A stretch of DNA of 64,000 bases from Actinotalea alkalitolerans (GTDB taxonomy: Bacteria > Actinomycetota > Actinomycetes > Actinomycetales > Cellulomonadaceae). The first letter of the stretch is position 1; every line of letters starts with the position of its first letter. A program made the translations under genes and the position numbers. The notes beneath the pieces are model-generated. The model was not told the origin of the DNA. It was given only the letters and a program-made list of their open reading frames with translations, and searched no databases. The DNA is taken from NCBI RefSeq assembly GCF_023369855.1, contig NZ_JAMBPP010000001.1, forward strand, positions 124,001 through 188,000, read 5' to 3'. Of the stretch, positions 1 through 64,000 are shown one piece after another.

Positions 1-441
1 GTTGGTCGCTGCGGAGAAGCCTCGGTTGTAGCCCTCCTTGGCCTGCAGCGGCCCCATGGTCGAGCCGATCGCCGCTGCCGCGGCCACGCCGGACCCGCTG
101 ACCGCGCCGAAGAGCGCGTTCGCGGCGACGTTCGTCTGGGCCAACGAGCCCGGGGTGCGGCCCACCATGACCTTGGCGGCGTTGATCAGCCGGATGGCTA
201 TCCCGCCGTTGTTCATGATGACGCCGGCCAGGACGAAGAACGGGATGGCCAGCAGCGGGAACGAGTTGATCCCGCGGAAGATCTGCTGGGCAGAGGTCAG
301 GACGCCGTTCTCGACGCCGAGGATGACGAACAGCGCCGTCATCGAGGACAGGCCCACGGCGATGCTGATCGGCGCGCCGATGATCAGGAAGATCGCGATG
401 CCTACGAGGAGGATGAGTGCTGCGAGTGCTGCTGGATCCAT
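1..441 (-). CDS. dctM: TRAP transporter large permease, DctM family (partial)
   Basis: The large membrane subunit of a TRAP (tripartite ATP-independent periplasmic) transporter, which drives solute uptake with an ion gradient. Only the first 147 codons are present; the gene runs off the left edge. The translation starts MDPAALAALILLVG and shows hydrophobic segments around residues 5–45 and 60–80. It also has the family-typical region with GINSFPLLAIPFFVLAG and the glycine/alanine/serine stretch FGAVSGSGVAAAAAIGS. The start lies 14 nt beyond the dctQ stop, in the usual dctP–dctQ–dctM order. Substrate is not readable from this part. Confidence in family is high. Confidence 0.9.
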   Translation of the reverse strand, partial: MDPAALAALILLVGIAIFLIIGAPISIAVGLSSMTALFVILGVENGVLTSAQQIFRGINSFPLLAIPFFVLAGVIMNNGGIAIRLINAAKVMVGRTPGSLAQTNVAANALFGAVSGSGVAAAAAIGSTMGPLQAKEGYNRGFSAATN

Positions 442-455
442 GGGTCAGCCCTCCT

Positions 456-959
456 TCACAGGACGTCGGGCTCGGAGTCCTCGACGGGGCGCTCGGCGCC
501 CGTCAGGATCCGGACCAGGTGGTAGACGGTGTAGAGGGCGATGAGCACGCCCGAGATCGGCAGCGCGAGGTACAGCGGGCCGACGTTGACCGGTAGACCG
601 GTGAGGTTCTGGGCCCAGGCCAGCTGGACGACCAGGTAGCCACCCCAGATCAGCACCAGGCCGGTGAAGGTCAGGATGGCGAGCTGCACGATGACCGAGA
701 AGACGGTCTGCGCGGCCCGTGGGAGCTTGCGGACGGCGATCTCGACCGCGATGTGGCCGCGTTCGCCGAAGACGAGCGCCGCCCCGAAGAGGCCCAACCA
801 GATGAACAGGTACTTGGCGAGCTCCTCGGACCAGCCGCTGGGCTGGTTGAGGACCTGCCGGGCGAACACCTGCCACGCGACGTCGACCACGAGGGCTGCG
901 AACAGCACCACGCAGAACCACGTCAGCACACGATCGAGCACGTTCTTTGCTGTGGTCAT
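456..959 (-). CDS. dctQ: TRAP transporter small permease, DctQ family
   Basis: The small membrane subunit of the TRAP transporter, 167 residues, a normal length for DctQ. Four hydrophobic segments are visible at about residues 13–33, 48–65, 85–108 and 126–148, with the family-typical W(S)EELAKYLFIWLG motif after the first segment. It lies between the solute-binding protein gene (28-nt gap to its stop) and dctM (14-nt gap), so the three are almost certainly co-transcribed. DctQ is known to pair with DctM in the membrane. The C-terminal tail is short and acidic. Confidence 0.93.
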   Translation of the reverse strand: MTTAKNVLDRVLTWFCVVLFAALVVDVAWQVFARQVLNQPSGWSEELAKYLFIWLGLFGAALVFGERGHIAVEIAVRKLPRAAQTVFSVIVQLAILTFTGLVLIWGGYLVVQLAWAQNLTGLPVNVGPLYLALPISGVLIALYTVYHLVRILTGAERPVEDSEPDVL

Positions 960-986
960 GTCGGACCTCTTCGGGACGGGCAGCCG

Positions 987-2048
987 TTACTCGGCTGCGG
1001 CGCGGACCTGGTCGTAGATACCGCGGGTGACGTCGTTCGAGAGCTTCTGCTCGGTCAGCGGGGCGATGACCGCGGCGAAGGCCTCGGCGTCGACCTCGTT
1101 GAACATGGCGCCCTCGGCCTCGGCGGCGTCCTTGGCCGCGCTGACCTGCTCGGTCCACAGCTCGGCCTCGTGGACGCGGGCCTCGGCGAGGAGCTCGGCG
1201 AAGATCTCCTGGTGCTCGGCCGACATGGCGTCGTAGATCGCCGGGTTGATGATCAGGTAGTCCGGGAACATCAGGTGACGCGTGTAGCTGTAGTACGGGG
1301 CGACCTCGTGCTGCTTCAGGTTGTAGAAGATCAGCTCGTTGTTCTCGCCGCCCTCGAGCAGGCCGGACTGGATGGCGGTGTAGACCTCACCCTGACCCAT
1401 CGGGGTCCCGGTGCCGCCCATGAGGCTCATCATCTCGATGTTGGTGTCCGACTCGATGACGCGGATCTTCATGCTCGCGAGGTCCGCGGGGGTGTTGATC
1501 GGCTTGACCGAGTTGTAGACGTTCCGGACGCCGCCGTGGAAGGCGCTGAGCACCTTGATGTTCTGCCCCTCGAGGGACGAGTACAGCTCGGTGGTGATGT
1601 CGGGGTCGTTGGTGACCTGGCTCTGGTGCTCCGGGGAGTCGAAGACGAAGGGCAGGTTGAAGACCACGAAGTCCGGGTTGAAGTTCTCGAGCAGCGGGCC
1701 GCCGACGTAGGCCATCTCGATCGTGCCGGCCTGGAGGAGCTCGATCGTCTCGCGCTGGGCACCGAGCGTCTCGTTGGGGAAGACCTCGACGTCGTACGCG
1801 CCGTCGGTCGCCTCGAAGAGCTTGTCACCGAGCTCGTCCATGACGATGTACTGCGGGTGGGTCTCGGGCTGGTTGAACGCGACCTTCATGACGAGGGTGT
1901 CCGCGTTGGCCTCGGGGGCGGCAGCGGTCTCGCCGGCCTCGGGGGCGGTCTCGGGGGTGGTGGTGCCGGTTCCGGCGCTGCACGCTGTCAGTGCGAGCAG
2001 AGCCGCCCCGACCAGGGCGGTCATCGAAACTGCCTTGTTTCGCCTCAT
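987..2048 (-). CDS. dctP: TRAP transporter solute-binding lipoprotein, DctP family
   Basis: The extracytoplasmic binding protein that delivers solute to DctQM. The start chosen gives 353 residues: AAGGAG stands seven bases before this ATG, whereas an upstream ATG eight codons earlier has no such site. The N-terminus has a positively charged head, a hydrophobic stretch and the lipobox LTAC with Cys23, so it is a membrane-anchored lipoprotein. The DctP core includes KIRVIESDTNIEMMSLMGGT and a GEVYTAIQSGLLEGGENN segment typical of the ligand pocket. First gene of the dctPQM operon. The nearby dehydrogenases suggest a carboxylated sugar or hydroxy acid as substrate, but this is inference. Confidence 0.92.
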   Translation of the reverse strand: MRRNKAVSMTALVGAALLALTACSAGTGTTTPETAPEAGETAAAPEANADTLVMKVAFNQPETHPQYIVMDELGDKLFEATDGAYDVEVFPNETLGAQRETIELLQAGTIEMAYVGGPLLENFNPDFVVFNLPFVFDSPEHQSQVTNDPDITTELYSSLEGQNIKVLSAFHGGVRNVYNSVKPINTPADLASMKIRVIESDTNIEMMSLMGGTGTPMGQGEVYTAIQSGLLEGGENNELIFYNLKQHEVAPYYSYTRHLMFPDYLIINPAIYDAMSAEHQEIFAELLAEARVHEAELWTEQVSAAKDAAEAEGAMFNEVDAEAFAAVIAPLTEQKLSNDVTRGIYDQVRAAAE

Positions 2049-2188
2049 GCTGTTACTCCTTGGTTGGCTCACGGGTGAGCTCCCGTCACGTACCGGGGGG
2101 ATGCGGTGCGGGGCGACCCCGCGTGCTGGTGGACAACCGAACTACTGCGTCCTGGTCGAGCTGACCTCTTCGTCAGTGGTCCGTGGAT

Positions 2189-2213
2189 GGAACTAAGTTC
2201 CGACCTACGGAAC
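2189..2213. promoter_or_regulatory. Two overlapping palindromes in the dctP / DUF4862 divergent region
   Basis: GGAACT-A-AGTTCC (2189–2201) overlaps GTTCCG-ACCTA-CGGAAC (2197–2213). Both are perfect inverted repeats sharing GTTCC. They sit in the 295-nt region between the divergently transcribed dctP and the DUF4862 gene, where a shared repressor would control both units. TTCCG-type arms resemble operators of IclR-family regulators, but no regulator gene is adjacent. No convincing −10/−35 pair was recognised here. Confidence 0.5.
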
Positions 2214-2343
2214 ACTAGCCACCGTTGGCCCCGAACACAACGAGACCTTCGTCCCAGGGCAGGATCGAGACCGTATCGAGACGATGCGGGCACGACCCGA
2301 GCACGCCACCGTGCCCGGCGAGCCACCGAACAGCGGAGGAACC

Positions 2344-3312
2344 ATGACCATCCCGGCCCCGGACCAGCCCGGCGCACGTCTGCTGGGGGCCTACTCCATG
2401 GCCCCCGCCGACCCCGTCGCGGAGACCGAGCTCTACGACGGCGTGGCACGCCTCGGCGTCGCGGGTCTGGAGATGCCCCTGCCCCCCGAGGGCGCCCCGA
2501 GCCTCGAGCCCGGCTGGCTCGCCCGGAACCTCCGACCCGAGTGGGACCTGCTCCTGACCTGCATCCCCACCGTCATGTCCCGACTTGGCACCGACCCTGC
2601 GCACGGCCTGGCCTCGGCCGACGACGCCTCACGCCGCCGGGCCGTGGCGGACGTCGCCCGCGCCCGCGACCTCGCGCTGCACCTCGCCGACACCCACGGA
2701 CGACGACAGGTCACGGCGATCCAGGTGCACAGCGCACCCGGGCCCGACCTCGGCACCCGGGACGCGTTCGCCCGGTCCCTCGAGGAGATCCTCGGCTGGG
2801 ACACGGCAGGAGCCGAGTTCCTCGTCGAGCACTGCGACGCACTGGTCGACGGGCAGAGTGCCGCGAAGGGCTTCTGGACCCTCGAGGACGAGATCGCGAC
2901 GATCCGACGCGTCGCCGGTGACGCTCCCGCCGGCACAGCCCTGGGCGTGAGCATCAACTGGGGCCGCTCGGCGATCGAGGGACGCAGCGCCCAGACCGCC
3001 CTGGCCCACCTGGAGACCGCGGTCGAGGCCGGTCTGCTGCGCGCCCTCGTCCTGTCCGGGGCCAGCGACGTCGAGACGCCGTGGGGGCCGGCCTGGGGCG
3101 ACGCGCACATCCCGCCGCGGGGTCAGGACCCGGCCCTCGCCGCGTCGTCGGCCTCGCTCCTGGGACCTGACGAGGTGGCGGCGGCGCTGGACGTGGCCAC
3201 GCGCGGCGGGACCGATCCCCTGATCGCGGTCAAGGTCTCGGTCAGGCCGCGGGACGTGGACGTCGCGACGCGCCTCGCCGTGGCACGGGCCGCCCTCGAC
3301 CTCACCCGCTGA
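2344..3312 (+). CDS. DUF4862 family protein (TIM-barrel-like)
   Basis: A 322-residue protein recognised as DUF4862, a family of uncharacterised, probably TIM-barrel-type proteins found near sugar-acid catabolism genes in actinobacteria. The start ATG is preceded by GGAGGA at proper spacing; an in-frame start 20 codons upstream lacks this. Conserved-looking patches include GVAGLEMPLPP near residue 40, an AIQVHSAPG strand near 125, and LVEHCDAL near 160, compatible with an isomerase-like barrel carrying acidic and histidine ligands. It is divergent from the TRAP operon and converges on the D-2-hydroxyacid dehydrogenase gene. Enzymatic function is unknown. Confidence 0.75.
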   Translation: MTIPAPDQPGARLLGAYSMAPADPVAETELYDGVARLGVAGLEMPLPPEGAPSLEPGWLARNLRPEWDLLLTCIPTVMSRLGTDPAHGLASADDASRRRAVADVARARDLALHLADTHGRRQVTAIQVHSAPGPDLGTRDAFARSLEEILGWDTAGAEFLVEHCDALVDGQSAAKGFWTLEDEIATIRRVAGDAPAGTALGVSINWGRSAIEGRSAQTALAHLETAVEAGLLRALVLSGASDVETPWGPAWGDAHIPPRGQDPALAASSASLLGPDEVAAALDVATRGGTDPLIAVKVSVRPRDVDVATRLAVARAALDLTR

Positions 3313-3373
3313 GCCGACCGGTCCCGACCGTCAGGGGCCCGACGACCACCGGTCGCCCGCCACCGACAGGTGG

Positions 3374-4429
3374 TCAGGCCAGGTCATCGGGCCCCACGAC
3401 GTTGCGCAAGGTCTCACCGTCGAGCAGACGACGCGCGTTCTCAGCCGTGAGCTCGGCGATCCGACGATCCTCGAGGGGGTTCAGCGCGGCGGTGTGCGGG
3501 CTGATCAGCGCGTTGGGCAGCCCCCACAGCGGGCTCTCGGCGGGCAGCGGCTCGACCTCGGTGACATCCAGCGCGGCGAAGCCGACGGCGCCGTCCTGCA
3601 GGGCCCGCACCAGGGCGGGTTCGTCGATGACCGTGCCGCGACCGACGTTGACCACGGTGGCCCCGCGACGCAGCGCACCGAGCACCCGCTCCCCGACCAG
3701 CCCCTCGGTGGCCGGAGCCCCGGGCAGCGTCACCACGATCGCGTCGGCCTCGGGGGCGACCTCGGCGATCTGGTCGAGCCCCACGACCCGCTCGACACCC
3801 TCGACCTCGATCGCACTGCGGTTCGCCCCGATCACCCGGGCACCCACGGCCGTGAGCAGCTGGGCGGTCTGCCGTCCGATGTTGCCGAGGCCCACCACGA
3901 GCACGGTCTGCTGGTGCAGCTGGCCCATCGCCCAGCGCCCCGACCAGGTCCTGCTGCGCTGCTGATCGAGCAGTCGCGGCAGGGTCTTGGCGCCCGCGAG
4001 AAGACCGAAGAGCGCGAACTCCGCCAACGTCCCCGAGTGCACCCCGGCCGACGTCGTGAACGTCACCCGGTCCAGGTCCTGCGGCGCGAGCCCGGCCGCC
4101 CCCACCTGGGACGCCCCACCGGCGGCCATCGTCTGCACCCAGCGCAGCCGCGGGTTGGCCGCGACCGTGCGGGCCAGGGCGGCCGACGACACGTCCGGTA
4201 TGCCGTACAGGGCCTCGGCCGAGTCGACCAGCTCCTCGAACCGGGCCTGCTGCTCAGGGGTGCGCGACCACGACGGGTCGCCGCCGTGGTCCCCCGGGTG
4301 TCGCATGGGCGGGAGCAGCGAGTGGTCCCGGACCAGCTCGACGCGGGGCTCGAGCTCCTCGAACAGCACGCACAGCTCCTCCTCGAGGGGGGTGGCGAGC
4401 ACCATGCGCAACCGGTCCGTGCGACTCAT
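3374..4429 (-). CDS. D-isomer-specific 2-hydroxyacid dehydrogenase family protein
   Basis: A 351-residue NAD(P)-dependent oxidoreductase of the D-2-hydroxyacid dehydrogenase family. These enzymes interconvert 2-hydroxy acids and 2-oxo acids in the cytoplasm. The Rossmann motif VLVVGLGNIGRQTAQLL lies near residue 175. The catalytic Arg lies in NVGRGTVIDEPALVRAL (near 265), the Glu in DVTEVEPLPAESPLWGLPN and the His in ISPHTAALNP (near 312). A GAAGGGA site precedes the ATG. It is divergent from the beta-hydroxyacid dehydrogenase gene at 4543. Together they look like the oxidative arm of a hydroxy acid or sugar-acid pathway fed by the TRAP transporter. Exact substrate unknown. Confidence 0.88.
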   Translation of the reverse strand: MSRTDRLRMVLATPLEEELCVLFEELEPRVELVRDHSLLPPMRHPGDHGGDPSWSRTPEQQARFEELVDSAEALYGIPDVSSAALARTVAANPRLRWVQTMAAGGASQVGAAGLAPQDLDRVTFTTSAGVHSGTLAEFALFGLLAGAKTLPRLLDQQRSRTWSGRWAMGQLHQQTVLVVGLGNIGRQTAQLLTAVGARVIGANRSAIEVEGVERVVGLDQIAEVAPEADAIVVTLPGAPATEGLVGERVLGALRRGATVVNVGRGTVIDEPALVRALQDGAVGFAALDVTEVEPLPAESPLWGLPNALISPHTAALNPLEDRRIAELTAENARRLLDGETLRNVVGPDDLA

Positions 4430-4542
4430 CAGCTGATCCCTTCACCGCGCGATGCCACTCACCGCACCGGGCACCACCCCATCACGCGTCCCCCGCCTGC
4501 ACCAACCCACGGCCCCTGGGGGTGCTGGTTAGGCTGCCTGGC

Positions 4543-5460
4543 ATGGGTGAGCAGGCTGCGCAGGTCCGCACGGGGTCCGTCGGAGTGGTCGGGCTGGGGG
4601 TGATGGGAGCTCCGATGGCCGGTCACATCCAGCGAGCCGGGCACGAGGTCCACGTGACCGCACGCCGTCCCGCGGCTGCCCAGGCGCTGGTCGCGCAGGG
4701 CGCGGTGTGGCACGCCACCCCACGCGAGCTGGCCGCCGAGGTCGACGTCGTGGTGCTCATGGTCCCCGACCTGCCCGAGGTCGACGCGGTGCTCGACGGA
4801 CCCGACGGGCTGCTCGCCGGCGCCACGGGCCCACTGCTGCTCGTGATCAGCTCGACCGTCTCCCCCCAGGGCGTCCGGGCCCTGGACGCCCGGCTCCGTG
4901 CCGAGACCGGCGGCCGGGTCCGGGTGGTCGACGCACCGGTCAGCGGCGGGCAGGAGGGCGCCGAGGCCGGCACCCTGGCCGTCATGCTCGGCGGCTCCGA
5001 CGAGGACGTCGCCCTGGCCCTGCCGGTGCTCGCAGCCACCGGGACGGCCGTGCACCTCGGTCCCCTCGGCGCGGGTCAGGTCGCCAAGGCCTGCAACCAG
5101 ATGATCGTCGCCGCGACCGTGCTGGCCCTCGGGGAGGCCTCGGTGGTCGCCGAGCGGGCCGGGCTGGACGTCGGGGCGATGCTGGACCTCCTGGGTGGCG
5201 GGTACGCGGCCAGCCGCATCCTGGAGGTCAAGAAGGAGCGGTTCGCGACCCACGACCACAGCCCTTCAGGGGCAGCGCGCTTCATGGTCAAGGACCTGGG
5301 CTTCGCCACGGCCGAGGCGCGCCGCACGGGCACCCCGACCCCGCAGGCCGACGTCCTGCGCGCGGTCTTCACCGACCTCACCGAACGCGGCTTCGGCGAC
5401 CAGGACACCGCCGTCGTGCAGGCCTACCTCGAGTCGCTGGCGGCCCCGCCCGCACCCTGA
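4543..5460 (+). CDS. NAD(P)-dependent beta-hydroxyacid dehydrogenase (3-hydroxyisobutyrate / tartronate semialdehyde reductase family)
   Basis: A 305-residue enzyme of the family that includes 3-hydroxyisobutyrate dehydrogenase and 2-hydroxy-3-oxopropionate reductase. The N-terminal nucleotide site is VGVVGLGVMGAPMAGHI. The substrate motif is DAPVSGGQEGAEAGTLAVML (near residue 132), and the catalytic Lys is in GAGQVAKACNQMIV (near 183). The ATG is chosen because TTAGGCT ends seven bases upstream, a typical −10 for a leaderless transcript. A GTG seven codons upstream is less likely. Co-location with the TRAP system and the D-2-hydroxyacid dehydrogenase suggests hydroxy-acid catabolism. Confidence 0.88.
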   Translation: MGEQAAQVRTGSVGVVGLGVMGAPMAGHIQRAGHEVHVTARRPAAAQALVAQGAVWHATPRELAAEVDVVVLMVPDLPEVDAVLDGPDGLLAGATGPLLLVISSTVSPQGVRALDARLRAETGGRVRVVDAPVSGGQEGAEAGTLAVMLGGSDEDVALALPVLAATGTAVHLGPLGAGQVAKACNQMIVAATVLALGEASVVAERAGLDVGAMLDLLGGGYAASRILEVKKERFATHDHSPSGAARFMVKDLGFATAEARRTGTPTPQADVLRAVFTDLTERGFGDQDTAVVQAYLESLAAPPAP

Positions 5461-5493
5461 GAGCACAGTGAGGGCGGGGCGGGCTCAGCAGCA

Positions 5494-5561
5494 GGGTCGG
5501 TTCAGCGGACGGGTCGGTTCAGCGGACGGGTCGGTTCAGCGGACGGGTCGGTTCAGCGGGC
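5494..5561. repeat. Four tandem 17-bp repeats overlapping the 3' end of the aldo/keto reductase gene
   Basis: GGGTCGGTTCAGCGGAC occurs at 5494, 5511 and 5528, and a fourth copy at 5545 has one mismatch. The fourth copy carries the TGA stop of the minus-strand aldo/keto reductase gene. Each other copy carries the same TCA (TGA on the minus strand) downstream of that stop. The repeat fills the gap between two convergent genes. Confidence 0.95.
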
Positions 5562-6584
5562 GGTGCCGTCGACGGCGTGCTCCTCGATCGCAGCGAGCTC
5601 GTCGTCGGTGAGCGGACCGGCCGCCAGCGCCGCGACGTTGTCCTCGAGCTGGGCGACGCTGCTCGCACCGATCAGCGCCGAGGTGACCCGAGGGTCACGC
5701 AGCACCCAGCTGAGGGCCAGCTGCGCCAGGCTCTGCCCACGGCCCGCGGCGATCTCGTGCAGCGCCCGGGCCCGCGCCAGATAGGTCTCGGAGATGCGCT
5801 CGGGTGTCAAGAAGTGGCCGACCGAGGCCCGCGACCCGGCCGGCACCTCACCCGAGAGGTACCGCGAGGTGAGCAGTCCCTGGGCGAGCGGGCTGAAGAC
5901 GATCATCCCGATACCGAGGTCGCCGACGGTGTCGAGCAGCGCCTCGTCCTGACCGTCCGCGACCAGCTCGACGTGCCGGTTGAACATCGAGTAGCTGGGC
6001 TGGTGGATGAGCAGCGGGGTGCCCAGCTCACCGAGCACCCGTGCGGCCTCACGCGTCTGGGACGGCGAGTAGTTCGATACCCCGGCGTACAGCGCCTTGC
6101 CGCTGGTCACCGCGGTGTGCAGCGCCCCCATGGTCTCCTCGACGGGCACCGTCGGGTCTGGCCGGTGGGAGTAGAACACGTCGACGTAGTCCAGGCCCAT
6201 CCGTGTCAGCGACTGGTCGAGCGAGGCCAGCAGGTACTTGCGCGAACCACCGTCGCCGTACGGGCCGGGCCACATGTCGTAACCGGCCTTGGAGGAGATG
6301 ACCAGCTCGTCACGGTAGGGGCGCAGGTCGGCGGCCATGTGTCGACCGAAGTTCTCCTCGGCCGAGCCGTAGGGCGGGCCGTAGTTGTTGGCCAGGTCCA
6401 GGTGCGTGACGCCCAGGTCGAGGGCGCGACGCAGCACCGCACGCTGGGTCTCGAACGGCGAGGTGTCGCCGAAGTTGTGCCACAGCCCGAGGGACAGCGC
6501 GGGCAGGTCCAGGCCGCTGCGGCCGGCTCGGCGGTAGGTCATGGTCTCGTAGCGGTCGTCGGCGGCGACGTAAGGGGTGCTCAT
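5553..6584 (-). CDS. gpr: Aldo/keto reductase, L-glyceraldehyde 3-phosphate reductase (YghZ) type
   Basis: A 343-residue NADPH-dependent reductase close to E. coli YghZ/Gpr, which reduces L-glyceraldehyde 3-phosphate and other aldehydes such as methylglyoxal. Family features in order are SLGLWHNFGD, the Asp and catalytic Tyr in DLANNYGPPYGSAEENFG (near 60), Lys in SSKAGYDMWPGPYGDGGSR (near 98), and His in YSHRPDPTVPVEE (near 140). The C-terminus has SALIGASSVAQLEDNV for cofactor phosphate binding. Length is typical. The stop codon lies in a 17-bp tandem repeat. Convergent with the dehydrogenase gene and divergent from trmL. Confidence 0.88.
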   Translation of the reverse strand: MSTPYVAADDRYETMTYRRAGRSGLDLPALSLGLWHNFGDTSPFETQRAVLRRALDLGVTHLDLANNYGPPYGSAEENFGRHMAADLRPYRDELVISSKAGYDMWPGPYGDGGSRKYLLASLDQSLTRMGLDYVDVFYSHRPDPTVPVEETMGALHTAVTSGKALYAGVSNYSPSQTREAARVLGELGTPLLIHQPSYSMFNRHVELVADGQDEALLDTVGDLGIGMIVFSPLAQGLLTSRYLSGEVPAGSRASVGHFLTPERISETYLARARALHEIAAGRGQSLAQLALSWVLRDPRVTSALIGASSVAQLEDNVAALAAGPLTDDELAAIEEHAVDGTAR

Positions 6585-6652
6585 GCGTCCACGCTAGTCG
6601 TCGCGCCCCGCGCGCGACGCCCCGTCACCGTGGGCGGTGGCACACTCGGCGG

Positions 6653-7117
6653 GTGCTCAACGTCATGTTCTTCGAGCCGCGGATCGCCGGGAACACCGGC
6701 AGCGCCATCCGCACGTCGGCAGCCACGGGCTCCGCCCTGCACCTGGTCGAGCCGCTGGGCTTCGACCTGTCCGAGCCCAAGCTGCGGCGAGCGGGCCTCG
6801 ACTACCACGACCTCGCGCACGTCGTCGTGCACCCTGACCTGGACACCGCCCTGGCTGCGCTGCCGACGTCGCGGGTGCTCGCCTTCACCACCCAGGCGGG
6901 CGCCCGTTTCACCGACGTCGCGTACCGGCCCGACGACGTCCTGCTCTTCGGTCCCGAGCCGTCCGGGCTGCCCCCTGAGGTGCTGGCCCACCCGCGGGTC
7001 ACCGAGCAGGTGCGCATCCCGATGCTGGCCGGACGGCGCTCGCTCAACCTCTCGAACTGCGCAGCCGTCGCGACCTACGAGGCGTGGCGCCAGCTGGGGT
7101 TCGCCGGGGCCGTCTGA
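6653..7117 (+). CDS. trmL: tRNA (cytidine(34)-2'-O)-methyltransferase TrmL
   Basis: A 154-residue SPOUT methyltransferase that 2'-O-methylates the wobble base of certain leucine tRNAs using SAM. The family motifs are all visible: EPRIAGNTGSAIRTSAATG at the start, LLFGPEPSGLP near 101, and the knot segment IPMLAGRRSLNLSNCAAV near 123. GTG is taken as start because CACACT ends six bases before it, as in other leaderless genes here. Length matches minimal SPOUT enzymes. Flanked by an aldo/keto reductase and a Clp-N protein with no functional link evident. Confidence 0.92.
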   Translation: MLNVMFFEPRIAGNTGSAIRTSAATGSALHLVEPLGFDLSEPKLRRAGLDYHDLAHVVVHPDLDTALAALPTSRVLAFTTQAGARFTDVAYRPDDVLLFGPEPSGLPPEVLAHPRVTEQVRIPMLAGRRSLNLSNCAAVATYEAWRQLGFAGAV

Positions 7118-7223
7118 GCCGGGCCGGTCTCCAGGAGCCGGCGCCGCCCCGCGCACTCACCCCGGCGGCGTGATCCTGGGCAGGGGCGCTGGCAGCCGGC
7201 GGCGTCCCCGGCAGCTGCACCTC

Positions 7224-7838
7224 TCACCCATCCACGATCGTCCGGCCGAGGACGCGGTGGAGCAGGCGGGTGATCGGTCCGGCGGGCACCTCGGCCGGCC
7301 ACATCGGGACCGCGGCACCTGGTGGCACCAGTGCGGACAGGACCGCCGTGCGCACGTCGTCCGGGTCGATCCCCATCGCGTCCAGCAGTCGCGGCACGCG
7401 CGCGGAGGGCTCGAGCACCCCGAGCCACAGGACCGCGCTGCTCACCTTGCCCTCGTTCGGCACGGCGCGGGTGCGGCGAAGGTGACCCCACTTCACCGTC
7501 GCCCGGTTCAGTGCCGCCTGCAGCTCGGGCGTGTGCTTGGTGCGCGGTCGCGTCCCGCTCCCCTCGCGCTCGGCGGGCACGGTGACCGCCGGGTCGTGAG
7601 CGGTCAGCCCGAGCCGAGCCAGGTGCGGGGCGTCGTCCACCGCCCCGAGCACCGCGTCACGCACCGACGCCGTCGTGAGACCAGGGAAGGCTCGCACCAC
7701 CTTCTGCGTCAGCTCGTCGTCGGACGCCAGCAGCCCGAGCAGCACGTGCTCGGAGCCGTAGGCGTGCGCCCCCAGGGCCGTGGCCTCGTTCGTCGTCGCC
7801 GTCATCACCGCGACGAAAGACTCGTCATACATCAGCAT
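7224..7838 (-). CDS. Clp R-domain (ClpA/ClpC N-terminal repeat) protein without ATPase
   Basis: A 204-residue protein made of two Clp R-type repeats and no AAA+ module. Repeat 1 (about residues 5–80) shows NEATALGAHAYGSEHVLLGLLA, very like the ClpC N-domain motif [15 protein letters not shown]. Repeat 2 (about 95–175) begins HTPELQAALNRATVKWGH. Clp N-domains bind substrates or adaptors; free-standing ones may modulate ClpC, but that is inference. Its start overlaps the end of the upstream small HTH gene by 14 nt, and a second in-frame ATG two codons later is also possible, so translation is probably coupled. The pair forms an operon controlled from 8067. Confidence 0.85.
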   Translation of the reverse strand: MLMYDESFVAVMTATTNEATALGAHAYGSEHVLLGLLASDDELTQKVVRAFPGLTTASVRDAVLGAVDDAPHLARLGLTAHDPAVTVPAEREGSGTRPRTKHTPELQAALNRATVKWGHLRRTRAVPNEGKVSSAVLWLGVLEPSARVPRLLDAMGIDPDDVRTAVLSALVPPGAAVPMWPAEVPAGPITRLLHRVLGRTIVDG

Positions 7839-8067
7839 GGTTGCCCCATCTCCGTGGTCCGCGTGGGTGGCTGTGCTTCTTGTGCACCGTCTGGCGCGTG
7901 ACCTGGAGCTCGACGGCGATGTCCGCCCACGACATCCCCCGCTCCCGCGCCCGGGCGACGTGCAGGTCCTCCAACCTGTCCGCCAGGCGGTGCAGAGCGA
8001 CGACCGTCCGTAGCCCGTCCCGGGGGTCAGCCGTCGAAGCCGCCGCTTCCACCGTTGTGAGATCCAT
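7825..8067 (-). CDS. Small HTH DNA-binding protein paired with the Clp-N protein
   Basis: An 80-residue protein with a C-terminal helix-turn-helix, ISWADIA-type: GMSWADIAVELQVTRQTVHKK at about residues 44–64, followed by a basic tail. The ATG at 8067 is preferred over a longer reading from 8214. A good promoter (TTGACA, 17-nt spacer, CAGGCT) ends seven bases before it, giving a leaderless mRNA, and two operator-like repeats overlay that promoter. The arrangement suggests autoregulation of the HTH/Clp-N operon. Pairs of this kind occur in other actinobacteria, but I know of no established function. Confidence 0.8.
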   Translation of the reverse strand: MDLTTVEAAASTADPRDGLRTVVALHRLADRLEDLHVARARERGMSWADIAVELQVTRQTVHKKHSHPRGPRRWGNHADV

Positions 8068-8070
8068 GGG

Positions 8071-8115
8071 TGTCAGCCTGGTCTGACAATCGTCTGGTGT
8101 CAACCCAGTCTGACA
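8071..8115 (-). promoter_or_regulatory. Promoter of the HTH/Clp-N operon with duplicated TGTCA-N8-TGACA operator
   Basis: On the minus strand, TTGACA (8103–8098), 17 nt, CAGGCT (8080–8075), then seven bases to the ATG. Two inverted repeats TGTCA-N8-TGACA lie at 8098–8115 and 8071–8088, 27 bp apart; one covers the −35 and the other the −10. This is the layout of a repressed promoter. The likely ligand is the HTH protein encoded immediately downstream. Confidence 0.75.
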
Positions 8116-8224
8116 ACGAACCCTCACCGACAGAGGGTCGAAGCCGGTCTCGAGCGGTGGGGTGAAGAGCGCAGCGGGGGCGTCGAGCGGCCCTTCCTGC
8201 AGCACGGCCACCACGCCACGCCAG

Positions 8225-8258
8225 TGAGCGCTCTCTCAGCATCAGAGATCGCTCTCTG
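8225..8258. promoter_or_regulatory. LacI-type palindromes upstream of the GH16 glucanase gene
   Basis: CAGAGA-TCGC-TCTCTG (8243–8258) is a palindrome with perfect 6-bp arms. TGAGCGCTCTCTCA (8225–8238) is an imperfect relative containing GAGCGCTC. Both resemble the CG-centred operators bound by LacI/CebR-type sugar regulators in actinobacteria. They lie about 100–135 bp before the GTG of the glucanase gene. A possible −10, CATACT, is at 8289–8294. Confidence 0.5.
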
Positions 8259-8359
8259 AGACCGGTTCCATTGCCCGGCGATCGGGGGCATACTGCGCAT
8301 GTCCGACCCTCCGGGCCCGCGCAACGTCGCGCGGCAGACGACTCCAAAGGCGGAGAAGC

Positions 8360-11300
8360 GTGAGAAGAAGCAGGTCGATCGCGGCGGGGCTGGTCCCCGT
8401 CACAGCACTCTCGGTGGGACTCGCGATGCCGGCATCGGCCGCGACCGTCTCGATCCTCGCCGACTTCGAGGGGTCCTCGGATGCCCCGGACGGCTTCTAC
8501 GCCTACCAGGGTGGCGGAGGCGGCGCCGGCTTCGGCGTCGAGACCATCGCCGACGGCGACCCCCTGGCCCTGGACGGCCAGGTCGGCGACAACAACGTCC
8601 TCTCCGTCGGCGCGGACGTCCCGGCCGGCGCCTACGCCGGGTTCGGCGAGAACTTCGCCTCGGCAGTGGACGCCAGCGCGTTCGACGGGTTCCAGTTCTG
8701 GATGTACGGCACCGGCAGCGGCGCCGTCCTGCAGTCGGAGCTCCTCGATGGCGCCGCAGCGACCGCCACGGACTCGGACACCTCGGAGCGGTTCGACTAC
8801 CAGTTCACGGACGACTGGACGGGCTGGAAGCTCATCCAGATCCCGTTCACGGCCTACCAGGTCGCCAGTGACCACAACCCGGCGCCTGATAACGGGGTCC
8901 TCGACCTCACCGAGCTGTACGGCATCATCTTCCCCGTCGTGTCGACGCCCGGGCCGGTGACCTGGAAGTTCGACGAGCTCGCCTGGTTCAGCGGCGCCGA
9001 CATCGCGCCGAAGGTCGGCTTCGCCACCCCGGCGAGCAGTGTCACCGAGGGCGGCACCGTCACGGTGACCGTCCGACTCGACATCGCCTCGGACACGGCA
9101 GTCACTGCTGACTGGGCGACGGCGGACGGCACCGCGACCGCAGGCGAGGACTACACGGCCGCGACCGGGACCGTGACGTTCGAACCGGACGTCACGACCG
9201 CGACCATCGAGGTCGCGACCACCCAGGACGCCATCGTCGAGGGCAACGAGACCTTCACGCTGACGCTCTCCGACGTGGCCGGCGCCGATCTCGGCACCTC
9301 CACGCACACCGTGACCATCCGCGACGACGACGCCGCCGAGGCGGAGCCGGTGTGGGACAACGTGCGTCTCGTCGAGGGCTTCGACACCCCGGGCGCGCTG
9401 CCGGTCACGGAGGACGGCGTCACCGCCGGCCACGAGTTCTTCGCCGACCCGACCGCCACCGTGTCCGGGGCTGTGGAGCTTCCGCCGACGCCGGCGCCGG
9501 GCGACGACGCCGGCGACACGACGCTGCGTCTGACGATGACGGCGCCGTCCTACGCAGGCGTCACGCAGAAGCTCGGTGACCCGGGAGGCGCCTGGACCCC
9601 GCAGGACTGGAGCCGCTTCGACGGCTTGTCCTTCTGGTTCCACGGCACCAACAGCGGCAGGTCCCTCTTCATCGACCTGCTGGACAACCGCAACCCCGGG
9701 TCGACGACCGACGACGCGGAGCGCTACAGCGTGGTGTTCACGGACGACTCGACCGGGTGGCGCTACGTCGAGCTGCCGTTCAGCACCTTCACCCGCAAGG
9801 ACGTCGGCAACGGGGCGCCCAACGACGGTCTCAACCTCTCGGCCGTCCACGGCTGGGCGATCGGCGCGACCGCCGTCCCGACCGAGACCACCTGGTACCT
9901 CGAGGACATCTCGCTCACCGTCCCTGAGACGGTGATCGACGAGTACGAGCACGCCGACGGCCTGCCGTCCGGCACGGACGCCGACGGCCTGGGTCTCGGC
10001 TTCCAGCCCTACTCCGGCAACGGCGGCGCCGTGGTCGCGGACGTCGTCACCGACGGTCGGACGGCTGCGCGACCGGGCGCTGAGGACGGCAACAGCGCCC
10101 TCGGCCTCACGCTCGACGTCCCGGCGGGCACCTGGGCCGGCATCTCGCACGCGTTCTCTTCCGACGGCGTCTGGACGCCGCAGGACTGGAGCGGTTCGCA
10201 GGGCGTCAACTTCTGGCTGTACGGCCAGAGCACGGGGAACGTCGTCTACGTCGACGTCGTCGAGAACCGCGCGGAGGGCTCGACCACCGACGACGCCGAG
10301 CGGTACAGCGCGTCGATCACGGACGACATCGCCGGGTGGCGTTTCGTCGAGCTGTCGTGGGACGACTTCGCGCGCAAGGACATCGGCAACGGTGCCCCGA
10401 ACGACGGGTTCACGCTGGACGAGGTCCACGGCTACGCGATCGGTGTCGCGCAGACCGACGGGCCGACCGAGTACCTCGTCGACCGCTTCGCGCGGTGGGG
10501 TGCGAGCCTGGCCGACGTCCCGCTGCTCGTGGGCTTCGACCGCGGTGTCTACCAAGGCACCGAGGGCGGGACGGCGACGGTGACGGTCGCTCTCGCACGC
10601 GCGTCCGACGAGACCGTGACGGTGGACTACGCCACGCTCGAGGGCACGGACCGGACCCAGACCGAGGCCGTCCCCACGGTCGCCGGTCGCGACTACACGC
10701 CGGTGAGCGGCACCCTGACGTTCGCCCCGGGCGAGACCGAGAAGACCTTCTCGGTGGAGCTCCTGGACGACGACAAGTTCGAGCTCACGAAGAACATCCA
10801 GCTCGCGCTCGCGGGCACGACCGGCGCCGACCTCAGCCCGTTCGCGCGGTACGCGAGCATCGCGATCGAGGACGACGACCCGCGTGACCCGAACCTCATC
10901 GAGGACTTCGAGACGCATCCGGGGCTCTGGCGGACCACCGGTGCCGGACTCCAGGACATCCGCGTCCTCACGGGCGACGCGAACGCCTACCCGGGGCAGG
11001 CCGCCGACGAGGGCGTGGGCGAGGTCACGATCACGGGTGGTGGCGCCGAGGTGCGCCGGGACTTCGCGCAGGCGCAGGACTGGTCGCGCGGCGAGGCGCT
11101 GAGCTTCTGGTACCGCGGCACCGGCAGCGGTGAGCCCGTCACGGTGTCCCTGCGCGACGACGCGGCCCCTGACCCTGGTCCCGCCGGCTGGACGAGCACC
11201 GTGTACCTCGACGACTTCGACGCCCCGGCAGGCACCCCGGTGAACCCGGACTCGTGGTCGAACGAGACCGGCGGCTGGGGCTGGGGCAACCAGGAGTCGC

Positions 11301-12439
11301 AGTTCTACACGCCGGGCTCGCAGAACGTGTGGCAGGACGGCGAGGGCAACCTCGAGATCCAGCTCCGCGAGAGCACCGACGAGACGCTGTGGTGCTCGGC
11401 GAGCAACGTGCCGTGCGGCTACACCTCCGCCCGCATCGCCACCATGGACAAGGAGGAGTTCCTGTACGGCCGCATGGAGGCGCGTCTCAAGGTCCCGTCG
11501 GGCGAAGGCCTCTGGCCCGCGTTCTGGACGCTGGGCAACGACTTCCTCGAGGTCGGATGGCCGCAGACCGGCGAGATCGACATCATGGAGCACGTCGAGG
11601 GTGACAACGGTCAGCCGAACGAGGCGTTCGGCACGATCCACGGCCCCGGCTACTCCGGTGGGGCGTCGATCGACGGCAGGGTCTACCTGCCGGAGGGAGA
11701 GTCCTTCGCGGACGACTTCCACACGTTCACCGTGGAGTGGGAGCCGGGCCGCATCACCTGGTTCCTGGACGGCGACCAGTACCACCAGGTGACCCCTGCG
11801 GATCTCCCCGGTGACTCCGAGTGGGTCTTCGACCACCCGTTCTTCCTCATCCTCAACCTGGCCATCGGCGGCAACTTCGGCGGCACCATCGAGGAAGGGC
11901 TCGAGCTGCCCGCGTCGTACCTGATCGACTACGTCAAGGTCGAGCAGGCCCCCGACACCGCCGAGCGGTTCGAGGCGAGCTTCGTGGACAGCACCGAGGG
12001 ATGGCGTCAGGTCGCGGTGCCGTTCAGCTCGTTCACCCGGTCCGCCGACCAGCCGGCCGGCGCACCCGACAACGGCCTCACGCTGACCACGGTCAACGGG
12101 TTCGGGCTGACCTTCGACGAGTCGGTCACGAGCGGCACGGTGCTGCTCGACCAGATCCGGCTCGGGGGCGTACCCGGGGTCGACCCCGAGGACCCCTCAA
12201 CGCCACCCCCGGGTACGCCCGGGACCGGCGCGCCGGGAACCGGCGCTCCCGGGACGGGCGGCTCTGCCGCCGGCGGCTCCGCCGCCGGTGACCGTGGAGT
12301 CCTCGGCGCCACCGGAGCCAACCTCGTGGCCGCCCTGATCGCCCTGGCCCTCCTGGCGACCGGCGGACTCCTGGTGGCCCAGGCTCGACAGCGCCGGTTG
12401 GACGAGGCGGTTCCGGGTGAGGTGCCGCTGGATCTCTGA
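8360..12439 (+). CDS. Secreted, wall-anchored multidomain beta-glucanase (GH16) with CBM11-like and Calx-beta modules
   Basis: A 1359-residue extracellular enzyme. In order: signal peptide (1–27, ends ASA); CBM11-like beta-sandwich (about 30–212); Calx-beta (216–324); CBM11-like (335–520); CBM11-like (525–713); Calx-beta (720–842); a fourth CBM11-like module split into 846–944 and about 1199–1290; and, inserted in that split, a GH16 domain (about 946–1196). GH16 catalytic residues are in EIDIME, with E1072 nucleophile, D1074 and acid/base E1077, as in endo-beta-1,3-glucanases (laminarinases). The C-terminus has a PGT/GA linker, an LGATG sorting motif (1315–1319), a hydrophobic span and an RQRR tail, so it is probably sortase-anchored. 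The start is GTG after AAAGG. The likely role is attack on laminarin-like or mixed-linked glucans, possibly under LacI-type control. Confidence 0.9.
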   Translation: MRRSRSIAAGLVPVTALSVGLAMPASAATVSILADFEGSSDAPDGFYAYQGGGGGAGFGVETIADGDPLALDGQVGDNNVLSVGADVPAGAYAGFGENFASAVDASAFDGFQFWMYGTGSGAVLQSELLDGAAATATDSDTSERFDYQFTDDWTGWKLIQIPFTAYQVASDHNPAPDNGVLDLTELYGIIFPVVSTPGPVTWKFDELAWFSGADIAPKVGFATPASSVTEGGTVTVTVRLDIASDTAVTADWATADGTATAGEDYTAATGTVTFEPDVTTATIEVATTQDAIVEGNETFTLTLSDVAGADLGTSTHTVTIRDDDAAEAEPVWDNVRLVEGFDTPGALPVTEDGVTAGHEFFADPTATVSGAVELPPTPAPGDDAGDTTLRLTMTAPSYAGVTQKLGDPGGAWTPQDWSRFDGLSFWFHGTNSGRSLFIDLLDNRNPGSTTDDAERYSVVFTDDSTGWRYVELPFSTFTRKDVGNGAPNDGLNLSAVHGWAIGATAVPTETTWYLEDISLTVPETVIDEYEHADGLPSGTDADGLGLGFQPYSGNGGAVVADVVTDGRTAARPGAEDGNSALGLTLDVPAGTWAGISHAFSSDGVWTPQDWSGSQGVNFWLYGQSTGNVVYVDVVENRAEGSTTDDAERYSASITDDIAGWRFVELSWDDFARKDIGNGAPNDGFTLDEVHGYAIGVAQTDGPTEYLVDRFARWGASLADVPLLVGFDRGVYQGTEGGTATVTVALARASDETVTVDYATLEGTDRTQTEAVPTVAGRDYTPVSGTLTFAPGETEKTFSVELLDDDKFELTKNIQLALAGTTGADLSPFARYASIAIEDDDPRDPNLIEDFETHPGLWRTTGAGLQDIRVLTGDANAYPGQAADEGVGEVTITGGGAEVRRDFAQAQDWSRGEALSFWYRGTGSGEPVTVSLRDDAAPDPGPAGWTSTVYLDDFDAPAGTPVNPDSWSNETGGWGWGNQESQFYTPGSQNVWQDGEGNLEIQLRESTDETLWCSASNVPCGYTSARIATMDKEEFLYGRMEARLKVPSGEGLWPAFWTLGNDFLEVGWPQTGEIDIMEHVEGDNGQPNEAFGTIHGPGYSGGASIDGRVYLPEGESFADDFHTFTVEWEPGRITWFLDGDQYHQVTPADLPGDSEWVFDHPFFLILNLAIGGNFGGTIEEGLELPASYLIDYVKVEQAPDTAERFEASFVDSTEGWRQVAVPFSSFTRSADQPAGAPDNGLTLTTVNGFGLTFDESVTSGTVLLDQIRLGGVPGVDPEDPSTPPPGTPGTGAPGTGAPGTGGSAAGGSAAGDRGVLGATGANLVAALIALALLATGGLLVAQARQRRLDEAVPGEVPLDL

Positions 12440-12477
12440 CCCGCATCGCCACGGGCCCCGCCACCCGACCCGACGAC

Positions 12478-12525
12478 CACGGAACCCCGTGCCGACGTCC
12501 TCGACGTACGGCACGGGGTTCCGTG
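12478..12525. terminator. Strong hairpin terminator between convergent genes
   Basis: A perfect 17-bp stem: CACGGAACCCCGTGCCG (12478–12494) pairs with CGGCACGGGGTTCCGTG (12509–12525), and the 14-nt loop can pair further through ACGT/ACGT. It lies between the ends of the GH16 gene and the convergent membrane protein gene and can serve both. No long T-tract follows, as is usual for high-GC genomes. Confidence 0.85.
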
Positions 12526-12544
12526 CCGCCGGGGCAGACCCCGG

Positions 12545-13480
12545 TCAGCGCATGCGGCGGGGGGCGGGCCTCCTGTCGCGCCGTGGCACGTCCGGCCCGA
12601 ACGGCGGGTAGTCGTCAGGAAGGTAGGTGGGAAGGAGCGCGGCGAGGTCGAGCACCAGGTCCGCCATCAGCTCGACGCGGGCGAGATCGGTGGGCCCCGG
12701 AGCGTGCACCACGACGTCGCGCTCCTCGACCAGCAGCCGCAGGCCCGGCAGGTCCGCGCGGGCGAGCCGCTCGAGGAGGCGTGGGCTCAGGACGTCGTGG
12801 GCGAAGCGTGCGTCGGCGCACCGGATCCGCCACCGCTCGTTGACGTCGTAGGACTCGACCGTCAGGTCCTGGCCCCCCACGGCCCGTGCGACGCGATCCA
12901 GGAAGGTCATCGGCGTCACGGTCAGGGAGGGGAACCGCCGTGGACCGACGACCATCACCGCGTGCCTGCTCGACCAGTCGGCCAACCCTGAACCGATGGT
13001 CGACGAGGCGACCTCGCCCCGCGCGTCAGCACGTCGGAGCACGTCGGTCGCATGCGCGGAGAAGGGGATCCCCCGGGCACTCCAGCGGCTGGACAGCAGG
13101 CTCGAGCGGCGCTGGTAGTCCCAGCCATGGGCGCCGGCCCACTGCCGGGTCCGGGCGCGACGGCGACGGTTCCGCCGGCTGACGGCCACGCCCGCGGCGA
13201 CCGCCGTCACGCCCAGCACGATCGCGATCGCCAGGACGTCGGGGTCGTCCGCGCGAACGCCCTGACCGGGAGCGTGCCGGGCGGTCACCAGCACGGCGAG
13301 CAGGGCGACGACGAAGCACCCCAGCACGAAGAGCCCGGCCAGCCCCAGCCATCCCAGCACGAGCACCACCATCAGACCGAGCGCCCGTCCTCGCGAGAGC
13401 GTGCGCTCGCGGACGCTGCGCCTCAGACCCGTCAGGAGGTCGAGCCCCCACGGTGCGGGCTCACCAGCCTGTCCGGTCAC
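12545..13480 (-). CDS. Membrane protein of unknown function (two TM segments, soluble C-terminal domain)
   Basis: A 311-residue protein not assigned with confidence. It has two hydrophobic stretches (about 33–68 and 83–102), a basic RRNRRRRARTRQW segment, then a soluble region of about 190 residues beginning AGAHGWDYQRRSS. The WDY-type opening followed by R-G-I-P-F and W-R-I/R segments recalls DUF3137-like domains, but I am not certain. Start GTG preceded by a weak GGTGAGGG site. Convergent with the GH16 gene across a strong terminator and upstream of nothing obvious; probably monocistronic. Confidence 0.6.
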   Translation of the reverse strand: MTGQAGEPAPWGLDLLTGLRRSVRERTLSRGRALGLMVVLVLGWLGLAGLFVLGCFVVALLAVLVTARHAPGQGVRADDPDVLAIAIVLGVTAVAAGVAVSRRNRRRRARTRQWAGAHGWDYQRRSSLLSSRWSARGIPFSAHATDVLRRADARGEVASSTIGSGLADWSSRHAVMVVGPRRFPSLTVTPMTFLDRVARAVGGQDLTVESYDVNERWRIRCADARFAHDVLSPRLLERLARADLPGLRLLVEERDVVVHAPGPTDLARVELMADLVLDLAALLPTYLPDDYPPFGPDVPRRDRRPAPRRMR

Positions 13481-13603
13481 CCCTCACCCATCGGCACGCG
13501 GTCGCCGCTCCCCAAGGGGAAGAGCTGCCGAGATCCCCGGCGGGACGTTCGCGGTGCCGGCCTGCGCTCGACGGCGCTGGAACGCCTCCACGCCATGACG
13601 CAC

Positions 13604-13638
13604 CTCGGGCCCGCCCCGGCATGCGGAGCGGGCCCGAG
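13604..13638. terminator. Hairpin downstream of katA
   Basis: CTCGGGCCCGC (13604–13614) pairs perfectly with GCGGGCCCGAG (13628–13638) around a 13-nt loop. It lies just past the katA stop on the minus strand. It is a plausible intrinsic terminator for the furA–katA unit. Confidence 0.75.
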
Positions 13639-13656
13639 GACCGGTCACCTCGCTGG

Positions 13657-15315
13657 TCAGGCCTGAGCGAGGACCACGCGCTCGTTGGGCACGCAGTGGG
13701 TCATCTGGAGACCCGTGACGTCGCGCGGCCCGTTCGAGCCGAGCTTCTCGAGCCGGTCGAGCTCGTCCTGCGAGAGCGTCTGGCTGGCGAGCGGCGGCAG
13801 GTCGCGCACGTCGGCGGCGGTGATGCCCAGCCCCTCGCCGACCCGCTGGCCCAGCTCGTCGTCGCAGAGCAGGAAGTGCCACACCATGCGCTGCTGCACC
13901 TGCGGCACGGCCTCACCGATCGCGCCGACCAGGTTGGTGACCAGGTCGTCCTTCTCCCACTGCTCCATGAGCTGGTAGCGCTGACCGGCCTGGGTGTAGT
14001 CGTTGGTCAGCGGGATGCGCTTGCGGGTGAGCCGTCCGACGATCTGGGGCCCCTGCTCGTCGTGCGCGGGGGCGGTGGCCTCGCGCAGGCCGCCGGTGAT
14101 CGACGGCTCGTAGTTGACGTGCGGGTTCTCGCCGGCGCCGTCCACGTGATAAGTCATCTGCCCGTCGCGCTGATTGGTCGCGACCTTCGCGTTCTTGGCC
14201 TGGTTGACCGGCAGCTGCAGGTAGTTCGGGCCCACCCGGTAGCGCTGGGTGTCGCTGTAGGAGAAGGTGCGACCGACCAGCATCTTGTCGTCGGAGAAGT
14301 CCAGGCCGTCGACCAGCACACCGGTGCCGAACGAGAGCTGCTCGTTCTCGGCGAAGAAGTTGCTGACGTTGCGGTTGAGCACCATCTTGCCCACGGTCCT
14401 GGGCGGGAACTGGTCCTCGGGCCACACCTTGGTGTCGTCCAGCGGGTCGAAGTCGAGCTCGGGGTGCTCGTCGTCGCTCATGAGCTGGACCCGCAGCTCC
14501 CACTCGGGGTACTCGCCGCGCTCGATGGACTCGTACAGGTCCTTGGTGGCGTGGCCGAGGTCCCCGCCCTGGATGACGGCGGCGTCGGCCTCGGTCAGGC
14601 TCTTCACCCCGGCGGTGGGGATCCAGTGGTACTTGACCAGGTGCGTGAGGCCGTCGGCGTTGACCCACTTGTAGGTGTTGACGCCGAAGCCCTGCTGGGT
14701 GCGGTAGTTCGCGGGGATGCCCCGCGGGCTGAAGAGGTTGACCAGCATGTGCATCGCCTCGGGCGTCTGCGACATGAAGTCGAAGATGCGGGCGGGCTCC
14801 TGCCGGTGGGTGACCGGGTCGGGCTTGAGGGAGTGGATGACGTCGGGGAACTTGATCGCGTCGCGGATGAAGAAGACGCCGAGGTTGTTGCCGACGAGGT
14901 CCCAGTTGCCGTCCTCGGTGTAGAACTTCACCGCGAAGCCGCGGGGGTCGCGGGCCGCCTCGGAGGAGTCTCGGCCACCGATCACGGTCGAGAAGCGGAT
15001 CGCGAGGTCGGTCTTCTTGCCGGCCTCGGCGAACAGCTTGGCCCGGGTGTACCGGGAGATCGGCTCGTCACCCCAGGTCCCTGTGGCCTCGAAGTACCCG
15101 AAGGCGACGGCGCCGCGGGCGTGCACCACGCGCTCAGGGATGCGCTCGCGGTCGAAGTGGCTGATCTTCTCGAGGAACTGGTAGTTCTCCAGCGTGGCCG
15201 GGCCGCGGGCGCCCACGGTCCGCTGGTTCTGGTTGTCGTGGACCGGGTGGCCCTGACGGTTGGTCAGGACGGGGCGGTCGTCGGGTGCGGGCGGCTGGGA
15301 TGCGACGTCGGTCAT
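13657..15315 (-). CDS. katA: Catalase KatA (monofunctional heme catalase)
   Basis: A 552-residue heme catalase that dismutates hydrogen peroxide in the cytoplasm. Key residues are visible: distal His65 in [12 protein letters not shown], the distal Asn in [13 protein letters not shown], and the proximal heme-ligand Tyr in [16 protein letters not shown]. The start MTDVASQP is taken from its GAGAGGA site and from catalase homology; the frame stays open 108 codons further upstream into the fur gene but that is not coding for this protein. It follows the Fur-family gene by 65 nt in the same direction, so it belongs to a peroxide-responsive furA–katA operon. Confidence 0.96.
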
Positions 15316-15380
15316 GGTGTCCTCTCGGCGGGTGGGTCGTGCGGTCAGCTGTGGGGCGCCGGGCGGTACGGCGCGCAGGG

Positions 15381-15926
15381 TCAGGCGGTGGTGAACGAGG
15401 GTCCGGCGGCGCCAGGGGCCCGCGAGGGGAGAACCGGACGCGCGCCGGCGGGCCCCCGGGCCTGGCGCACCCGCAGGCCGTCGGACGACGGCGCCTGGCT
15501 CGCCGCGCAGTCGGCGCAGCGTCCCCAGAAGACGACCTCGGCCTCGTCGACGACGAAGCCGAGGTCGTCGGCGGGGGTCAGGCAGGGGGCCGTGCCGTGC
15601 GAGCAGTCCACGTCCGCGGTGCGCCCGCAGCCGCGGCACACGAGGTGGTGGTGGTTGTCACCGACGCGGGTCTCGTAGAGCGCCGGGTGCCCGGCCGGTT
15701 CGATCCGACGCACGAGGCCGGCGGCGGTCAGCGCCTCGAGGCAGTCGTAGACGGCCTGGGTCGAGACGGCCCCGAGCCGGGTGCGGACGGCGTCGGTGAC
15801 CACTGCGGCCGTGAGGTGCCGCCCGGTCGCCGTCGCGGTGTCCAGCGCCTGGTACACCGCGAGCCGGGGGCCGGTGACGCGCAGGCCCGCCGCGCGCATC
15901 AGCACCTCGGGGGACTCGGTCACCAC
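15381..15926 (-). CDS. furA: Fur-family peroxide-responsive regulator (FurA/CatR-like)
   Basis: A 181-residue Fur-family repressor. The winged-helix part (about 8–85) includes [14 protein letters not shown] and [18 protein letters not shown]. The dimerization and metal domain carries [12 protein letters not shown], the second CxxC in RCADCAAS, and a His/Cys-rich region around DNHHH. Regulators placed directly before catalase genes (FurA, CatR, PerR) sense peroxide through a bound metal and derepress the catalase. An extra C-terminal Ala/Pro/Arg tail of about 35 residues lies beyond the usual Fur end. Start is GTG (two successive GTGs possible). A palindrome just upstream is the likely autoregulatory site. 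Confidence 0.9.
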
Positions 15927-15943
15927 TCCATGGTGGCAGCCAG

Positions 15944-15960
15944 ACTGGAATGAGTCCAGT
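15944..15960. promoter_or_regulatory. Putative Fur-family operator upstream of furA–katA
   Basis: ACTGGA-ATGAG-TCCAGT is a perfect 6-bp-arm inverted repeat ending 18 bp before the furA start, in the promoter region. Its position fits autoregulation of furA–katA, as known for actinobacterial FurA/CatR. Confidence 0.65.
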
Positions 15961-16431
15961 TTAGGCCGTCGGGTCCACGACGAAGTCGCCCTCGACCCCT
16001 CCCCCTTCCACCCAGGCGCGGGCCTGCTCCTGGTCGGCCATCCGCGGTGCGGTCAGGACGATCGTGTTGCCGTCAGGGTCGGTGAGACGCACGTCGGTCG
16101 TGAACCACGGGGTGTCCGTCGGACCGTCGACCGCCGCACCCGCCCCACGGAGCGCTGCGGCGACCGCGGCCAGGTCCGCCTCCCCAGACGCGAACGAGGT
16201 CGTGGCTGATCCGGAGGTCGGCTCGCCCTGCGTGACGAGGAGGTCCTGATGCCTCATCCGCCGCAGGTGGAGCAGCACCGGCCCGTCCGGGCCGGGGATC
16301 GTGGCGAGCTTCACGAAGCCCGCCAGTGCGTAGAGGCGCTCGGTCGCCTCGAGATCACGGACGACGAGGTTGACGAACATCGGCATCGGGTAGATCGAAC
16401 GGTCGATCGCGGGAGTGGGTTCCTTGGTCAT
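15961..16431 (-). CDS. VOC superfamily (glyoxalase-like) protein
   Basis: A 156-residue single-domain protein of the vicinal-oxygen-chelate superfamily, with FVNLVVRDLEATERLYALAGF near residue 18 and the second half-module ending DVRLTDPDGNTIVLT near 122. Members include glyoxalases, dioxygenases and antibiotic-binding proteins; the specific activity cannot be read. The ATG is chosen at the beginning of homology; the open frame upstream is not coding. It is divergent from the MOSC gene, with a 21-bp perfect palindrome between them that may regulate both. Confidence 0.82.
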   Translation of the reverse strand: MTKEPTPAIDRSIYPMPMFVNLVVRDLEATERLYALAGFVKLATIPGPDGPVLLHLRRMRHQDLLVTQGEPTSGSATTSFASGEADLAAVAAALRGAGAAVDGPTDTPWFTTDVRLTDPDGNTIVLTAPRMADQEQARAWVEGGGVEGDFVVDPTA

Positions 16432-16445
16432 GACAACCACCGTGC

Positions 16446-16466
16446 ACGTTGACGTCGCGTCAACGT
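16446..16466. promoter_or_regulatory. 21-bp perfect palindrome between VOC and MOSC genes
   Basis: ACGTTGACG-TCG-CGTCAACGT has 9-bp perfect arms. It begins 15 bp upstream of the VOC start and ends about 50 bp before the MOSC start. TTGAC-containing dyads of this kind are typical of MerR-family binding sites at promoters. No regulator gene is adjacent. Confidence 0.6.
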
Positions 16467-16515
16467 CAAGGGGCCTCTCTCCCGGGCTGCGGCGAGTCCC
16501 GGCTAGCGTCTCCCT

Positions 16516-17082
16516 GTGGTCACCGACACCCTCCCGACGCGGCAGGCCCGTGTCATCGCGGTCAGCCGAGACGACACCCACCGCTTCAGCAAGCCCACCG
16601 TCGACAGCGTCACCCTGATCGAGGGGTGGGGCATCGAGGGCGACGCGCACGCGGGTCCCACCGTCAAGCACCGGTTCCAGGTCGCTCGCGACCCGCACGC
16701 CCCCAACCTGCGCCAGGTGCACCTGCTGCACGAGGAGGTCTTCGCGGAGGTTGCCGAGGAGGGCTACTCCCTGGCGCCGGGCCTGCTCGGCGAGAACATC
16801 ACGACCCGTGACGTGACCCTCCTCGACCTGCCCACCGGCACCGTGCTGCGCCTGGGCCCGGATGCCGCGGTGCGCCTGACCGGCCTGCGCAGCCCCTGCC
16901 GTCTGATCGACACCCTGGAGCGCGGCCTGATGCGGCAGCTGACCGCCCGCGCGGGTGACGGCACCGTCGTCCGCAAGGCCGGGGTGATGTCGGTCGTGGT
17001 GGCCGGCGGCGTGGTCCGCGCCGGGGACGGCATCAGCATCGAGCTGCCCGAGGGGCCGCACGTGCCGATGCAACCCGTCTGA
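16516..17082 (+). CDS. MOSC domain-containing protein
   Basis: A 188-residue MOSC (molybdenum cofactor sulfurase C-terminal) domain protein. MOSC proteins handle sulfur or molybdenum-cofactor chemistry, often as parts of amidoxime-reducing or detoxifying systems. Visible are GWGIEGDAHAGPTVKHR (near 37), LGENITTRDVTLLDLPTGT (near 91), and the conserved Cys in LTGLRSPCRLID (near 123). GTG start, with TAGCGT seven bases upstream and no ribosome binding site, suggests a leaderless transcript. Divergent from the VOC gene across a palindromic operator-like site. Confidence 0.87.
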   Translation: MVTDTLPTRQARVIAVSRDDTHRFSKPTVDSVTLIEGWGIEGDAHAGPTVKHRFQVARDPHAPNLRQVHLLHEEVFAEVAEEGYSLAPGLLGENITTRDVTLLDLPTGTVLRLGPDAAVRLTGLRSPCRLIDTLERGLMRQLTARAGDGTVVRKAGVMSVVVAGGVVRAGDGISIELPEGPHVPMQPV

Positions 17083-17118
17083 CGGGCTTGCGCGGCGCAG
17101 CTCGGGGTGGACGCACCC

Positions 17119-17799
17119 TCAGGGCGCCACGAACCGCCGTCGGACCATGCCCAGCACCGAGAGCTCGTTGCGCAGCACGCCGTAGGTGAGCAGCGAGGCG
17201 AGCATGACGACGACGGCGTCGAAGGTCACCACGGTCAGACCGACGACAAGCACCACGTAGGACAGCAGCCCGAGGGTCGGCAGCGGCCGGGCACCGAGGC
17301 TGAGCACCGTGATGCGGGCCACGTCACGCCAGCGGAACGCAAAGGTCGCGGTGATCGCGAGCATCCGCAGTGCCAGCACCAGGACCACCACCGACATGAC
17401 CGCGTAGAGCACCGCGACCGGCCTGCCGATCCCCGTGGCGTCCTGGCTGGCGAGGTTCATCGTCAGCACCAGGAGCACCACCACCGCCGGCACCCACACG
17501 CGCAGGGAGTCACCGAGGTTGATCCGGTACCCGCGGGCGAAGTGCTGGGCCGGGGAGGTGTCACGCTCCTCGTGGAACCGGCGCCAGGTGAAGAAGGCGG
17601 CGGCCAGCGCCGGCCCGACAGGCAAGGCCGCGAGGGCGAACAGCGGCAGGTTCGTGGCGTCGGGGGTGAGCACGAGGGCCAGCGCCAGGCCCGGCGCGAG
17701 GGTCAGGACCAGGAGCCCCTCCACGACCAGGAACCACATCACCACGTTCGCCACCCGGGGCAGGGGCCCCGCGCCGAACTCCTGCCGTGATGTGCTCAC
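17119..17799 (-). CDS. DUF624 (YesL-like) membrane protein
   Basis: A 226-residue integral membrane protein with about five hydrophobic spans (residues 18–42, 50–70, 105–125, 130–150, 180–210), recognised as DUF624/YesL. These proteins are usually encoded beside carbohydrate ABC transporters and LacI-type regulators; their molecular role is unknown. GTG at 17799 is taken as start because GGGAGAA precedes it at proper spacing. Divergent from the LacI-family gene at 18035, probably under its control. No sugar transporter accompanies it in this window, which is unusual. Confidence 0.8.
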   Translation of the reverse strand: MSTSRQEFGAGPLPRVANVVMWFLVVEGLLVLTLAPGLALALVLTPDATNLPLFALAALPVGPALAAAFFTWRRFHEERDTSPAQHFARGYRINLGDSLRVWVPAVVVLLVLTMNLASQDATGIGRPVAVLYAVMSVVVLVLALRMLAITATFAFRWRDVARITVLSLGARPLPTLGLLSYVVLVVGLTVVTFDAVVVMLASLLTYGVLRNELSVLGMVRRRFVAP

Positions 17800-17948
17800 T
17801 GCTTCTCCCACCGGTGGGTCCCGCGCACCGGTCGGGTGCGGTGCAGCACGACGACGCCCGTCGCGTGCAGCGCCAGGATCTCACCCCCGTCGACCTGCAC
17901 CCGCCTCCTCCCGACTGCGGTGACTGGCGCACCCCGGATGGACGTTCT

Positions 17949-17973
17949 GAAAGTTTCGCCTGCCTGCTAGCGT
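17949..17973. promoter_or_regulatory. Candidate operator/promoter in the DUF624–lacI divergent region
   Basis: GAAAGTTTC (17949–17957) is a near-palindrome of the sort bound by LacI-family regulators. TAGCGT (17968–17973) is a possible −10 for the lacI-type gene. Evidence is by motif resemblance only. Confidence 0.35.
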
Positions 17974-18034
17974 CGCGAGTGAGAGTTGCGATCGCTCGAT
18001 GCGACCCTGCACCAGCCCTCGACCAGAGGTGATC

Positions 18035-19060
18035 ATGAGGACAGACACCGCCCGCCCGACGATCGCCGCCATCGCCGCGGACGCCGGCGTCTCGGTGCCC
18101 ACCGTGTCCAAGGTGCTCAACGGCCGCCCCGACGTGGCCCCCTCGACCCGGGCGCTGGTCGAGCAGACGATCCTGAGGCACGGCTACCGACGCCGCGGCG
18201 GCACCGGTCGCAGCACCTCGACACCCCGGCTCGTCGAGCTCGTCTTCCACGAGTTCGGCGCCCCCTGGGCCGTCGAGATCATCCGTGGGGTCGAGGCCGT
18301 CGCCGGCCCGGCGCGGGTCGGGGTCGTGCTCTCCGAGCTGGGCGGGGCACACCGCCCCCGCCAGGAGTGGCTCGACGACGTGCTCGCGCGCCGCCCCCTG
18401 GGCATGATCCTGGTGCTCTCCGACCTCGGCGCCGAGCAGCGTCGCCAGCTCGAGACCCGGTCGATCCCCTTCGTGGTGGTCGACACCGCGGGCGAGCAGC
18501 CACCGGGCGTACCCACGGTCGGCTCGGCGAACTGGAACGGGGGCCTGGTGGCCACCCGTCACCTGCTGGGCCTGGGTCACCGCAGGGTGGCGGTCATCTC
18601 CGGTCCGCCTGACGTGATGTGCAGCCGCGCCCGCATCGACGGGTACCGCAGCGCGCTGGACGAGGCCGGCGTCGGCGTCGACACCGGGCTGATCCGGTAC
18701 GGGGACTTCTTCGTCGGGGGCGGGTACCACCACGGCCTGGACCTCCTGTCGGCTCCCGACCGCCCCACCGCGATCTTCGCGGGCAGCGACTTCCAGGCCC
18801 TGGGCGTGCTGCGCGCCGCCCGCGAGCTCGGCCTGCGCGTCCCCGAGGACCTCTCGGTGGTCGGGTACGACGACCTGCCCGTGTCCGAGTGGATCGGCCC
18901 CGCCCTGACCACCGTCCGCCAGCCGCTCCTGGAGATGGCCGCGACCGCCGCTCGGATGGTGCTCAGCCTGGCCATGGGCGAGACGCCGGCCAACCTGCGG
19001 ATCGACCTGGCCACCGAGCTCGTCGTGCGCGAGAGCACCGCACCGCCCCCCACCGGCTGA
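18035..19060 (+). CDS. LacI-family transcriptional regulator
   Basis: A 341-residue sugar-responsive regulator. The N-terminal LacI helix-turn-helix reads PTIAAIAADAGVSVPTVSKVLNGRPDVAPSTR-type at residues 8–40 with hinge sequence following. A periplasmic-binding-protein-like sensor domain fills 60–335, including VGSANWNGGLVATRHLLGLGHRRVAVISG and GYDDLPVSEWIGPALTTVRQP. GAGGTGATC precedes the ATG. The divergent DUF624 gene is the only plausible adjacent target; it may also act elsewhere, for example on glycoside hydrolase genes, which is speculation. Confidence 0.93.
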   Translation: MRTDTARPTIAAIAADAGVSVPTVSKVLNGRPDVAPSTRALVEQTILRHGYRRRGGTGRSTSTPRLVELVFHEFGAPWAVEIIRGVEAVAGPARVGVVLSELGGAHRPRQEWLDDVLARRPLGMILVLSDLGAEQRRQLETRSIPFVVVDTAGEQPPGVPTVGSANWNGGLVATRHLLGLGHRRVAVISGPPDVMCSRARIDGYRSALDEAGVGVDTGLIRYGDFFVGGGYHHGLDLLSAPDRPTAIFAGSDFQALGVLRAARELGLRVPEDLSVVGYDDLPVSEWIGPALTTVRQPLLEMAATAARMVLSLAMGETPANLRIDLATELVVRESTAPPPTG

Positions 19061-19085
19061 CCGGAACCCCTGGCGACCGCCGGGA

Positions 19086-20063
19086 CTACCGCGCCGCCGC
19101 CGACAGCGCCGAGGGCTCGAGCCTCGGGTCGAGCTCCGGATGATCCAGCCCCCTCTGCTGCACCCATCGCCACGTGTCGGTCACCGAGTCCTGCACGGGC
19201 CGGACGGCCAGGCCCAGCGACCGCGCCAGGGTCGTGTCGACGTCCCAGGCCGTGCGGGCGACCTCGTGCGGGAGCCAGAACGGCAGGTCACGCCAGGGCT
19301 CGACACCCGCGGCGAGCAGCCTGTCCTCGGCGATCGGCACGAGTGTCCCGGGCGTGCCGCCGGTCGACGCGACCGCTTCGCGGCACGCCTCCAGGAGGCC
19401 GCCGAAGGTGGTCATCCCCACCGGACCGGTCGCGGTCACCGGACCCGACCACCCCTGCTCGACCCCGGTGACCAGCAGCTCGGCAAGGTCCCGGACGTCG
19501 ACGAAGGCCATCGGCTGGTCAAGGGTGCCGGGCACGGCGACCTGCTCGCGGGTCGCGATCCGGTGCAACCACGACGTCATCCGGCGGGTGGTGTCCCCCG
19601 GACCGATGATCAACCCGGGTCGGACCGTCCACAACCTGTCCCCCAGCACCCGTCCCAGCACCCGTTCGCTCTCGGCCTTCATCGGGCCGTACGAGGTCAG
19701 GTCGTCCTGCGGGGTGAAGAGCGGGTCGCCCTCGCCGCGCACCGGTCCCGGGGGCCATGCCCGGTAGGCGCTGACGCTGCTCACGTAGGCGTACGCACCG
19801 ACATCGCCCAGGATGCCCGCCGCAGCCTGAGCCCCGGCGACGGTGTACCCGCACACGTCGACCACCGCGTCCGGCGCGGACCCGGAGAGGACCCGGGCGA
19901 GCGCGTCGGGGTCGTCACGGTCGGCGTGCACCTCGACCGCTCCCGTGGGCGCAGGAGCTCCATGCCCGCGGGAGACCGCCACGACCTGGTGGCCCCGCCG
20001 GAGCGCCGAGCGCACCACCTCACCGCTCAGGAACCCGCTGGACCCCAGGGTCACGATCTTCAT
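19086..20063 (-). CDS. NAD-dependent epimerase/dehydratase family (extended SDR-like) protein
   Basis: A 325-residue Rossmann-fold protein. The N-terminal dinucleotide motif is TLGSSGFLSGEVVRSALRRG, and a Tyr-x3-Lys is present in TSYGPMKAESERVLG (near 124). PGLIIGPGDTTRRM (near 153) and FVDVRDLAELLV (near 190) are typical of atypical SDRs and reductases related to isoflavone reductase or epimerases. Substrate unknown. Either GTG at 20066 or ATG at 20063 may start it; GAGG lies five or eight bases upstream respectively. It converges on the LacI-family gene. Confidence 0.85.
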   Translation of the reverse strand: MKIVTLGSSGFLSGEVVRSALRRGHQVVAVSRGHGAPAPTGAVEVHADRDDPDALARVLSGSAPDAVVDVCGYTVAGAQAAAGILGDVGAYAYVSSVSAYRAWPPGPVRGEGDPLFTPQDDLTSYGPMKAESERVLGRVLGDRLWTVRPGLIIGPGDTTRRMTSWLHRIATREQVAVPGTLDQPMAFVDVRDLAELLVTGVEQGWSGPVTATGPVGMTTFGGLLEACREAVASTGGTPGTLVPIAEDRLLAAGVEPWRDLPFWLPHEVARTAWDVDTTLARSLGLAVRPVQDSVTDTWRWVQQRGLDHPELDPRLEPSALSAAAR

Positions 20064-20138
20064 CACGCCAGCCTCGTCGGCGGGCGACCCCCTGTCGAGC
20101 GCGTCCGCCCAGGGCGGACGACCTGCCGTCTACGGTCC

Positions 20139-22001
20139 TCAGCTCAGGCCGACCGGGTCCCAGAGGATGGTCGGTGCCGCGACCGCGACCGGAGCGGGCT
20201 CGGTCGCCAGCGGCCAGGGAAGCGGTGACCGGAGCCAGGTCCTGAGGTCCTCGGCGGGCATCGGACGAGCGATCAGGAAGCCCTGGACGTCGTCGACCCC
20301 GAGGGCCCTGACGACGTCGAGCTGTGCGCGGTCCTCGACGCCCTCGGCGGTGACCGGGACGCCGAGGGCGGCCGCGACCTCGACCATCGCACGGACCATC
20401 ACCGCGCACGTCGGATCCTGCACGACTCCCTCGACGAGCCACCTGTCGATCTTGATCCCGTCCAGCCCGACCACCGACAGGTGCTGCACGCTGGTCAACG
20501 CGCTACCGAAGTCGTCGAGGGTGAGCAGGACACCTGCGGCGCGCAGCACGTCGAGCTGGGGGCGCGCCACGCGGAGCTCGTCGATGGTGGCCGTCTCGGG
20601 CAGCTCGAGGCGCAGGCACGAGTATGCGAGCCCGGTCCGCCGGACCACACCGAGAACGCGGGCGGCGAGGTCGGGGGCGGCCAGGGCGGCCCTGCACAGG
20701 TTGACGTCCAGGATGCTCGGAGACTCGTCGAGCAGCTCGCGCCGAAGCCCGACGAAGCTACGTGCGGCCTGCCCCAGCACCCACAGGTCCAGCTCGAGGC
20801 TCATCCCGATCTGGTCGGCGAGCGTCAGCGGACTCCCGGGACCGTGCACGACTCCCCCGTCCCGGTGCCGAAGCAGCGCCTCGACACCCGTCGTCGTCCC
20901 CCGCACCACGTCGACGATCGGCTGGAAGTGCACCTCGAGGCGCCCCGAGATCGGCAGCACCTGGACCAGGCCGTCACGGTCGACCCCGAGCACGAAGCCC
21001 TCGACGCCGCCGCCCGCCGTGGCGCCCCGCGCGGGCTGGGTCACCTCGACCAGGTGAACCCGGTCGCCTCCGGCTCGCTTCGCGGTGTACATCGCCTGGT
21101 CCGCGCAGCGCACCAGCTCCTCGCCCTCGAGCAGCGTCGCGGTGACCGCGACACCGATGCTCGCCGGGCTGGCGCAGGGGTGCCCCGCGGCGGCGATCGC
21201 CGCTCTCACGGTCTCGCCCAGCACCTGCCCCTGCTGGGCCAGCGACGCATCGCCGTCGTCGGCCTGCCGGCCCGGTCGCGCGACCGCGAACTCGTCACCG
21301 CCGAGCCGGCCCACGACCTCCCCCGGCGCGAGCCGGCTGGTGAGCTCACGCCCGACCGCCCGGAGCAGGCCGTCGCCCACCAGGTGACCACGGGTGTCGT
21401 TGATCTCCTTGAGCCGGTCCAGGTCGATGTACGCCACCAGCACGCCGTGCCCGTCGGCGCGAGCCGAGGCGCACAGGGCCTTCAGGCTCGCGAGGAAGGA
21501 CGCCCGGTTGCCCAGGCCGGTGAGCTGGTCACGCATGGCGTGACGGGCGAACCTGTCGGCCAGCGCCTCCATCACCGCTGTCGGCCGCAGGATCCCCACG
21601 GCCTGGCCGTCGGCGTCGAGGACGACGAGGTCCTGGTAGTTCTCCTTGCGAGTGCCTGAGGTGAGCATCGCCGCCGCCTCGGTCAGGGCGGCGTCCTCGG
21701 TGATGGTCCGCGGCGCCCAGTCAGCGACCGAGGCGATCGTCCGCTTGTTCCACAGGGCGCGGCCGTAGCCGTACTGGCCGGTCATCGTGTCCATGAACTC
21801 GTCGCGCCCGATGATGCCCAGGGGCCGGCTCGGGCTCCGCCCGCGGACCAGCACGGACGTCGCGCTCCACCGGGTTCTCAGGTCGCGGTCGACCGCCTCG
21901 CAGGTCACGTCCGCATCGACCATGACCGCCGGGTCGGCGAGGGAACGCAGGGAGAGGCCTCCCTCGTCGTCGAGATCGATCCAGCGTGGCGTGGGAGACA
22001 T
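20139..22001 (-). CDS. GGDEF–EAL c-di-GMP turnover protein with N-terminal CBS-like region
   Basis: A 620-residue soluble protein. Residues about 20–170 resemble a paired CBS-type sensor ([16 protein letters not shown]). A GGDEF domain at about 180–335 keeps GRLGGDEFAVA. An EAL domain at about 395–610 keeps EALLRH, LELPET, AEGVED and QGFLIARP. The loop normally DDFGTGYSS reads LDDFGSALTSV, conserving the metal-binding aspartates but not the following residues, so phosphodiesterase activity is likely but not certain. The ATG at 22001 starts the homology; the frame is open upstream without a ribosome site. One of four c-di-GMP genes in the window. Confidence 0.88.
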   Translation of the reverse strand: MSPTPRWIDLDDEGGLSLRSLADPAVMVDADVTCEAVDRDLRTRWSATSVLVRGRSPSRPLGIIGRDEFMDTMTGQYGYGRALWNKRTIASVADWAPRTITEDAALTEAAAMLTSGTRKENYQDLVVLDADGQAVGILRPTAVMEALADRFARHAMRDQLTGLGNRASFLASLKALCASARADGHGVLVAYIDLDRLKEINDTRGHLVGDGLLRAVGRELTSRLAPGEVVGRLGGDEFAVARPGRQADDGDASLAQQGQVLGETVRAAIAAAGHPCASPASIGVAVTATLLEGEELVRCADQAMYTAKRAGGDRVHLVEVTQPARGATAGGGVEGFVLGVDRDGLVQVLPISGRLEVHFQPIVDVVRGTTTGVEALLRHRDGGVVHGPGSPLTLADQIGMSLELDLWVLGQAARSFVGLRRELLDESPSILDVNLCRAALAAPDLAARVLGVVRRTGLAYSCLRLELPETATIDELRVARPQLDVLRAAGVLLTLDDFGSALTSVQHLSVVGLDGIKIDRWLVEGVVQDPTCAVMVRAMVEVAAALGVPVTAEGVEDRAQLDVVRALGVDDVQGFLIARPMPAEDLRTWLRSPLPWPLATEPAPVAVAAPTILWDPVGLS

Positions 22002-22136
22002 GATCACGTCTGTGCCATCGTCACACCGGGACCGCCGGACGAGGCCCTGACCTCGCTGTTCACCGACGGTTCGCCACCCGTTCCCCGCTGCGCCCCACCG
22101 AGGCCGGCGCCGCTGCCCGCACCCCCTCCATGCGCA

Positions 22137-22200
22137 AGGTCGCACATCTCCATCGAGAACGCACCGGTGATCGTGCGACCTCGCTGCGGATGTGCGACCT
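22137..22200. repeat. Inverted and direct copies of AGGTCGCACATC
   Basis: AGGTCGCACATC (22137–22148) is the exact reverse complement of GATGTGCGACCT (22189–22200). A further GTGCGACCT lies at 22173–22181. They occupy the 307-nt gap between clpC and the GGDEF–EAL gene; apart from these and the clpC terminator I see nothing coding there. They could form alternative hairpins. Confidence 0.7.
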
Positions 22201-22231
22201 CACGCTGGTCCGGGGGGAGGCGGGCGCATGA

Positions 22232-22274
22232 GGGAGGCCCCCGCCTGACGTGTTCGTCGGGCGAGGGCCTTCCC
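22232..22274 (-). terminator. clpC terminator hairpin
   Basis: On the minus strand, GGAAGGCCCTCGCCCGACG pairs with CGTCAGGCGGGGGCCTCCC around a short ACA-type loop, with a few mismatches. It starts about 35 nt after the clpC stop. A long GC stem at this place is a typical intrinsic terminator for this GC content. Confidence 0.75.
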
Positions 22275-22308
22275 CTTGCTGCTGCGACCGATGCGTCGGC
22301 CGGTCTGG

Positions 22309-24855
<2,547 letters not shown>

Positions 24856-24974
24856 CAGCGCTCCTTGCGGGCGGCGTGTCCCCGGAAGCTCCAGGGTCTG
24901 GACGTCGTGTCTGCAAGGCTAACCGTGGGTCGGGCCCCGCACTGCCCGTGTTCGCCGCAGGCGTGATCCGCGGC

Positions 24975-26897
24975 TCACCTGCTCCGCGCGGCGCGTGCAC
25001 GTCCCGACCACCAGGTGACCATCTCGCCCGCCGGCATCGGCCGCGCCCACCAGAAGCCCTGGCCGCGCTCGACACCCAGGTCCACCAGGATCGCGGCGAC
25101 CTCGGGGGTCTCGATGCCCTCGGCCACGACCCCGAGACCCATCGCCTCGGCCAGGTCGACCACCGCCCGCACGATCGCTCGGTCGCGGGACGAGGTCGCG
25201 AGGTCCCGCACGAAGGTCCGGTCCACCTTCAGGGTGCGCACCGGCAGGTCGCGCAGGTGGACCAGCGAGGAGTAGCCGGTGCCGAAGTCGTCGATCGCGC
25301 ACACGACACCCTCGGCCGCGAGGTCGCGCAGGGCCGCACGGGCCGCCGAGTCGGCCAGGCTGGACTCGGTGACCTCGACGACCAGACGGTCCCGGGCCTC
25401 GAGCAGCCGGTGACGGATCGTCGCGAAGGTCGCCGCGTCCGAGAGGCAGTGCATGCTGACGTTGACCGCCACCGGGCCCGTCCGCAGGCCGGCCTCGGCC
25501 CAGTCGCCGGTCAGGCGGAGCGCCTCGTCGATCACCCGCACGGTCAGCGGACCGATGACCCGGCTCTGCTCGGCGAGGCCGATGAAGTCCAGCGGAGGCA
25601 CCAGTCCGCGACGGGGGTGCTGCCACCGCACCAGGGCCTCGGTCCCCCAGGGCTCACCGGTCCGCAGGTCCACGACCGGCTGGAAGTGCAGGGTGAGGTG
25701 ACCGTCGCCGCTCGGCCGCTCGGGGGTGGGGTCCCCGCCGTGCTCGACGGTCACCGCTCGGCGCAGCTCGCCGATCACGGTCAGCCGCTCGGTCTGCGCC
25801 CGGTCCAGGTCGTGGTCGTAGCCCGCCCAGCCCGCCCGCGTCACCTTGGCGCGGTACATCGCGACGTCGGCCCGCCGCAGGAGGGTCGAGGTGTCGTCGC
25901 CGTGCTCGGGGCTCAGCGCGATGCCGACGCTCGCGGACAGCGGGATGGTCAGGTCGCCCACCCGGAAGGGGTGCGCGAAGGCGGACCGCACCTGCCGGGC
26001 CAGGTCGGCGGCCGACTCCCAGGTCGCGGCGTGCTGCAGCACCGCGAACTCGTCGCCACCCAGGCGGGCGAGCACCCCGGTCGTCCCGACGATCGCCTCG
26101 AGCCGGACGGCGACGCTCACCAGCACCTGGTCGCCCACGGCATGACCCAGGGCGTCGTTGACGTCCTTGAACCCGTCCAGGTCGAGCATCAGGACCGCGC
26201 ACGAGACCGGCGGCCGTTGGCTCAGCGCCCCGTCGACCTGACGACGCAGCAGCACCCGGTTGGGCAGACCGGTCAGTGCGTCGTGCAGCGCCTGGTGACG
26301 GATCCGCGCGTCGGACCGGGAGCGCTCGACCGCGCTGCCCACCAGGTGGGTGACCTGCTGGAGGAAGAGCAGCTCCTGGGTGCCGATGCCCCCGGCCTCC
26401 CGGTGGCTGACCACGAGGATCCCCCAGAGGCCGTCCCGGCCGTCGATCGGGACGCTCACGGCACTCGCGACGTCGTTGATCGCTCGCAACGGCGGCATCT
26501 CGGTCGCGTCGAGCAGGTCGTAGTCGTGGACGTGGGCGGGGCGACCCGTGGCGAGCGCGGTCTCGAGGGTCGTCCCGCGGATCAGGTCGAAGCCCAGCAC
26601 CACCGGGGGATCGGCCGTGCGGTCCAGCAGCCCGTCCGCCTGGAGCTCGAGCACCCCGACCCGCGAGGCACGCAGGGTGTGGCGGACCACGTGCGCCACC
26701 CGGGGGAGCAGCTCACACATGTCGGTGGTGCCCATCGCGAGCTGGCCGAGCTCGGCCACCGCCTCCTGCTGCCGGACCCGGGCGCGCAGCTCGGCGATGA
26801 CATCCACCTCGGCACCGATGGGTCCGGGAGCGGGGCGACCGTCCTGCTCAGACCGCGCAGCCGCCTCTGGGGTCGGTGCGCTCTCCTGGCCGGCCAT
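24975..26897 (-). CDS. GAF–GGDEF–EAL c-di-GMP turnover protein
   Basis: A 640-residue cytoplasmic protein. A GAF sensor domain spans about 35–200 (VAELGQLAMGTTDMCELLPR to GSAVERSR). The GGDEF domain at about 205–370 has HDALTGLPNR and ARLGGDEFAVL. The EAL domain at about 395–630 has all catalytic motifs: TEALVRW, VNVSMHCL, EVTESS, DDFGTGYSSL, LKVDRTFV, AEGIET and QGFWWARP. It is expected to make and/or degrade c-di-GMP in response to a GAF ligand. Start MAGQESAP. Stands between clpC and the XRE/ABC operon; 139 nt to the next gene downstream of its start show no gene. Confidence 0.92.
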   Translation of the reverse strand: MAGQESAPTPEAAARSEQDGRPAPGPIGAEVDVIAELRARVRQQEAVAELGQLAMGTTDMCELLPRVAHVVRHTLRASRVGVLELQADGLLDRTADPPVVLGFDLIRGTTLETALATGRPAHVHDYDLLDATEMPPLRAINDVASAVSVPIDGRDGLWGILVVSHREAGGIGTQELLFLQQVTHLVGSAVERSRSDARIRHQALHDALTGLPNRVLLRRQVDGALSQRPPVSCAVLMLDLDGFKDVNDALGHAVGDQVLVSVAVRLEAIVGTTGVLARLGGDEFAVLQHAATWESAADLARQVRSAFAHPFRVGDLTIPLSASVGIALSPEHGDDTSTLLRRADVAMYRAKVTRAGWAGYDHDLDRAQTERLTVIGELRRAVTVEHGGDPTPERPSGDGHLTLHFQPVVDLRTGEPWGTEALVRWQHPRRGLVPPLDFIGLAEQSRVIGPLTVRVIDEALRLTGDWAEAGLRTGPVAVNVSMHCLSDAATFATIRHRLLEARDRLVVEVTESSLADSAARAALRDLAAEGVVCAIDDFGTGYSSLVHLRDLPVRTLKVDRTFVRDLATSSRDRAIVRAVVDLAEAMGLGVVAEGIETPEVAAILVDLGVERGQGFWWARPMPAGEMVTWWSGRARAARSR

Positions 26898-27036
26898 GAA
26901 GGGTCCCGTCCGGCGCGAGCGTTGTCGCCCTCGCCACCTACCACTTCATGCGCAGACTACCGGGCACGCCTCTGCTCGCGGGGGTGAAGAACCGCGGCTC
27001 GCCGCGCGGGACCCGCCGCTCGGGCTCCGCCCGCCC

Positions 27037-27279
27037 TCAGCTGCCGATCCGCGGGAACGGCCGGGTCGAGAACACCACCTCGACCGGCACCTCGAAGTGC
27101 TCGGCGATCCGTAGCGCCAGGTGCAGGCTCGGGCTGTACTCACCCCGTTCGAGGTAGCCGACGGTCTGGTAGTGGACCTCGAGGGCCTCGGCGAGCTGCC
27201 GGCGGGTGATGCCGCGCTCGGCCCGGAGCATCGCGATCCGGTTGTGCACGACCTCGCTGCGCGACGGGCCCTCATCCAA
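27037..27279 (-). CDS. XRE-family helix-turn-helix regulator
   Basis: A small regulator of about 80 residues with one XRE domain: RIAMLRAERGITRRQLAEALEVHYQTVGYLERGEYSPSLHLALRIAE-type sequence and a short FSTRPFP tail. Start is uncertain: TTG at 27279 would overlap the ABC permease stop by eight bases; GTG at 27249 would give 70 residues and start right at the homologous core. It is the last gene of an ATPase–permease–regulator operon and probably controls that exporter. Small XRE proteins with this FS(T)RPFP ending are common in Gram-positive ABC loci. Confidence 0.85.
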   Translation of the reverse strand: MDEGPSRSEVVHNRIAMLRAERGITRRQLAEALEVHYQTVGYLERGEYSPSLHLALRIAEHFEVPVEVVFSTRPFPRIGS

Positions 27280-28126
27280 TGCGCTGCATCCGTTCCTCGC
27301 GGCGGGCCTCGACGAGAGAACCGGACTCGCGGCGCGCCATCCGGCGCAGGACGACGGGTGCCACGAGCAGGCCGACCGCGGCCCACGCACCCAGGACGAC
27401 GAGTGCCTCGACGACCCGCCACCGCCCGCCCACCTCGAGGACGGCGGCCTCGTCGGGCAGGAAGGCCCAGCGCATCCCGACGCCGAGCCAGTACATCGGC
27501 AGCACCTGGGCGATCCCCTGCACCCAGCCCCACAGCGCGCTCAGCGGGGTGAAGATCCCCGAGATCGCAGCCATGCCGAGCACCGGGAACAGCCCCCAGG
27601 TGCTCACGTGGCTGGGCTTGCGTGCCAGCGACCCGATGACCATGCCGAGCGGGATGCCCGCGACGAGCCCGAGCAGCAGGAACCCGGCGAGGGCGAGCCA
27701 TCCCGTGGCGCCGCGGTGCATGAGGTCCTCGAACAGGAAGAAGCTCGGGACGAGGAGGATCAGCAGCATCGGCAGCACCCCCAGGGACTGGAGCACCACC
27801 TGGCCGGTGACGTACCCGATGGTTCCGCGAGGGGCCGCCTTGGCCCGCAGCAGCGTCCCGTCCTCACGTTCGATCACCAGCGCGAAGGCCGGTCCGACGA
27901 CCGCACCGAAGATGACCATCGCGGCGAGCAGGCCGGGGAGCGCGAGCACGGGGAAGGTCAGCGTGGTGCCCTCGAGCTCGGTGTTGCGGTTGAGGTAGAC
28001 GTAGACGAGGACCCCGAGGCCCCACACCAGGTAGAACGTGAGGTCCTCGGGGCTGCGCAGGCTCAGCCTGAACTCGGTCCAGCCGCGCGAGACGCCGACG
28101 CGGACCGCATGCAGGGTCAGGTTCAT
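27272..28126 (-). CDS. ABC-2 type transporter permease
   Basis: A 284-residue membrane protein with six hydrophobic spans (about 27–45, 55–80, 105–130, 140–165, 170–195, 245–270), characteristic of ABC-2 exporter permeases that carry drugs, lipids or polymers outward. The segment GPAFALVIEREDGTLLRAKAAPRGT is the family signature between spans 2 and 3. It starts with ATG overlapping the ATPase stop by four bases and runs into the XRE gene at its end, so all three are one operon. Exported substrate cannot be inferred. Confidence 0.9.
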   Translation of the reverse strand: MNLTLHAVRVGVSRGWTEFRLSLRSPEDLTFYLVWGLGVLVYVYLNRNTELEGTTLTFPVLALPGLLAAMVIFGAVVGPAFALVIEREDGTLLRAKAAPRGTIGYVTGQVVLQSLGVLPMLLILLVPSFFLFEDLMHRGATGWLALAGFLLLGLVAGIPLGMVIGSLARKPSHVSTWGLFPVLGMAAISGIFTPLSALWGWVQGIAQVLPMYWLGVGMRWAFLPDEAAVLEVGGRWRVVEALVVLGAWAAVGLLVAPVVLRRMARRESGSLVEARREERMQRIG

Positions 28127-29076
28127 CGACGGGTCCTCCCGGTCTCGACGGGGCGTTCCTGGGCGGGGGTGTCCTCGCCCTGGTCCGGATGCTCGTGCCG
28201 GGTGACGAGTGCCATGTAGCTCTCCTCGAGCGTCGTGCGGCGCACCTCGAGGTCACGGATCCCCTCGCCGTGCTGGGCGAAGAGCTCACGCGTGAAGGCC
28301 GTCGCGTCCTGCGCGGCATGGACGAAGCGCTGGCCGTCCAGGGTCCACCTGACCTCGGAGCGTCCCGCCGCGGCCTGGGCGAGCGCGTCGGCGCTGCCGT
28401 CGGCCACGATGCGCCCGCCGGCCAGGATGAGGATCCGGTCGGCGAGCTTCTCGGCCTCGTCGAGGTCGTGGGTGGTGAGCAGGATGGTGGTGTCCTCGAG
28501 GTCGACCAGGCTGTGCACGATGTCGTGGAACTCGCGCCGCGCCTCGGGGTCGAACCCTGCGGTCGGCTCGTCGAGGAAGAGCAGCTCGGGTCGCCCGACG
28601 ATGCCGATCGCCACGTCCAGCCGACGCCGTTGACCGCCCGAGAGGGTCGAGATCTTCTGCTGCGCGTGGTCGGTGAGACCGACGAGGGCCATGAGCTCGT
28701 CGGTGGGGCGTGGCCGCTGCCGCCCGGGTTCGGCGTAGGGGAGGTAGTACCGGCCGAGGTGGTCGAGCAGCTCACGGACCCGCCAGCGGCCGTGGTCGCG
28801 CCACGACTGCAGGACGATGCCGATCCGTGCCCGCCAGTCCTCGCCCGCGGCCGCCGGGTCGACGCCCAGCACCTCGACCCGCCCTCCCGAGCGGGCGCGG
28901 AAGCCCTCGAGGATCTCGATGGTGGTCGTCTTCCCGGCACCGTTGGGACCGAGCAGGGTGACCACCTCGCCGCGCCGGACCTGCAGGTCCACGCCGGTGA
29001 GCACGTCCGTGGTGCGGTATCGCATGCGGAGGTCCTGGACGTCGATCACCGGACGATCCTCGCGGTCATCGGTCAT
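28123..29076 (-). CDS. ABC transporter ATP-binding protein (ABC-2 exporter type)
   Basis: A 317-residue ATPase partner of the ABC-2 permease. Walker A GPNGAGKTTTIE (near 42), Q-loop in IGIVLQSWRDHGRWRVRELL, signature STLSGGQRRRLDVAIGI (near 140), Walker B LLFLDEPTAGFD (near 162) and H-loop LLTTHDLDEAE are all intact. The ATG at 29076 follows GAGGTG; an earlier in-frame ATG four codons upstream has no site. The protein continues about 90 residues beyond the core in the pattern usual for drug-export ATPases. The 63-nt gap before it is relatively AT-rich and probably holds the operon promoter. Confidence 0.94.
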   Translation of the reverse strand: MTDDREDRPVIDVQDLRMRYRTTDVLTGVDLQVRRGEVVTLLGPNGAGKTTTIEILEGFRARSGGRVEVLGVDPAAAGEDWRARIGIVLQSWRDHGRWRVRELLDHLGRYYLPYAEPGRQRPRPTDELMALVGLTDHAQQKISTLSGGQRRRLDVAIGIVGRPELLFLDEPTAGFDPEARREFHDIVHSLVDLEDTTILLTTHDLDEAEKLADRILILAGGRIVADGSADALAQAAAGRSEVRWTLDGQRFVHAAQDATAFTRELFAQHGEGIRDLEVRRTTLEESYMALVTRHEHPDQGEDTPAQERPVETGRTRR

Positions 29077-29139
29077 GACGCACCTCATGGTAGGTAGACG
29101 ATGTTCGATAGCAGTTGTACTACCAGACGTACGAAAGGG

Positions 29140-29673
29140 TCAACGGTCCGCACGCAGCGCGACCTCGAAAGCCTCGAGTGACCGATCGCTGAACAGCACG
29201 AAGCGCACCAGGCCCACCGCCTCGGACCGAGCACCACCGCTCCCCCACCGACGGACCGCGTCGACCGCGACCAGCGCGACCTCCTCGACCTCCCAGCCGT
29301 AGACGCCCGCGCTCACCGCAGGGAAGGCCACCGACCGGGCACCGAGACCGGCCGCGACCTCGAGCGAACGGGTGAAGCACGAGGCGAGGAGCGCCGGGTC
29401 GGTCTGCCCCGCATGACGGTTCGGTCCCACGGTGTGGATCACCCAGTGCGCCGCGAGCCTCCCGGCACCCGTCGCGACCGCCTCACCGACCCCGAGCCCT
29501 GCCGGGAGCGTCGTGGCGCGCAGCTCGCGGCACGCCGCGAGGAGGTCCGGTCCCGCGGCGGCGTGGATCGCCCCGTCGACACCGCCTCCCCCGAGCAAGG
29601 AGGAGTTGGCGGCGTTGACCACCGCGTCGACCAGCTCGCGCGTGATGTCGCCGCGCCTCGCCTCGATCTGCAT
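29140..29673 (-). CDS. Macro domain protein (O-acetyl-ADP-ribose deacetylase-like)
   Basis: A 177-residue single macro domain. The ADP-ribose-binding motifs are present: VDAVVNAANSSLLGGGGVDG (near 15) with the catalytic Asn and Asp, and VAFPAVSAGVYGWEVEEVA (near 110). YmdB-type enzymes remove ADP-ribose or deacetylate O-acetyl-ADP-ribose. Start at MQIEARRGDI; an upstream in-frame ATG adds a non-homologous leader. Upstream it is divergent from an aldo/keto reductase gene; downstream the ABC operon follows in the same direction. Confidence 0.9.
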   Translation of the reverse strand: MQIEARRGDITRELVDAVVNAANSSLLGGGGVDGAIHAAAGPDLLAACRELRATTLPAGLGVGEAVATGAGRLAAHWVIHTVGPNRHAGQTDPALLASCFTRSLEVAAGLGARSVAFPAVSAGVYGWEVEEVALVAVDAVRRWGSGGARSEAVGLVRFVLFSDRSLEAFEVALRADR

Positions 29674-29825
29674 CCGTCCAGGGTGCCCCCCACCGCCGTC
29701 GGCCGCACCCACGTCGGACCACGTCCCGGACGTGCGGTCGCTGGCTCACGTTGCGCCGCGCCCACCTCCCGGAGGAAGGTGAGTCTCGAATCGATACGAG
29801 CACCGACCGACCGCAGGAGAGAAAC

Positions 29826-30680
29826 ATGCAGCAGCGTCACATCGGCGACCGGACCGTCGGCGCGATCGGCCTCGGCGGCATGCCGATGTCCATCGAGGGC
29901 CGCCCCGACCAGGAGCGTTCGATCGCCACCGTCCACGCGGCCCTCGAGGCTGGCGTCACCCTGATCGACACCGCCGACGCCTACCACCTGACCGCGGCCG
30001 ACGTCGGCCACAACGAGCTGCTCATCGCCAAGGCCCTGCGCGAGGCGGGATCGGCCGCCCACGGGGTCCTGGTGGCCACCAAGGGTGGGCACCGTCGGCC
30101 CGGCGACGGCTCCTGGTACAAGCAGGGTGACCCGGCCTACCTGCGGGCGGCCTGCGAGGCCTCTCTCCAGCGCCTGGACGTCGAGGCGATCGGCCTGTAC
30201 CAGTTCCACCGACCCGACCCCGAGGTCCCCTACGAGGACTCGGTCGGCGCCGTCCGGGACCTGCTCGACGAGGGCAAGATCCTCATGGCCGGCATCTCCA
30301 ACGCCGACCCCGACCAGATCCGGCTCGCCCAGGAGATCCTCGGAGGACGCCTCGCCTCGGTGCAGAACCAGTTCTCGCCCGCCTTCCGCAGCAGCGAGCC
30401 CGAGCTCGAGCTGTGCGCCGAGCTCGGCATCGCCTTCCTGCCCTGGAGCCCGCTGGGCGGCATCGCCAGGGCCGGTGAGCTCGGCACCGCCCACACCGCC
30501 TTCGCGGAGGTCGCAGCCGAGCGCGGCGTCAGCCCGCAGCAGGTCTGCCTGGCCTGGGAGCTCGCGAAGGCACCCGTGGTCATCCCGATCCCCGGAGCGA
30601 GCCGCCCGACGTCCGTGCGCGACTCGGCCGCCGCGAGCGAGCTCGAGCTGACGGCCGAGGAGCTGGCCCGTCTGGGCTGA
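29826..30680 (+). CDS. Aldo/keto reductase
   Basis: A 284-residue AKR-superfamily oxidoreductase. The catalytic tetrad is visible: Asp and Tyr in LIDTADAYHLTAADVGHNE (near 50), Lys in LVATKGGHRRPGD (near 80), and His in YQFHRPDPEVPYEDS (near 122). The NADPH-binding end IPIPGASRPTSVRDSAAA lies near 256. GGAGAG precedes the ATG. Substrate unknown. Only weakly related to the other aldo/keto reductase at 5553, which is of the YghZ subgroup. Convergent with the hydrolase gene at 30720. Confidence 0.9.
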   Translation: MQQRHIGDRTVGAIGLGGMPMSIEGRPDQERSIATVHAALEAGVTLIDTADAYHLTAADVGHNELLIAKALREAGSAAHGVLVATKGGHRRPGDGSWYKQGDPAYLRAACEASLQRLDVEAIGLYQFHRPDPEVPYEDSVGAVRDLLDEGKILMAGISNADPDQIRLAQEILGGRLASVQNQFSPAFRSSEPELELCAELGIAFLPWSPLGGIARAGELGTAHTAFAEVAAERGVSPQQVCLAWELAKAPVVIPIPGASRPTSVRDSAAASELELTAEELARLG

Positions 30681-30719
30681 CGCGAGCAGACCGGACCCGC
30701 CTGCGCGGTGGCGGGCCGC

Positions 30720-31637
30720 TCAGCGGCCGGAGCGGTGGGCCACCTGACCGGTCAGGTGGCCCACCGTGCGCGCGATGGTGGCTGCGTCGGTGAGGATCCG
30801 CTGGTGACCGAGGCCGTCCGTGGTCACCAGCTCGGCCCCCGTCCACGCGGCGGCCAGGTCGGCCCCCACCTGGAAGGGCGTCTCCTTGTCCCGCAGGTCG
30901 TGCACCACCAGGGTCGGGGGCATCGCGCCGTCGGCCCCGAGAGGCGCCAGGTCGAAGTCGGTCAGGGGACGTTCGCAGAACACCTCCATGAGCTGCTGCA
31001 GCCGTGACCGGGTGCGCTCGGTGAACCCCAGCAGCCGCGAGAAGTCACGGGTGATGTCGGCGAAGTCGTGGTTGGGGGCGATGAGCACCAGGCGCCGCAC
31101 CGGCACCCCCGCCCGGATCGCGACCGAGGACGACGTGCACCCCATCGAGTGGGCCACCACGCCCTCGGCCTCGCCGAAGTGGTCGGTCACGACCTCGAAG
31201 GCCTCGAGGAACTCCATGAGGTTCCCGCGGCCCGCACCCATCGCGCCCGGGTCGGAGTCCCCGTGGCTCGGGGTGTCGAAGGCGACGACCCGGTGACCCG
31301 CCTCGACCAGCGGCCCGACGAAGGCCCCGAGCTGACCGCGCCACCCGCCCCAGCCGTGCACCAGGTAGACCACCGGGCCCTGGCCCCAGGTCTCCGCGAC
31401 GACCTCCCCGCCGCGCGGGACCGGCAGCCGGACCGTCTCCCCGGCCGCCGCCCGGAAGTCCTTGCGCCGCCCTGCGTTGGACGGCAACGTGCACCACACC
31501 GCGAGCGCTCGGCGCGCCGCGACCGACGGGGCGACCAGGTCCAGGGTGCGGAAGGTGGCGCGCAGGCCGATGAGCTGCGCGGCACGCCGCAGCCGGTCGG
31601 TGCGTCGATGTGCCCGCGGGGGCTGGGTGAACGTCAT
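30720..31637 (-). CDS. Alpha/beta hydrolase
   Basis: A 305-residue alpha/beta-fold hydrolase. The oxyanion motif VHGWGGWRGQ is near 93, the nucleophile Ser in AHSMGC (near 163), the acid in VVHDLRDKETPF (near 250) and the His in TTDGLGHQRIL (near 278). The nucleophile elbow starts with Ala instead of Gly. An N-terminal extension of about 70 residues (RRAAQLIGLRATFRTL) could associate with membrane. Translationally coupled (ATGA overlap) to the TetR regulator gene, which probably controls it. The last codons lie in a 34-bp perfect palindrome. Confidence 0.87.
   Translation of the reverse strand: MTFTQPPRAHRRTDRLRRAAQLIGLRATFRTLDLVAPSVAARRALAVWCTLPSNAGRRKDFRAAAGETVRLPVPRGGEVVAETWGQGPVVYLVHGWGGWRGQLGAFVGPLVEAGHRVVAFDTPSHGDSDPGAMGAGRGNLMEFLEAFEVVTDHFGEAEGVVAHSMGCTSSSVAIRAGVPVRRLVLIAPNHDFADITRDFSRLLGFTERTRSRLQQLMEVFCERPLTDFDLAPLGADGAMPPTLVVHDLRDKETPFQVGADLAAAWTGAELVTTDGLGHQRILTDAATIARTVGHLTGQVAHRSGR
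30733..30766. terminator. 34-bp perfect palindrome inside the hydrolase 3' end
   Basis: CGGTGGGCCACCTGACC (30733–30749) is followed immediately by its exact reverse complement (30750–30766). It encodes the C-terminal residues TVGHLTGQVAH of the hydrolase and lies between two convergent genes, about 50 bp past the aldo/keto reductase stop. It could act as a terminator for that gene or as a protein-binding site; the role is inferred from position only. Confidence 0.55.
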
Positions 31638-32329
31638 CGGGTGGCTCCGGTGGGCAGTGGGTCCGGGTGGGAGGTCGGGGCGGGGCGGGAGGTCGGGTCG
31701 AGGCCGTCGGGCGGGGGCGCGCCGTGCCCCTCGGGGCGCGCCGCGTCGAGCAGGGCGACCACCGCGGCACGCGCACGGTCCTGCGCCCGCGGGTCGGCGA
31801 GCAGCCGGTGCGAGTGGTAGTAGGCGAGCATCACGCCGTACAGGTCGACGGCGAACTGGGTCGGGTCGGCGTCCGGGCGCACCTGACCCTCACCGACCCC
31901 GCTGGAGAAGATCCGGGCGATGGTCCGGGCGAGCTCGCGATGCTGCTCGGCGAGGTGCTCACGGACCGGTCCGGGCTGCTCGTCGAGCTCGGTGCTGGCC
32001 TTGACGAAGAGGCAGCCTCCGGGCAGCCGCTCGCGTCCGCAGGCCAGCCACGCCTCGAGCAGCGCCAGCACGCGCTCGTGACCACGGGGTGCCCGCAGCG
32101 CAGGCAGGACGACGGCGGCGGTGAACTCCTGGGCCGCCGCGTCGACCACCGCGAGCTGCAGGGCCTCCTTGGAGCCGAAGTGCGCGTAGAGGCCGCTCTT
32201 GGACAGACCGGTGTGGGAGGCCAGGTCGCCGATGGTCAGACCGCCCAGCCCCACCCGGCAGGCGACGTCGACGGCCCGCGCGAGGATCGCCTCACGCGTG
32301 CGGTCGCCCTTCGTCCCGGTGCTCGTCAC
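31634..32329 (-). CDS. TetR/AcrR-family transcriptional regulator
   Basis: A 231-residue regulator. The TetR N-terminal HTH reads TREAILARAVDVACRVGLGG then LTIGDLASHTGLSKSGLYAHFGSKEALQLAV at residues 11–60. The remainder is a helical ligand-binding domain of the TetR_C type ending in a Pro/Ala-rich tail. GTG start; TATTTT lies six bases upstream on the same strand, so the mRNA is probably leaderless. Its stop overlaps the start of the alpha/beta hydrolase gene (ATGA), its most likely target. Ligand unknown. Confidence 0.92.
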   Translation of the reverse strand: MTSTGTKGDRTREAILARAVDVACRVGLGGLTIGDLASHTGLSKSGLYAHFGSKEALQLAVVDAAAQEFTAAVVLPALRAPRGHERVLALLEAWLACGRERLPGGCLFVKASTELDEQPGPVREHLAEQHRELARTIARIFSSGVGEGQVRPDADPTQFAVDLYGVMLAYYHSHRLLADPRAQDRARAAVVALLDAARPEGHGAPPPDGLDPTSRPAPTSHPDPLPTGATR

Positions 32330-32378
32330 CGGGTGAAAATAGCACGGTCGTACGTTTCCTCGGCAGGAGGTCCGCGGA

Positions 32379-32804
32379 TCAGGCCTCGAGCAGGATGGTC
32401 ACCGGTCCGTCGTTGACGAGCTCGACCGCCATGTCCGCCCCGAAAGCACCCGTGGCCACCTCCAGCCCCCGACCCCGCAGGGCCGCGACCACCGCGGCGA
32501 CCAACGGCTCGGCCACCGGCCCGGGAGCCGCCGCGTTCCAGGTCGGCCGACGCCCCTTGCGCGTGTCGGCGTAGAGCGTGAACTGGCTGACCACCAGCAC
32601 CGGCGCGCCCGCATCCACCGCCGACCGCTCGTCCCGCAGGATGCGCAGCTCGGCGACCTTGCGCGCGACGAGCTCGACCTGCTCGTCCCCGTCGTCGTGC
32701 GTGACTCCCACCAGCACCAGCAGGCCCGGGCGGTCGATCGAACCCACGACCTGACCGTCGACCGTGACCCGGGCGCTCGACACGCGCTGCACCACCGCCC
32801 TCAC
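32379..32804 (-). CDS. dtd: D-aminoacyl-tRNA deacylase
   Basis: A 141-residue DTD-family enzyme that hydrolyses D-aminoacyl-tRNAs and mischarged glycyl-tRNA, a translation proofreading step. The two invariant motifs are present: [15 protein letters not shown] (SQxxL, near 70) and [14 protein letters not shown] (NxxPxT, near 128). N-terminus [17 protein letters not shown] is diagnostic. GTG start overlaps the asparaginase stop (GTGA). It is the last gene of a DUF2516–asparaginase–dtd run; the grouping has no obvious metabolic logic. Confidence 0.96.
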
Positions 32805-33790
32805 GCGACCCGCACCTCGCCCACGGTCGCCACGACCTCACCGACCGGGCGACCGTGGCCCAGCACGGGTGTGGCGCCGACCGCGCGCACGGCGGCCCGC
32901 TGCCTGTCGTCGGCCCCGCCGGCCTCCAGCAGCACGTCCAGGGCGGCCGCGAGGATCGCGGGACGCGGTCGTCCGCTGCCGTCGGCCACCTTGAACGCGA
33001 CCGACGAGCCGTCCGGCAGCCCCGCGGCGTAGACCCCCTCGGCGCCGTCCTTCGCGACCAGACCCGGGACCGCGCGCAGGAAGGCCGTGACGTCACGGTC
33101 CCGCCCGCCCACCAGGTCGGGGTGCCCCGACATCGCCAGGGCCACCCGCGCCTGCGGGGAGCCCGGCTCGCGCACCGGGGCCGCAGCGATCCTGCCGAGC
33201 GCTCGGGCCAGGCCGGTCACGCTGGTCGAGAGCAACGGTGCACCGCACCCGTCCACCGTGACGTGCTCGACCGGGACACCGGTGAGCTCGGCGACCGTCG
33301 ACCGCACCCCGAGCTGCAGCGGGTGCTCGGGATCCCGGTAGGTCGCGGTCTCCCACCCGGCCGCCACGCAGGTCGCGAGCATCGCGGCGTGCTTGCCCGA
33401 GCAGTTCTGGGTGATCGACGACGCGACCCCGCCGGCCGTCTGCCAGGCCAGGGCCGCCCCCGGGTCGAGCGGCAGGTCGGGGGTGTTCTGGAGGGCCTCC
33501 TCGATCAGGCCGGCCGCAGCCAGCGTGCGTCGGGCGACCGCAAGGTGCTCGTCCTGCCCCGAGTGGCTCGCGCAGGCCAGCGCCAGGCCGGCCGCGTCGA
33601 TCTCCAGACCCGCACGCAGCATCGCGACCGCCTGCACCGGCTTGAGCGAGGACCGCGGCCAGATCGTGGCGTGCGGGTCACCGACCGACCGGAGCACCGA
33701 GCCGTCGGCGTCCAGCACCACCAGGTGGCCCTCGTGGCGCGACTCGACCAGGTCGCCGCGCACCACCTCGGCCAGCCGCCCCGGGGTCAC
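32801..33790 (-). CDS. Asparaginase (type 3 / AsnA-like, DUF1607 family)
   Basis: A 329-residue asparaginase of the Rhizobium etli type, which hydrolyses L-asparagine to aspartate and ammonia and is unrelated to E. coli AnsA/AnsB. The Ser–Ser–x–Lys-type catalytic motif appears in [11 protein letters not shown] (near 45). The second motif is [13 protein letters not shown] (near 128), and the Cys-rich [11 protein letters not shown] (near 177) supplies the metal-binding Cys of this class. GTG start overlaps the DUF2516 stop by four bases. Cytoplasmic, no signal peptide. Confidence 0.9.
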
Positions 33791-34122
33791 CAGCCGGTCC
33801 CGCGCGGCCCGTCGCCCGGCCCGCGACGGCCCGAGTAGGGCGCGACCGCCGGCTTCACGTCGACCAGGTACACGATCGCGGCCACCGCGCCGACGATCGC
33901 CAGGAAGCCGAGCGCACCGATGCCGAGGGGGTACGGGATCGCCACGAACGAGACGGCTGTCGCGGCGACCGTCACCCCGAGCCAGAAGCCCTTGGTGCGC
34001 TTGCCCGCGCTCACGAAGGCGGCCGGCGGCCGGCGGAGCACGTCCACGAGCGCGACGACGCAGGTGGCGAACACGGCGAGGTACAGGACGAGGAACACCA
34101 GCAGCTGCACGGAGCGGATCAC
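33787..34122 (-). CDS. DUF2516 family membrane protein
   Basis: A 111-residue membrane protein with three hydrophobic spans (about 5–27, 45–62, 66–87), a PP-containing loop (VLRRPPAAFVSAGKRTKGFWL) and a short charged C-terminus. The sequence matches the actinobacterial DUF2516 family. Function unknown. It starts the dtd–asparaginase co-transcribed group; the upstream GGDEF gene ends 34 nt away. Confidence 0.85.
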   Translation of the reverse strand: MIRSVQLLVFLVLYLAVFATCVVALVDVLRRPPAAFVSAGKRTKGFWLGVTVAATAVSFVAIPYPLGIGALGFLAIVGAVAAIVYLVDVKPAVAPYSGRRGPGDGPRGTGW

Positions 34123-34156
34123 GGTCCGAGCCTACGAGACGCTGCCGCCCACGCGG

Positions 34157-35239
34157 TCACCCCGTGCGTGCCACCGGCCCGGCCGCCAGGGCGACCTGGC
34201 CCCGTCCGGCCCGCTTGGCGTCGTACAGCGCGGCATCGGCGGACTCGTACAGGGCGCTCACCGGCAGCGCCTCGTGGGTGTGCGCGACACCGACGCTCAC
34301 ACTCATCTCCAGCACCAGCTCGTCGAGCACCAGCGGCGTCCTGGCCAGGGCAGCCAGCAGGCCGACGGCCCGGGCCCGCGCCTCGGCCGCCCGCACGTCG
34401 GGCAGGAGCACCGCGAACTCGTCGCCGCCGAGGCGGCCCACCACCGCCCCGGACCCGCAGTGGTCGCGGGTGACGGCGGCCACGTGTCCGAGCACGGCGT
34501 CGCCGACCGGGTGCCCGTGGGTGTCGTTGACGCACTTGAAGCGGTCCAGGTCCATGATCAGCAGGGCCGCACCACGCCCCAGCGGCTCGTCCAGCACCAC
34601 CTGCGCCGCGTCGGTGAACGCCCGTCGCGTGAAGACCCCGGAGACCGGGTCGACCGCGAGCAGCTCGGTGAGCTGGTCCACCAGACGGTCCTGGCGGTGA
34701 CCGCTGGCCACCAGCACGCTCGTCAGCGCCACGACGACCGCCAGGACGAACGGGAAGTCGTTGAGCGCCCCGTGCAGCGGCAGCACGCTGAACACGACCA
34801 CCGCGTTCGCGACGATCGCTACCCCGGCCACCGACCACGCCGCCCCGGCCCGCAGGAACGCCCCCGCGTAGACGACCGGCAGCAGGAAGGCGATCTGCGC
34901 ACCGCCACTCGCGTCCCGTGTGGCGAGGTTCACGCCCAGGATCGGCACGACGCTCGCGGTCGCCACGGCCCCCCACATCCAGGCCGGGATCCGGCGGCGC
35001 AGCACCCACAGCACGCCGCCGCCGAGCAGCACGAGGGTTCCCACGGTCAGCACGATCGTCGACGGACCGGCCGCCCCGGTCGAGTGCGCCACCAGCTCGG
35101 TCATCACCGTCGCGGCGCCGCCGACCGCCGCGAGCCCCGCAGCGGTGCGGGCCGCGACCAGGGCGTTGCGGGGCCCCAGACGATCCAGCGGGACCCGCGC
35201 GAGCAGACGGGCCGGCCACCGGCCACTCGGCGTGCTCAC
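34157..35239 (-). CDS. Membrane-bound diguanylate cyclase (GGDEF)
   Basis: A 360-residue protein with five or six hydrophobic spans in the first 180 residues and one cytoplasmic GGDEF domain (about 195–350). The domain starts DPVSGVFTRRAF and has DLDRFKCVNDTHGHPVGDAVL and the intact active site GRLGGDEFAVLLP. It is predicted to make c-di-GMP from two GTP. GTG start overlaps the stop of the next GGDEF gene upstream (GTGA), so the two are co-translated. The membrane part has no recognised sensory domain and resembles that of its neighbour, suggesting tandem duplication. Confidence 0.9.
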   Translation of the reverse strand: MSTPSGRWPARLLARVPLDRLGPRNALVAARTAAGLAAVGGAATVMTELVAHSTGAAGPSTIVLTVGTLVLLGGGVLWVLRRRIPAWMWGAVATASVVPILGVNLATRDASGGAQIAFLLPVVYAGAFLRAGAAWSVAGVAIVANAVVVFSVLPLHGALNDFPFVLAVVVALTSVLVASGHRQDRLVDQLTELLAVDPVSGVFTRRAFTDAAQVVLDEPLGRGAALLIMDLDRFKCVNDTHGHPVGDAVLGHVAAVTRDHCGSGAVVGRLGGDEFAVLLPDVRAAEARARAVGLLAALARTPLVLDELVLEMSVSVGVAHTHEALPVSALYESADAALYDAKRAGRGQVALAAGPVARTG

Positions 35240-36363
35240 CGCACCGTCCGCACGATGACCGGCCCGGGGCGGCCAGGTCCGTCCACGGCGCCCCCGGCGA
35301 CCTCGACGCGGTCGCGTCCTGCGACCTTGGCCCGGTAGAGCGCCGCGTCGGCGGCGGCGTACAGCTCGTGGAAGTCGGCTCCCACCGTCGCGGTGTGCGC
35401 CGCACCGACGCTCACGCTGAGGGCGAGCTCACCCGCAGGGTGCGGCAGCGGGTTCGCCCGGACGGTCGACCGCACCGCCTCGGCCCGGTGAGCCAGGGCG
35501 TCCCGGTCGATCCCGGGCAGCAGCGCCGCGATCTCGTCCCCGCCCATCCGCGCGACCGTGTCGCCCGGCCGGAGGACGTCGTGCAGCAGCGAGGCGAGGT
35601 GCTCCAGGGCCGCGTCGCCCGCCGGGTGGCCGAAGGTGTCGTTGAGGATCTTGAACCGGTCGACGTCGAGGATGAGCAGGCCGACTCCCGGGGCGGGAAC
35701 CGCACGGTGAGCGCTGAGCACCCGGGCCGCGACCTCCTCCATCTCGCGGCGTGTGACCAGGCCTGTCAGGGCGTCGACCGTCGCGAGCTCGTGGAGGCGG
35801 TCGAGCAGCTGCTGCTGGTAGGCGCCCGACCGGGTCAGCATGATCGTCAGCACGACCGCGGCCGAGGTCATCACGGCGAGGTCGGCCGCCGCGGCCACCG
35901 GATCCAGCAGGGAGAAGACGATGACCGCGTCACCGACCACGACGCCGCCGACGACCGTCCAGGCCGCGGGGGGCCGCAGGTAGGTCGCGGCACCGACCAC
36001 GGGGTAGACGAAACCGATCTGCGCCGCCGCGCTCGGGTCCAGGGTCACCAGCGCGACCACCACGATCAGCGCGATGCCCCCGAACGCGGTCCCCAGGAAG
36101 GCCCCTGCGGGCATCGTCGTCGCGCGGTACCAGAACACGACCGCGAGCCACGTCATCAGCACCAGCACGACACCCGTGACACCGAGCGTCATCCACGAGT
36201 TGTGCTCGCGGCCGACCGCGACGGCGTAGACCTCGAAGCCGAAGGTCACCAGCCCGCCCACGACGAGGAGGGTCGCGGCGGCCCGTCCGGTGGCGACCCG
36301 GTCCCTCGGCTCGAGGAAGGAGGCCGCGGTCACTGCTTGGTCATCGGCACGCCGACCGGTCAC
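35236..36363 (-). CDS. Membrane-bound GGDEF protein with GGDEI active site
   Basis: A 375-residue paralogue of the next gene: multi-span membrane region (about 20–190) then a GGDEF domain (about 205–355) with VDALTGLVTRREM, DVDRFKILNDTFGHPAGD and RMGGDEIAALLP. The last residue of the signature is Ile instead of Phe. The catalytic Gly-Gly-Asp/Glu are retained, so activity is plausible but unproven. GTG at 36363 is preferred as start because CGAGGGG precedes it; the longer frame overlaps the FUSC gene end. It forms a two-gene GGDEF operon. Confidence 0.87.
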   Translation of the reverse strand: MTGRRADDQAVTAASFLEPRDRVATGRAAATLLVVGGLVTFGFEVYAVAVGREHNSWMTLGVTGVVLVLMTWLAVVFWYRATTMPAGAFLGTAFGGIALIVVVALVTLDPSAAAQIGFVYPVVGAATYLRPPAAWTVVGGVVVGDAVIVFSLLDPVAAAADLAVMTSAAVVLTIMLTRSGAYQQQLLDRLHELATVDALTGLVTRREMEEVAARVLSAHRAVPAPGVGLLILDVDRFKILNDTFGHPAGDAALEHLASLLHDVLRPGDTVARMGGDEIAALLPGIDRDALAHRAEAVRSTVRANPLPHPAGELALSVSVGAAHTATVGADFHELYAAADAALYRAKVAGRDRVEVAGGAVDGPGRPGPVIVRTVR

Positions 36364-36428
36364 GGTGACCCCTCGAACGGGTGAACGGGTCACGCGGCGG
36401 TGGACGGCAGGCCATGCAGCGGACGCGG

Positions 36429-37511
36429 TCACAGGTGCGGCAGGCACGCCCGCACCTCATCACCCTCCATCCCGGCAGCCTCCCCCAGATCCACGACGAG
36501 GGAACGGAGCAGCAGGACCAGGCTCTGCACGTGCCAGTCGTCCGGCGAGACCGCCCACGGGTCCGACCGGGTCGCGACGTCCATGATCCGCTCACGCGTC
36601 CGCACCGGCTCGACCCCGTCGGCGAGCTCCCCCGCCAGCTGCTCGGTGGCGCGCGCCACGGCCTCCACGAGCGAGGCCAGCGCCGCGACGTCGTGCCCGT
36701 CGCGGACCACCACCCGCGAGCGCCGTGCCAGCACCCGGGCGCTGCGCATGACCCGGTCGAGCATCACCGCGGAGGTCTCGAGCTCACCCAGCTCGGCGCG
36801 GTGCCGCCGGTGCGCGGGTGAGACCTGGACCATCTGACGCGCGTTGCGCGCGACGTCCCGCCACTGGTCGAGCACGGCCTGCGAGGCCCGGCCCCGGATG
36901 AGCGCCTCGTCGACGTCCTGCGGCTCGCCGGTGGACATCCCCCGGGCCAGCAGACGCAGCACGTCGGTCACCTCGGTGACGCCCTCCTCGGCCAGCGACC
37001 GTGACCACCGCCGTGGGTCCTGCGGCCACAGGGCGGCGGCGACCAGGGCGACGAGGCCACCGATGAGAGCGTCGGTCCACCGGCCGATCGGCCCGCCCGA
37101 GTCGGCGGCGGGCAGGGCGACGATGACGATGGCCTGCACCCCGGCCTGGGTGGCGAGCAACGAGCCCCGGTCCAGGAATCGCGCGGCGAGGGCTGCCAGG
37201 GCCAGCACCAGGGCGATCTGCATCGAGCCCGTGCCGATCAGGCCGACCAGCAGGTCGGCGAGCCCGACCCCCACGGCGACCCCGATGGCCAGCTCCGCGA
37301 CGCGCCTCAGCTGGCGGTCGGCGCTGAACCCGAGCGCGATCCAGGCCGACACCGGTGCGAAGAACGGCGCCTCGTGCCCGAGCAGGTAGTGCGCGACCGC
37401 GAACGCGACGCCGGCGGCGACGCTCGCGAGCAGCACCGGCACTGCGGCACGACGGACCCGGGCCCATCCCTGGCGGACGCGCGAACGCACGACCACACGG
37501 GCCGACCTCAC
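36429..37511 (-). CDS. FUSC family membrane protein (aromatic acid exporter-like)
   Basis: A 360-residue membrane protein. The N-terminal half has six hydrophobic spans between residues 17 and 170 with the FUSC-typical HEAPFFAPVSAWIALGFSADRQLRRV-like stretch after the first span. The C-terminal half is a soluble helical domain with many charged residues. Related proteins (AaeB, aluminium-activated malate transporters) export aromatic or organic acids; actual substrate unknown. GTG start overlaps the YgfZ stop (GTGA). An open frame continues far upstream, antisense-like over ygfZ, and is not coding. Confidence 0.85.
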   Translation of the reverse strand: MRSARVVVRSRVRQGWARVRRAAVPVLLASVAAGVAFAVAHYLLGHEAPFFAPVSAWIALGFSADRQLRRVAELAIGVAVGVGLADLLVGLIGTGSMQIALVLALAALAARFLDRGSLLATQAGVQAIVIVALPAADSGGPIGRWTDALIGGLVALVAAALWPQDPRRWSRSLAEEGVTEVTDVLRLLARGMSTGEPQDVDEALIRGRASQAVLDQWRDVARNARQMVQVSPAHRRHRAELGELETSAVMLDRVMRSARVLARRSRVVVRDGHDVAALASLVEAVARATEQLAGELADGVEPVRTRERIMDVATRSDPWAVSPDDWHVQSLVLLLRSLVVDLGEAAGMEGDEVRACLPHL

Positions 37512-38725
37512 CGGGTGGTCCGCGGACCCAACCCTCGGGCGACCGGTGCCGAGGGGGCCGGTCGGTCGGCGGAGATGCCCTCGCCCGCGACGACGACCTC
37601 CTGGCCCGCTGCGACGTCGCCGCCGTCGCAGGCCACGAGCAGATCGGTGTCCACCGGGGTCGAGCGCTTGATCACGGCCAGGGCCACCGGCCCGAGCTCG
37701 TGATGTCGGGCCACGCTGGTCGCCCGTCCCACGACCCGACCTCCCTCGCCCGGCAGCCGCACCTCGGCACCGGGCTCGGGCAGCAGATGGCCCGAGCCGT
37801 CCAGGTGGAGCATCACCAGGCGCCGCGGTGGACGCCCGAGGTTGTGCACACGGGCGACGGCCTCCTGACCGCGGTAGCACCCCTTGACCAGGTGCACGGC
37901 CGTGCGCAGCCAGTCCAGCTCGTGCGGAAGCGTGCGGTGATCGACCTCGACCGCCGAACGCGGACGCCAGGCCTCGACCCTCGCGGCCTCGCTCGCCCAG
38001 GTCCCCGCGAGCCGCCATCCTGCGGCCTCGCGTGCGGCGACAGCCTCGAGCAGGTCGTCGCGGGGCACGAGGACCTGGCGCCAGGGCCGGTCGAGCCCGG
38101 GGTGCTCGTCGTCGGGAAGGCCGTAGCGCGTGCCGCCGGCGAGGGTGTGCGGCCACGGGTCTCGCCACGTGACCGGCTCGCCCTCGCCGCCCTCGGCGTC
38201 CACAGGCTCGCCCAGCACGGCCCAGTCCGCGGTCACGTCGGCGACCTCGACCCGCAGCATGAACTGCATCGAGGTCAGCCAGGCGGCCAGGGGCGCCGCG
38301 GCGGCACCTTCGGTGATCAGCCAGGTGGTCGCGCCGTCGTCGACCACCCCGGCCGCGTGCTCGACGTGGCCGTGCGGGCTCAGCACCAGCGTCTCGGTCG
38401 AGCTGCGCGGCGCCAGACCGGCCAGCTGCTGCGAGGTGATCGAGTGCAACCAGGTGAGCCGGTCCGGTCCGGTGACCGTCACGACCCCCAGGTGGGACTG
38501 GTCGACCACCGCGCCCCCGGCCGCGAGGGCCCGCTGCTCGGCCGTCGGGTCCCCGTAGTGCCACGCCACACCGGCGTCCGGTCCCGTGCCGGCCACCGCG
38601 CCACGGCGGCGCAGCAGAGGGCTCGCCACCGCGGGCTGCCAGGTGGTCACGGCGGGGCCTGTCCCCTCCGCCGGCTGCGGGTCGGTGGGTCCGGTCATCT
38701 CAGCCGGGTCGGTGGGTCCGGTCAT
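37508..38725 (-). CDS. ygfZ: Folate-binding YgfZ family protein
   Basis: A 405-residue GcvT-related tetrahydrofolate-binding protein that assists iron–sulfur cluster assembly or repair. The YgfZ signature K-G-C-Y-x-G-Q-E is in LVKGCYRGQEAVARVHNLG (near 275). N-terminal region has HLGVVTVTGPDRLTWLHSITSQQL, as in aminomethyltransferase folds. Two in-frame ATGs, 27 bp apart, stand in a tandem duplication (38679–38732). The first begins one base after the FABP stop. Translation is coupled to the FABP gene upstream and FUSC downstream, one operon from 39404. Confidence 0.92.
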   Translation of the reverse strand: MTGPTDPAEMTGPTDPQPAEGTGPAVTTWQPAVASPLLRRRGAVAGTGPDAGVAWHYGDPTAEQRALAAGGAVVDQSHLGVVTVTGPDRLTWLHSITSQQLAGLAPRSSTETLVLSPHGHVEHAAGVVDDGATTWLITEGAAAAPLAAWLTSMQFMLRVEVADVTADWAVLGEPVDAEGGEGEPVTWRDPWPHTLAGGTRYGLPDDEHPGLDRPWRQVLVPRDDLLEAVAAREAAGWRLAGTWASEAARVEAWRPRSAVEVDHRTLPHELDWLRTAVHLVKGCYRGQEAVARVHNLGRPPRRLVMLHLDGSGHLLPEPGAEVRLPGEGGRVVGRATSVARHHELGPVALAVIKRSTPVDTDLLVACDGGDVAAGQEVVVAGEGISADRPAPSAPVARGLGPRTTR

Positions 38726-38732
38726 CTCAGCC
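38679..38732. repeat. 27-bp tandem duplication containing the FABP stop and YgfZ start codons
   Basis: Two exact copies (38679–38705 and 38706–38732) of a 27-bp unit that on the minus strand reads GGCTGAGATGACCGG and onward. Each copy contains TGA-G-ATG. The upstream copy provides the real FABP stop and first YgfZ start; the second adds the in-frame MTGPTDP repeat at the YgfZ N-terminus. Confidence 0.95.
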
Positions 38733-39293
38733 GACCCGCTCGAGCTGCGCCGAGGCGTAGGACTGCAGCGGCAGCCCGAAGGCCGCGAGGTCCCAGGTCC
38801 ACAGCAGGTCGCCGTCGACCAGGCCGTAGAGGCGGGTCGCGGCGCTGACCTCGACCGCGTCCGGGGTCCGGGCGATGAGGTCGCTGACCAGGTCGATCCG
38901 GCCGTTGCCGACCACCCCCGCGTAGAGCGCGAGATGCCCGGCCGGGTCGGTGAGCAGCAGCTCGACCGGGTGCTTGTCGGCCGGGACGTCCTGCGGCCGG
39001 TCCGCCGGCACCCGCCAGAAGCCGGACTCGCGCGACCAGACCTGACCCACGGGGTCCGCGACACCGTCGTCGTCGCCGCCGGCACCGTCGGACGGCTCGG
39101 GAACGAGTCGCAGGGTGCTCTCCCAGGTGAGGTACGGGCCGCCGTCGTGCGAGACGAGGACCTCGCTGATCATGCGGGTGCGCGGGACCTCGGGGTGCTC
39201 GACGACGCCCTCGCCCGACCATCGGCCGACCAGCCAGGCGAGGGGGTAGATCTCGGGAGCGAGCCCGTCGGGCAGCGTGAAGGGGACCGGCAT
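38727..39293 (-). CDS. FABP family / nitrobindin-like heme-binding beta-barrel protein
   Basis: A 188-residue protein of the bacterial nitrobindin (DUF1794/FABP-like) family. These proteins bind heme in a 10-strand barrel and may isomerise peroxynitrite. The signature GxWxGxG is in LAWLVGRWSGEGV (near 22), and the C-terminus contains LLWTWDLAAFG and HLALYAGV segments. The usual C-terminal His heme ligand is not clearly identifiable in the sequence, so heme binding is unproven here. A Gly/Asp-rich insertion (GAGGDDDG) lies near residue 70. It sits three bases after the 35-residue membrane protein gene and one base before ygfZ. Confidence 0.85.
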   Translation of the reverse strand: MPVPFTLPDGLAPEIYPLAWLVGRWSGEGVVEHPEVPRTRMISEVLVSHDGGPYLTWESTLRLVPEPSDGAGGDDDGVADPVGQVWSRESGFWRVPADRPQDVPADKHPVELLLTDPAGHLALYAGVVGNGRIDLVSDLIARTPDAVEVSAATRLYGLVDGDLLWTWDLAAFGLPLQSYASAQLERVG

Positions 39294-39296
39294 CGT

Positions 39297-39404
39297 CTAG
39301 CGCTGCCCCTTGTAGAGCTTGAACACGACGTAGAAGGCGAACCAGCCGATCGCGAGCGAGGCTGCGACGAGCAGTCCGATGAAGAAGATCTCGAGAGCGA
39401 GCAT
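39297..39404 (-). CDS. 35-residue single-span membrane protein
   Basis: A very short gene: MLALEIFFIGLLVAASL continues into IGWFAFYVVFKLYKGQR. One transmembrane helix (about 3–27) with a basic C-terminus that should face the cytoplasm. TAGGAT ends six bases before the ATG on the minus strand, a leaderless promoter pattern. It is followed after three bases by the FABP gene, so it leads the FABP–ygfZ–FUSC operon. Codon use is normal. Function unknown; may be a small regulator or an anchor for a partner. Confidence 0.72.
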   Translation of the reverse strand: MLALEIFFIGLLVAASLAIGWFAFYVVFKLYKGQR

Positions 39405-39410
39405 GGGTCG

Positions 39411-39449
39411 ATCCTACGACGCCGGTCGGTGAGGGTCGCTGCGTAGGCT
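39411..39449. promoter_or_regulatory. Compact bidirectional leaderless promoter
   Basis: TAGGAT on the minus strand (39416–39411) ends six bases before the ATG at 39404. TAGGCT on the plus strand (39444–39449) ends six bases before the ATG at 39456. The −10 elements are 27 bp apart, so the two −35 regions must overlap and the promoters likely compete or are co-regulated. Confidence 0.65.
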
Positions 39450-39455
39450 GCTGCC

Positions 39456-39827
39456 ATGGCCGAACCGTCCCGCCCGCTGGTCGTCAAGTCGACCTCGGGG
39501 GCCGACCGCCCCGAGGCCTGCAACCAGGCGTTCACCGTCGCCGCAGCTGCGGTGGCCGCCGGTGCCGAGGTCAGCCTGTGGCTCACCGGGGAGGCCTCCT
39601 GGCTTGCCCTGCCGGGTCGCACCGGCGACATCGAGCTCGCTCACGCGGCCCCGCTGGCCGACCTCCTCGAGCTGGTGCTGGCCGAGGGCACCGTGACCCT
39701 GTGCACCCAGTGCGCCACGCGACGGGGCATCACCGCGGCCGACCTCGTGCCCGGGGTGCGGATCGCCGGCGCCGCAGTCTTCGTCGAGGAGTGCCTGCGT
39801 CCTGGCGCCCAGGCCCTGGTGTACTGA
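39456..39827 (+). CDS. DsrE-family protein
   Basis: A 123-residue protein with the DsrE/DsrF-like fold (about 5–120): RPLVVKSTSGADRPEACNQAF at the start and LCTQCATRRGITAADLVPGV in the C-terminal half. Cys residues in LCTQCA (about residues 88 and 91) and near 22 and 112 could be redox-active or carry sulfur, as in sulfur-transfer DsrE proteins, but this is inference. Leaderless ATG after TAGGCT. Divergent from the 35-residue membrane protein gene. Confidence 0.82.
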   Translation: MAEPSRPLVVKSTSGADRPEACNQAFTVAAAAVAAGAEVSLWLTGEASWLALPGRTGDIELAHAAPLADLLELVLAEGTVTLCTQCATRRGITAADLVPGVRIAGAAVFVEECLRPGAQALVY

Positions 39828-39841
39828 GCGCCGAGCCGGCG

Positions 39842-40576
39842 TCAGCCGACGAGCACCCGGCCGACCACGTAGATCACGATCCCGCTCACGAGGGTCGGCA
39901 GCACGGCCGCCGCGAGCGCCGCCCACCGGCTGGTCATCGACGGGACCCGGTGGAAGAGCACGTGCAGCGCGGCGATGAGGATGCCGACCGCGAGGCCGAG
40001 CACACCCCCGGGCACCGGGTCGAGATCCGGCATGACCGCGCCCACGGTGGCCCCGGCACCGGTCGCGCAGAGGGTGGTGACCGACGCTCCGGTCCACCCC
40101 AGCAGGGGCACCGCCGACACCGCGGCGCCGACCGCGAGGGCCACCGCCCCGGTGACCACCAGCGAGGTGGCGCCCGGGGTGCGGCCCGAGGCCACCCAGC
40201 CCGCTGCGGCTGTGACGATGAGCACACCCGTCACGGTCCCGGTCACCGACTCCACCAGGCGCAGCCGGCCGTCCTGACGGGCGAGCTCGTTGACGAACGC
40301 GAGCAGCACCGCGAGGGCGACGACCACCGGGAGCTCACGCAGGAAGGGCTCGCCCCGGGTCGCGGCGCCGGTGATCACCGCTGCGGCGCCGCCCAGGGCG
40401 ATCACCACCGAGGAGCCGAGCCGGTTGGGCAGGTCGAGCAGGAGCGGCCAGCCGACGGCGAAGACGAGGGTCAGCACGCCCGCAGCGACGACCAGGGGGA
40501 GCTCGCCGACGAAGGCGGCCACCGCGACCAGGGTCGCGATCGCCGCGGTCAGCACCGCACGCGTCGAGACGTCCAT
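39842..40576 (-). CDS. Multi-span membrane protein of unknown function
   Basis: A 244-residue protein that is almost entirely hydrophobic: at least six transmembrane segments are apparent between residues 7 and 240, with short charged loops ([12 protein letters not shown] near 105, PDLDPVPG near 185, [11 protein letters not shown] near 212). I do not recognise a specific family; it looks like actinobacterial conserved membrane proteins near glnR. Start at MDVSTRA with only a weak GGTGA site. Convergent with the DsrE gene, divergent from glnR. Confidence 0.7.
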
Positions 40577-40760
40577 CAGCCGGTCACCGCCACCGGGGCG
40601 GTCGGACGTGGCGCACGCGGTCGTGGCAGCGCCGATGCACGAGGGGGGAGCACGCAGCAGAGTCTCGCAGATCACCGGCCGCTGCTTGCGTGGTGGTCGC
40701 GGTGACCAGCGTCCCGCTCCCGGCGGTACGGTGAACCCCCCGTCCTCAGGAGGCGCACCG

Positions 40761-41507
40761 GTGGCAGATCTGTTGCTGCTCACACCCACGGCCGGAGGCT
40801 CCACCCAGGTCCTCCCCGCACTGGGCCTTCTCGCGCACCGTGTGAGGGTGCTCCCCGTCGAACCGTCGGCACTGCTCGACGCGCCCGACGCCGACGTGCT
40901 GCTGCTGGACGCCCGGCGTGACCTGGCCACGGCACGGTCCACCTGCCGGCTGCTGCGCGCGACCGGGTTGACCGTCCCGCTCGTGCTGGTGCTGACCGAG
41001 GGCGGCCTGACCGTGGTCACCGCCGAGTGGGGCGCTGCGGACTTCCTGCTCGAGGACGCCTCACCGGTCGAGGTCGAGACCCGGCTGCGGCTGGTGATCG
41101 AGCGCTCGGGGACGGCGGAGGCGAACAACGCACCCGAGGAGATCTCGAGCGGCGAGCTGACGATCGACGCCGGCGGGTACACCGCACGGCTGCGGGGGCG
41201 TCCGCTGGACCTCACCTACAAGGAGTTCGAGCTGATCAAGTACCTCGCGCAGCACCCGGGCCGGGTCTTCACCCGGGCCCAGCTGCTGCAGGAGGTGTGG
41301 GGCTACGACTACTACGGAGGCACCCGGACGGTCGACGTGCACGTGCGTCGGCTGCGCGCCAAGCTCGGCCCCGAGCACGAGCAGCTGATCGGCACCGTGC
41401 GCAACGTCGGCTACCGCTTCGACCCGCCCAAGGACCGTCGTGCGGCCGAGGTCGCGGCCGCGGCGGCGGCGGCGGCCGACCTCGACGACTCCGACCCCGC
41501 CCCCTGA
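40761..41507 (+). CDS. glnR: GlnR-like OmpR-family orphan response regulator
   Basis: A 248-residue regulator very like Streptomyces GlnR, the global regulator of nitrogen assimilation. The receiver-like domain (1–105) begins [21 protein letters not shown] and keeps [10 protein letters not shown]; GlnR lacks a partner kinase and a full phosphorylation pocket. The winged-helix domain (about 130–225) has [20 protein letters not shown] and [20 protein letters not shown]. An Ala-rich tail follows. GTG start after CAGGAGG; TACGGT at 40727–40732 is a likely −10. It should bind sites near ammonium, glutamine and nitrate genes, none of which is adjacent. Confidence 0.92.
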
Positions 41508-41554
41508 CGGGGAGGTCCCCCGTCCCGCGGTGCGCGTCGTCCCGACCGACGGTC

Positions 41555-41705
41555 TATCCTCGATCTCGGTGAGCCGGGAAGCCTGGTCGGCAGCATGTTC
41601 CGCCTGCCCACTGGAGACCCCCCGTGAACCGAGCACGCCCCTGCGTGTCCGCCCGCCGTGAGACCGGCGTGACGCGTCCCCCGTCCGTGCTGAAGGGATA
41701 GCGGC
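41555..41705 (+). promoter_or_regulatory. Candidate structured 5' leader of the mrp operon
   Basis: TATCCT (41555–41560) is a plausible −10 and would start a leader of about 135 nt before mrpA. CTCGGT (41565–41570) can pair with ACCGAG (41628–41633), closing a domain. Inside it are a GCCG/CGGC-closed hairpin (about 41572–41590) and GGCAG/CTGCC (41589–41593 with 41604–41608). The closing strand overlaps the start of a 25-codon upstream ORF. This looks like a cis-regulatory RNA, but I could not match it to a known riboswitch class. Confidence 0.5.
41624..41701 (+). CDS. Possible leader peptide (uORF) of the mrp operon
   Basis: A 25-codon reading frame with GTG start, TGGAGA just upstream, and a TAG stop four bases before the mrpA GTG. 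The product begins MNRARPCVSARR and ends in SVLKG. It is rich in Arg and hydrophilic, without signal or membrane features. Its position suggests translational coupling or attenuation of mrpA; its start sits in the pairing strand that closes the upstream hairpin domain. Translation is unproven. Confidence 0.45.
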   Translation: MNRARPCVSARRETGVTRPPSVLKG

Positions 41706-44579
41706 GTGGCCCTCCCTCTGATCATCCTCACGCTCCTCGCGACCGTCGCGTGCACCCCGCTGCTCGACCGGTTGCTGGGCCGCTCGGCCGGATGGCCGAT
41801 CGCGGCGGTCTTCGCGGCCCTCGCCGCGGTCGTCGGCCTGCAGGCCCCCACCGTGCTCGGCGAGGGCGGTGCCGTCGAGTTCTTCGTGCCCTGGATGCCG
41901 ACCATCGACGTCGGGCTGCACCTGCGCATGGACGCGACCAGCTGGCTCTTCTCGATGCTGGTGCTGGGCGTCGGGGCGCTGATCATGGCGTACTCGACGC
42001 GGTACTTCCCGGCCGGCCGGCGCACCGGCTTCTACGCGCTGATGACCTCGTTCGCAGCGGCCATGGTGGGCCTGGTCGTGGCGGACGACGTCGTGCTGAT
42101 GTTCGTGTTCTGGGAGCTCACGACGATCTGCTCGTTCTACCTGATCGGGCTCTCGGGGGAGTCGGCCAACCGTGCCGCCGTCCGGACGTTCCTCCTCACC
42201 GCGCTCGGCGGGCTCGCCCTGCTGGCCGCCGTCGTGCTGCTGATGGTCGAGGCGGGCACCAGCCGGCTCAGCGTGATCCTCGCCGAGACCGACTGGCAGG
42301 CGAACCCGACCTGGTCGGCCGTGGTCGCACTGCTGCTGATCGTCGCGGGGTTCACCAAGTCCGCCCAGTTCCCGTTCCACTACTGGCTGCCCGACGCGAT
42401 GGCGGCCAGCACCCCGGTCAGCGCCTACCTGCACGCCGCGGCGATGGTCAAGGCAGGCATCTACCTGCTCATGCGCTTCACCCCCATCTTCGGCGACTTC
42501 CCGCTGTGGAACACCGTCCTGATCACCACCGGGCTGATCACCGCCGTGATCGGTGCGGTCTTCGCGCTCCAGCGGCACGACCTCAAGGAGCTCCTGGCGT
42601 ACTCGACGGTCAGCCAGCTCGGCTTCCTGGTGGCCGTCATCGGCGTCGGGACGCCCTACGCGCTGACCGCCGCCGCGGTGCACACCCTGGCCCACGCGCT
42701 GTTCAAGTCGTCGCTCTTCATGCTGATGGGGGTCATCGACACCCAGAACGGGACGCGTGACATCCGGCGGCTGCACGGCCTGCGCACGACCATGCCGGTC
42801 ACCGCCGTGCTCATGACCCTTGCCGCGCTGTCGATGGCGGGGGTGCCCCCGCTGCTCGGCTTCGTGTCCAAGGAGAGCCTCTTCGCTGCCTTCCTCGAGG
42901 CCCCCGGCCCGTCGTGGGCCGGGGCTCTGGCCGGGACCGTCGCGGTCGGCGCCGCGGCCCTGACCTTCGCCTACGCCTACCGGATGGTGCAGGGCGCGTT
43001 CGGGGGGCCCCCCGGGGAGGCCCGACGCGGCGAGGCCTCGACCGCGTACCTCCTCGCCCCGGCGCTGGCAGCCTCGGGCGGCCTGGTGCTCGGGCTCACC
43101 GTCCCGCTCCTCAACCCGCTGGTCGACCAGGTGGTCCTCGAGACCACCTCCGAGCCGGGGCACGGCGGTCTGGCCCTGTGGCACGGTCTCAACAGCCCGC
43201 TGTTCATGTCCCTGCTCGCGATCGCGATCGGCACCGTGCTGGCCTGGCGTCGCCTCTCGGTCGACCGCGGGCTGGACCGGCGGCTGTTCCCCGTCAAGGG
43301 CACCGCGGTCTTCGAGGAGCTGCACAGCCTGGTCATCTCGGTCGGGGCGCGCATCGGGAACCTCACCCGCACCGACGCCCCCGCGCCCTACCTGGGCACC
43401 GTCATGGTGGTGGTGAGCGGTCTGGCGGCCGTGGTCGTGCTCAGCGGCCCGACGCTGCCGGCCCTCAACGGCGAGACGACCCGGCCGATGGACTGGTTGC
43501 TGGTGGCGCTCGTCCTGGTCGCCGTGATCGCCGTGGTGATCACCCGGTCGCGTCTGGCCGCTGTGGCGCTGACCGGCATCGCCGGATTCGCCGTCGCCCT
43601 GTGGTTCCTGTTCCTGGGTGGCTTCGACCTCGCCCTGACCCAGCTGCTGGTCGAGATCCTCACGGTCGTGGTCGCGGTCCTGGTGCTGCGGCGCCTTCCG
43701 CGCAAGTTCCACCCGGTCAGCCGCCGGCGAGGTGCTGTGGCCGCCGTGGTGGCGATCGCTGCGGGCACCGCAGCGGCCCTGGCGGCCTTCGCCCTGACGG
43801 GGCGCCGCGAGCTGTCCCCCGCCGCCGACTACTTCCTGCGCAACGCCGAGGAGGAGACCGGGGGCAGCAACGTCGTCAACACGATCCTGGTGGACTTCCG
43901 TGCGCTGGACACCCTGGGTGAGCTGACCGTGCTGGCGATCGCCGGGCTGATCATCATCGCGGTGCTCGACTCGAGCAGCCTGAGCCACGGCAACCTCCCC
44001 GAGAAGGTCTCCGGCTTCGCCCGCAACGCCGTGTTCTCGGCGCGGGAGAACTCGCTCATCATGCGCACCGTGGGGCGTGCGCTGAGCCCGGTCCTAGTCG
44101 TCTGGTCGGCCTACCTGCTGCTGCGCGGGCACAACGCCCCCGGCGGCGGGTTCATCGCGGCCCTGGTCGGCGGTGCGGGCTTCGCCCTGGCCTACCTCAC
44201 CGCGTGGGACGCCCGCCGTGCCCCGATCCACCTGCCCTACGCGCTGATCAGCGCCCTGGGCATCGTCGTCGCGACCGGCACGGGTCTGCTCGGCTACGTC
44301 GACGAGTCGTTCCTGCGGCCGCTGCACGTCGACATCCCCTACCCCGGCGGCTACTACCACTTCACCACCGCGCTGCTGTTCGACATCGGCGTGTACCTGG
44401 CGGTGGTCGGCGTGCTGCTCACCACCCTCAACAGGCTGGGCACCGAGGACGACATCCACGCCGAGACACGGCCGCTGGGCCCCGACGACGACCCGCCCGA
44501 CGACGGCGAGCCGCCCGCCGGACCGCACGACGACACGTCGCCGGTGCACGAGCCCACCACGACCGGAGGTGCGCGATGA
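41706..44579 (+). CDS. mrpA: Na+/H+ antiporter Mrp subunit A (fused A/B)
   Basis: A 957-residue membrane subunit of the Mrp complex, which exchanges cytoplasmic Na+ (or K+) for protons. The N-terminal 500 residues are NuoL/M-like with PFHYWLPDAMAASTPVSAYLHAAAMVKAG-type core (near 220) and conserved Lys/His/Glu. A further region (600–720) is hydrophobic, and the C-terminal 150 residues are an MnhB-type domain (RTVGRALSPVLVVWSAYLLLRG near 783), so subunit B is fused here as in many actinobacteria. It ends in a Pro/Asp-rich tail. GTG start, four bases after a possible leader ORF. First gene of mrpA–CDEFG. Confidence 0.95.
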   Translation: MALPLIILTLLATVACTPLLDRLLGRSAGWPIAAVFAALAAVVGLQAPTVLGEGGAVEFFVPWMPTIDVGLHLRMDATSWLFSMLVLGVGALIMAYSTRYFPAGRRTGFYALMTSFAAAMVGLVVADDVVLMFVFWELTTICSFYLIGLSGESANRAAVRTFLLTALGGLALLAAVVLLMVEAGTSRLSVILAETDWQANPTWSAVVALLLIVAGFTKSAQFPFHYWLPDAMAASTPVSAYLHAAAMVKAGIYLLMRFTPIFGDFPLWNTVLITTGLITAVIGAVFALQRHDLKELLAYSTVSQLGFLVAVIGVGTPYALTAAAVHTLAHALFKSSLFMLMGVIDTQNGTRDIRRLHGLRTTMPVTAVLMTLAALSMAGVPPLLGFVSKESLFAAFLEAPGPSWAGALAGTVAVGAAALTFAYAYRMVQGAFGGPPGEARRGEASTAYLLAPALAASGGLVLGLTVPLLNPLVDQVVLETTSEPGHGGLALWHGLNSPLFMSLLAIAIGTVLAWRRLSVDRGLDRRLFPVKGTAVFEELHSLVISVGARIGNLTRTDAPAPYLGTVMVVVSGLAAVVVLSGPTLPALNGETTRPMDWLLVALVLVAVIAVVITRSRLAAVALTGIAGFAVALWFLFLGGFDLALTQLLVEILTVVVAVLVLRRLPRKFHPVSRRRGAVAAVVAIAAGTAAALAAFALTGRRELSPAADYFLRNAEEETGGSNVVNTILVDFRALDTLGELTVLAIAGLIIIAVLDSSSLSHGNLPEKVSGFARNAVFSARENSLIMRTVGRALSPVLVVWSAYLLLRGHNAPGGGFIAALVGGAGFALAYLTAWDARRAPIHLPYALISALGIVVATGTGLLGYVDESFLRPLHVDIPYPGGYYHFTTALLFDIGVYLAVVGVLLTTLNRLGTEDDIHAETRPLGPDDDPPDDGEPPAGPHDDTSPVHEPTTTGGAR

Positions 44580-44884
44580 CCCTCGCCCTGACCATCGGGA
44601 TCCTCGTCACCGGCGGCGTCTACCTGCTGCTGCAGCGAGGCATGGTGCGCATCGTGCTCGGCTTCGTGCTGCTGAGCCACGCGGTGAACCTGCTGCTGCT
44701 GTCCTCGGGTGTCACCTCACGGCGTGACGCACCGCTGATGGACCGTGCCGACCCGGCCACCGCGGCCGACCCGCTGCCCCAGGCGTTCGTCCTGACCGCC
44801 ATCGTCATCGCCTTCGCCATCACCATCTACATGTTCACCCTCGCGGTCGCACGCACCGACGACGACACCGAGGACCCCTCATGA
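44576..44884 (+). CDS. mrpC: Na+/H+ antiporter Mrp subunit C
   Basis: A 102-residue subunit homologous to NuoK, with three transmembrane helices (about 3–20, 27–45, 72–95). The segment RGMVRIVLGFVLLSHAVNLLLL is the family core, followed by a DPLPQAFVLTAIVI motif conserved in MnhC/NuoK. ATG overlaps the mrpA stop (ATGA) after GGAGGTG. Required as a small membrane part of the Mrp complex. Confidence 0.95.
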   Translation: MTLALTIGILVTGGVYLLLQRGMVRIVLGFVLLSHAVNLLLLSSGVTSRRDAPLMDRADPATAADPLPQAFVLTAIVIAFAITIYMFTLAVARTDDDTEDPS

Positions 44885-46365
44885 GCGCCGCGCTGCTGCC
44901 CCTGATCGTCGCGGTGCCGCTGCTGGCCGCGGCGGCCCTGGCCGTCCTGGACCGGTCGCGCCCGGTGCGGCAGACCCTGCTCATGGCCCCGAGCGCCGCG
45001 GTGCTCGCCACGGGCCTGTACCTCGTCTGGCTGACTCGCGACGGCGCCGTCCTGGTGGACAACGTCGCCCTGTGGCCCGACGGCATCGCGATCCCCTTCG
45101 TGGTCGACGTCTTCACGGCCCTGATGATCAGCGCCACCGCACTGCTCGCCCTGGTCTGCTCGGCCTTCGCGATCGTCACCGGCACGGCCGACACGCAGTA
45201 CTTCTCCTCGTTGGTGCTCACCCTGACGGCGGGGGTCTTCGGGGCGCTGATGACCGGTGACCTCTTCAACATGTTCGTCTTCATCGAGGTCATGCTCCTG
45301 CCGTCCTACGGCCTGCTGGCGATGAACGGCGGGCTGAACCGGCTCAAGGCCGGCCGGCTGTACGTGGCGGTGAACCTGCTGACCTCGACGATCTTCCTGG
45401 CCGGCGTGGGCCTGGTGTACGGCGTCACCGGCACCGTCAACCTGGGTGAGCTGGCCGGCCTGGCCAAGCAGGACCCGCTGGTCGCGGCAGCCGCCGCCGT
45501 GTGCCTGCTCGCGCTGTCGGTCAAGGCCGCGGTCGTCCCGGTGCACGGGTGGCTCACGCGGGCCTACCCGGCGACGTCCCCGGCCGTCACGGCCCTCTTC
45601 TCGGGCCTGCACACGAAGGTCGCGATCTACGCGATCTACCGCCTGTACGCCGTGCTCTTCGACGGCGACTCCCGGTACCTGTGGATCGGGCTGCTCACCG
45701 TCTCGGTCACGATGGTCATCGGGGTGCTCGGTGCGGTGGGCCAGAGCACGACCCGCTCGATCCTGGTGTTCCACATGATCAGCCAGATCGGCTACATCCT
45801 GATGGGTGTGGCGCTGTTCACCCCGCTCGGACTGATGGCCGGGATCTTCTACCTCATCCACCACATGTTCGTGAAGGCGTCGCTCTTCCTGTCCACCGGT
45901 GCGATCGAGCACGTCTACGGCGACAGCCGGCTGGACCGGCTGGGCGGCATCGCACGCCGTGAGCCGCTGCTCGCGGTCGCCTTCATCGGTGCGGCGCTGT
46001 CCCTCGCGGGTCTCCCGCCGTTCTCGGGGTTCGTGGCCAAGCTCACCCTGGTCACCGCAGCCGTGGACGCCCAGCAGTGGGGCGCGGTCGCGGTGGCCGT
46101 CGCGGTCAGCCTGATCACCCTCATGTCGATGCTCAAGATCTGGGGCACCGCCTTCTGGGGCTCACCACCCGACGACCCCGACACGGTGGACGGCAGCACG
46201 ACCATGGTCAAGGTCCGCGCACGACTGGTCGCACCGGCCCTGGTCCTGACGGCCACGACCCTGTGCCTGGGCCTGGGTGGTGAGGTCCTGCTGGGTCTGG
46301 CCTCGCAGGCGGCCGCCGGGCTGATCGACACCTCGGCCTACGTGGAGGCGGTGATCCGGCCGTGA
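44881..46365 (+). CDS. mrpD: Na+/H+ antiporter Mrp subunit D
   Basis: A 494-residue NuoN/M-like antiporter subunit with about fourteen hydrophobic spans. Characteristic sequence includes GDLFNMFVFIEVMLLPSYGLLA (near 125) with a conserved Glu, and ALSVKAAVVPVHGWLTRAYPATSPAVTALFSGLHTKVAIYA (from near 205) with the proton-path Lys. It pairs with MrpA in the complex. ATG overlaps the mrpC stop by four bases. Length is normal for MrpD. Confidence 0.95.
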   Translation: MSAALLPLIVAVPLLAAAALAVLDRSRPVRQTLLMAPSAAVLATGLYLVWLTRDGAVLVDNVALWPDGIAIPFVVDVFTALMISATALLALVCSAFAIVTGTADTQYFSSLVLTLTAGVFGALMTGDLFNMFVFIEVMLLPSYGLLAMNGGLNRLKAGRLYVAVNLLTSTIFLAGVGLVYGVTGTVNLGELAGLAKQDPLVAAAAAVCLLALSVKAAVVPVHGWLTRAYPATSPAVTALFSGLHTKVAIYAIYRLYAVLFDGDSRYLWIGLLTVSVTMVIGVLGAVGQSTTRSILVFHMISQIGYILMGVALFTPLGLMAGIFYLIHHMFVKASLFLSTGAIEHVYGDSRLDRLGGIARREPLLAVAFIGAALSLAGLPPFSGFVAKLTLVTAAVDAQQWGAVAVAVAVSLITLMSMLKIWGTAFWGSPPDDPDTVDGSTTMVKVRARLVAPALVLTATTLCLGLGGEVLLGLASQAAAGLIDTSAYVEAVIRP

Positions 46366-46754
46366 GCCGTGTGCGCTGGGCCCTGCGACTGCTGGGCTTC
46401 CCGTTCTACTTCGCCGCCGAGGTCGTCAAGGCCAACACGACGGTCGCCCGGGACATCCTCACACCGGGCAGCCGGATCACCGCCGGCTTCGTCGAGCTCC
46501 CGCTGCGGTGCGTCACCGACCTGGAGATCACCACGATGGCGAACCTCATCACCCTGACGCCCGGGACGGTGACCGTGGCCGTCCGCAAGGACCCCGCGAC
46601 GCTCTGGGTGCACGGCATGTACATCACCGACCTCGAGGAGTTCCGCGCGGACCAGTACGCGATGGAGACCCGGCTGCTGGCCGCGATGCGACGCGACCCC
46701 GACGCCGGGCCCGTCCCCCCCGCACCGCCGCTCACCGGGGAGGTCGAGCGATGA
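46362..46754 (+). CDS. mrpE: Na+/H+ antiporter Mrp subunit E
   Basis: A 130-residue subunit. MrpE is usually about 160 residues with two N-terminal helices; here the first part is short, beginning RWALRLLGFPFYFAAEVVKAN, then the conserved cytoplasmic region FVELPLRCVTDLEITTMANLITLTPGTVTV and LWVHGMYI. The abbreviated N-terminus seems real because the GTG start overlaps the mrpD stop (GTGA). Assembly factor or structural part of the complex. Confidence 0.92.
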   Translation: MSRVRWALRLLGFPFYFAAEVVKANTTVARDILTPGSRITAGFVELPLRCVTDLEITTMANLITLTPGTVTVAVRKDPATLWVHGMYITDLEEFRADQYAMETRLLAAMRRDPDAGPVPPAPPLTGEVER

Positions 46755-47017
46755 CCCTGGACCTGCTGACCACCCTCGCCTTCGTGGTGATCGTCGTCTC
46801 GATGATCGCCGCCGCGCGCAGGATCCTGCGCGGTCCGTCGGACGCCGACCGAGGCGCGGCCGCCGACGTGATCTTCTTCGGCTTCGTGGCCCTGGTGGTG
46901 ATCCTGGGCCTGCGCCTGGGCAACGACCTGGTGATCGACATCGTGCTCGTGGCCACCCTCGTGGGGTTCATCGCGGCGCTGTCCCTGGCCCGACTCATCA
47001 CCGGAGGCAAGCGATGA
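46751..47017 (+). CDS. mrpF: Na+/H+ antiporter Mrp subunit F
   Basis: An 88-residue subunit with three helices (about 5–22, 36–55, 60–80). The RILRGPSDADRGAAADVIFF segment between helix 1 and 2 is diagnostic for MrpF/MnhF (GPxxxDR). ATG overlaps the mrpE stop by four bases; downstream mrpG overlaps in the same manner. Confidence 0.94.
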   Translation: MTLDLLTTLAFVVIVVSMIAAARRILRGPSDADRGAAADVIFFGFVALVVILGLRLGNDLVIDIVLVATLVGFIAALSLARLITGGKR

Positions 47018-47439
47018 GCGACGTCCTCACGCACGTCGGCACCGGCCTGGTCCTGGCCGGTGCCCTGGTGTTCGCCGTCGGTGCCCTCGGGCTGGTGCGC
47101 CTGCCCGACGTGTACTCCCGGCTGAGCGCGGTGACGATGGCCGGCGGGCTGGGCATCGCCCTGATGCTGATCGGGGTGCTGCTGCACTTCCCGAGCCCGC
47201 TCAACACGGTCAAGGTCGCCCTGGCACTGCTCATCCAGCTCGCGACGGCGGCCGTGGGTGGCAACGCGATGGCCCGCGCCGCCTACCTGACCCGCGCCCC
47301 ACGGGCCGCTGCCACCCGGTTCGACCAGCTCGCGACCGCTGAGTCCCTGACACCCACCGCGGAGGACGTGGTCGGGGTGGAGGTCGAGCCGGGGGACGTC
47401 GGGCCGGTGACCGAGCCGCAGGGCCCCGGCGACCGATGA
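47014..47439 (+). CDS. mrpG: Na+/H+ antiporter Mrp subunit G
   Basis: A 141-residue subunit with three transmembrane helices in the first 90 residues. The MnhG signature GALGLVRLPDVYSRLSAVTMAGGLG (from near 23) follows helix 1. A hydrophilic, acidic tail of about 50 residues (EDVVGVEVEPGDVG) is longer than usual. Last gene of the operon; the region to 47509 has no clear terminator hairpin. Confidence 0.93.
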   Translation: MSDVLTHVGTGLVLAGALVFAVGALGLVRLPDVYSRLSAVTMAGGLGIALMLIGVLLHFPSPLNTVKVALALLIQLATAAVGGNAMARAAYLTRAPRAAATRFDQLATAESLTPTAEDVVGVEVEPGDVGPVTEPQGPGDR

Positions 47440-47509
47440 CCGCCGAGGTGACCGGTGTCGAGCCTCTCGCGCGCACCGCAGGTCCCGGTGAGGGAGTAGG
47501 TTCTGCGGC

Positions 47510-48454
47510 GTGACCGACGCCTCGACCGTGCTGATCGACGGCCCGTGGGAGCACCGCTTCGTGACCGCGAACGGTGCACGGTTCCACGTGGCCGAGGCCG
47601 GTGCGCCGACCGCACCGCTGGTCGTGCTGCTGCACGGCTTCCCTCAGCTCTGGTGGGCCTGGCGGCACCAGCTGCCCGCCCTGGCGGCCGCCGGCTACCG
47701 GGTGGCTGCGATGGACCTGCGGGGAGCCGGCGCCTCGGACAAGCCGCCTCACGGCTACGACGTCCCGACCCTCACGCGTGACGTCGCCGGGGTGATCCGT
47801 TCGCTGGGCGCCGATCGGGCGGTCGTGGTCGGCCACGGTGTGGGCGGGACGGTCGCCTGGTCGATGCCGGCCCTGCAGCCCGCGGTCACGCGCGCCGTCG
47901 CGACGCTGGGTGCGCCTCACCCGCTGCGCTGGCACAGCCCCGGTGCCGGCCGTCGGATCGCGCTGAGCCCAGCGGCCCGCAGGCTCGCCTTCGCCCAGCT
48001 GCCCTACTTCCCCGAGCGCCAGATGACCCGCGGTGACCTGAGCACCCGGGTGCTGCGGGAGTGGGGCTCACCCGGGTGGCTCTCACCCGACGTCGCCCAG
48101 ACGTACCGGTCGGCCGCGCGGGTGCCGTTCGCCGCGCACAGCGCGATGGAGACCCTGCGCTGGCTGGTCCGGTCCACCCCGCGGGTCGACGGTCAGCGCT
48201 ACCTCGCGGCTCTGCGCTCCTCCGAGGTGGCCGTCCCGGTGCTGCAGGTGCACGGGCGGCTCGACCGCTGCGTGCCGCTCTCCTTGGCGCGGGCTGCGGG
48301 GCCCGGGCGTCCGTACCGCTTCGAGGTCGTCGAGCGTGCCGGGCACTTCGTCGCGGAGGAGGCGCCCGAGCGGGTCAACGACCTGCTGGTCGGCTGGCTG
48401 GGTGGGCTCCCACCGGTGGCGGCGGCACGGACGCGCCGGCGCGCCGCTCAGTGA
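47510..48454 (+). CDS. Alpha/beta hydrolase-fold protein with missing nucleophile (epoxide hydrolase-like)
   Basis: A 314-residue alpha/beta-fold protein closest to epoxide hydrolases and haloperoxidase-like enzymes. The oxyanion motif [13 protein letters not shown] (near 40), acid [11 protein letters not shown] (near 247) and His [11 protein letters not shown] (near 280) are present. The nucleophile elbow reads VVGHGVGG, with Gly110 where Ser or Asp is expected, so normal hydrolase chemistry is unlikely. GTG start, TAGGTT seven bases upstream (leaderless). Its last 80 bp overlap the end of the convergent nth gene. It could be a pseudoenzyme or use a different mechanism. Confidence 0.85.
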
Positions 48455-49157
48455 CCGGCGCACCCCCGCTGTCGGTGACCAGGGCCAGGGCACGTTCCGG
48501 ATCGCTCTCCCCGGCCCCCGCGGACGGGCACAGGTCGGCCAGCGGGCACGCCCCGCAGGCCGGGCGTCGCGAGTGGCAGGTCCGGCGTCCGTGGAAGATC
48601 ATGCGGTGCGAGAACAGGGTCCACTCGCGCTTCTCGATCATCTGACCGAGCTCGGTCTCGATCGCGACAGGGTCCTCCTGGTCGGTCAGGCCGAGCCGTC
48701 GGGCGACCCGCCCGACGTGGGTGTCCACCGGGAGGCCGGGGACGCCGAACGCGTTGCCCAGCACCACGTTCGCCGTCTTGCGTCCGACGCCGGGCAGCCG
48801 CACGAGGTCCTCCATGCGCCGCGGGACCGTGCCCGCGTGGCGTTCCAGGAGAGCCTGGCCGATGCCCCGCAGCGACTCGGCCTTCGCCCGGAAGAACCCC
48901 GTCGAGCGGATCACGTCCTGGAGCTCCTCGGGGTCCGCCCCCGCGTACGCCGCGGCGTCGGGATACCGCGAGAAGAGCTCAGGGGTGACGAGGTTGACGC
49001 GCACGTCCGTGGTCTGCGCCGAGAGCACCGTGGCGACCAGGAGCTCGAGCGGGCCGGTGTGGTCGAGCTCGCACCTGGCATCGGGGTAGCGCTCGGCCAG
49101 GAGCCGGTTGACCCGTCGTGCGCGTCGCGTCCGTGCGAGCTGTGACTCGGGGGGCAT
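48375..49157 (-). CDS. nth: Endonuclease III (DNA glycosylase/AP lyase)
   Basis: A 260-residue base-excision repair enzyme that removes oxidised pyrimidines. Helix-hairpin-helix [18 protein letters not shown] (near 132) carries the catalytic Lys, the catalytic Asp is in [14 protein letters not shown], and the [4Fe-4S] cysteines are in C-x6-C-x2-C-x5-C ([17 protein letters not shown], near 205). The ATG at 49157 follows TACCAT by six bases, a leaderless pattern; an earlier start is not supported. A C-terminal tail of about 40 residues beyond the cluster overlaps the neighbouring hydrolase gene antisense. Confidence 0.95.
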
Positions 49158-49321
49158 CTCCGCATGGTAGGCGCCTTCAGCCCTGCCGACCCGGTCGAGG
49201 CGCGGACGGGGCGTCCCCCGAAGGGGTGAACGACGACGGGCCATTGGAGTGAACGCGACCCGATCCGCTCAAGTGCGCCACCGCGACGGTCGACGTAACG
49301 ATCACGGGCAGAAGGAGCGCC

Positions 49322-49777
49322 GTGGACGACAGGCACGCAGAGAGGGGACGAGGAGACATGGCACTCCCGCACCCTTCGCACCCCTCGCGCACCATGATCA
49401 CCGACCCCGTCACCGCCCACCGGGCACTGCGCGCCGAGCGTGGACAGCTGGTCCGCTGGCGTCGGCTGCTGCGGGCCCGGCTCGATCTGACGGTGGCCGC
49501 ACTGGCACCTCCTGAGCCCCTGGGAACCCTGTCGTGGGACGTGCTCCCGGCGGGTCAGCACCGTCTCCCCGCGCACGTCGATCTCGTCTCGGCCGTGTCC
49601 GCGACGCCACCGCGAGACACCGTGGACCTGATGGAGCAGCTGCGCAGCCTGGACCGGACCCTGGCCGCGTACGGGGACCAGCTCGACGCCATCCTCGAGG
49701 ACCTCGCCGGTCAGACCCTCCAGCTGGTGGCCTCCGAGGTCGACGCATCCCCCGCACCCCCGGCGGGCGCTCGCTGA
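49322..49777 (+). CDS. Hypothetical helical protein next to crp (RsiG-like helix?)
   Basis: A 151-residue cytoplasmic protein, not firmly assigned. Residues about 33–60 form a charged helix, RGQLVRWRRLLRARLDLTVA, followed by a Pro-rich linker and an amphipathic C-terminal helix (VDLMEQLRSLDRTLAAYGDQLDAILEDLAG-like). The first helix recalls the RRxLxxRLD part of RsiG-type anti-sigma helices that bind c-di-GMP, but the full motif is degenerate. AAGGAG precedes the GTG start. It is located directly upstream of crp, where similar small proteins stand in related genomes. Confidence 0.5.
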   Translation: MDDRHAERGRGDMALPHPSHPSRTMITDPVTAHRALRAERGQLVRWRRLLRARLDLTVAALAPPEPLGTLSWDVLPAGQHRLPAHVDLVSAVSATPPRDTVDLMEQLRSLDRTLAAYGDQLDAILEDLAGQTLQLVASEVDASPAPPAGAR

Positions 49778-49850
49778 GCCTGCACGGATGAGGCAGGATG
49801 GTGGCGGGCGTCACCCCTGTGCGCCCGCACCAGACCAAGGACGGGACGGC

Positions 49851-50528
49851 GTGGACGACGACGTAGTGCTCTCAGCACCCCTCTTCGCAGGGATCGACGC
49901 GGAGGCATCGCGCGCGCTCTTCACCTCGATGACCCCGGTCCGCCTGGCCCGCGGTCACGCCCTGTTCCAGGAGGGTCAGCCCGGCGATCGGCTGTACGTG
50001 ATCGGATCGGGCAAGGTCAAGCTCGGCCGGCGCTCGAGCGACGGCAGGGAGAACCTGCTCTCGGTGCTCGGACCGGCCGAGATGTTCGGCGAGCTCTCCC
50101 TGTTCGACCCCGGCCCGCGCACGGCCACCGCGACCGCCGTCTCGGACGCCGTCCTGTACGAGCTGAGCCACACCGAGCTCATCGGCTGGCTCGAGCAGTA
50201 CCCGGCAGTGGCCAAGCACCTGCTGGAGGCCCTGGCCCGCCGGCTGCGCCGCACCAACGAAGCCCTCGCCGACCTCGTCTTCTCCGACGTCCCCGGACGT
50301 GTGGCCAAGGCCCTGCTCGACCTGTCGACCCGCTTCGGCGAGCCGGCCGACGACGGCCTGCGGGTCGCGCACGACCTCACGCAGGAGGAGCTCGCCCAGC
50401 TGGTCGGCGCCTCGCGCGAGACGGTCAACAAGGCGCTCGCCGACTTCGCCGCCCGCGGCTGGGTCCGTCGGGAGGGCCGGGCCATCGTGCTGCTGGACAT
50501 CGACCGGCTCGAGCGCCGCGCCCGCTGA
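49851..50528 (+). CDS. crp: Crp/Fnr-family global regulator (CRP/GlxR-like)
   Basis: A 225-residue regulator. The cyclic-nucleotide-binding domain (about 8–120) keeps GDRLYVIGSGKVKLGRRS and the phosphate-binding cassette FGELSLFDPGPRTATATA, with Glu, Ser-like and Arg residues for cAMP. The HTH (about 165–215) reads LTQEELAQLVGASRETVNKALADFAARGWV. Closely related to actinobacterial Crp/GlxR, a global regulator of carbon metabolism. GTG start after AAGGACGGG. Part of the nth–crp–ridA–whiB–PBP neighbourhood conserved in actinobacteria. Confidence 0.94.
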   Translation: MDDDVVLSAPLFAGIDAEASRALFTSMTPVRLARGHALFQEGQPGDRLYVIGSGKVKLGRRSSDGRENLLSVLGPAEMFGELSLFDPGPRTATATAVSDAVLYELSHTELIGWLEQYPAVAKHLLEALARRLRRTNEALADLVFSDVPGRVAKALLDLSTRFGEPADDGLRVAHDLTQEELAQLVGASRETVNKALADFAARGWVRREGRAIVLLDIDRLERRAR

Positions 50529-50588
50529 CTCGAGCGCCGCGCGCTGAGCGGGCGCGGCGGCTGCCTGCTCAGCCCTGCGACCCTCGGC

Positions 50589-51062
50589 TCACCGCAGCTC
50601 GACGACCAGCTCGATCTCCACCGGGGAGTCGAGCGGCAGCACGGCCACCCCGACGGCGCTGCGGGCGTGCACGCCCGCCTCGCCGAAGATCTGCCCGAGC
50701 AGCTCGCTGGCGCCGTTGACCACCTGCGGCTGGCCGGTGAACGAGGGGTCGCTCGCGACGAACCCGACGAGCTTGACGACACGCTTGACCCGATCCAGGC
50801 TGCCCGCCTGCTCGGCGACCGCCGCGAGGGCGTTCAGCACGGCGGCCCGGGCGAGGGACGCTGCCTCGGTCGGGTCGACCTGGCCCGGTCCGAGCCCGAC
50901 CTTCCCGGTGGTGGGCAGCGCACCGTCGACGAAGGGCAGCTGGCCCGAGGTCCACACGTAGCTGCCGGTGCGCACGGCGGGGACGTACGCCGCGACCGGT
51001 GCGGCGACCTCGGGGAGCTGGATGCCCAGCTCGGCGAGGCGCTGACCGATGGTCGAGGTCAC
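50589..51062 (-). CDS. RidA family protein
   Basis: A 157-residue RidA/YjgF-like protein. The barrel core includes VWTSGQLPFVDG (near 37), VLNALAAVAEQAGSLDRVKRVVKLVGFVAS-type segment (from near 77), and the C-terminal ARSAVGVAVLPLDSPVEIELV with the Arg involved in imine/enamine binding. RidA proteins hydrolyse reactive 2-aminoacrylate-type intermediates, though many paralogues have other roles. GTG start overlaps the stop of the small DUF4177-like gene (GTGA); the two are co-translated. Confidence 0.9.
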   Translation of the reverse strand: MTSTIGQRLAELGIQLPEVAAPVAAYVPAVRTGSYVWTSGQLPFVDGALPTTGKVGLGPGQVDPTEAASLARAAVLNALAAVAEQAGSLDRVKRVVKLVGFVASDPSFTGQPQVVNGASELLGQIFGEAGVHARSAVGVAVLPLDSPVEIELVVELR

Positions 51063-51226
51063 GGGCGCTCACCCGTCGGGCGCTTGAGGTAGGCGACCAG
51101 GCCGTTGCCGTCCGGGCCGGGGATGACCTGGACGAGCTCCCAGCCGTCCGCCCCCCACTGGTCCAGGATCGCCTTGGTCGCGTGCACGATGAGCGGAACG
51201 GTCGAGTACTCCCACGTGGTGGCCAT
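51059..51226 (-). CDS. Small DUF4177-like protein
   Basis: A 55-residue protein starting MATTWEYSTVPLIVH, with DQWGADGWELVQVIPGPDG in the middle, a pattern of DUF4177 (a small beta/alpha fold). Function unknown. TAGGCT lies six bases before the ATG on the minus strand, so the mRNA is leaderless. Its stop overlaps the ridA start. A short gene between whiB4 and ridA is found at the same place in M. tuberculosis (Rv3678A), to my recollection. Confidence 0.82.
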   Translation of the reverse strand: MATTWEYSTVPLIVHATKAILDQWGADGWELVQVIPGPDGNGLVAYLKRPTGERP

Positions 51227-51256
51227 GGGCTGAGCCTATGACGTCGGGGGGCGGCG

Positions 51257-51694
51257 CTACGACTGCTGCCGGAGCGCTGCCGCGCGGGCCGTCCGGTTGC
51301 CCGCCCCGCCCTCGCGTCGTTCGGGGGTGACGTTGCCGACGTGCCCGGCGTCCCCCGGGTTGGGACGTGCTCGCGACGGGTCGCCGTGGACCCGCGGGCG
51401 GTAGCTGCTCTCCTCGATGCGGGCCAGCCCCGGTTCGAGCTGCAGCATCTCCCACCAGGACTCGACGTCGGGGTGACGGCGCAGCAGCGCGCGTCGTTCA
51501 CGCTCGGTCATGCCGCCCCAGACACCGAACGCGATGTGGTGGTCGAGCGCGTCGACCAGGCACTCGAGCCGGACCGAGCAGCCGGCGCACACCTCCCGTG
51601 CCGCACGCTGCGCAGCGCCCTCGACGAAGAGCTCGTCGGGCGACCGCGACCTGCAGGCTCCGCGGGTCGCCCAGTGCTGGTCGTCGGCCACCAT
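51257..51694 (-). CDS. whiB4: WhiB-family iron–sulfur regulator (WhiB4/WblA-like)
   Basis: A 145-residue WhiB protein. The four [4Fe-4S] ligands are Cys14, Cys36, Cys39 and Cys45 (C-x21-C-x2-C-x5-C), followed by GVWGGMTERERRALLRR (near 57), the basic DNA-binding turn. The protein extends about 60 residues past the usual end with an Arg/Gly-rich tail. GGAGGGGG precedes the ATG. Position between ridA/DUF4177 and a class A PBP gene is that of WhiB4 in mycobacteria and WblA in Streptomyces; these sense oxygen or redox and control antioxidant or developmental genes. Confidence 0.9.
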   Translation of the reverse strand: MVADDQHWATRGACRSRSPDELFVEGAAQRAAREVCAGCSVRLECLVDALDHHIAFGVWGGMTERERRALLRRHPDVESWWEMLQLEPGLARIEESSYRPRVHGDPSRARPNPGDAGHVGNVTPERREGGAGNRTARAAALRQQS

Positions 51695-51917
51695 GCCCCC
51701 TCCGTCGAACTCACCGCCACCCGGAGGCAGGCAGCGGACCGCGGCCGGGGCGCCTCCCGGCGTGGTGCCTCCACCGTAGGGCCATCAAGTACCCCTCGGG
51801 ATGGGCCGTTCGGGTAACCGGTGGGCGGGTGGCTCCACCACGCCTCCACAGAACCGCTCCACGAACCCCACCGCGGACCACCCCGGTATCGCAGGAGCCC
51901 TCCCGTAGGCTGGTCGC

Positions 51918-54320
51918 ATGGTGACCCCTGCCTCCCCGCCTGCCTCGACCCGCTCCGGCCGGCACGTCAACGCCCTCCAGGCCCTCGCGCTGCTGCTCGC
52001 CTTCGCGCTGGTGGCCGGGCTGGGTGGGGTGCTCGCCGCAGGCCTGGTGATGCCGGCGGTGGCGACGGCCAGCGCCGTCACCGAGACCTCGGTCACCCTC
52101 TTCGACGACCTGCCGACCGAGTTCGAGGAGGAGCCGCTCTCGGAGAAGTCGACCGTCCTGACCGCGGACGGCACCGTGCTCGCGACCTTCTTCGACCAGA
52201 ACCGCATCGTGGTGAGTCTGGACCAGGTGTCCCAGCCGATGCGCGACGCGGTGGTCTCGGTCGAGGACCGCCGCTTCTACGAGCACGGGGGCATCGACCC
52301 CCTGGGCATGGGGCGCGCCTTTGTCAACAACGCGGTCAACGACGACCTCGAGGGCGCCTCGACCCTGACGCAGCAGTACATCAAGAACGTGCTGATCACC
52401 TCTGCGGAGGACGCTGAGGAGGTCGCCGCCGCACGCGAGACCGACGGCGTCGACGGCTACGGCCGCAAGCTCCGCGAGGCCAAGCTCGCGATCGCCCTCG
52501 AGCAGCGGCTGACCAAGGACGAGATCCTCGAGCGCTATCTCAACATCGCCCAGTTCGGGCCGTCGGTCTACGGCGTCGAGGCGGCGGGGCAGTACTACTT
52601 CTCGACCCCGGCGTCCGAGCTCAACTACCTCCAGGCCGCCACCATCGCCGGGATCACCCAGTCACCCGGCCTCTGGGACCCCGAGCGCAACCCCGAGGGC
52701 ACCGAGGGACGGCGCAATGACGTGCTGGTCCGCATGCTCGGTGAGAGCAAGATCACCCAGGAGGAGTACGACGCCGGGGTGGCTACCCCCCTGCCAGAGA
52801 CGCTCGACATCAGCCGCAACAACCTTGGGTGCATGGCGGCCGGTGGCTCGGGGTACTTCTGCGACTTCGTGACCAAGATCCTCATCCAGGACGAGATCTT
52901 CGGGGAGACCTACGAGGACCGGCGCGCCCGGCTGTACCGGGGTGGGCTGACCATCACCACCACGATGGACCTCGGTCGACAGCTGATCGCCGAGCAGGAG
53001 GTCATGGCGGGCATCCCCCCAGACGACCCCTCGGGGGTCGCCCACGCCGTGTCCGTCGTCGAGCCCGGCACCGGCCACGTGCTCGCGATGGCGCAGAACC
53101 GCACGTTCAACACCGCACCGGAGCCGGGCCCCGGCCAGACCGCGGTCAACTACAACACGGACTTCAAGTACGGGGGCTCGAGCGGCTTCCAGCCGGGCTC
53201 GACCTTCAAGCCCTTCACGCTCGCCGAGTGGCTGCGGCAGGGCAACAGCCTCAACCAGGTGATCGACGCGACCCGACGCGACTTCACCGACTGGAACGCC
53301 CCCTGCACCGGCAGCCTGCCCGACTACAACCCGCAGAACTCCGAGGGCGGTGACCAGGGACCCATCTCGGTGCTGCGGGCGTCCTCTCGATCGGTCAACT
53401 CCGGGTACATGGCCATGGCCAACCAGCTGGACCTGTGCGGGATCTTCGAGACCGCCGCCAAGATGGGCGTCCACCGGGCGACCGGCGAGCCGGTCGAGGT
53501 GGGCCCAGCGAACGTCCTGGGAACCGCGGAGATCGCACCGCTGACCATGGCGGCCGCCTTCGCGACCTTCGCCTCGGGCGGTACGTACTGCGACCCGATC
53601 GCGATCATCAGCGTGGTGGACCGCCAGGGAGAGCAGCTGCCCGTCCCGTCGGCCAACTGCCGGCTGGCCCTCGAGCCGCAGGTCGCCAACGGCGTGACCT
53701 ACGCCCTCGAGCGCACCCTCACCGAGGGCACCGCCTCGGCCGTCGGCGGGCTGCCAGGCCGGCAGTCGGCCGGCAAGACGGGTACGTCGAACGTCAACGA
53801 GCACACCTGGTTCGTCGGGTACACCCCGCAGCTGTCGACCGCGGTGTGGACCGGCTACTCCGAGGGCAACATCCCGGTACGCCGGATGACGGTCAACGGC
53901 ACCTACTACCGCAACGTCTACGGCTCGAGCATCTCCGCCCCGACCTGGAAGCGCTTCATGGTCCGTGCGCACGAGGGACTCCCGGCCGCCCCGTTCGGTG
54001 CGGTCGACGGGCGCATCCTCAACGGGGTGCAGGTGCGGGTGCCCAACGTGGGGGGGATGACCCAGGCGAACGCCCGCGCGACGCTCGTCGGCGCCGGGTT
54101 CAACGTGCGCACCTCGACCGACGCGCGCTTCTCCCAGGTGCCGCAGGGCCTCGTGGCGGCGACCGACCCGTCCGGCGGGTCCACGGTGACCAAGGGGACC
54201 GTCATCACGCTCTTCCCGTCGGCGGGACCCGAGCCCCGGCCCGACCCGCCCGCCGACGAGCCCGGCTCACGCGGTGGCGGGAACGGCCGTCCCGACGCCG
54301 GCCCGCCCGGCGCACCGTGA
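51918..54320 (+). CDS. ponA: Class A penicillin-binding protein (glycosyltransferase–transpeptidase) with PASTA domain
   Basis: An 800-residue bifunctional cell wall synthase. One transmembrane segment lies at about 22–45, then a GT51 glycosyltransferase (about 75–260) with Glu116 in VEDRRFYEHGGID. The transpeptidase (about 345–650) has S428-TFK-K431, S492-VN and K620-TG. A single PASTA domain follows (about 700–770), then a Pro/Gly tail. It is most like mycobacterial PonA2, which shares this neighbourhood. The ATG follows TAGGCT by six bases (leaderless). It builds peptidoglycan outside the membrane. Confidence 0.95.
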   Translation: MVTPASPPASTRSGRHVNALQALALLLAFALVAGLGGVLAAGLVMPAVATASAVTETSVTLFDDLPTEFEEEPLSEKSTVLTADGTVLATFFDQNRIVVSLDQVSQPMRDAVVSVEDRRFYEHGGIDPLGMGRAFVNNAVNDDLEGASTLTQQYIKNVLITSAEDAEEVAAARETDGVDGYGRKLREAKLAIALEQRLTKDEILERYLNIAQFGPSVYGVEAAGQYYFSTPASELNYLQAATIAGITQSPGLWDPERNPEGTEGRRNDVLVRMLGESKITQEEYDAGVATPLPETLDISRNNLGCMAAGGSGYFCDFVTKILIQDEIFGETYEDRRARLYRGGLTITTTMDLGRQLIAEQEVMAGIPPDDPSGVAHAVSVVEPGTGHVLAMAQNRTFNTAPEPGPGQTAVNYNTDFKYGGSSGFQPGSTFKPFTLAEWLRQGNSLNQVIDATRRDFTDWNAPCTGSLPDYNPQNSEGGDQGPISVLRASSRSVNSGYMAMANQLDLCGIFETAAKMGVHRATGEPVEVGPANVLGTAEIAPLTMAAAFATFASGGTYCDPIAIISVVDRQGEQLPVPSANCRLALEPQVANGVTYALERTLTEGTASAVGGLPGRQSAGKTGTSNVNEHTWFVGYTPQLSTAVWTGYSEGNIPVRRMTVNGTYYRNVYGSSISAPTWKRFMVRAHEGLPAAPFGAVDGRILNGVQVRVPNVGGMTQANARATLVGAGFNVRTSTDARFSQVPQGLVAATDPSGGSTVTKGTVITLFPSAGPEPRPDPPADEPGSRGGGNGRPDAGPPGAP

Positions 54321-54327
54321 CCGCCTG

Positions 54328-55260
54328 ATGGGTCGCGGACCGACGCTTCCTGCCGTTGCCGGTGCGGTGGCTCTCACGGGAGCCGCCGCACTGGCCTGGG
54401 CGAGCCTGGTCGAGGTGCGCTGGTTCACCCTGCGCCGGGTCGCCGTGCCCGTGCTCGCCCCCGGCCAACGCCCGCTGCGGGTGCTGCACCTCTCGGACCT
54501 GCACCTCACGCCCCACCAGGACGAGAAGATCGCCTGGGTCCGCCGGCTCGCGGACCTCGAGCCGGACCTGGTGATCGACACGGGCGACAACATGGCGCAC
54601 GTCGAGGCCCTGGCGCCCCTGCTGCACGCCCTCGAGCCGCTGATGGCACTCCCCGGGGCCTTCGTCATGGGCTCCAACGACTACTACGCACCGGTCCCCA
54701 AGAACCCCGCCCGGTACCTGCGCGCCGACCCGCGTGGCACCCGCGTCAGCGAGCACGTGCACCTGCCCGCCGGGCCTCTGGGGGCCGCGCTGCGCGAAGC
54801 CGGCTGGAAGGACCTGACCAACCGGCGTGACACGGTACTGGCGGACGGCCGGACGATCTCGCTCGTCGGGGTCGACGACCCGCACCTGGACCGCGACCGG
54901 TTCCCGGGCAACCTGCACCCCTACCGCGCAGACATCGACCTGCGTCTCGGGGTCGCGCACGCGCCGTACCAGCGGGTCCTGGACGCCATGCACGGAGACG
55001 GCGCACAGCTGGTCCTGGCGGGGCACACCCACGGCGGTCAGCTGTGCGTCCCGGGATGGGGGGCGCTGGTGACCAACTGCGACCTGGACGCCCGGCGGGC
55101 CAAGGGGCTGCACGGCTGGCCCGGGCCGCGGCCGGACACCCCGGAGGGAGCCGGGTCGACCTGGCTGCACGTCTCGGCCGGCCTCGGCACCTCCCCCTAT
55201 GCACCGGTGCGCTTCGCCTGCCGGCCCGAGGCGACGCTGCTGACCCTCGTCGCCCGCTGA
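54328..55260 (+). CDS. Metallophosphoesterase
   Basis: A 310-residue calcineurin-like phosphoesterase with an N-terminal hydrophobic segment (about 8–27). Metal-binding motifs in order are LHLSDLHLTPHQ (near 58), VIDTGDNMAHVEAL (near 82), MGSNDYYAP (near 112) with Asn-Asp where GNHD is usual, VAHAPYQR (near 215) and LAGHTHGGQL (near 232). Homologues such as YkuE and Rv3683 follow the PBP gene in relatives. Seven bases separate it from the PBP stop, so they are co-transcribed. Substrate unknown; may act on nucleotides or envelope lipids. Confidence 0.92.
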   Translation: MGRGPTLPAVAGAVALTGAAALAWASLVEVRWFTLRRVAVPVLAPGQRPLRVLHLSDLHLTPHQDEKIAWVRRLADLEPDLVIDTGDNMAHVEALAPLLHALEPLMALPGAFVMGSNDYYAPVPKNPARYLRADPRGTRVSEHVHLPAGPLGAALREAGWKDLTNRRDTVLADGRTISLVGVDDPHLDRDRFPGNLHPYRADIDLRLGVAHAPYQRVLDAMHGDGAQLVLAGHTHGGQLCVPGWGALVTNCDLDARRAKGLHGWPGPRPDTPEGAGSTWLHVSAGLGTSPYAPVRFACRPEATLLTLVAR

Positions 55261-55342
55261 GGTCCACGGGACCCGGGCTCGGGCCCCGGACGAGGCCGGT
55301 TTCGTCGGTGCCCCTGGTCTCGGCTATCCTGTTCAGGCTCCA

Positions 55343-55416
<74 letters not shown>

Positions 55417-55424
55417 CACAGTGA

Positions 55425-55465
55425 GTAAGGCCCCTGGCCTGCGGAGACGCGGCCGGGGGCCTTAC
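55425..55465. terminator. Terminator after tRNA-Pro
   Basis: GTAAGGCCCCTGGCC (55425–55439) pairs with GGCCGGGGGCCTTAC (55451–55465), with one mismatch, around an 11-nt loop, then CTCTT. It terminates the tRNA and may also stop minus-strand transcription from the integrase gene. Confidence 0.85.
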
Positions 55466-55502
55466 CTCTTCCTGCTGCTGCCAGCGCTTGGCCGGCGGCG
55501 AA

Positions 55503-56642
55503 TCACCCCGAAATCACCCCCAGCGTCGGGGCAGGCGCAGCGGAGTCGTTGAGCAGCTGCAGCGCGGAGCGGTCGGCGGAGTCGCCGAGGTGGTGCAGGT
55601 AGCGCGCGGTGATCTCGACGGAGCTGTGACCCAGCCACGCCTGCACGGTCGTCAGCGGCACGCCGCGCACGATCCACTCGCAGGCGGCGGTGTGCCGCAG
55701 GTCGTGCAAGGTTCGGCCCTGGCCGGCCTCGCTCCAGTGGGTCTGCCGGACGAACGTCGAACGGTGGAGCTGTCCGCCGCCGGGGCCGGTGAGCAGCAGA
55801 GCGCCGGGGCCCTTGCCTGCGGCGAAGCGGCGGAGCACGGGCACCAGCGCGTCGGGCACGGGAACCCGACGACCCCGGCCCGACTTCGGGGTCTTGGCCG
55901 CGGCCGTCCCCTCGGGCTGGTTCCGGACGACGCGCAGCATAGGCATCGGCACCTCGATGAAGTCGCTGACGAGCATCGCCCTGGCCTCACCCCAGCGGAT
56001 GCCGGTGCGCCCGAGGACGTTCACGAGATCGGCGTAGACCTGGCCGGCTTCGGCAACCTTCGCCAGCACCTCCTCGAACTCCTGGGCCGGCAGGGGGCGC
56101 ATGTCCTCGCGGGCTCGACGGTCCTTCGGCGGCGGTGCGGACTTGACCGGGTTGACGGCGACGTAGCCCTCGGCGACGCACCAGGCGAAGAACGACGACA
56201 GCGACTCGCGGTGGCGCTTGACCGAGGTCGGCGCCAGCCCGCGCGCGAGCAGGCCGTCCTGCCATGCGCTGATGGCTGTGCCGGTCACCTTGCCGACGTG
56301 GAGCTTGCGGAGCCAGATCGGCAGGATCGTCTCGGTCCCGGTCCTGCCCGACCGCTGTCCGGGGGTAGGCATGAGGTAGCGGTCGGTGTTCAGCGTGGTG
56401 CGGCTGACCCGGCCCTCCCGCTCCTGGAGCCAGTCGGCCAGGAGCACCTCGACAGCGACCTTGCCACGGCTCGGGTCGTAGCCGTGCTCGTCGAACGCTC
56501 CGCGTTGCCGACGCTCCCACTCGGTCGCCGCCCGCTTGGTCTCGAAACGGCGGGTGGTGACGACGAGGCCACCGATCTTCAGGCGGCCCTCCCACTTGTC
56601 ACCTCGTCGCACCGGCACGGGCACCCACTCGCCGCAGCGCAC
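55503..56642 (-). CDS. int: Tyrosine recombinase / integrase of a tRNA-Pro integrated element
   Basis: A 379-residue phage-type integrase. N-terminal AP2-like arm-binding region (GRLKIGGLVVTTRRFETKRA-like), SAM-like core-binding domain (about 80–170), and catalytic domain (about 180–370) with Arg in GRTGIRWGEAR, HDLRH (HxxR), the second His in WLGHSS and nucleophile Tyr in ARYLHHLG. GTG at 56642 is chosen by homology; the frame is open further upstream but overlaps the excisionase gene. It reads toward the tRNA-Pro 86 bp away, the usual layout of an attL end. Confidence 0.93.
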   Translation of the reverse strand: MRCGEWVPVPVRRGDKWEGRLKIGGLVVTTRRFETKRAATEWERRQRGAFDEHGYDPSRGKVAVEVLLADWLQEREGRVSRTTLNTDRYLMPTPGQRSGRTGTETILPIWLRKLHVGKVTGTAISAWQDGLLARGLAPTSVKRHRESLSSFFAWCVAEGYVAVNPVKSAPPPKDRRAREDMRPLPAQEFEEVLAKVAEAGQVYADLVNVLGRTGIRWGEARAMLVSDFIEVPMPMLRVVRNQPEGTAAAKTPKSGRGRRVPVPDALVPVLRRFAAGKGPGALLLTGPGGGQLHRSTFVRQTHWSEAGQGRTLHDLRHTAACEWIVRGVPLTTVQAWLGHSSVEITARYLHHLGDSADRSALQLLNDSAAPAPTLGVISG

Positions 56643-56850
56643 GTGGCCGAGCCGCAGAGCGCCCGGCCAGCCACCGCTCGACGTCCGACGCCCGGTAGCG
56701 CGGCACACCCTCGGAGAGCCAGTAGACGTCGGGGCCCTCGAACGACTGGCGCCAGCGCACCAGCGTCGACTTGGAGACGGCCAGCCATGCCGCGACCTCC
56801 TGCGTGCGCAGGAGCCTGTCGCCTGCATCCACCGTGTGCGTTTCCCTCAT
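56599..56850 (-). CDS. xis: Excisionase-like MerR/AlpA HTH protein
   Basis: An 83-residue DNA-binding protein. The winged HTH reads LLRTQEVAAWLAVSKSTLVRWR, then VPRYRASDVERWLAG near 50–65, like excisionase/AlpA-family proteins. GAGGTG precedes the ATG. It overlaps the integrase start by 44 bases, so xis–int are co-transcribed. Likely directs excision of the element; activity is inferred. Confidence 0.85.
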   Translation of the reverse strand: MRETHTVDAGDRLLRTQEVAAWLAVSKSTLVRWRQSFEGPDVYWLSEGVPRYRASDVERWLAGRSAARPRALRRVGARAGATR

Positions 56851-56869
56851 GACCACACCTCGTGTTCTC

Positions 56870-56919
56870 GCGGGTACACGCGATTGAATCACGCGCGGAG
56901 ACGTATCGGCAAGTACATG
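56870..56919. promoter_or_regulatory. Element-specific repeated motif in the xis / HTH divergent region
   Basis: GCGGGTACACGCGAT (56870–56884) matches GCAAGTACACGCGAT (63721–63735, before the relaxase gene) at 13 of 15 positions. GCAAGTACA recurs at 56909–56917, and AGTACACGC at 60874–60882 upstream of the second sigma gene. Recurrence before divergent element genes suggests sites for an element-encoded regulator, perhaps the HTH protein at 56952. Confidence 0.45.
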
Positions 56920-56951
56920 AGGTGGAGTGGAATCTCGCGTAGCCTGGCCGC

Positions 56952-57662
56952 ATGTCGACAGCCCCCCGCCTGCCCGGCGACCAGACCTACGACGGGCTGC
57001 TCGTCCCCGACGACCTGCCCGCTGGCTGGCATCTGCCCAGGCGGTTCCCCGGGGAGCGCCCCGACGACGCCAGCGCAGCGATCGACGCCCTGCTCGGATA
57101 CGACGACCAGACGGTCGAGGATGAGGAACGCCAGGCGCAGCTCGACTCCGAGCAGATCGAGACGCTCGACGGCCGCTGGCGCTACATCGAGCACGCCGCG
57201 ACGCACACTCGCGTGTTCATCAGGCTCCAGCGCCAGCCCTACGCCATCCCTGAGGAGATCCGCATCACCGGGGTCGTCTACCTGCCCTGGCGCCCCGGTG
57301 ACCCGATCACGAGCCAGCTCCTGCGCGAGCTGCCGACGGCTCGCATCGAGGCCGCGATCAACAAGCGACTGTTCGCCACGACACGCACCAGCACCATCTC
57401 GGGCGGCAAGATCGAGCTTCCCAGCGGCCGCAAGGTCGCCGAGCGTGACCTGCTCAAGCCACTCGGCGACCCGAAGCAGACTCCCGACTTCTATGAGCTC
57501 GTCGCACTGCAGCACGGCCGGCTCAGCGTGAATGGCGATGCGAACCCTTCGGCGACCATGGCAGAGCTGAGCGGCGTCGCGCTCAGCACCGCCCAAGGCT
57601 GGGTCGCCAAGGCTCGCGCCCGTGGACTTCTGCCGCCTGGGCGGCGGGGACGAGCCGGTTAG
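56952..57662 (+). CDS. HTH protein of the integrated element
   Basis: A 236-residue protein with no firm family. An acidic N-terminal half (ASAAIDALLGYDDQTVEDEE near 42) precedes a region resembling TRTSTISGGKIELPSG. The C-terminus is a helix-turn-helix of the ATMAELSGVALSTAQGWVAK type with a basic PPGRRGRAG tail, similar to small regulators found beside integrases in actinobacterial elements. TAGCCT lies six bases before the ATG (leaderless). Divergent from xis–int, so it may control excision. Confidence 0.72.
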   Translation: MSTAPRLPGDQTYDGLLVPDDLPAGWHLPRRFPGERPDDASAAIDALLGYDDQTVEDEERQAQLDSEQIETLDGRWRYIEHAATHTRVFIRLQRQPYAIPEEIRITGVVYLPWRPGDPITSQLLRELPTARIEAAINKRLFATTRTSTISGGKIELPSGRKVAERDLLKPLGDPKQTPDFYELVALQHGRLSVNGDANPSATMAELSGVALSTAQGWVAKARARGLLPPGRRGRAG

Positions 57663-57755
57663 CATCCGTGTCTGGCAGTGGCACACCAGGAGGCCGTCTG
57701 CCGCTGGACTTGAACGCGCCGGCGGATCCGCAGGGTGCCCGGGTCGCGCTGGGTG

Positions 57756-58454
57756 CTACTGGCGCTTCTCGACCGTCAGACGCGATGGACCGCCCAGCCC
57801 GTAGCGGGAGGCTCCTGCGTGTGACTGGAGCGCCTGCAAGACGTAGACGTCGTAGTTTCCTGCTGGCAGGCGTGGGTCGGGCGCGTTGGACTCGTTGCCG
57901 CACGAGATGAACTCGACGCGCATCTGCACCCGTTCCTCGGCCAGCATGCGCAAGGTCAAGGCGCTGGGCTCACGGAGGGGCAGCCAGTCGTCGTTTCCCT
58001 GGACGCCGACGATGACTCCCGTTGCGGGGTCGACGGCGACGAACCGAGGCAGCTCGGCTGCCGCCAGGCCGCCCGGTAGGGCACCTGGATCGGTGGAGAT
58101 CGTGATGGCTGCGCTTCCGTCTGCCGCCGTCGCCGCAAGGGTCTGCTGGAGCTCGACAACCGCGCCCGTCGGTGTCCAGCCGGCCTGCTCGGTGGTCAGC
58201 CCGCAGAGGGCCACTCCGACGCCAGGAGAGGCTGGCCGGGGATCAGCGGTTCGCGCGTCGCTCAGTGAGGTAGCAGCCATGGCCACCATCGCCACGATCC
58301 CGAGTCCACCCATGGATCGCGCAGCCAAGCGGGCGACGCGACGGCGCCGAACGACGGTCACCATCTGGGTGACCTGACCACTCAGCCGTTCTCCGGCGAT
58401 GTCGTCAGGGATCCGTCGTGCGACCTGCTCGAGTGCCTCACTGATCTGGGACAT
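57756..58454 (-). CDS. Membrane protein paired with sigma factor (candidate anti-sigma 1)
   Basis: A 232-residue protein with a cytoplasmic N-terminus (1–45, basic end RRRRVARLAARS), one transmembrane span (about 48–66) and an outer domain with two Cys residues (in VALCGLTT and FISCGNES) that could form a disulfide. Its ATG shares one base with the sigma stop (TGATG), so the two are translated as a pair. This is the usual layout for a sigma factor and its membrane anti-sigma, but no zinc-binding HxxxCxxC motif is present. Function is inferred from position. Confidence 0.6.
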   Translation of the reverse strand: MSQISEALEQVARRIPDDIAGERLSGQVTQMVTVVRRRRVARLAARSMGGLGIVAMVAMAATSLSDARTADPRPASPGVGVALCGLTTEQAGWTPTGAVVELQQTLAATAADGSAAITISTDPGALPGGLAAAELPRFVAVDPATGVIVGVQGNDDWLPLREPSALTLRMLAEERVQMRVEFISCGNESNAPDPRLPAGNYDVYVLQALQSHAGASRYGLGGPSRLTVEKRQ

Positions 58455-59050
58455 CAGAACCTTCCCCGCTTCGAGTCGATCCCGACCACCTCGACGACCT
58501 CGGTGCTCAGCTCGGTGAGAATCTCCGTGGGCGTCAGCGAGACGCCGTTCCGGTCGTCGGTGTCAGCGAGGCCAAGAACCGAGGTGATCTCCTTGGTCGC
58601 GTCGCTCAGGTACCTCTTCACAGCTCCCTGGCTCAGACTCAGCTGGTCCGCGATCATCGGGACGGTCATGTCCTCGTAGTAGCGGAGCACCAGGCACGCC
58701 CTCTGGCGTGGCCGCAGCTTCCACAATGCCGCCTCCACGTCCAAGCGGTCGGCCGCCATCGCTTCGCCGTCACCGCTGCTCGCAGGTGGGTCGAACAGGT
58801 GGCGGACGGCAGCCCAGCGGCGACGCCGTCGGAAGCCGTCGACGTAGGCGTTGAGCATCGCCCTGCGGACGTAGCCCTCCGCGGTCTCGGCATCCAGCTC
58901 ACTCTTGCCCGCGGCGAAGGTGCGGAGCAGTGCGTCCTGCATCAGGTCCTCAGCCTCGCCCCGATCGCCGCAGAGCAAGAACCCATAACGGATCAGCGCC
59001 GTACTGCGGTCCGTGACAAGTCGTTCGAGGGAGATCTGCCACGACGCCAC
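58454..59050 (-). CDS. SigE-family ECF-type RNA polymerase sigma factor 1
   Basis: A 198-residue sigma-70 family factor of the actinobacterial SigE-like group. Region 2 spans about 10–80 with ALIRYGFLLCGDRGEAEDLMQDALLRTF. Region 4 (about 105–155) has LRPRQRACLVLRYYEDMTVPMIADQLSLSQGAVKRYLSDA-type HTH. A C-terminal tail of about 35 residues follows. GTG at 59050 is chosen because GGGAGGCGG precedes it; an earlier ATG has no such site. Coupled to the membrane protein gene downstream. First of three such pairs in the element. Confidence 0.88.
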   Translation of the reverse strand: MASWQISLERLVTDRSTALIRYGFLLCGDRGEAEDLMQDALLRTFAAGKSELDAETAEGYVRRAMLNAYVDGFRRRRRWAAVRHLFDPPASSGDGEAMAADRLDVEAALWKLRPRQRACLVLRYYEDMTVPMIADQLSLSQGAVKRYLSDATKEITSVLGLADTDDRNGVSLTPTEILTELSTEVVEVVGIDSKRGRF

Positions 59051-59239
59051 CGACCGCCTCCCTTCATCCGTGAGGGGCACCGACCGCACCCTTACCCACC
59101 AGTACGACCGGGGCGTCGAAACCGTTGGTCACCAACTTCTGCACTCTGCCTGCTGGCGGTCACCTCATCTGGGCTCGCTGGTAGCCGGAGACCGGTGGTG
59201 GCCCTCGTGGGCTGCGGGCCGCCTGGCGTGCGGCGCGGC

Positions 59240-60223
59240 CTACGGGTTCGAGATTCCGTGCTCCTCGAGGTACACCCGAGCCCGCTCGACCACGGCCTCC
59301 TCCATGCTCCGCAGCTCGGCGTAGTACTCCGCATCCCGCTCGAGGGCGGTCGCCTGCTGTACCGCATCCAGGTCTCCCATGCGCTGGACGAGGTCGACGT
59401 GCTCCTTGCAGGAGACGTCGACCAGTCCGATGCGGATCTGCTCGTCGATCGGGGCCTCGAGGACGGCTGGCGGCAACCACTCCCAGTCCTCCTGCGGTGG
59501 CAGAACCCCGCCGTCGGTGAGGCACTGGTGCCACTCCCCGATGATCGCGCGACCTTCGTCGGTGTCGAACGCGGGTCGCCACCCGATGTCACCGTTCCTG
59601 TGCTTTTCCATCAGTGCGAGGCTGTCGAAGTCCAGGCCCGCGTCGACGAGCGCAGATGTGCACTCGCTCGCCGCTTCGGACTCGCCGTCGTCCGGTGGCC
59701 GTGGGTCCTGGGTCTCGGCGTGGTGCTCCAGCAGAGGTCCGTACCCGTTCTGCCGCACGTCACTCTCCTGCCACATGCCGTAGGGCAGGCTCTCCCATCG
59801 TTGCTCCGGGACCAGCCCCTCGAACTCCCAGAGCTCGCCGAAGCCCCGCTCGCCCATGCAGGTCGAGAAGAAGTGGAGGTACGCCGTCCGGGTGACTGCC
59901 GAGTCGTGCGGATCCAGACCCACCTCGTCCATCGGCAGCGTGATCGTGCCGGCCTCGTGGTCGACCGCGGCGCGAGCGGGCGGTGCGGTCGTCTCCGTCG
60001 GCGACGGCACAGCCGGTGCCACGGGGGCCGGGTCCGGGATCAGGGCACCGGCGACCGGGTAGGCGCCGAGGGTGATCGCCAGCACGGCTCCCACGGTCCC
60101 TGCCTTGCGAGCGAGGCGGCGCCGTCGGCCGGCCAGCAGCACGCCGGCGCGGTCGACCGCCACGGGCGGCTCGGCGTCGGCGAGCCGACGCAGCCGGGCC
60201 AGGATCACGTCGTCGTCCATCAC
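59240..60223 (-). CDS. Membrane protein paired with sigma factor (candidate anti-sigma 2)
   Basis: A 327-residue protein with a short cytoplasmic part (1–38, RRRRLARK), one transmembrane span (about 40–62) and a large acidic outer domain with Cys residues in FFSTCMGERGFGELWEFEG, SECTSALV, HQCLTDGG and DVSCKEHVDL, suggesting two disulfides. The start overlaps the sigma stop (GTG at 60223 giving GTGA, or ATG at 60220). It lacks a known anti-sigma motif. The outer domain may sense an envelope signal, by analogy only. Confidence 0.6.
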   Translation of the reverse strand: MMDDDVILARLRRLADAEPPVAVDRAGVLLAGRRRRLARKAGTVGAVLAITLGAYPVAGALIPDPAPVAPAVPSPTETTAPPARAAVDHEAGTITLPMDEVGLDPHDSAVTRTAYLHFFSTCMGERGFGELWEFEGLVPEQRWESLPYGMWQESDVRQNGYGPLLEHHAETQDPRPPDDGESEAASECTSALVDAGLDFDSLALMEKHRNGDIGWRPAFDTDEGRAIIGEWHQCLTDGGVLPPQEDWEWLPPAVLEAPIDEQIRIGLVDVSCKEHVDLVQRMGDLDAVQQATALERDAEYYAELRSMEEAVVERARVYLEEHGISNP

Positions 60224-60849
60224 TTCTCCTCCTCGTGCCGGACGGCGACGCCGTCGGCCTCACCCAGCAGCTCGCGGAGCTGGCGCAGCCCTCGCGATCC
60301 CGCCGACTTCACTGCACCGACGGACACGTTGAGGTCGTCGGCCACCTGCTGCTCGGAGAGGTCCAGCACGTAGCGCAACACCACGACGCGTCGACGCTGG
60401 GCGCTGAGCCGGGCCAGGGCCCAGACCAGGACCTCTCGTTCGGCGTGCTCGTGCTCGTGCCCGGACCCGTGCGCGCTGAACGCACGGGGTGCGGTGGGCT
60501 CGGTCATGTCCTCGGGCGCCACCAGGTCCTCCCGCCGCCCCCGCCGCCACATGTCGATCCGCGCGTTGGCGAGCGTTCGCCGCGCGTAGGCCATGGGGTC
60601 GGTCGCCCGGGCCCGGGGCCAGGCGACGTACGTCCGGACGAGCGTCTGCTGGACGAGCTCCTCCGCCCGATGGGCATCGCCGCACAGCAACCACGCCGTC
60701 CGGGCGAGCAGCGGCTCGGCCTCGACCATGAATGCGGAGAACTCCTCGTCACGGGTCCACCGAAGGCGCGCACCGGCGGAGGGGTGCGCGACCACCGGCA
60801 TGTCGGAGACGACTGGCACGTCTTCGACGCCCACCGGTACCCCCTTCAT
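60220..60849 (-). CDS. SigE-family ECF-type RNA polymerase sigma factor 2
   Basis: A 209-residue sigma factor. Region 2 (about 35–105): FMVEAEPLLARTAWLLCGDAHRAEELVQQTLVRTYVAW, then ARRTLANARIDMWRRGRRED. Region 4 (about 140–190): LSAQRRRVVVLRYVLDLSEQQVADDLNVSVGAVKS. A His/Glu-rich linker (HGSGHEHEHAE) lies between them. ATG at 60849 is used; GTG at 60834 preceded by AAGGGGG is also possible. Overlaps its partner membrane protein gene. Upstream region contains AGTACACGC, part of the element motif. Confidence 0.9.
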   Translation of the reverse strand: MKGVPVGVEDVPVVSDMPVVAHPSAGARLRWTRDEEFSAFMVEAEPLLARTAWLLCGDAHRAEELVQQTLVRTYVAWPRARATDPMAYARRTLANARIDMWRRGRREDLVAPEDMTEPTAPRAFSAHGSGHEHEHAEREVLVWALARLSAQRRRVVVLRYVLDLSEQQVADDLNVSVGAVKSAGSRGLRQLRELLGEADGVAVRHEEEK

Positions 60850-60963
60850 GACCTCACCAAGACCAACATGCCTAGTACACGCACAAGGCGCCCATGAGGT
60901 TGCCTGAAGGCATCACCAACCCCAACGGCATCGTGCGGACACCGCGCCGACGCCAACAGTCCA

Positions 60964-61212
60964 GGCCATGGCCAGCCTTGGACAGCGCGCAGACCCAAGC
61001 GTTCACTGCCGCTGGCCTACGAGGCGCTGCTACAACATCGCGTCAAGCGCACGCGCCTCGGCTACGGTCGCGAGGCAGCAGGTTGGGCCGACATCGACGT
61101 GCCGGAGCGCGGCCAGATCCGGGCGAGCGTAGCCGCCCTCAACGCGGCTGTGACCGGGGAGTGGAGGATGTCAACATCTGGGGGCGCTCGAGGCTTGAGG
61201 GGACATGACTGA
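60964..61212 (+). pseudogene. Possible remnant of a coding sequence
   Basis: The 355-nt gap between the second and third sigma genes holds no intact gene. One frame, open from before 60967 to a TGA at 61210, reads like true protein from about 61000: LPLAYEALLQHRVKRTRLGY, then GWADIDVPERGQIRAS. It has no credible start and ends inside the next sigma gene's start region. It may be the tail of a gene cut by an earlier rearrangement. No family recognised. Confidence 0.3.
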
Positions 61213-61714
61213 TCCACCGAGTGGAGCGGCGCGAGTCGACTTCGAGACCTGGTATCGCGCCGAGTTCCCGCGGGTCAGCGGAGCGATGGCTCTGGCAACG
61301 GGCAATCCCGGGCTCGGGGAGGAGGCTGCAGCGGAGTCCTTCGCACTCGCGCTGCTGCATTGGTCCAGGGTCGGCGCGATGGACTCACCCGGGGGCTGGG
61401 TCTACGCGACCGCACTCAACCAGGTCCGCCGGTCCTGGCGACGTCAGCAGCTGGAAGCCCGCTACCTGCAGCGCTGCCGTCCAGAGGACGTACCCGCTCC
61501 CCGGGAACCGGATACCGCCTTGTGGCGGGCGGTCGCTGGACTCAGCGCGAGAGCCCGGACTGCAGTCTCGCTGCGGTACGTGGCGGATCTCAGCGAGGCG
61601 GAGATCGCCGCTGCCATGAACATCACCCGAGGCACCGTCGCCACGACCCTGTCGAGAGCACGCAAGCAACTGGCAGAGCAGTTGCGGCCCGCCCTGAACG
61701 GAGACCTGAGATGA
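61205..61714 (+). CDS. SigE-family ECF-type RNA polymerase sigma factor 3
   Basis: A 169-residue sigma factor, shorter than the other two. Region 2 (about 10–75): FETWYRAEFPRVSGAMALATG then EEAAAESFALALLHWSRVG and ATALNQVRRSWRRQQLEARY. Region 4 (about 105–155): LSARARTAVSLRYVADLSEAEIAAAMNITRGTVATTLSRARKQL-type HTH. GAGGGGAC precedes the ATG. Oriented opposite to the other two sigma genes and overlapping its own partner (ATGA). Confidence 0.88.
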   Translation: MTDPPSGAARVDFETWYRAEFPRVSGAMALATGNPGLGEEAAAESFALALLHWSRVGAMDSPGGWVYATALNQVRRSWRRQQLEARYLQRCRPEDVPAPREPDTALWRAVAGLSARARTAVSLRYVADLSEAEIAAAMNITRGTVATTLSRARKQLAEQLRPALNGDLR

Positions 61715-62634
61715 CCGACGAACTCCTCCGCGACCTGGCGGACGTCGCGGACGTTCCCACCCGCCCGGTAGCCCAGATCCAGGCCCGAGCGCGACAACTG
61801 AGGGTCCGACGTCGCCGCTCCCGCTCCGCCGCCGCGGCTGTGACACTCAGCGGGGCCCTGGTGATGGCGAGCGTGATCGGCTTCGGCCCAGGACCGAGCG
61901 GCTCATCGAGTGCCACCGCCTCCCAGGTGCTCATCGCCGCGGGGGCGGCTGCCGGGGAACAACCAGGCGGCTGGCCTGAAGCCACCTACTGGTACGTCGC
62001 ATCCGAGATCCAGTACACCGGTGAGGACCCATACCGTCGCCAGAGCTGGATCCCGCGCGACCCCGTCCTGGAGGGCGCCCTGCAGGACCCTGGCGTCTTT
62101 GGTCCCGACGCGAGTCTCGGAGCAGACGGCGTCCATACCGGCTCGCTCGGCCCGACGTGGTTCCACGCCGGCGGAGCGATCGACTGGGCCGGGCTCTACG
62201 CCCTGCCGACGGATCCGGTCGAACTCGAACGCATCTTGCGCAGCGACTACAACCCCGACGGCGCCAGTGAGAACGAACAGCTGTGGGAGAGCGTCAAGTC
62301 ACTCCTGGTCGGCACACCCGCACCGCCGGCCCTCCGCCAAGCCCTGTGGGAGGTGACCGCGACCATCCCCGGAGTGGAGTTGACCGGCCGTGTGACGGAC
62401 GCCGCCGGACGACCTGGGATCGCAGTCGAACGAGATGACCGCGCCAACGGCCGTCAGATGGAACGCCTCGTTGTCGACCCCGACGAGGGTCGACTCCTGC
62501 AGATCGAGCAGTACACGCAAGACGGCGTCCTGGCGTGGCGCATGACCCTCTTGGAGCAGCGACCCGCCGACACAGCACCCGAGACAGACCCCCCCATCTG
62601 CGGACCGGGATCTGAGCCCCATCGAAGCTGCTGA
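61711..62634 (+). CDS. Membrane protein paired with sigma factor (candidate anti-sigma 3)
   Basis: A 307-residue protein: cytoplasmic N-terminus (1–40) ending in RVRRRRSRS, one transmembrane span (about 42–60), and a periplasm-facing domain of about 240 residues that resembles CU044_5270-type anti-sigma-associated domains (EATYWYVASEIQYTGEDPYRR; RLLQIEQYTQDGVLAWRMTL). The C-terminal two Cys (PPICGPG, HRSC) may pair. ATG overlaps the sigma stop. The domain type is a tentative match from memory. Role as anti-sigma is inferred from coupling. Confidence 0.6.
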   Translation: MTDELLRDLADVADVPTRPVAQIQARARQLRVRRRRSRSAAAAVTLSGALVMASVIGFGPGPSGSSSATASQVLIAAGAAAGEQPGGWPEATYWYVASEIQYTGEDPYRRQSWIPRDPVLEGALQDPGVFGPDASLGADGVHTGSLGPTWFHAGGAIDWAGLYALPTDPVELERILRSDYNPDGASENEQLWESVKSLLVGTPAPPALRQALWEVTATIPGVELTGRVTDAAGRPGIAVERDDRANGRQMERLVVDPDEGRLLQIEQYTQDGVLAWRMTLLEQRPADTAPETDPPICGPGSEPHRSC

Positions 62635-62759
62635 TAGCGGCAGCCGCTCGCGCACTCCTCGGCTGGCCCAAGCTTCGCGTCCGCGAGGTAGTCATCATTT
62701 TTCGGTCGCCGAAGAACGGACGGGCGGCGGCAGATCCGTGCACGACCCTCGACGAACTC

Positions 62760-63140
62760 TCAGACGATGGCGTCGGCCTTCATGAAGATCTTCTCGATCT
62801 CGTCGGTGAGGACGGCGGTGTACTGCTGGGCCATCTCGACCCCGAGGGTGCGGTGGCACGCTCGAAGCAGGCGTCCTCGAGCCGCTTCACGAACTCGTCG
62901 CCCGCCATGTCGCCCGGCGGGGCGACCTCCCACCAGGTGAACGGCGCCGACGGCAGGCCGACGTCGGCGAGGTCCTCGGGGGTCTTCGCGACTGTTCGTC
63001 GTCGGCGGTCCCGTCGGCCTCCGTGCAGATCTCGGCGACCCGGCGAAGCACCGGGGGCACAACGTGCGGCCGAGCACGCCCCGGGCCGGCGCGGTAGGCG
63101 ACGATCGCGCACTGGTACCGCGTCGTGTGATCGTGCTCGG
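62760..63140 (-). pseudogene. Frameshifted remnant gene
   Basis: Three successive minus-strand frames read like one protein: RYQCAIVAYRAGPGRARPHV to EICTEADG (about 63120–62995), then AKTPEDLADVGLPSAPFTWW to VKRLEDACFERA (about 63010–62850), then LGVEMAQQYTAVLTDEIEKI to the TGA at 62760. Two frameshifts, near 63005 and 62855, break it, and no start is present. The parent function is not recognised; it may be an element gene in decay, unless the shifts are sequencing errors. Confidence 0.55.
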
Positions 63141-63158
63141 GTTGCCGTGGGTAGGCAA

Positions 63159-63623
63159 CTACTGACGGGCGGTGATGACGTAGTCGGCGTAGAAGCCCTC
63201 GCCGGTCTCGTTCGAGACGTCGAGCGTCACCTGGAAGTCGTCGGATCTGAGTTCGGCGTAGTTCCAGGCGGGTCGAGTCGGGTCGGTCTCCTCCTGGTCG
63301 ACAGCGAACCCAGCGGCGGTGAGGGCGGCGACGGCGAGCGGGTAGCCGTCCGCTCCGGCGTCGTTCAGCTGGAGCATGACCCGCCAGCTTGAACCGTCTG
63401 AGTTCAGCTCGGCCCGCAGGATGCGTTCGACGAGGATCGGGACGTCGCGAGGGAGCGCCGACGGGTCGACGGCGGTCCACAAGTCGGGCGTCTCCGCTGC
63501 GGTTGGCGAAGCGGTCTGGATGACCGTCATGGTCTCCGTCGGTGCGGGAGCCTCGTTCCCACAGCCAGCGAGAGCGACGCCACCGGCGACGACCACAACC
63601 GCGAAGGCAATCGCACCTCTCAT
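63159..63623 (-). CDS. Small lipoprotein of the integrated element
   Basis: A 154-residue predicted lipoprotein. The signal peptide MRGAIAFAVVVVAGGVALAGC has lipobox LAGC with the lipidated Cys at 21, followed by a Pro/Thr-rich linker and a domain of about 110 residues containing SSWRVMLQLNDAGADGYPLA and DDFQVTLDVSNETGEGFYADYVI. Family not recognised. The start is taken at the signal peptide; the frame upstream is not coding. Surface exposure on an element would fit an exclusion or entry role, but nothing proves it. Confidence 0.68.
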   Translation of the reverse strand: MRGAIAFAVVVVAGGVALAGCGNEAPAPTETMTVIQTASPTAAETPDLWTAVDPSALPRDVPILVERILRAELNSDGSSWRVMLQLNDAGADGYPLAVAALTAAGFAVDQEETDPTRPAWNYAELRSDDFQVTLDVSNETGEGFYADYVITARQ

Positions 63624-63720
63624 CGATCGATGATCGCAGAGTGGACGCACTCGTGTTGCCTCTCGCCCGCGCCTCGACAGCCAACCTGACGCGAATGGAC
63701 GTATGCTACCTTCGATAGTT

Positions 63721-63735
63721 GCAAGTACACGCGAT
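63721..63735. promoter_or_regulatory. Repeated element motif upstream of the relaxase gene
   Basis: GCAAGTACACGCGAT at the start of the relaxase gene region; near-copy of the sequence at 56870. It lies at the translation start itself, so a bound protein would block transcription or initiation. Confidence 0.45.
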
Positions 63736-64000
63736 GACGGGAGTCGGCGTGAGAGGTGGCGTGATCCTGTTCCGAGGTGCCGGCGCGGCCGCGCGCCGCT
63801 ACCTCGAGGCGGATCGCTCACGGGCTGACGAGTACTACCTGGAAGGCGGCGTCGCTCGGGCGGAGCTGTCGGTGGTCGACGGGACCGGGAGGGTGACCGG
63901 TGAGAGATCCCTGACGCCCATCCAGTACGCCGGCTGGGTCGACTGGGTCGAGCCGATCACCGGGGAGTCGATGGGGACTCCGCGTCAGGCTGGCGAGGCT
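63734..64000 (+). CDS. MobF-like relaxase, N-terminal part (partial)
   Basis: The first 89 codons of a gene that continues past the window. The sequence VRGGVILFRGAGAAARRYLE, then DRSRADEYYLEGG and YAGWVDWVEPITGES, matches the opening of the TrwC/MobF-type relaxase domain of actinobacterial plasmids and integrative elements. That domain nicks DNA at oriT to start conjugative transfer. Two starts are possible: ATG at 63734, or GTG at 63749 preceded by GGGAG. The catalytic tyrosines and histidine triad lie beyond the visible part. If correct, the element is mobilizable or conjugative. Confidence 0.7.
   Translation, partial: MTGVGVRGGVILFRGAGAAARRYLEADRSRADEYYLEGGVARAELSVVDGTGRVTGERSLTPIQYAGWVDWVEPITGESMGTPRQAGEA

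Follow-up and report, generated by a model that had tools for sequence, protein, structure and literature searches.

The usual view of carbohydrate-active enzymes is one of beads on a string, and the protein described here appears in domain tables as CBM11 pieces flanking GH16. The one precedent found for a catalytic domain inside a carbohydrate-binding module (CBM) is BoPDA, a polysaccharide deacetylase of Bacteroides ovatus, whose crystal structure places the catalytic domain within a CBM beta-sandwich; BoPDA is a lipoprotein linked to capsule synthesis, and such nesting is described there as unique to it (PMC11713874). The protein described here resembles BoPDA in that two halves of the host module flank the catalytic domain, and profile matches and structure models likewise suggest a catalytic domain in a loop of a sandwich built by both flanks. 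It differs from BoPDA in the enzyme, which is GH16 and not CE4; in BoPDA, the host consists of residues 63-85 and 381-441.

Among other known systems, GH10|CBM4 xylanases (Pm25/Xyn10C) and SusG with CBM58 are likewise nested and discontinuous, but there the nesting is reverse, the CBM being located within the catalytic domain (PMC7848910); CBM20 of TgLaforin is likewise split in sequence and acts as one, but what interrupts it are inserts for which a mostly unstructured state is predicted, not a catalytic domain, and it still binds glucan (PMC9254107). The GH16 endo-beta-1,3-glucanases 2hyk and 3atg from PDB (chains of 237 and 242 residues) comprise the catalytic domain only. CtCBM11 from Clostridium thermocellum Lic26A-Cel5E (PDB 1v0a, 2lro), matched by a profile of seven intact modules with E 2.7e-6 to 3.1e-6, is continuous, whereas the hosts are split and differ from it at several cleft positions. 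Neither literature on GH16 within a CBM11-like module nor a list of the CBM11 ligand residues was found in the searched sources, whose coverage leaves out most subscription papers.

Domain organization of the open reading frame

The window (the whole stretch of 64,000 nucleotides that was analyzed) contains on the + strand, as are all features below, an open reading frame of 1359 amino acids with a GTG start (8360..12439). A likely signal peptide, read from the sequence by eye (aa 1-28; 8360..8443), precedes three intact CBM11-like modules, which profile matches confirm at approximately aa 29-213 (8444..8998), 331-524 (9350..9931), and 525-713 (9932..10498), in agreement with the first-pass annotation. 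Calx-beta domains follow module 1 (aa 214-324; 8999..9331; Pfam PF03160) and module 3 (approximately aa 725-819; 10532..10816; Pfam, and a match of 725-819 to a sodium/calcium exchanger chain); two Pfam stretches of this type are present in the frame, with coordinates given for the best one only. The N-terminal half of the host CBM11-like module (aa 844-937; 10889..11170) and its C-terminal half (aa 1197-1276; 11948..12187), both assigned by profiles and AlphaFold, flank the inserted GH16 catalytic domain (aa 945-1196; 11192..11947; Pfam, matches to PDB chains, and fold search). Near the end of the frame, LGATG (12302..12316) precedes a hydrophobic segment with a basic tail; read by eye, these may form a sortase signal. 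Rfam yielded zero matches within 7800-13600.

The Pfam CBM_11 model scores 195.2 bits on the whole protein and 64.7, 54.1, and 50.1 bits on modules 1, 2, and 3, respectively, all above the cut-off of 27. The LSFWFHGT-type motif, initially described as common to the modules, does have a fourth copy, LSFWYRGT at 914, but module 1 reads FQFWMYGT. The break of the shared pattern after VTVSLRDD also holds, although this motif occupies 927-934 and not approximately 937; the pattern resumes, as initially noted, at about 1200 (TAERFEAS at 1200), the whole GH16 domain lying in between. Compared to modules 2-3, the host is approximately 15-20 residues shorter near the N-terminus.

The inserted domain is a GH16 of the laminarinase type (PF00722, 78 bits at a cut-off of 22) with the beta-jelly-roll fold of this family. 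It carries EIDIME at 1072-1077, where E1072, D1074, and E1077 form ExDxxE, which we take to be the catalytic motif of GH16; among aligned GH16 rows it is invariant (5/5 in one alignment, 23/23 in another). The GH16_3 pattern, WPA ... WXX ... WPX, is termed largely conserved in PMC6827312; by eye, WPA is present in the frame, and the second and third elements, WTL and WPQ, fall outside the variants given there.

Evidence for a split host module

A profile HMM built from modules 1-3 of the window only matches the host twice, at 868-937 (profile positions 40-117, 29.0 bits) and at 1193-1266 (116-188, 48.5 bits), and the halves, when joined, yield a single match of 92.9 bits; with an HMM of 35 intact modules from other genomes, the respective scores are 32.9, 52.7, and, joined, 107.5 bits. 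The best scores over 1000 shuffles per half are 6.1-6.2 bits for the C-terminal and 9.0-10.7 bits for the N-terminal half. Pfam CBM_11 splits likewise, into 52-119 (21.2 bits, below the cut-off of 27) and 109-179 (36.3 bits, above it). The first-pass annotation had proposed that the parts before and after the insertion complement each other; the adjoining profile ranges and joined scores bear this out, and the second match shows homology of the part after the insertion to the C-terminal half of modules 1-3. In all 12 nested proteins (see below) the first half stops at profile positions 110-122 and the second one begins at 104-108; the junction motifs, DPGP ahead of GH16 and D-x-A-[EQ]-R-F behind it, are also present in 12/12. 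When intact modules and the nested sequence were aligned together, both resulting alignments misplaced modules on GH16 and were left unused.

In the AlphaFold model that includes the N-terminal half, residues 361-430 show block-mean pLDDT of 84, 82, 88, 77, 79, 67, and 70, and the C-terminal half forms five strands. Without the N-terminal half, residues 261-330, which correspond to residues 365-434 of the full model in the same chain, fall to 38, 35, 37, 34, 40, 45, and 42, with just two short strands left, while GH16 (pLDDT 87-98) is unaffected. Since the confidence and strands of the C-terminal half collapse in this way and GH16 stays high, 844-937 and 1197-1276 are predicted to form one discontinuous CBM11-like domain. 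The alignment feeding the model comprised only three nested sequences, the five models span 67.0 to 80.6, and the first 50 host residues are predicted poorly (54-60). Fold searches with the 440-residue model retrieved GH16 rows only (approximately 100-359 in one search), and the host fold was unmatched. Together, the profiles, the AlphaFold models with and without the N-terminal half, and conservation support the initially suggested insertion of GH16 in a beta-sandwich loop.

Distribution and phylogeny of nested proteins

A search for this architecture in other genomes, as proposed in the first-pass annotation, revealed the same break in at least 12 distinct proteins from two phyla, Actinomycetota and Chloroflexota: within the genus, at least 6 of 19 genomes carry the nested form, as do at least 5 of 35 genomes of a second actinobacterial family and one Chloroflexi MAG. 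These numbers are lower bounds, since drawn genomes were searched and the scan of genome contigs kept the best 80 of 581 relatives; nested forms with a frame change would escape the profile search for the two halves.

The CBM tree groups the ten hosts that it contains in a single clade (100/98), apart from the 38 intact modules, each of which matched over more than 130 profile positions at E < 1e-20; the two remaining hosts, G003 (locus L033) and G016, are absent from the tree and included in the residue counts below. The GH16 tree contains the nested rows and the 58 best-scoring non-nested ones from 132 loci with usable GH16. Here, the 11 actinobacterial nested GH16s form one clade (99/95). 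With the Chloroflexi GH16 added, all 12 nested GH16s are found together in 0% of 200 bootstrap trees, and a single clade of the 12 stands unrejected by the AU test (p 0.362).

Several candidates were rejected. Host halves are absent, by eye, at L066 and L076, whose GH16s branch close to the nested GH16s, and at L069, L084, L100, and L102, with long tblastn ranges; a GH16 protein from a Treponema plasmid, although its match is long, has the linear order GH16, then CBM4_9, and also linear are GH3 proteins with CBM11-like modules (four by Pfam, the fifth by eye) and a GH26-like protein with such modules (by eye). L123, where GH16 extends beyond the end of the open frame, is a further candidate. 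Of 279 plasmid records, 4 match the Chloroflexi unit over at least 80% of its length; in one of these, from Enterococcus (26.5% identity), the match ends at query residue 377.

Residues of the host module and its possible role

Residue counts refer to 50 related rows (38 intact modules and 12 hosts), which are not independent. The aromatic-x-Gly motif has the aromatic residue in 38/38 intact modules and 0/12 hosts, and Gly in 38/38 and 1/12, respectively; a basic residue at the CtCBM11 Arg126 position, on which both alignments agree, is seen in 28/38 intact modules and 0/12 hosts. The fold residues Asp64, Trp113, and Asp163 are retained in 12/12 hosts. By MAFFT, the lost aromatic falls at CtCBM11 Tyr53, which is then aromatic in 0/12 hosts; by HMMER, it falls at Tyr46. 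The assignment of the lost motif to the cleft depends on the alignment and is uncertain. We take CtCBM11 Tyr53, Arg126, and Asp99 to be ligand-contact positions; the intact modules themselves agree with the CtCBM11 cleft in part, with Tyr152 in 0/38 and a gap at Tyr129 in 26/38.

We propose that a laminarinase-type GH16 endo-glucanase was inserted, probably once, in a CBM11-like sandwich, at the hairpin loop that joins two of its strands; as homology and prediction suggest, this sandwich would still fold as one domain from its two halves. The host, having lost in the alignments positions that intact modules conserve, would now be mainly a rigid frame that grips GH16 by both ends and links it to the Calx-beta/CBM11 arm, while the three intact modules upstream would account for any glucan binding. 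We give this reading roughly even chances.

It is possible, though rather doubtful, that the host is still a working binder with an altered site, the nesting setting the GH16 cleft alongside, so that one glucan chain would pass through both. The insertion loop adjoins the position aligned with CtCBM11 Asp99, Asp is present at the Asp128 position in 5/12 hosts, and the Tyr53 position is aromatic in 12/12 hosts by the HMMER alignment, all of which would suit a binder; however, none of the 12 hosts has the aromatic of aromatic-x-Gly or a basic residue at the Arg126 position. The frame reading is slightly favoured over the binder, because the hosts keep the fold residues and lost the aromatic-x-Gly motif and the basic position. 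The initial suggestion that the insertion fixes the active site next to the binding face is weakened by the same losses.

Neutral fixation is improbable: here, the nesting would bring no benefit, the loop would have tolerated GH16 because the GH16 termini are close together, and the host would have drifted as a linker. Circularly permuted GH16 glucanases, which exist in PDB judging by entry names, fit neighbouring termini, and the loss of conserved positions in the hosts fits drift; yet the nested form occurs in two phyla, and in all 12 proteins the three fold residues are unchanged and the junction motifs are present. That the flanks are two separate small domains merely resembling CBM11-like halves is hardly credible, given the complementary profile ranges and the collapse of the C-terminal half without the N-terminal one. 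An assembly or frame artefact has a negligible chance, as the frame is open and stop-free not only in the window genome but also in five others of its genus, in five genomes from another family, and in the Chloroflexi MAG.

If the host is indeed mainly a frame, it may show a binding domain turned frame. The recurring nested case with a drifted host is a natural test of whether a two-ended hold alters action on solid glucans, and the host loops are natural insertion points, usable in enzyme engineering.

Second host loop and surface attachment

Another host loop (site A) also bears inserts, and its contents vary: none, an unnamed domain of approximately 100 residues, or, in one case, three SLH domains. 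In some species, the enzyme may be retained at the cell surface via a sortase-like tail or SLH domains. We tentatively suggest that the host, a former CBM, could be a frame with two sockets, site B holding GH16 and site A being variable, including SLH, so that catalysis and cell-wall attachment would be positioned as one rigid unit, and that this unit could have moved between Actinomycetota and Chloroflexota. In the window frame, no anchor model was matched in the Pfam or NCBIfam scans, the LGATG variant being read by eye; three sortase matches above the cut-off are present in the window genome.

Split Host Module in the Window Protein

The open reading frame at 8360–12439 (+) codes for 1359 amino acids, and Pfam recognizes five CBM_11 stretches, two of Calx-beta, and one of GH16 in the protein. 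The motif positions of the first-pass annotation hold to within 10 residues, and its claim that the parts of the fourth CBM11-like module (the host) before and after GH16 complement each other is borne out by two HMMs, both trained without this module. The HMM of the window modules matches the host halves at complementary profile ranges 40–117 and 116–188, and that of 35 intact (uninterrupted) modules of other genomes at 32–107 and 104–175; once joined, the halves reach 92.9 and 107.5 bits, respectively. In the shuffle control, 1000 per half, the top score is 10.7 bits for the N-half and 6.2 bits for the C-half. Pfam CBM_11 shows the same split, with the C-half above the cut-off and the N-half below it.

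A catalytic domain inside a CBM is of a kind already known, since the structure of BoPDA, a polysaccharide deacetylase of Bacteroides ovatus, has been solved, with a CE4 catalytic domain within the CBM sandwich (excerpt of PMC11713874). In the papers searched, we found neither GH16 inside a CBM11-like host, nor its presence in two phyla, nor a second insertion site.

Distribution and History of the Nested Unit

Six of the 19 genomes of the genus, the window's own included, carry the nested unit (GH16 inside the host), as do five of the 35 from a second family in the phylum; a sample of 396 genomes of the phylum has six carriers, all already among these. Pfam CBM_11 is itself rare in this sample (10/396), and six of these ten genomes have the split form. 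Among the best 80 of 581 relatives in the contig search, at least two loci are recognized as nested, one on an Actinotalea MAG contig, apparently the same as G003, a compared genome of the window's genus, the other in the Chloroflexi MAG HGW-Chloroflexi-6. The architecture, which the first-pass annotation proposed to seek elsewhere, is found in the genus, the second family, and a Chloroflexi MAG. Three CBM11-like modules and two Calx-beta domains also precede the host in the Chloroflexi protein, though their order differs slightly; this protein ends with SLH domains.

In the host tree, 10 host modules form one clade versus 38 intact modules (100/98); in the GH16 tree, the 11 actinobacterial nested domains form one clade (99/95), and the best tree places the Chloroflexi one outside it. 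None of 200 bootstrap trees (0%) groups all 12 nested GH16 domains together, but a single clade is not rejected by the AU test (p 0.362). The simplest reading is that GH16 was inserted once and the unit was then transferred or inherited over a long time; possibly, GH16 was swapped later in the Chloroflexi line.

Host Residues and the Ligand Cleft

The ligand cleft of CtCBM11, the CBM11 of Clostridium thermocellum Lic26A-Cel5E, is presumably lined by Tyr53, Asp99, Arg126, Asp128, Tyr129, Asp146, and Tyr152. In the alignment with CtCBM11 (1v0a), the insertion point adjoins Asp99, in the loop ahead of EHWVYS. Tyr151 of this CBM is placed in the cleft by one paper (excerpt of PMC5686792).

Residue counts compare 38 intact modules with 12 hosts. 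The aromatic of an aromatic-x-Gly motif is present in 38/38 intact modules versus 0/12 hosts, and its Gly in 38/38 versus 1/12; a basic residue at the Arg126 position in 28/38 versus 0/12; and Asp at the Asp99 position in 18/38 versus 0/12. Fold positions Asp64, Trp113, and Asp163 are kept in all 12 hosts. Judged by sequence, the hosts retain the fold and have drifted away from the intact modules. They may also have lost carbohydrate binding, the chances being evenly balanced. Several observations weaken the case for a loss of the cleft: MAFFT aligns the aromatic-x-Gly motif to Tyr53 and HMMER to Tyr46, the HMMER-assigned Tyr53 position being aromatic in 12/12 hosts and 23/38 intact modules; Tyr152 is kept in no intact module, and the Tyr129 position is a gap in 26 of the 38; Asp128 is kept in five hosts.

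Second Insertion Site

In loci L037, L157, and L161 (genomes G015, G427, and G418), an extra domain of ~100 residues (VTIDVKG... in L037 and L157, a diverged version in L161) also breaks up the N-half. Pfam assigns no family there in the three proteins, coordinates being given for the best stretch only, nor does NCBIfam, scanned for G015. At the corresponding place, locus L158 (G436:C494:1-4761; ORF 946–4761, −) has three SLH domains, preceded by the beginning of the N-half and followed by the rest of it; relatives have another insert or nothing at this position. Downstream of the nested unit, L157, L158, and L159 of the second family have a right-handed beta-helix region, and L158 additionally a choice-of-anchor Q domain.

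Gene Surroundings and Related Proteins

The six neighbors of the window gene (aldo/keto reductase, SpoU methylase, Clp_N protein, catalase, Fur regulator, and one without a Pfam match) show no sign of a polysaccharide locus. At the C-terminus of the protein, LGATG precedes a hydrophobic stretch and a basic tail, and the protein of genome G008 ends likewise; by eye, no such tail is seen in G003, G012, and G016. The window genome has three sortase matches above the cut-off. It also encodes a protein (L230:1517-4876, +) that looks GH26-like by eye and has CBM11-like modules in a linear arrangement, with a similar end (LGDTG, hydrophobic stretch, basic tail).

The GH3 enzymes at L041, L042, L043, and L162 (by Pfam) and at L231 (by eye) are linear proteins that also contain CBM11-like modules and Calx-beta; L038–L040 contain CBM11-like modules of the same kind. 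A 157 kb contig from a viral collection (L233, IMGVR_UViG_3300031595_000166) matches the GH16 region, with 45% identity to the Chloroflexi unit at residues 93–379.
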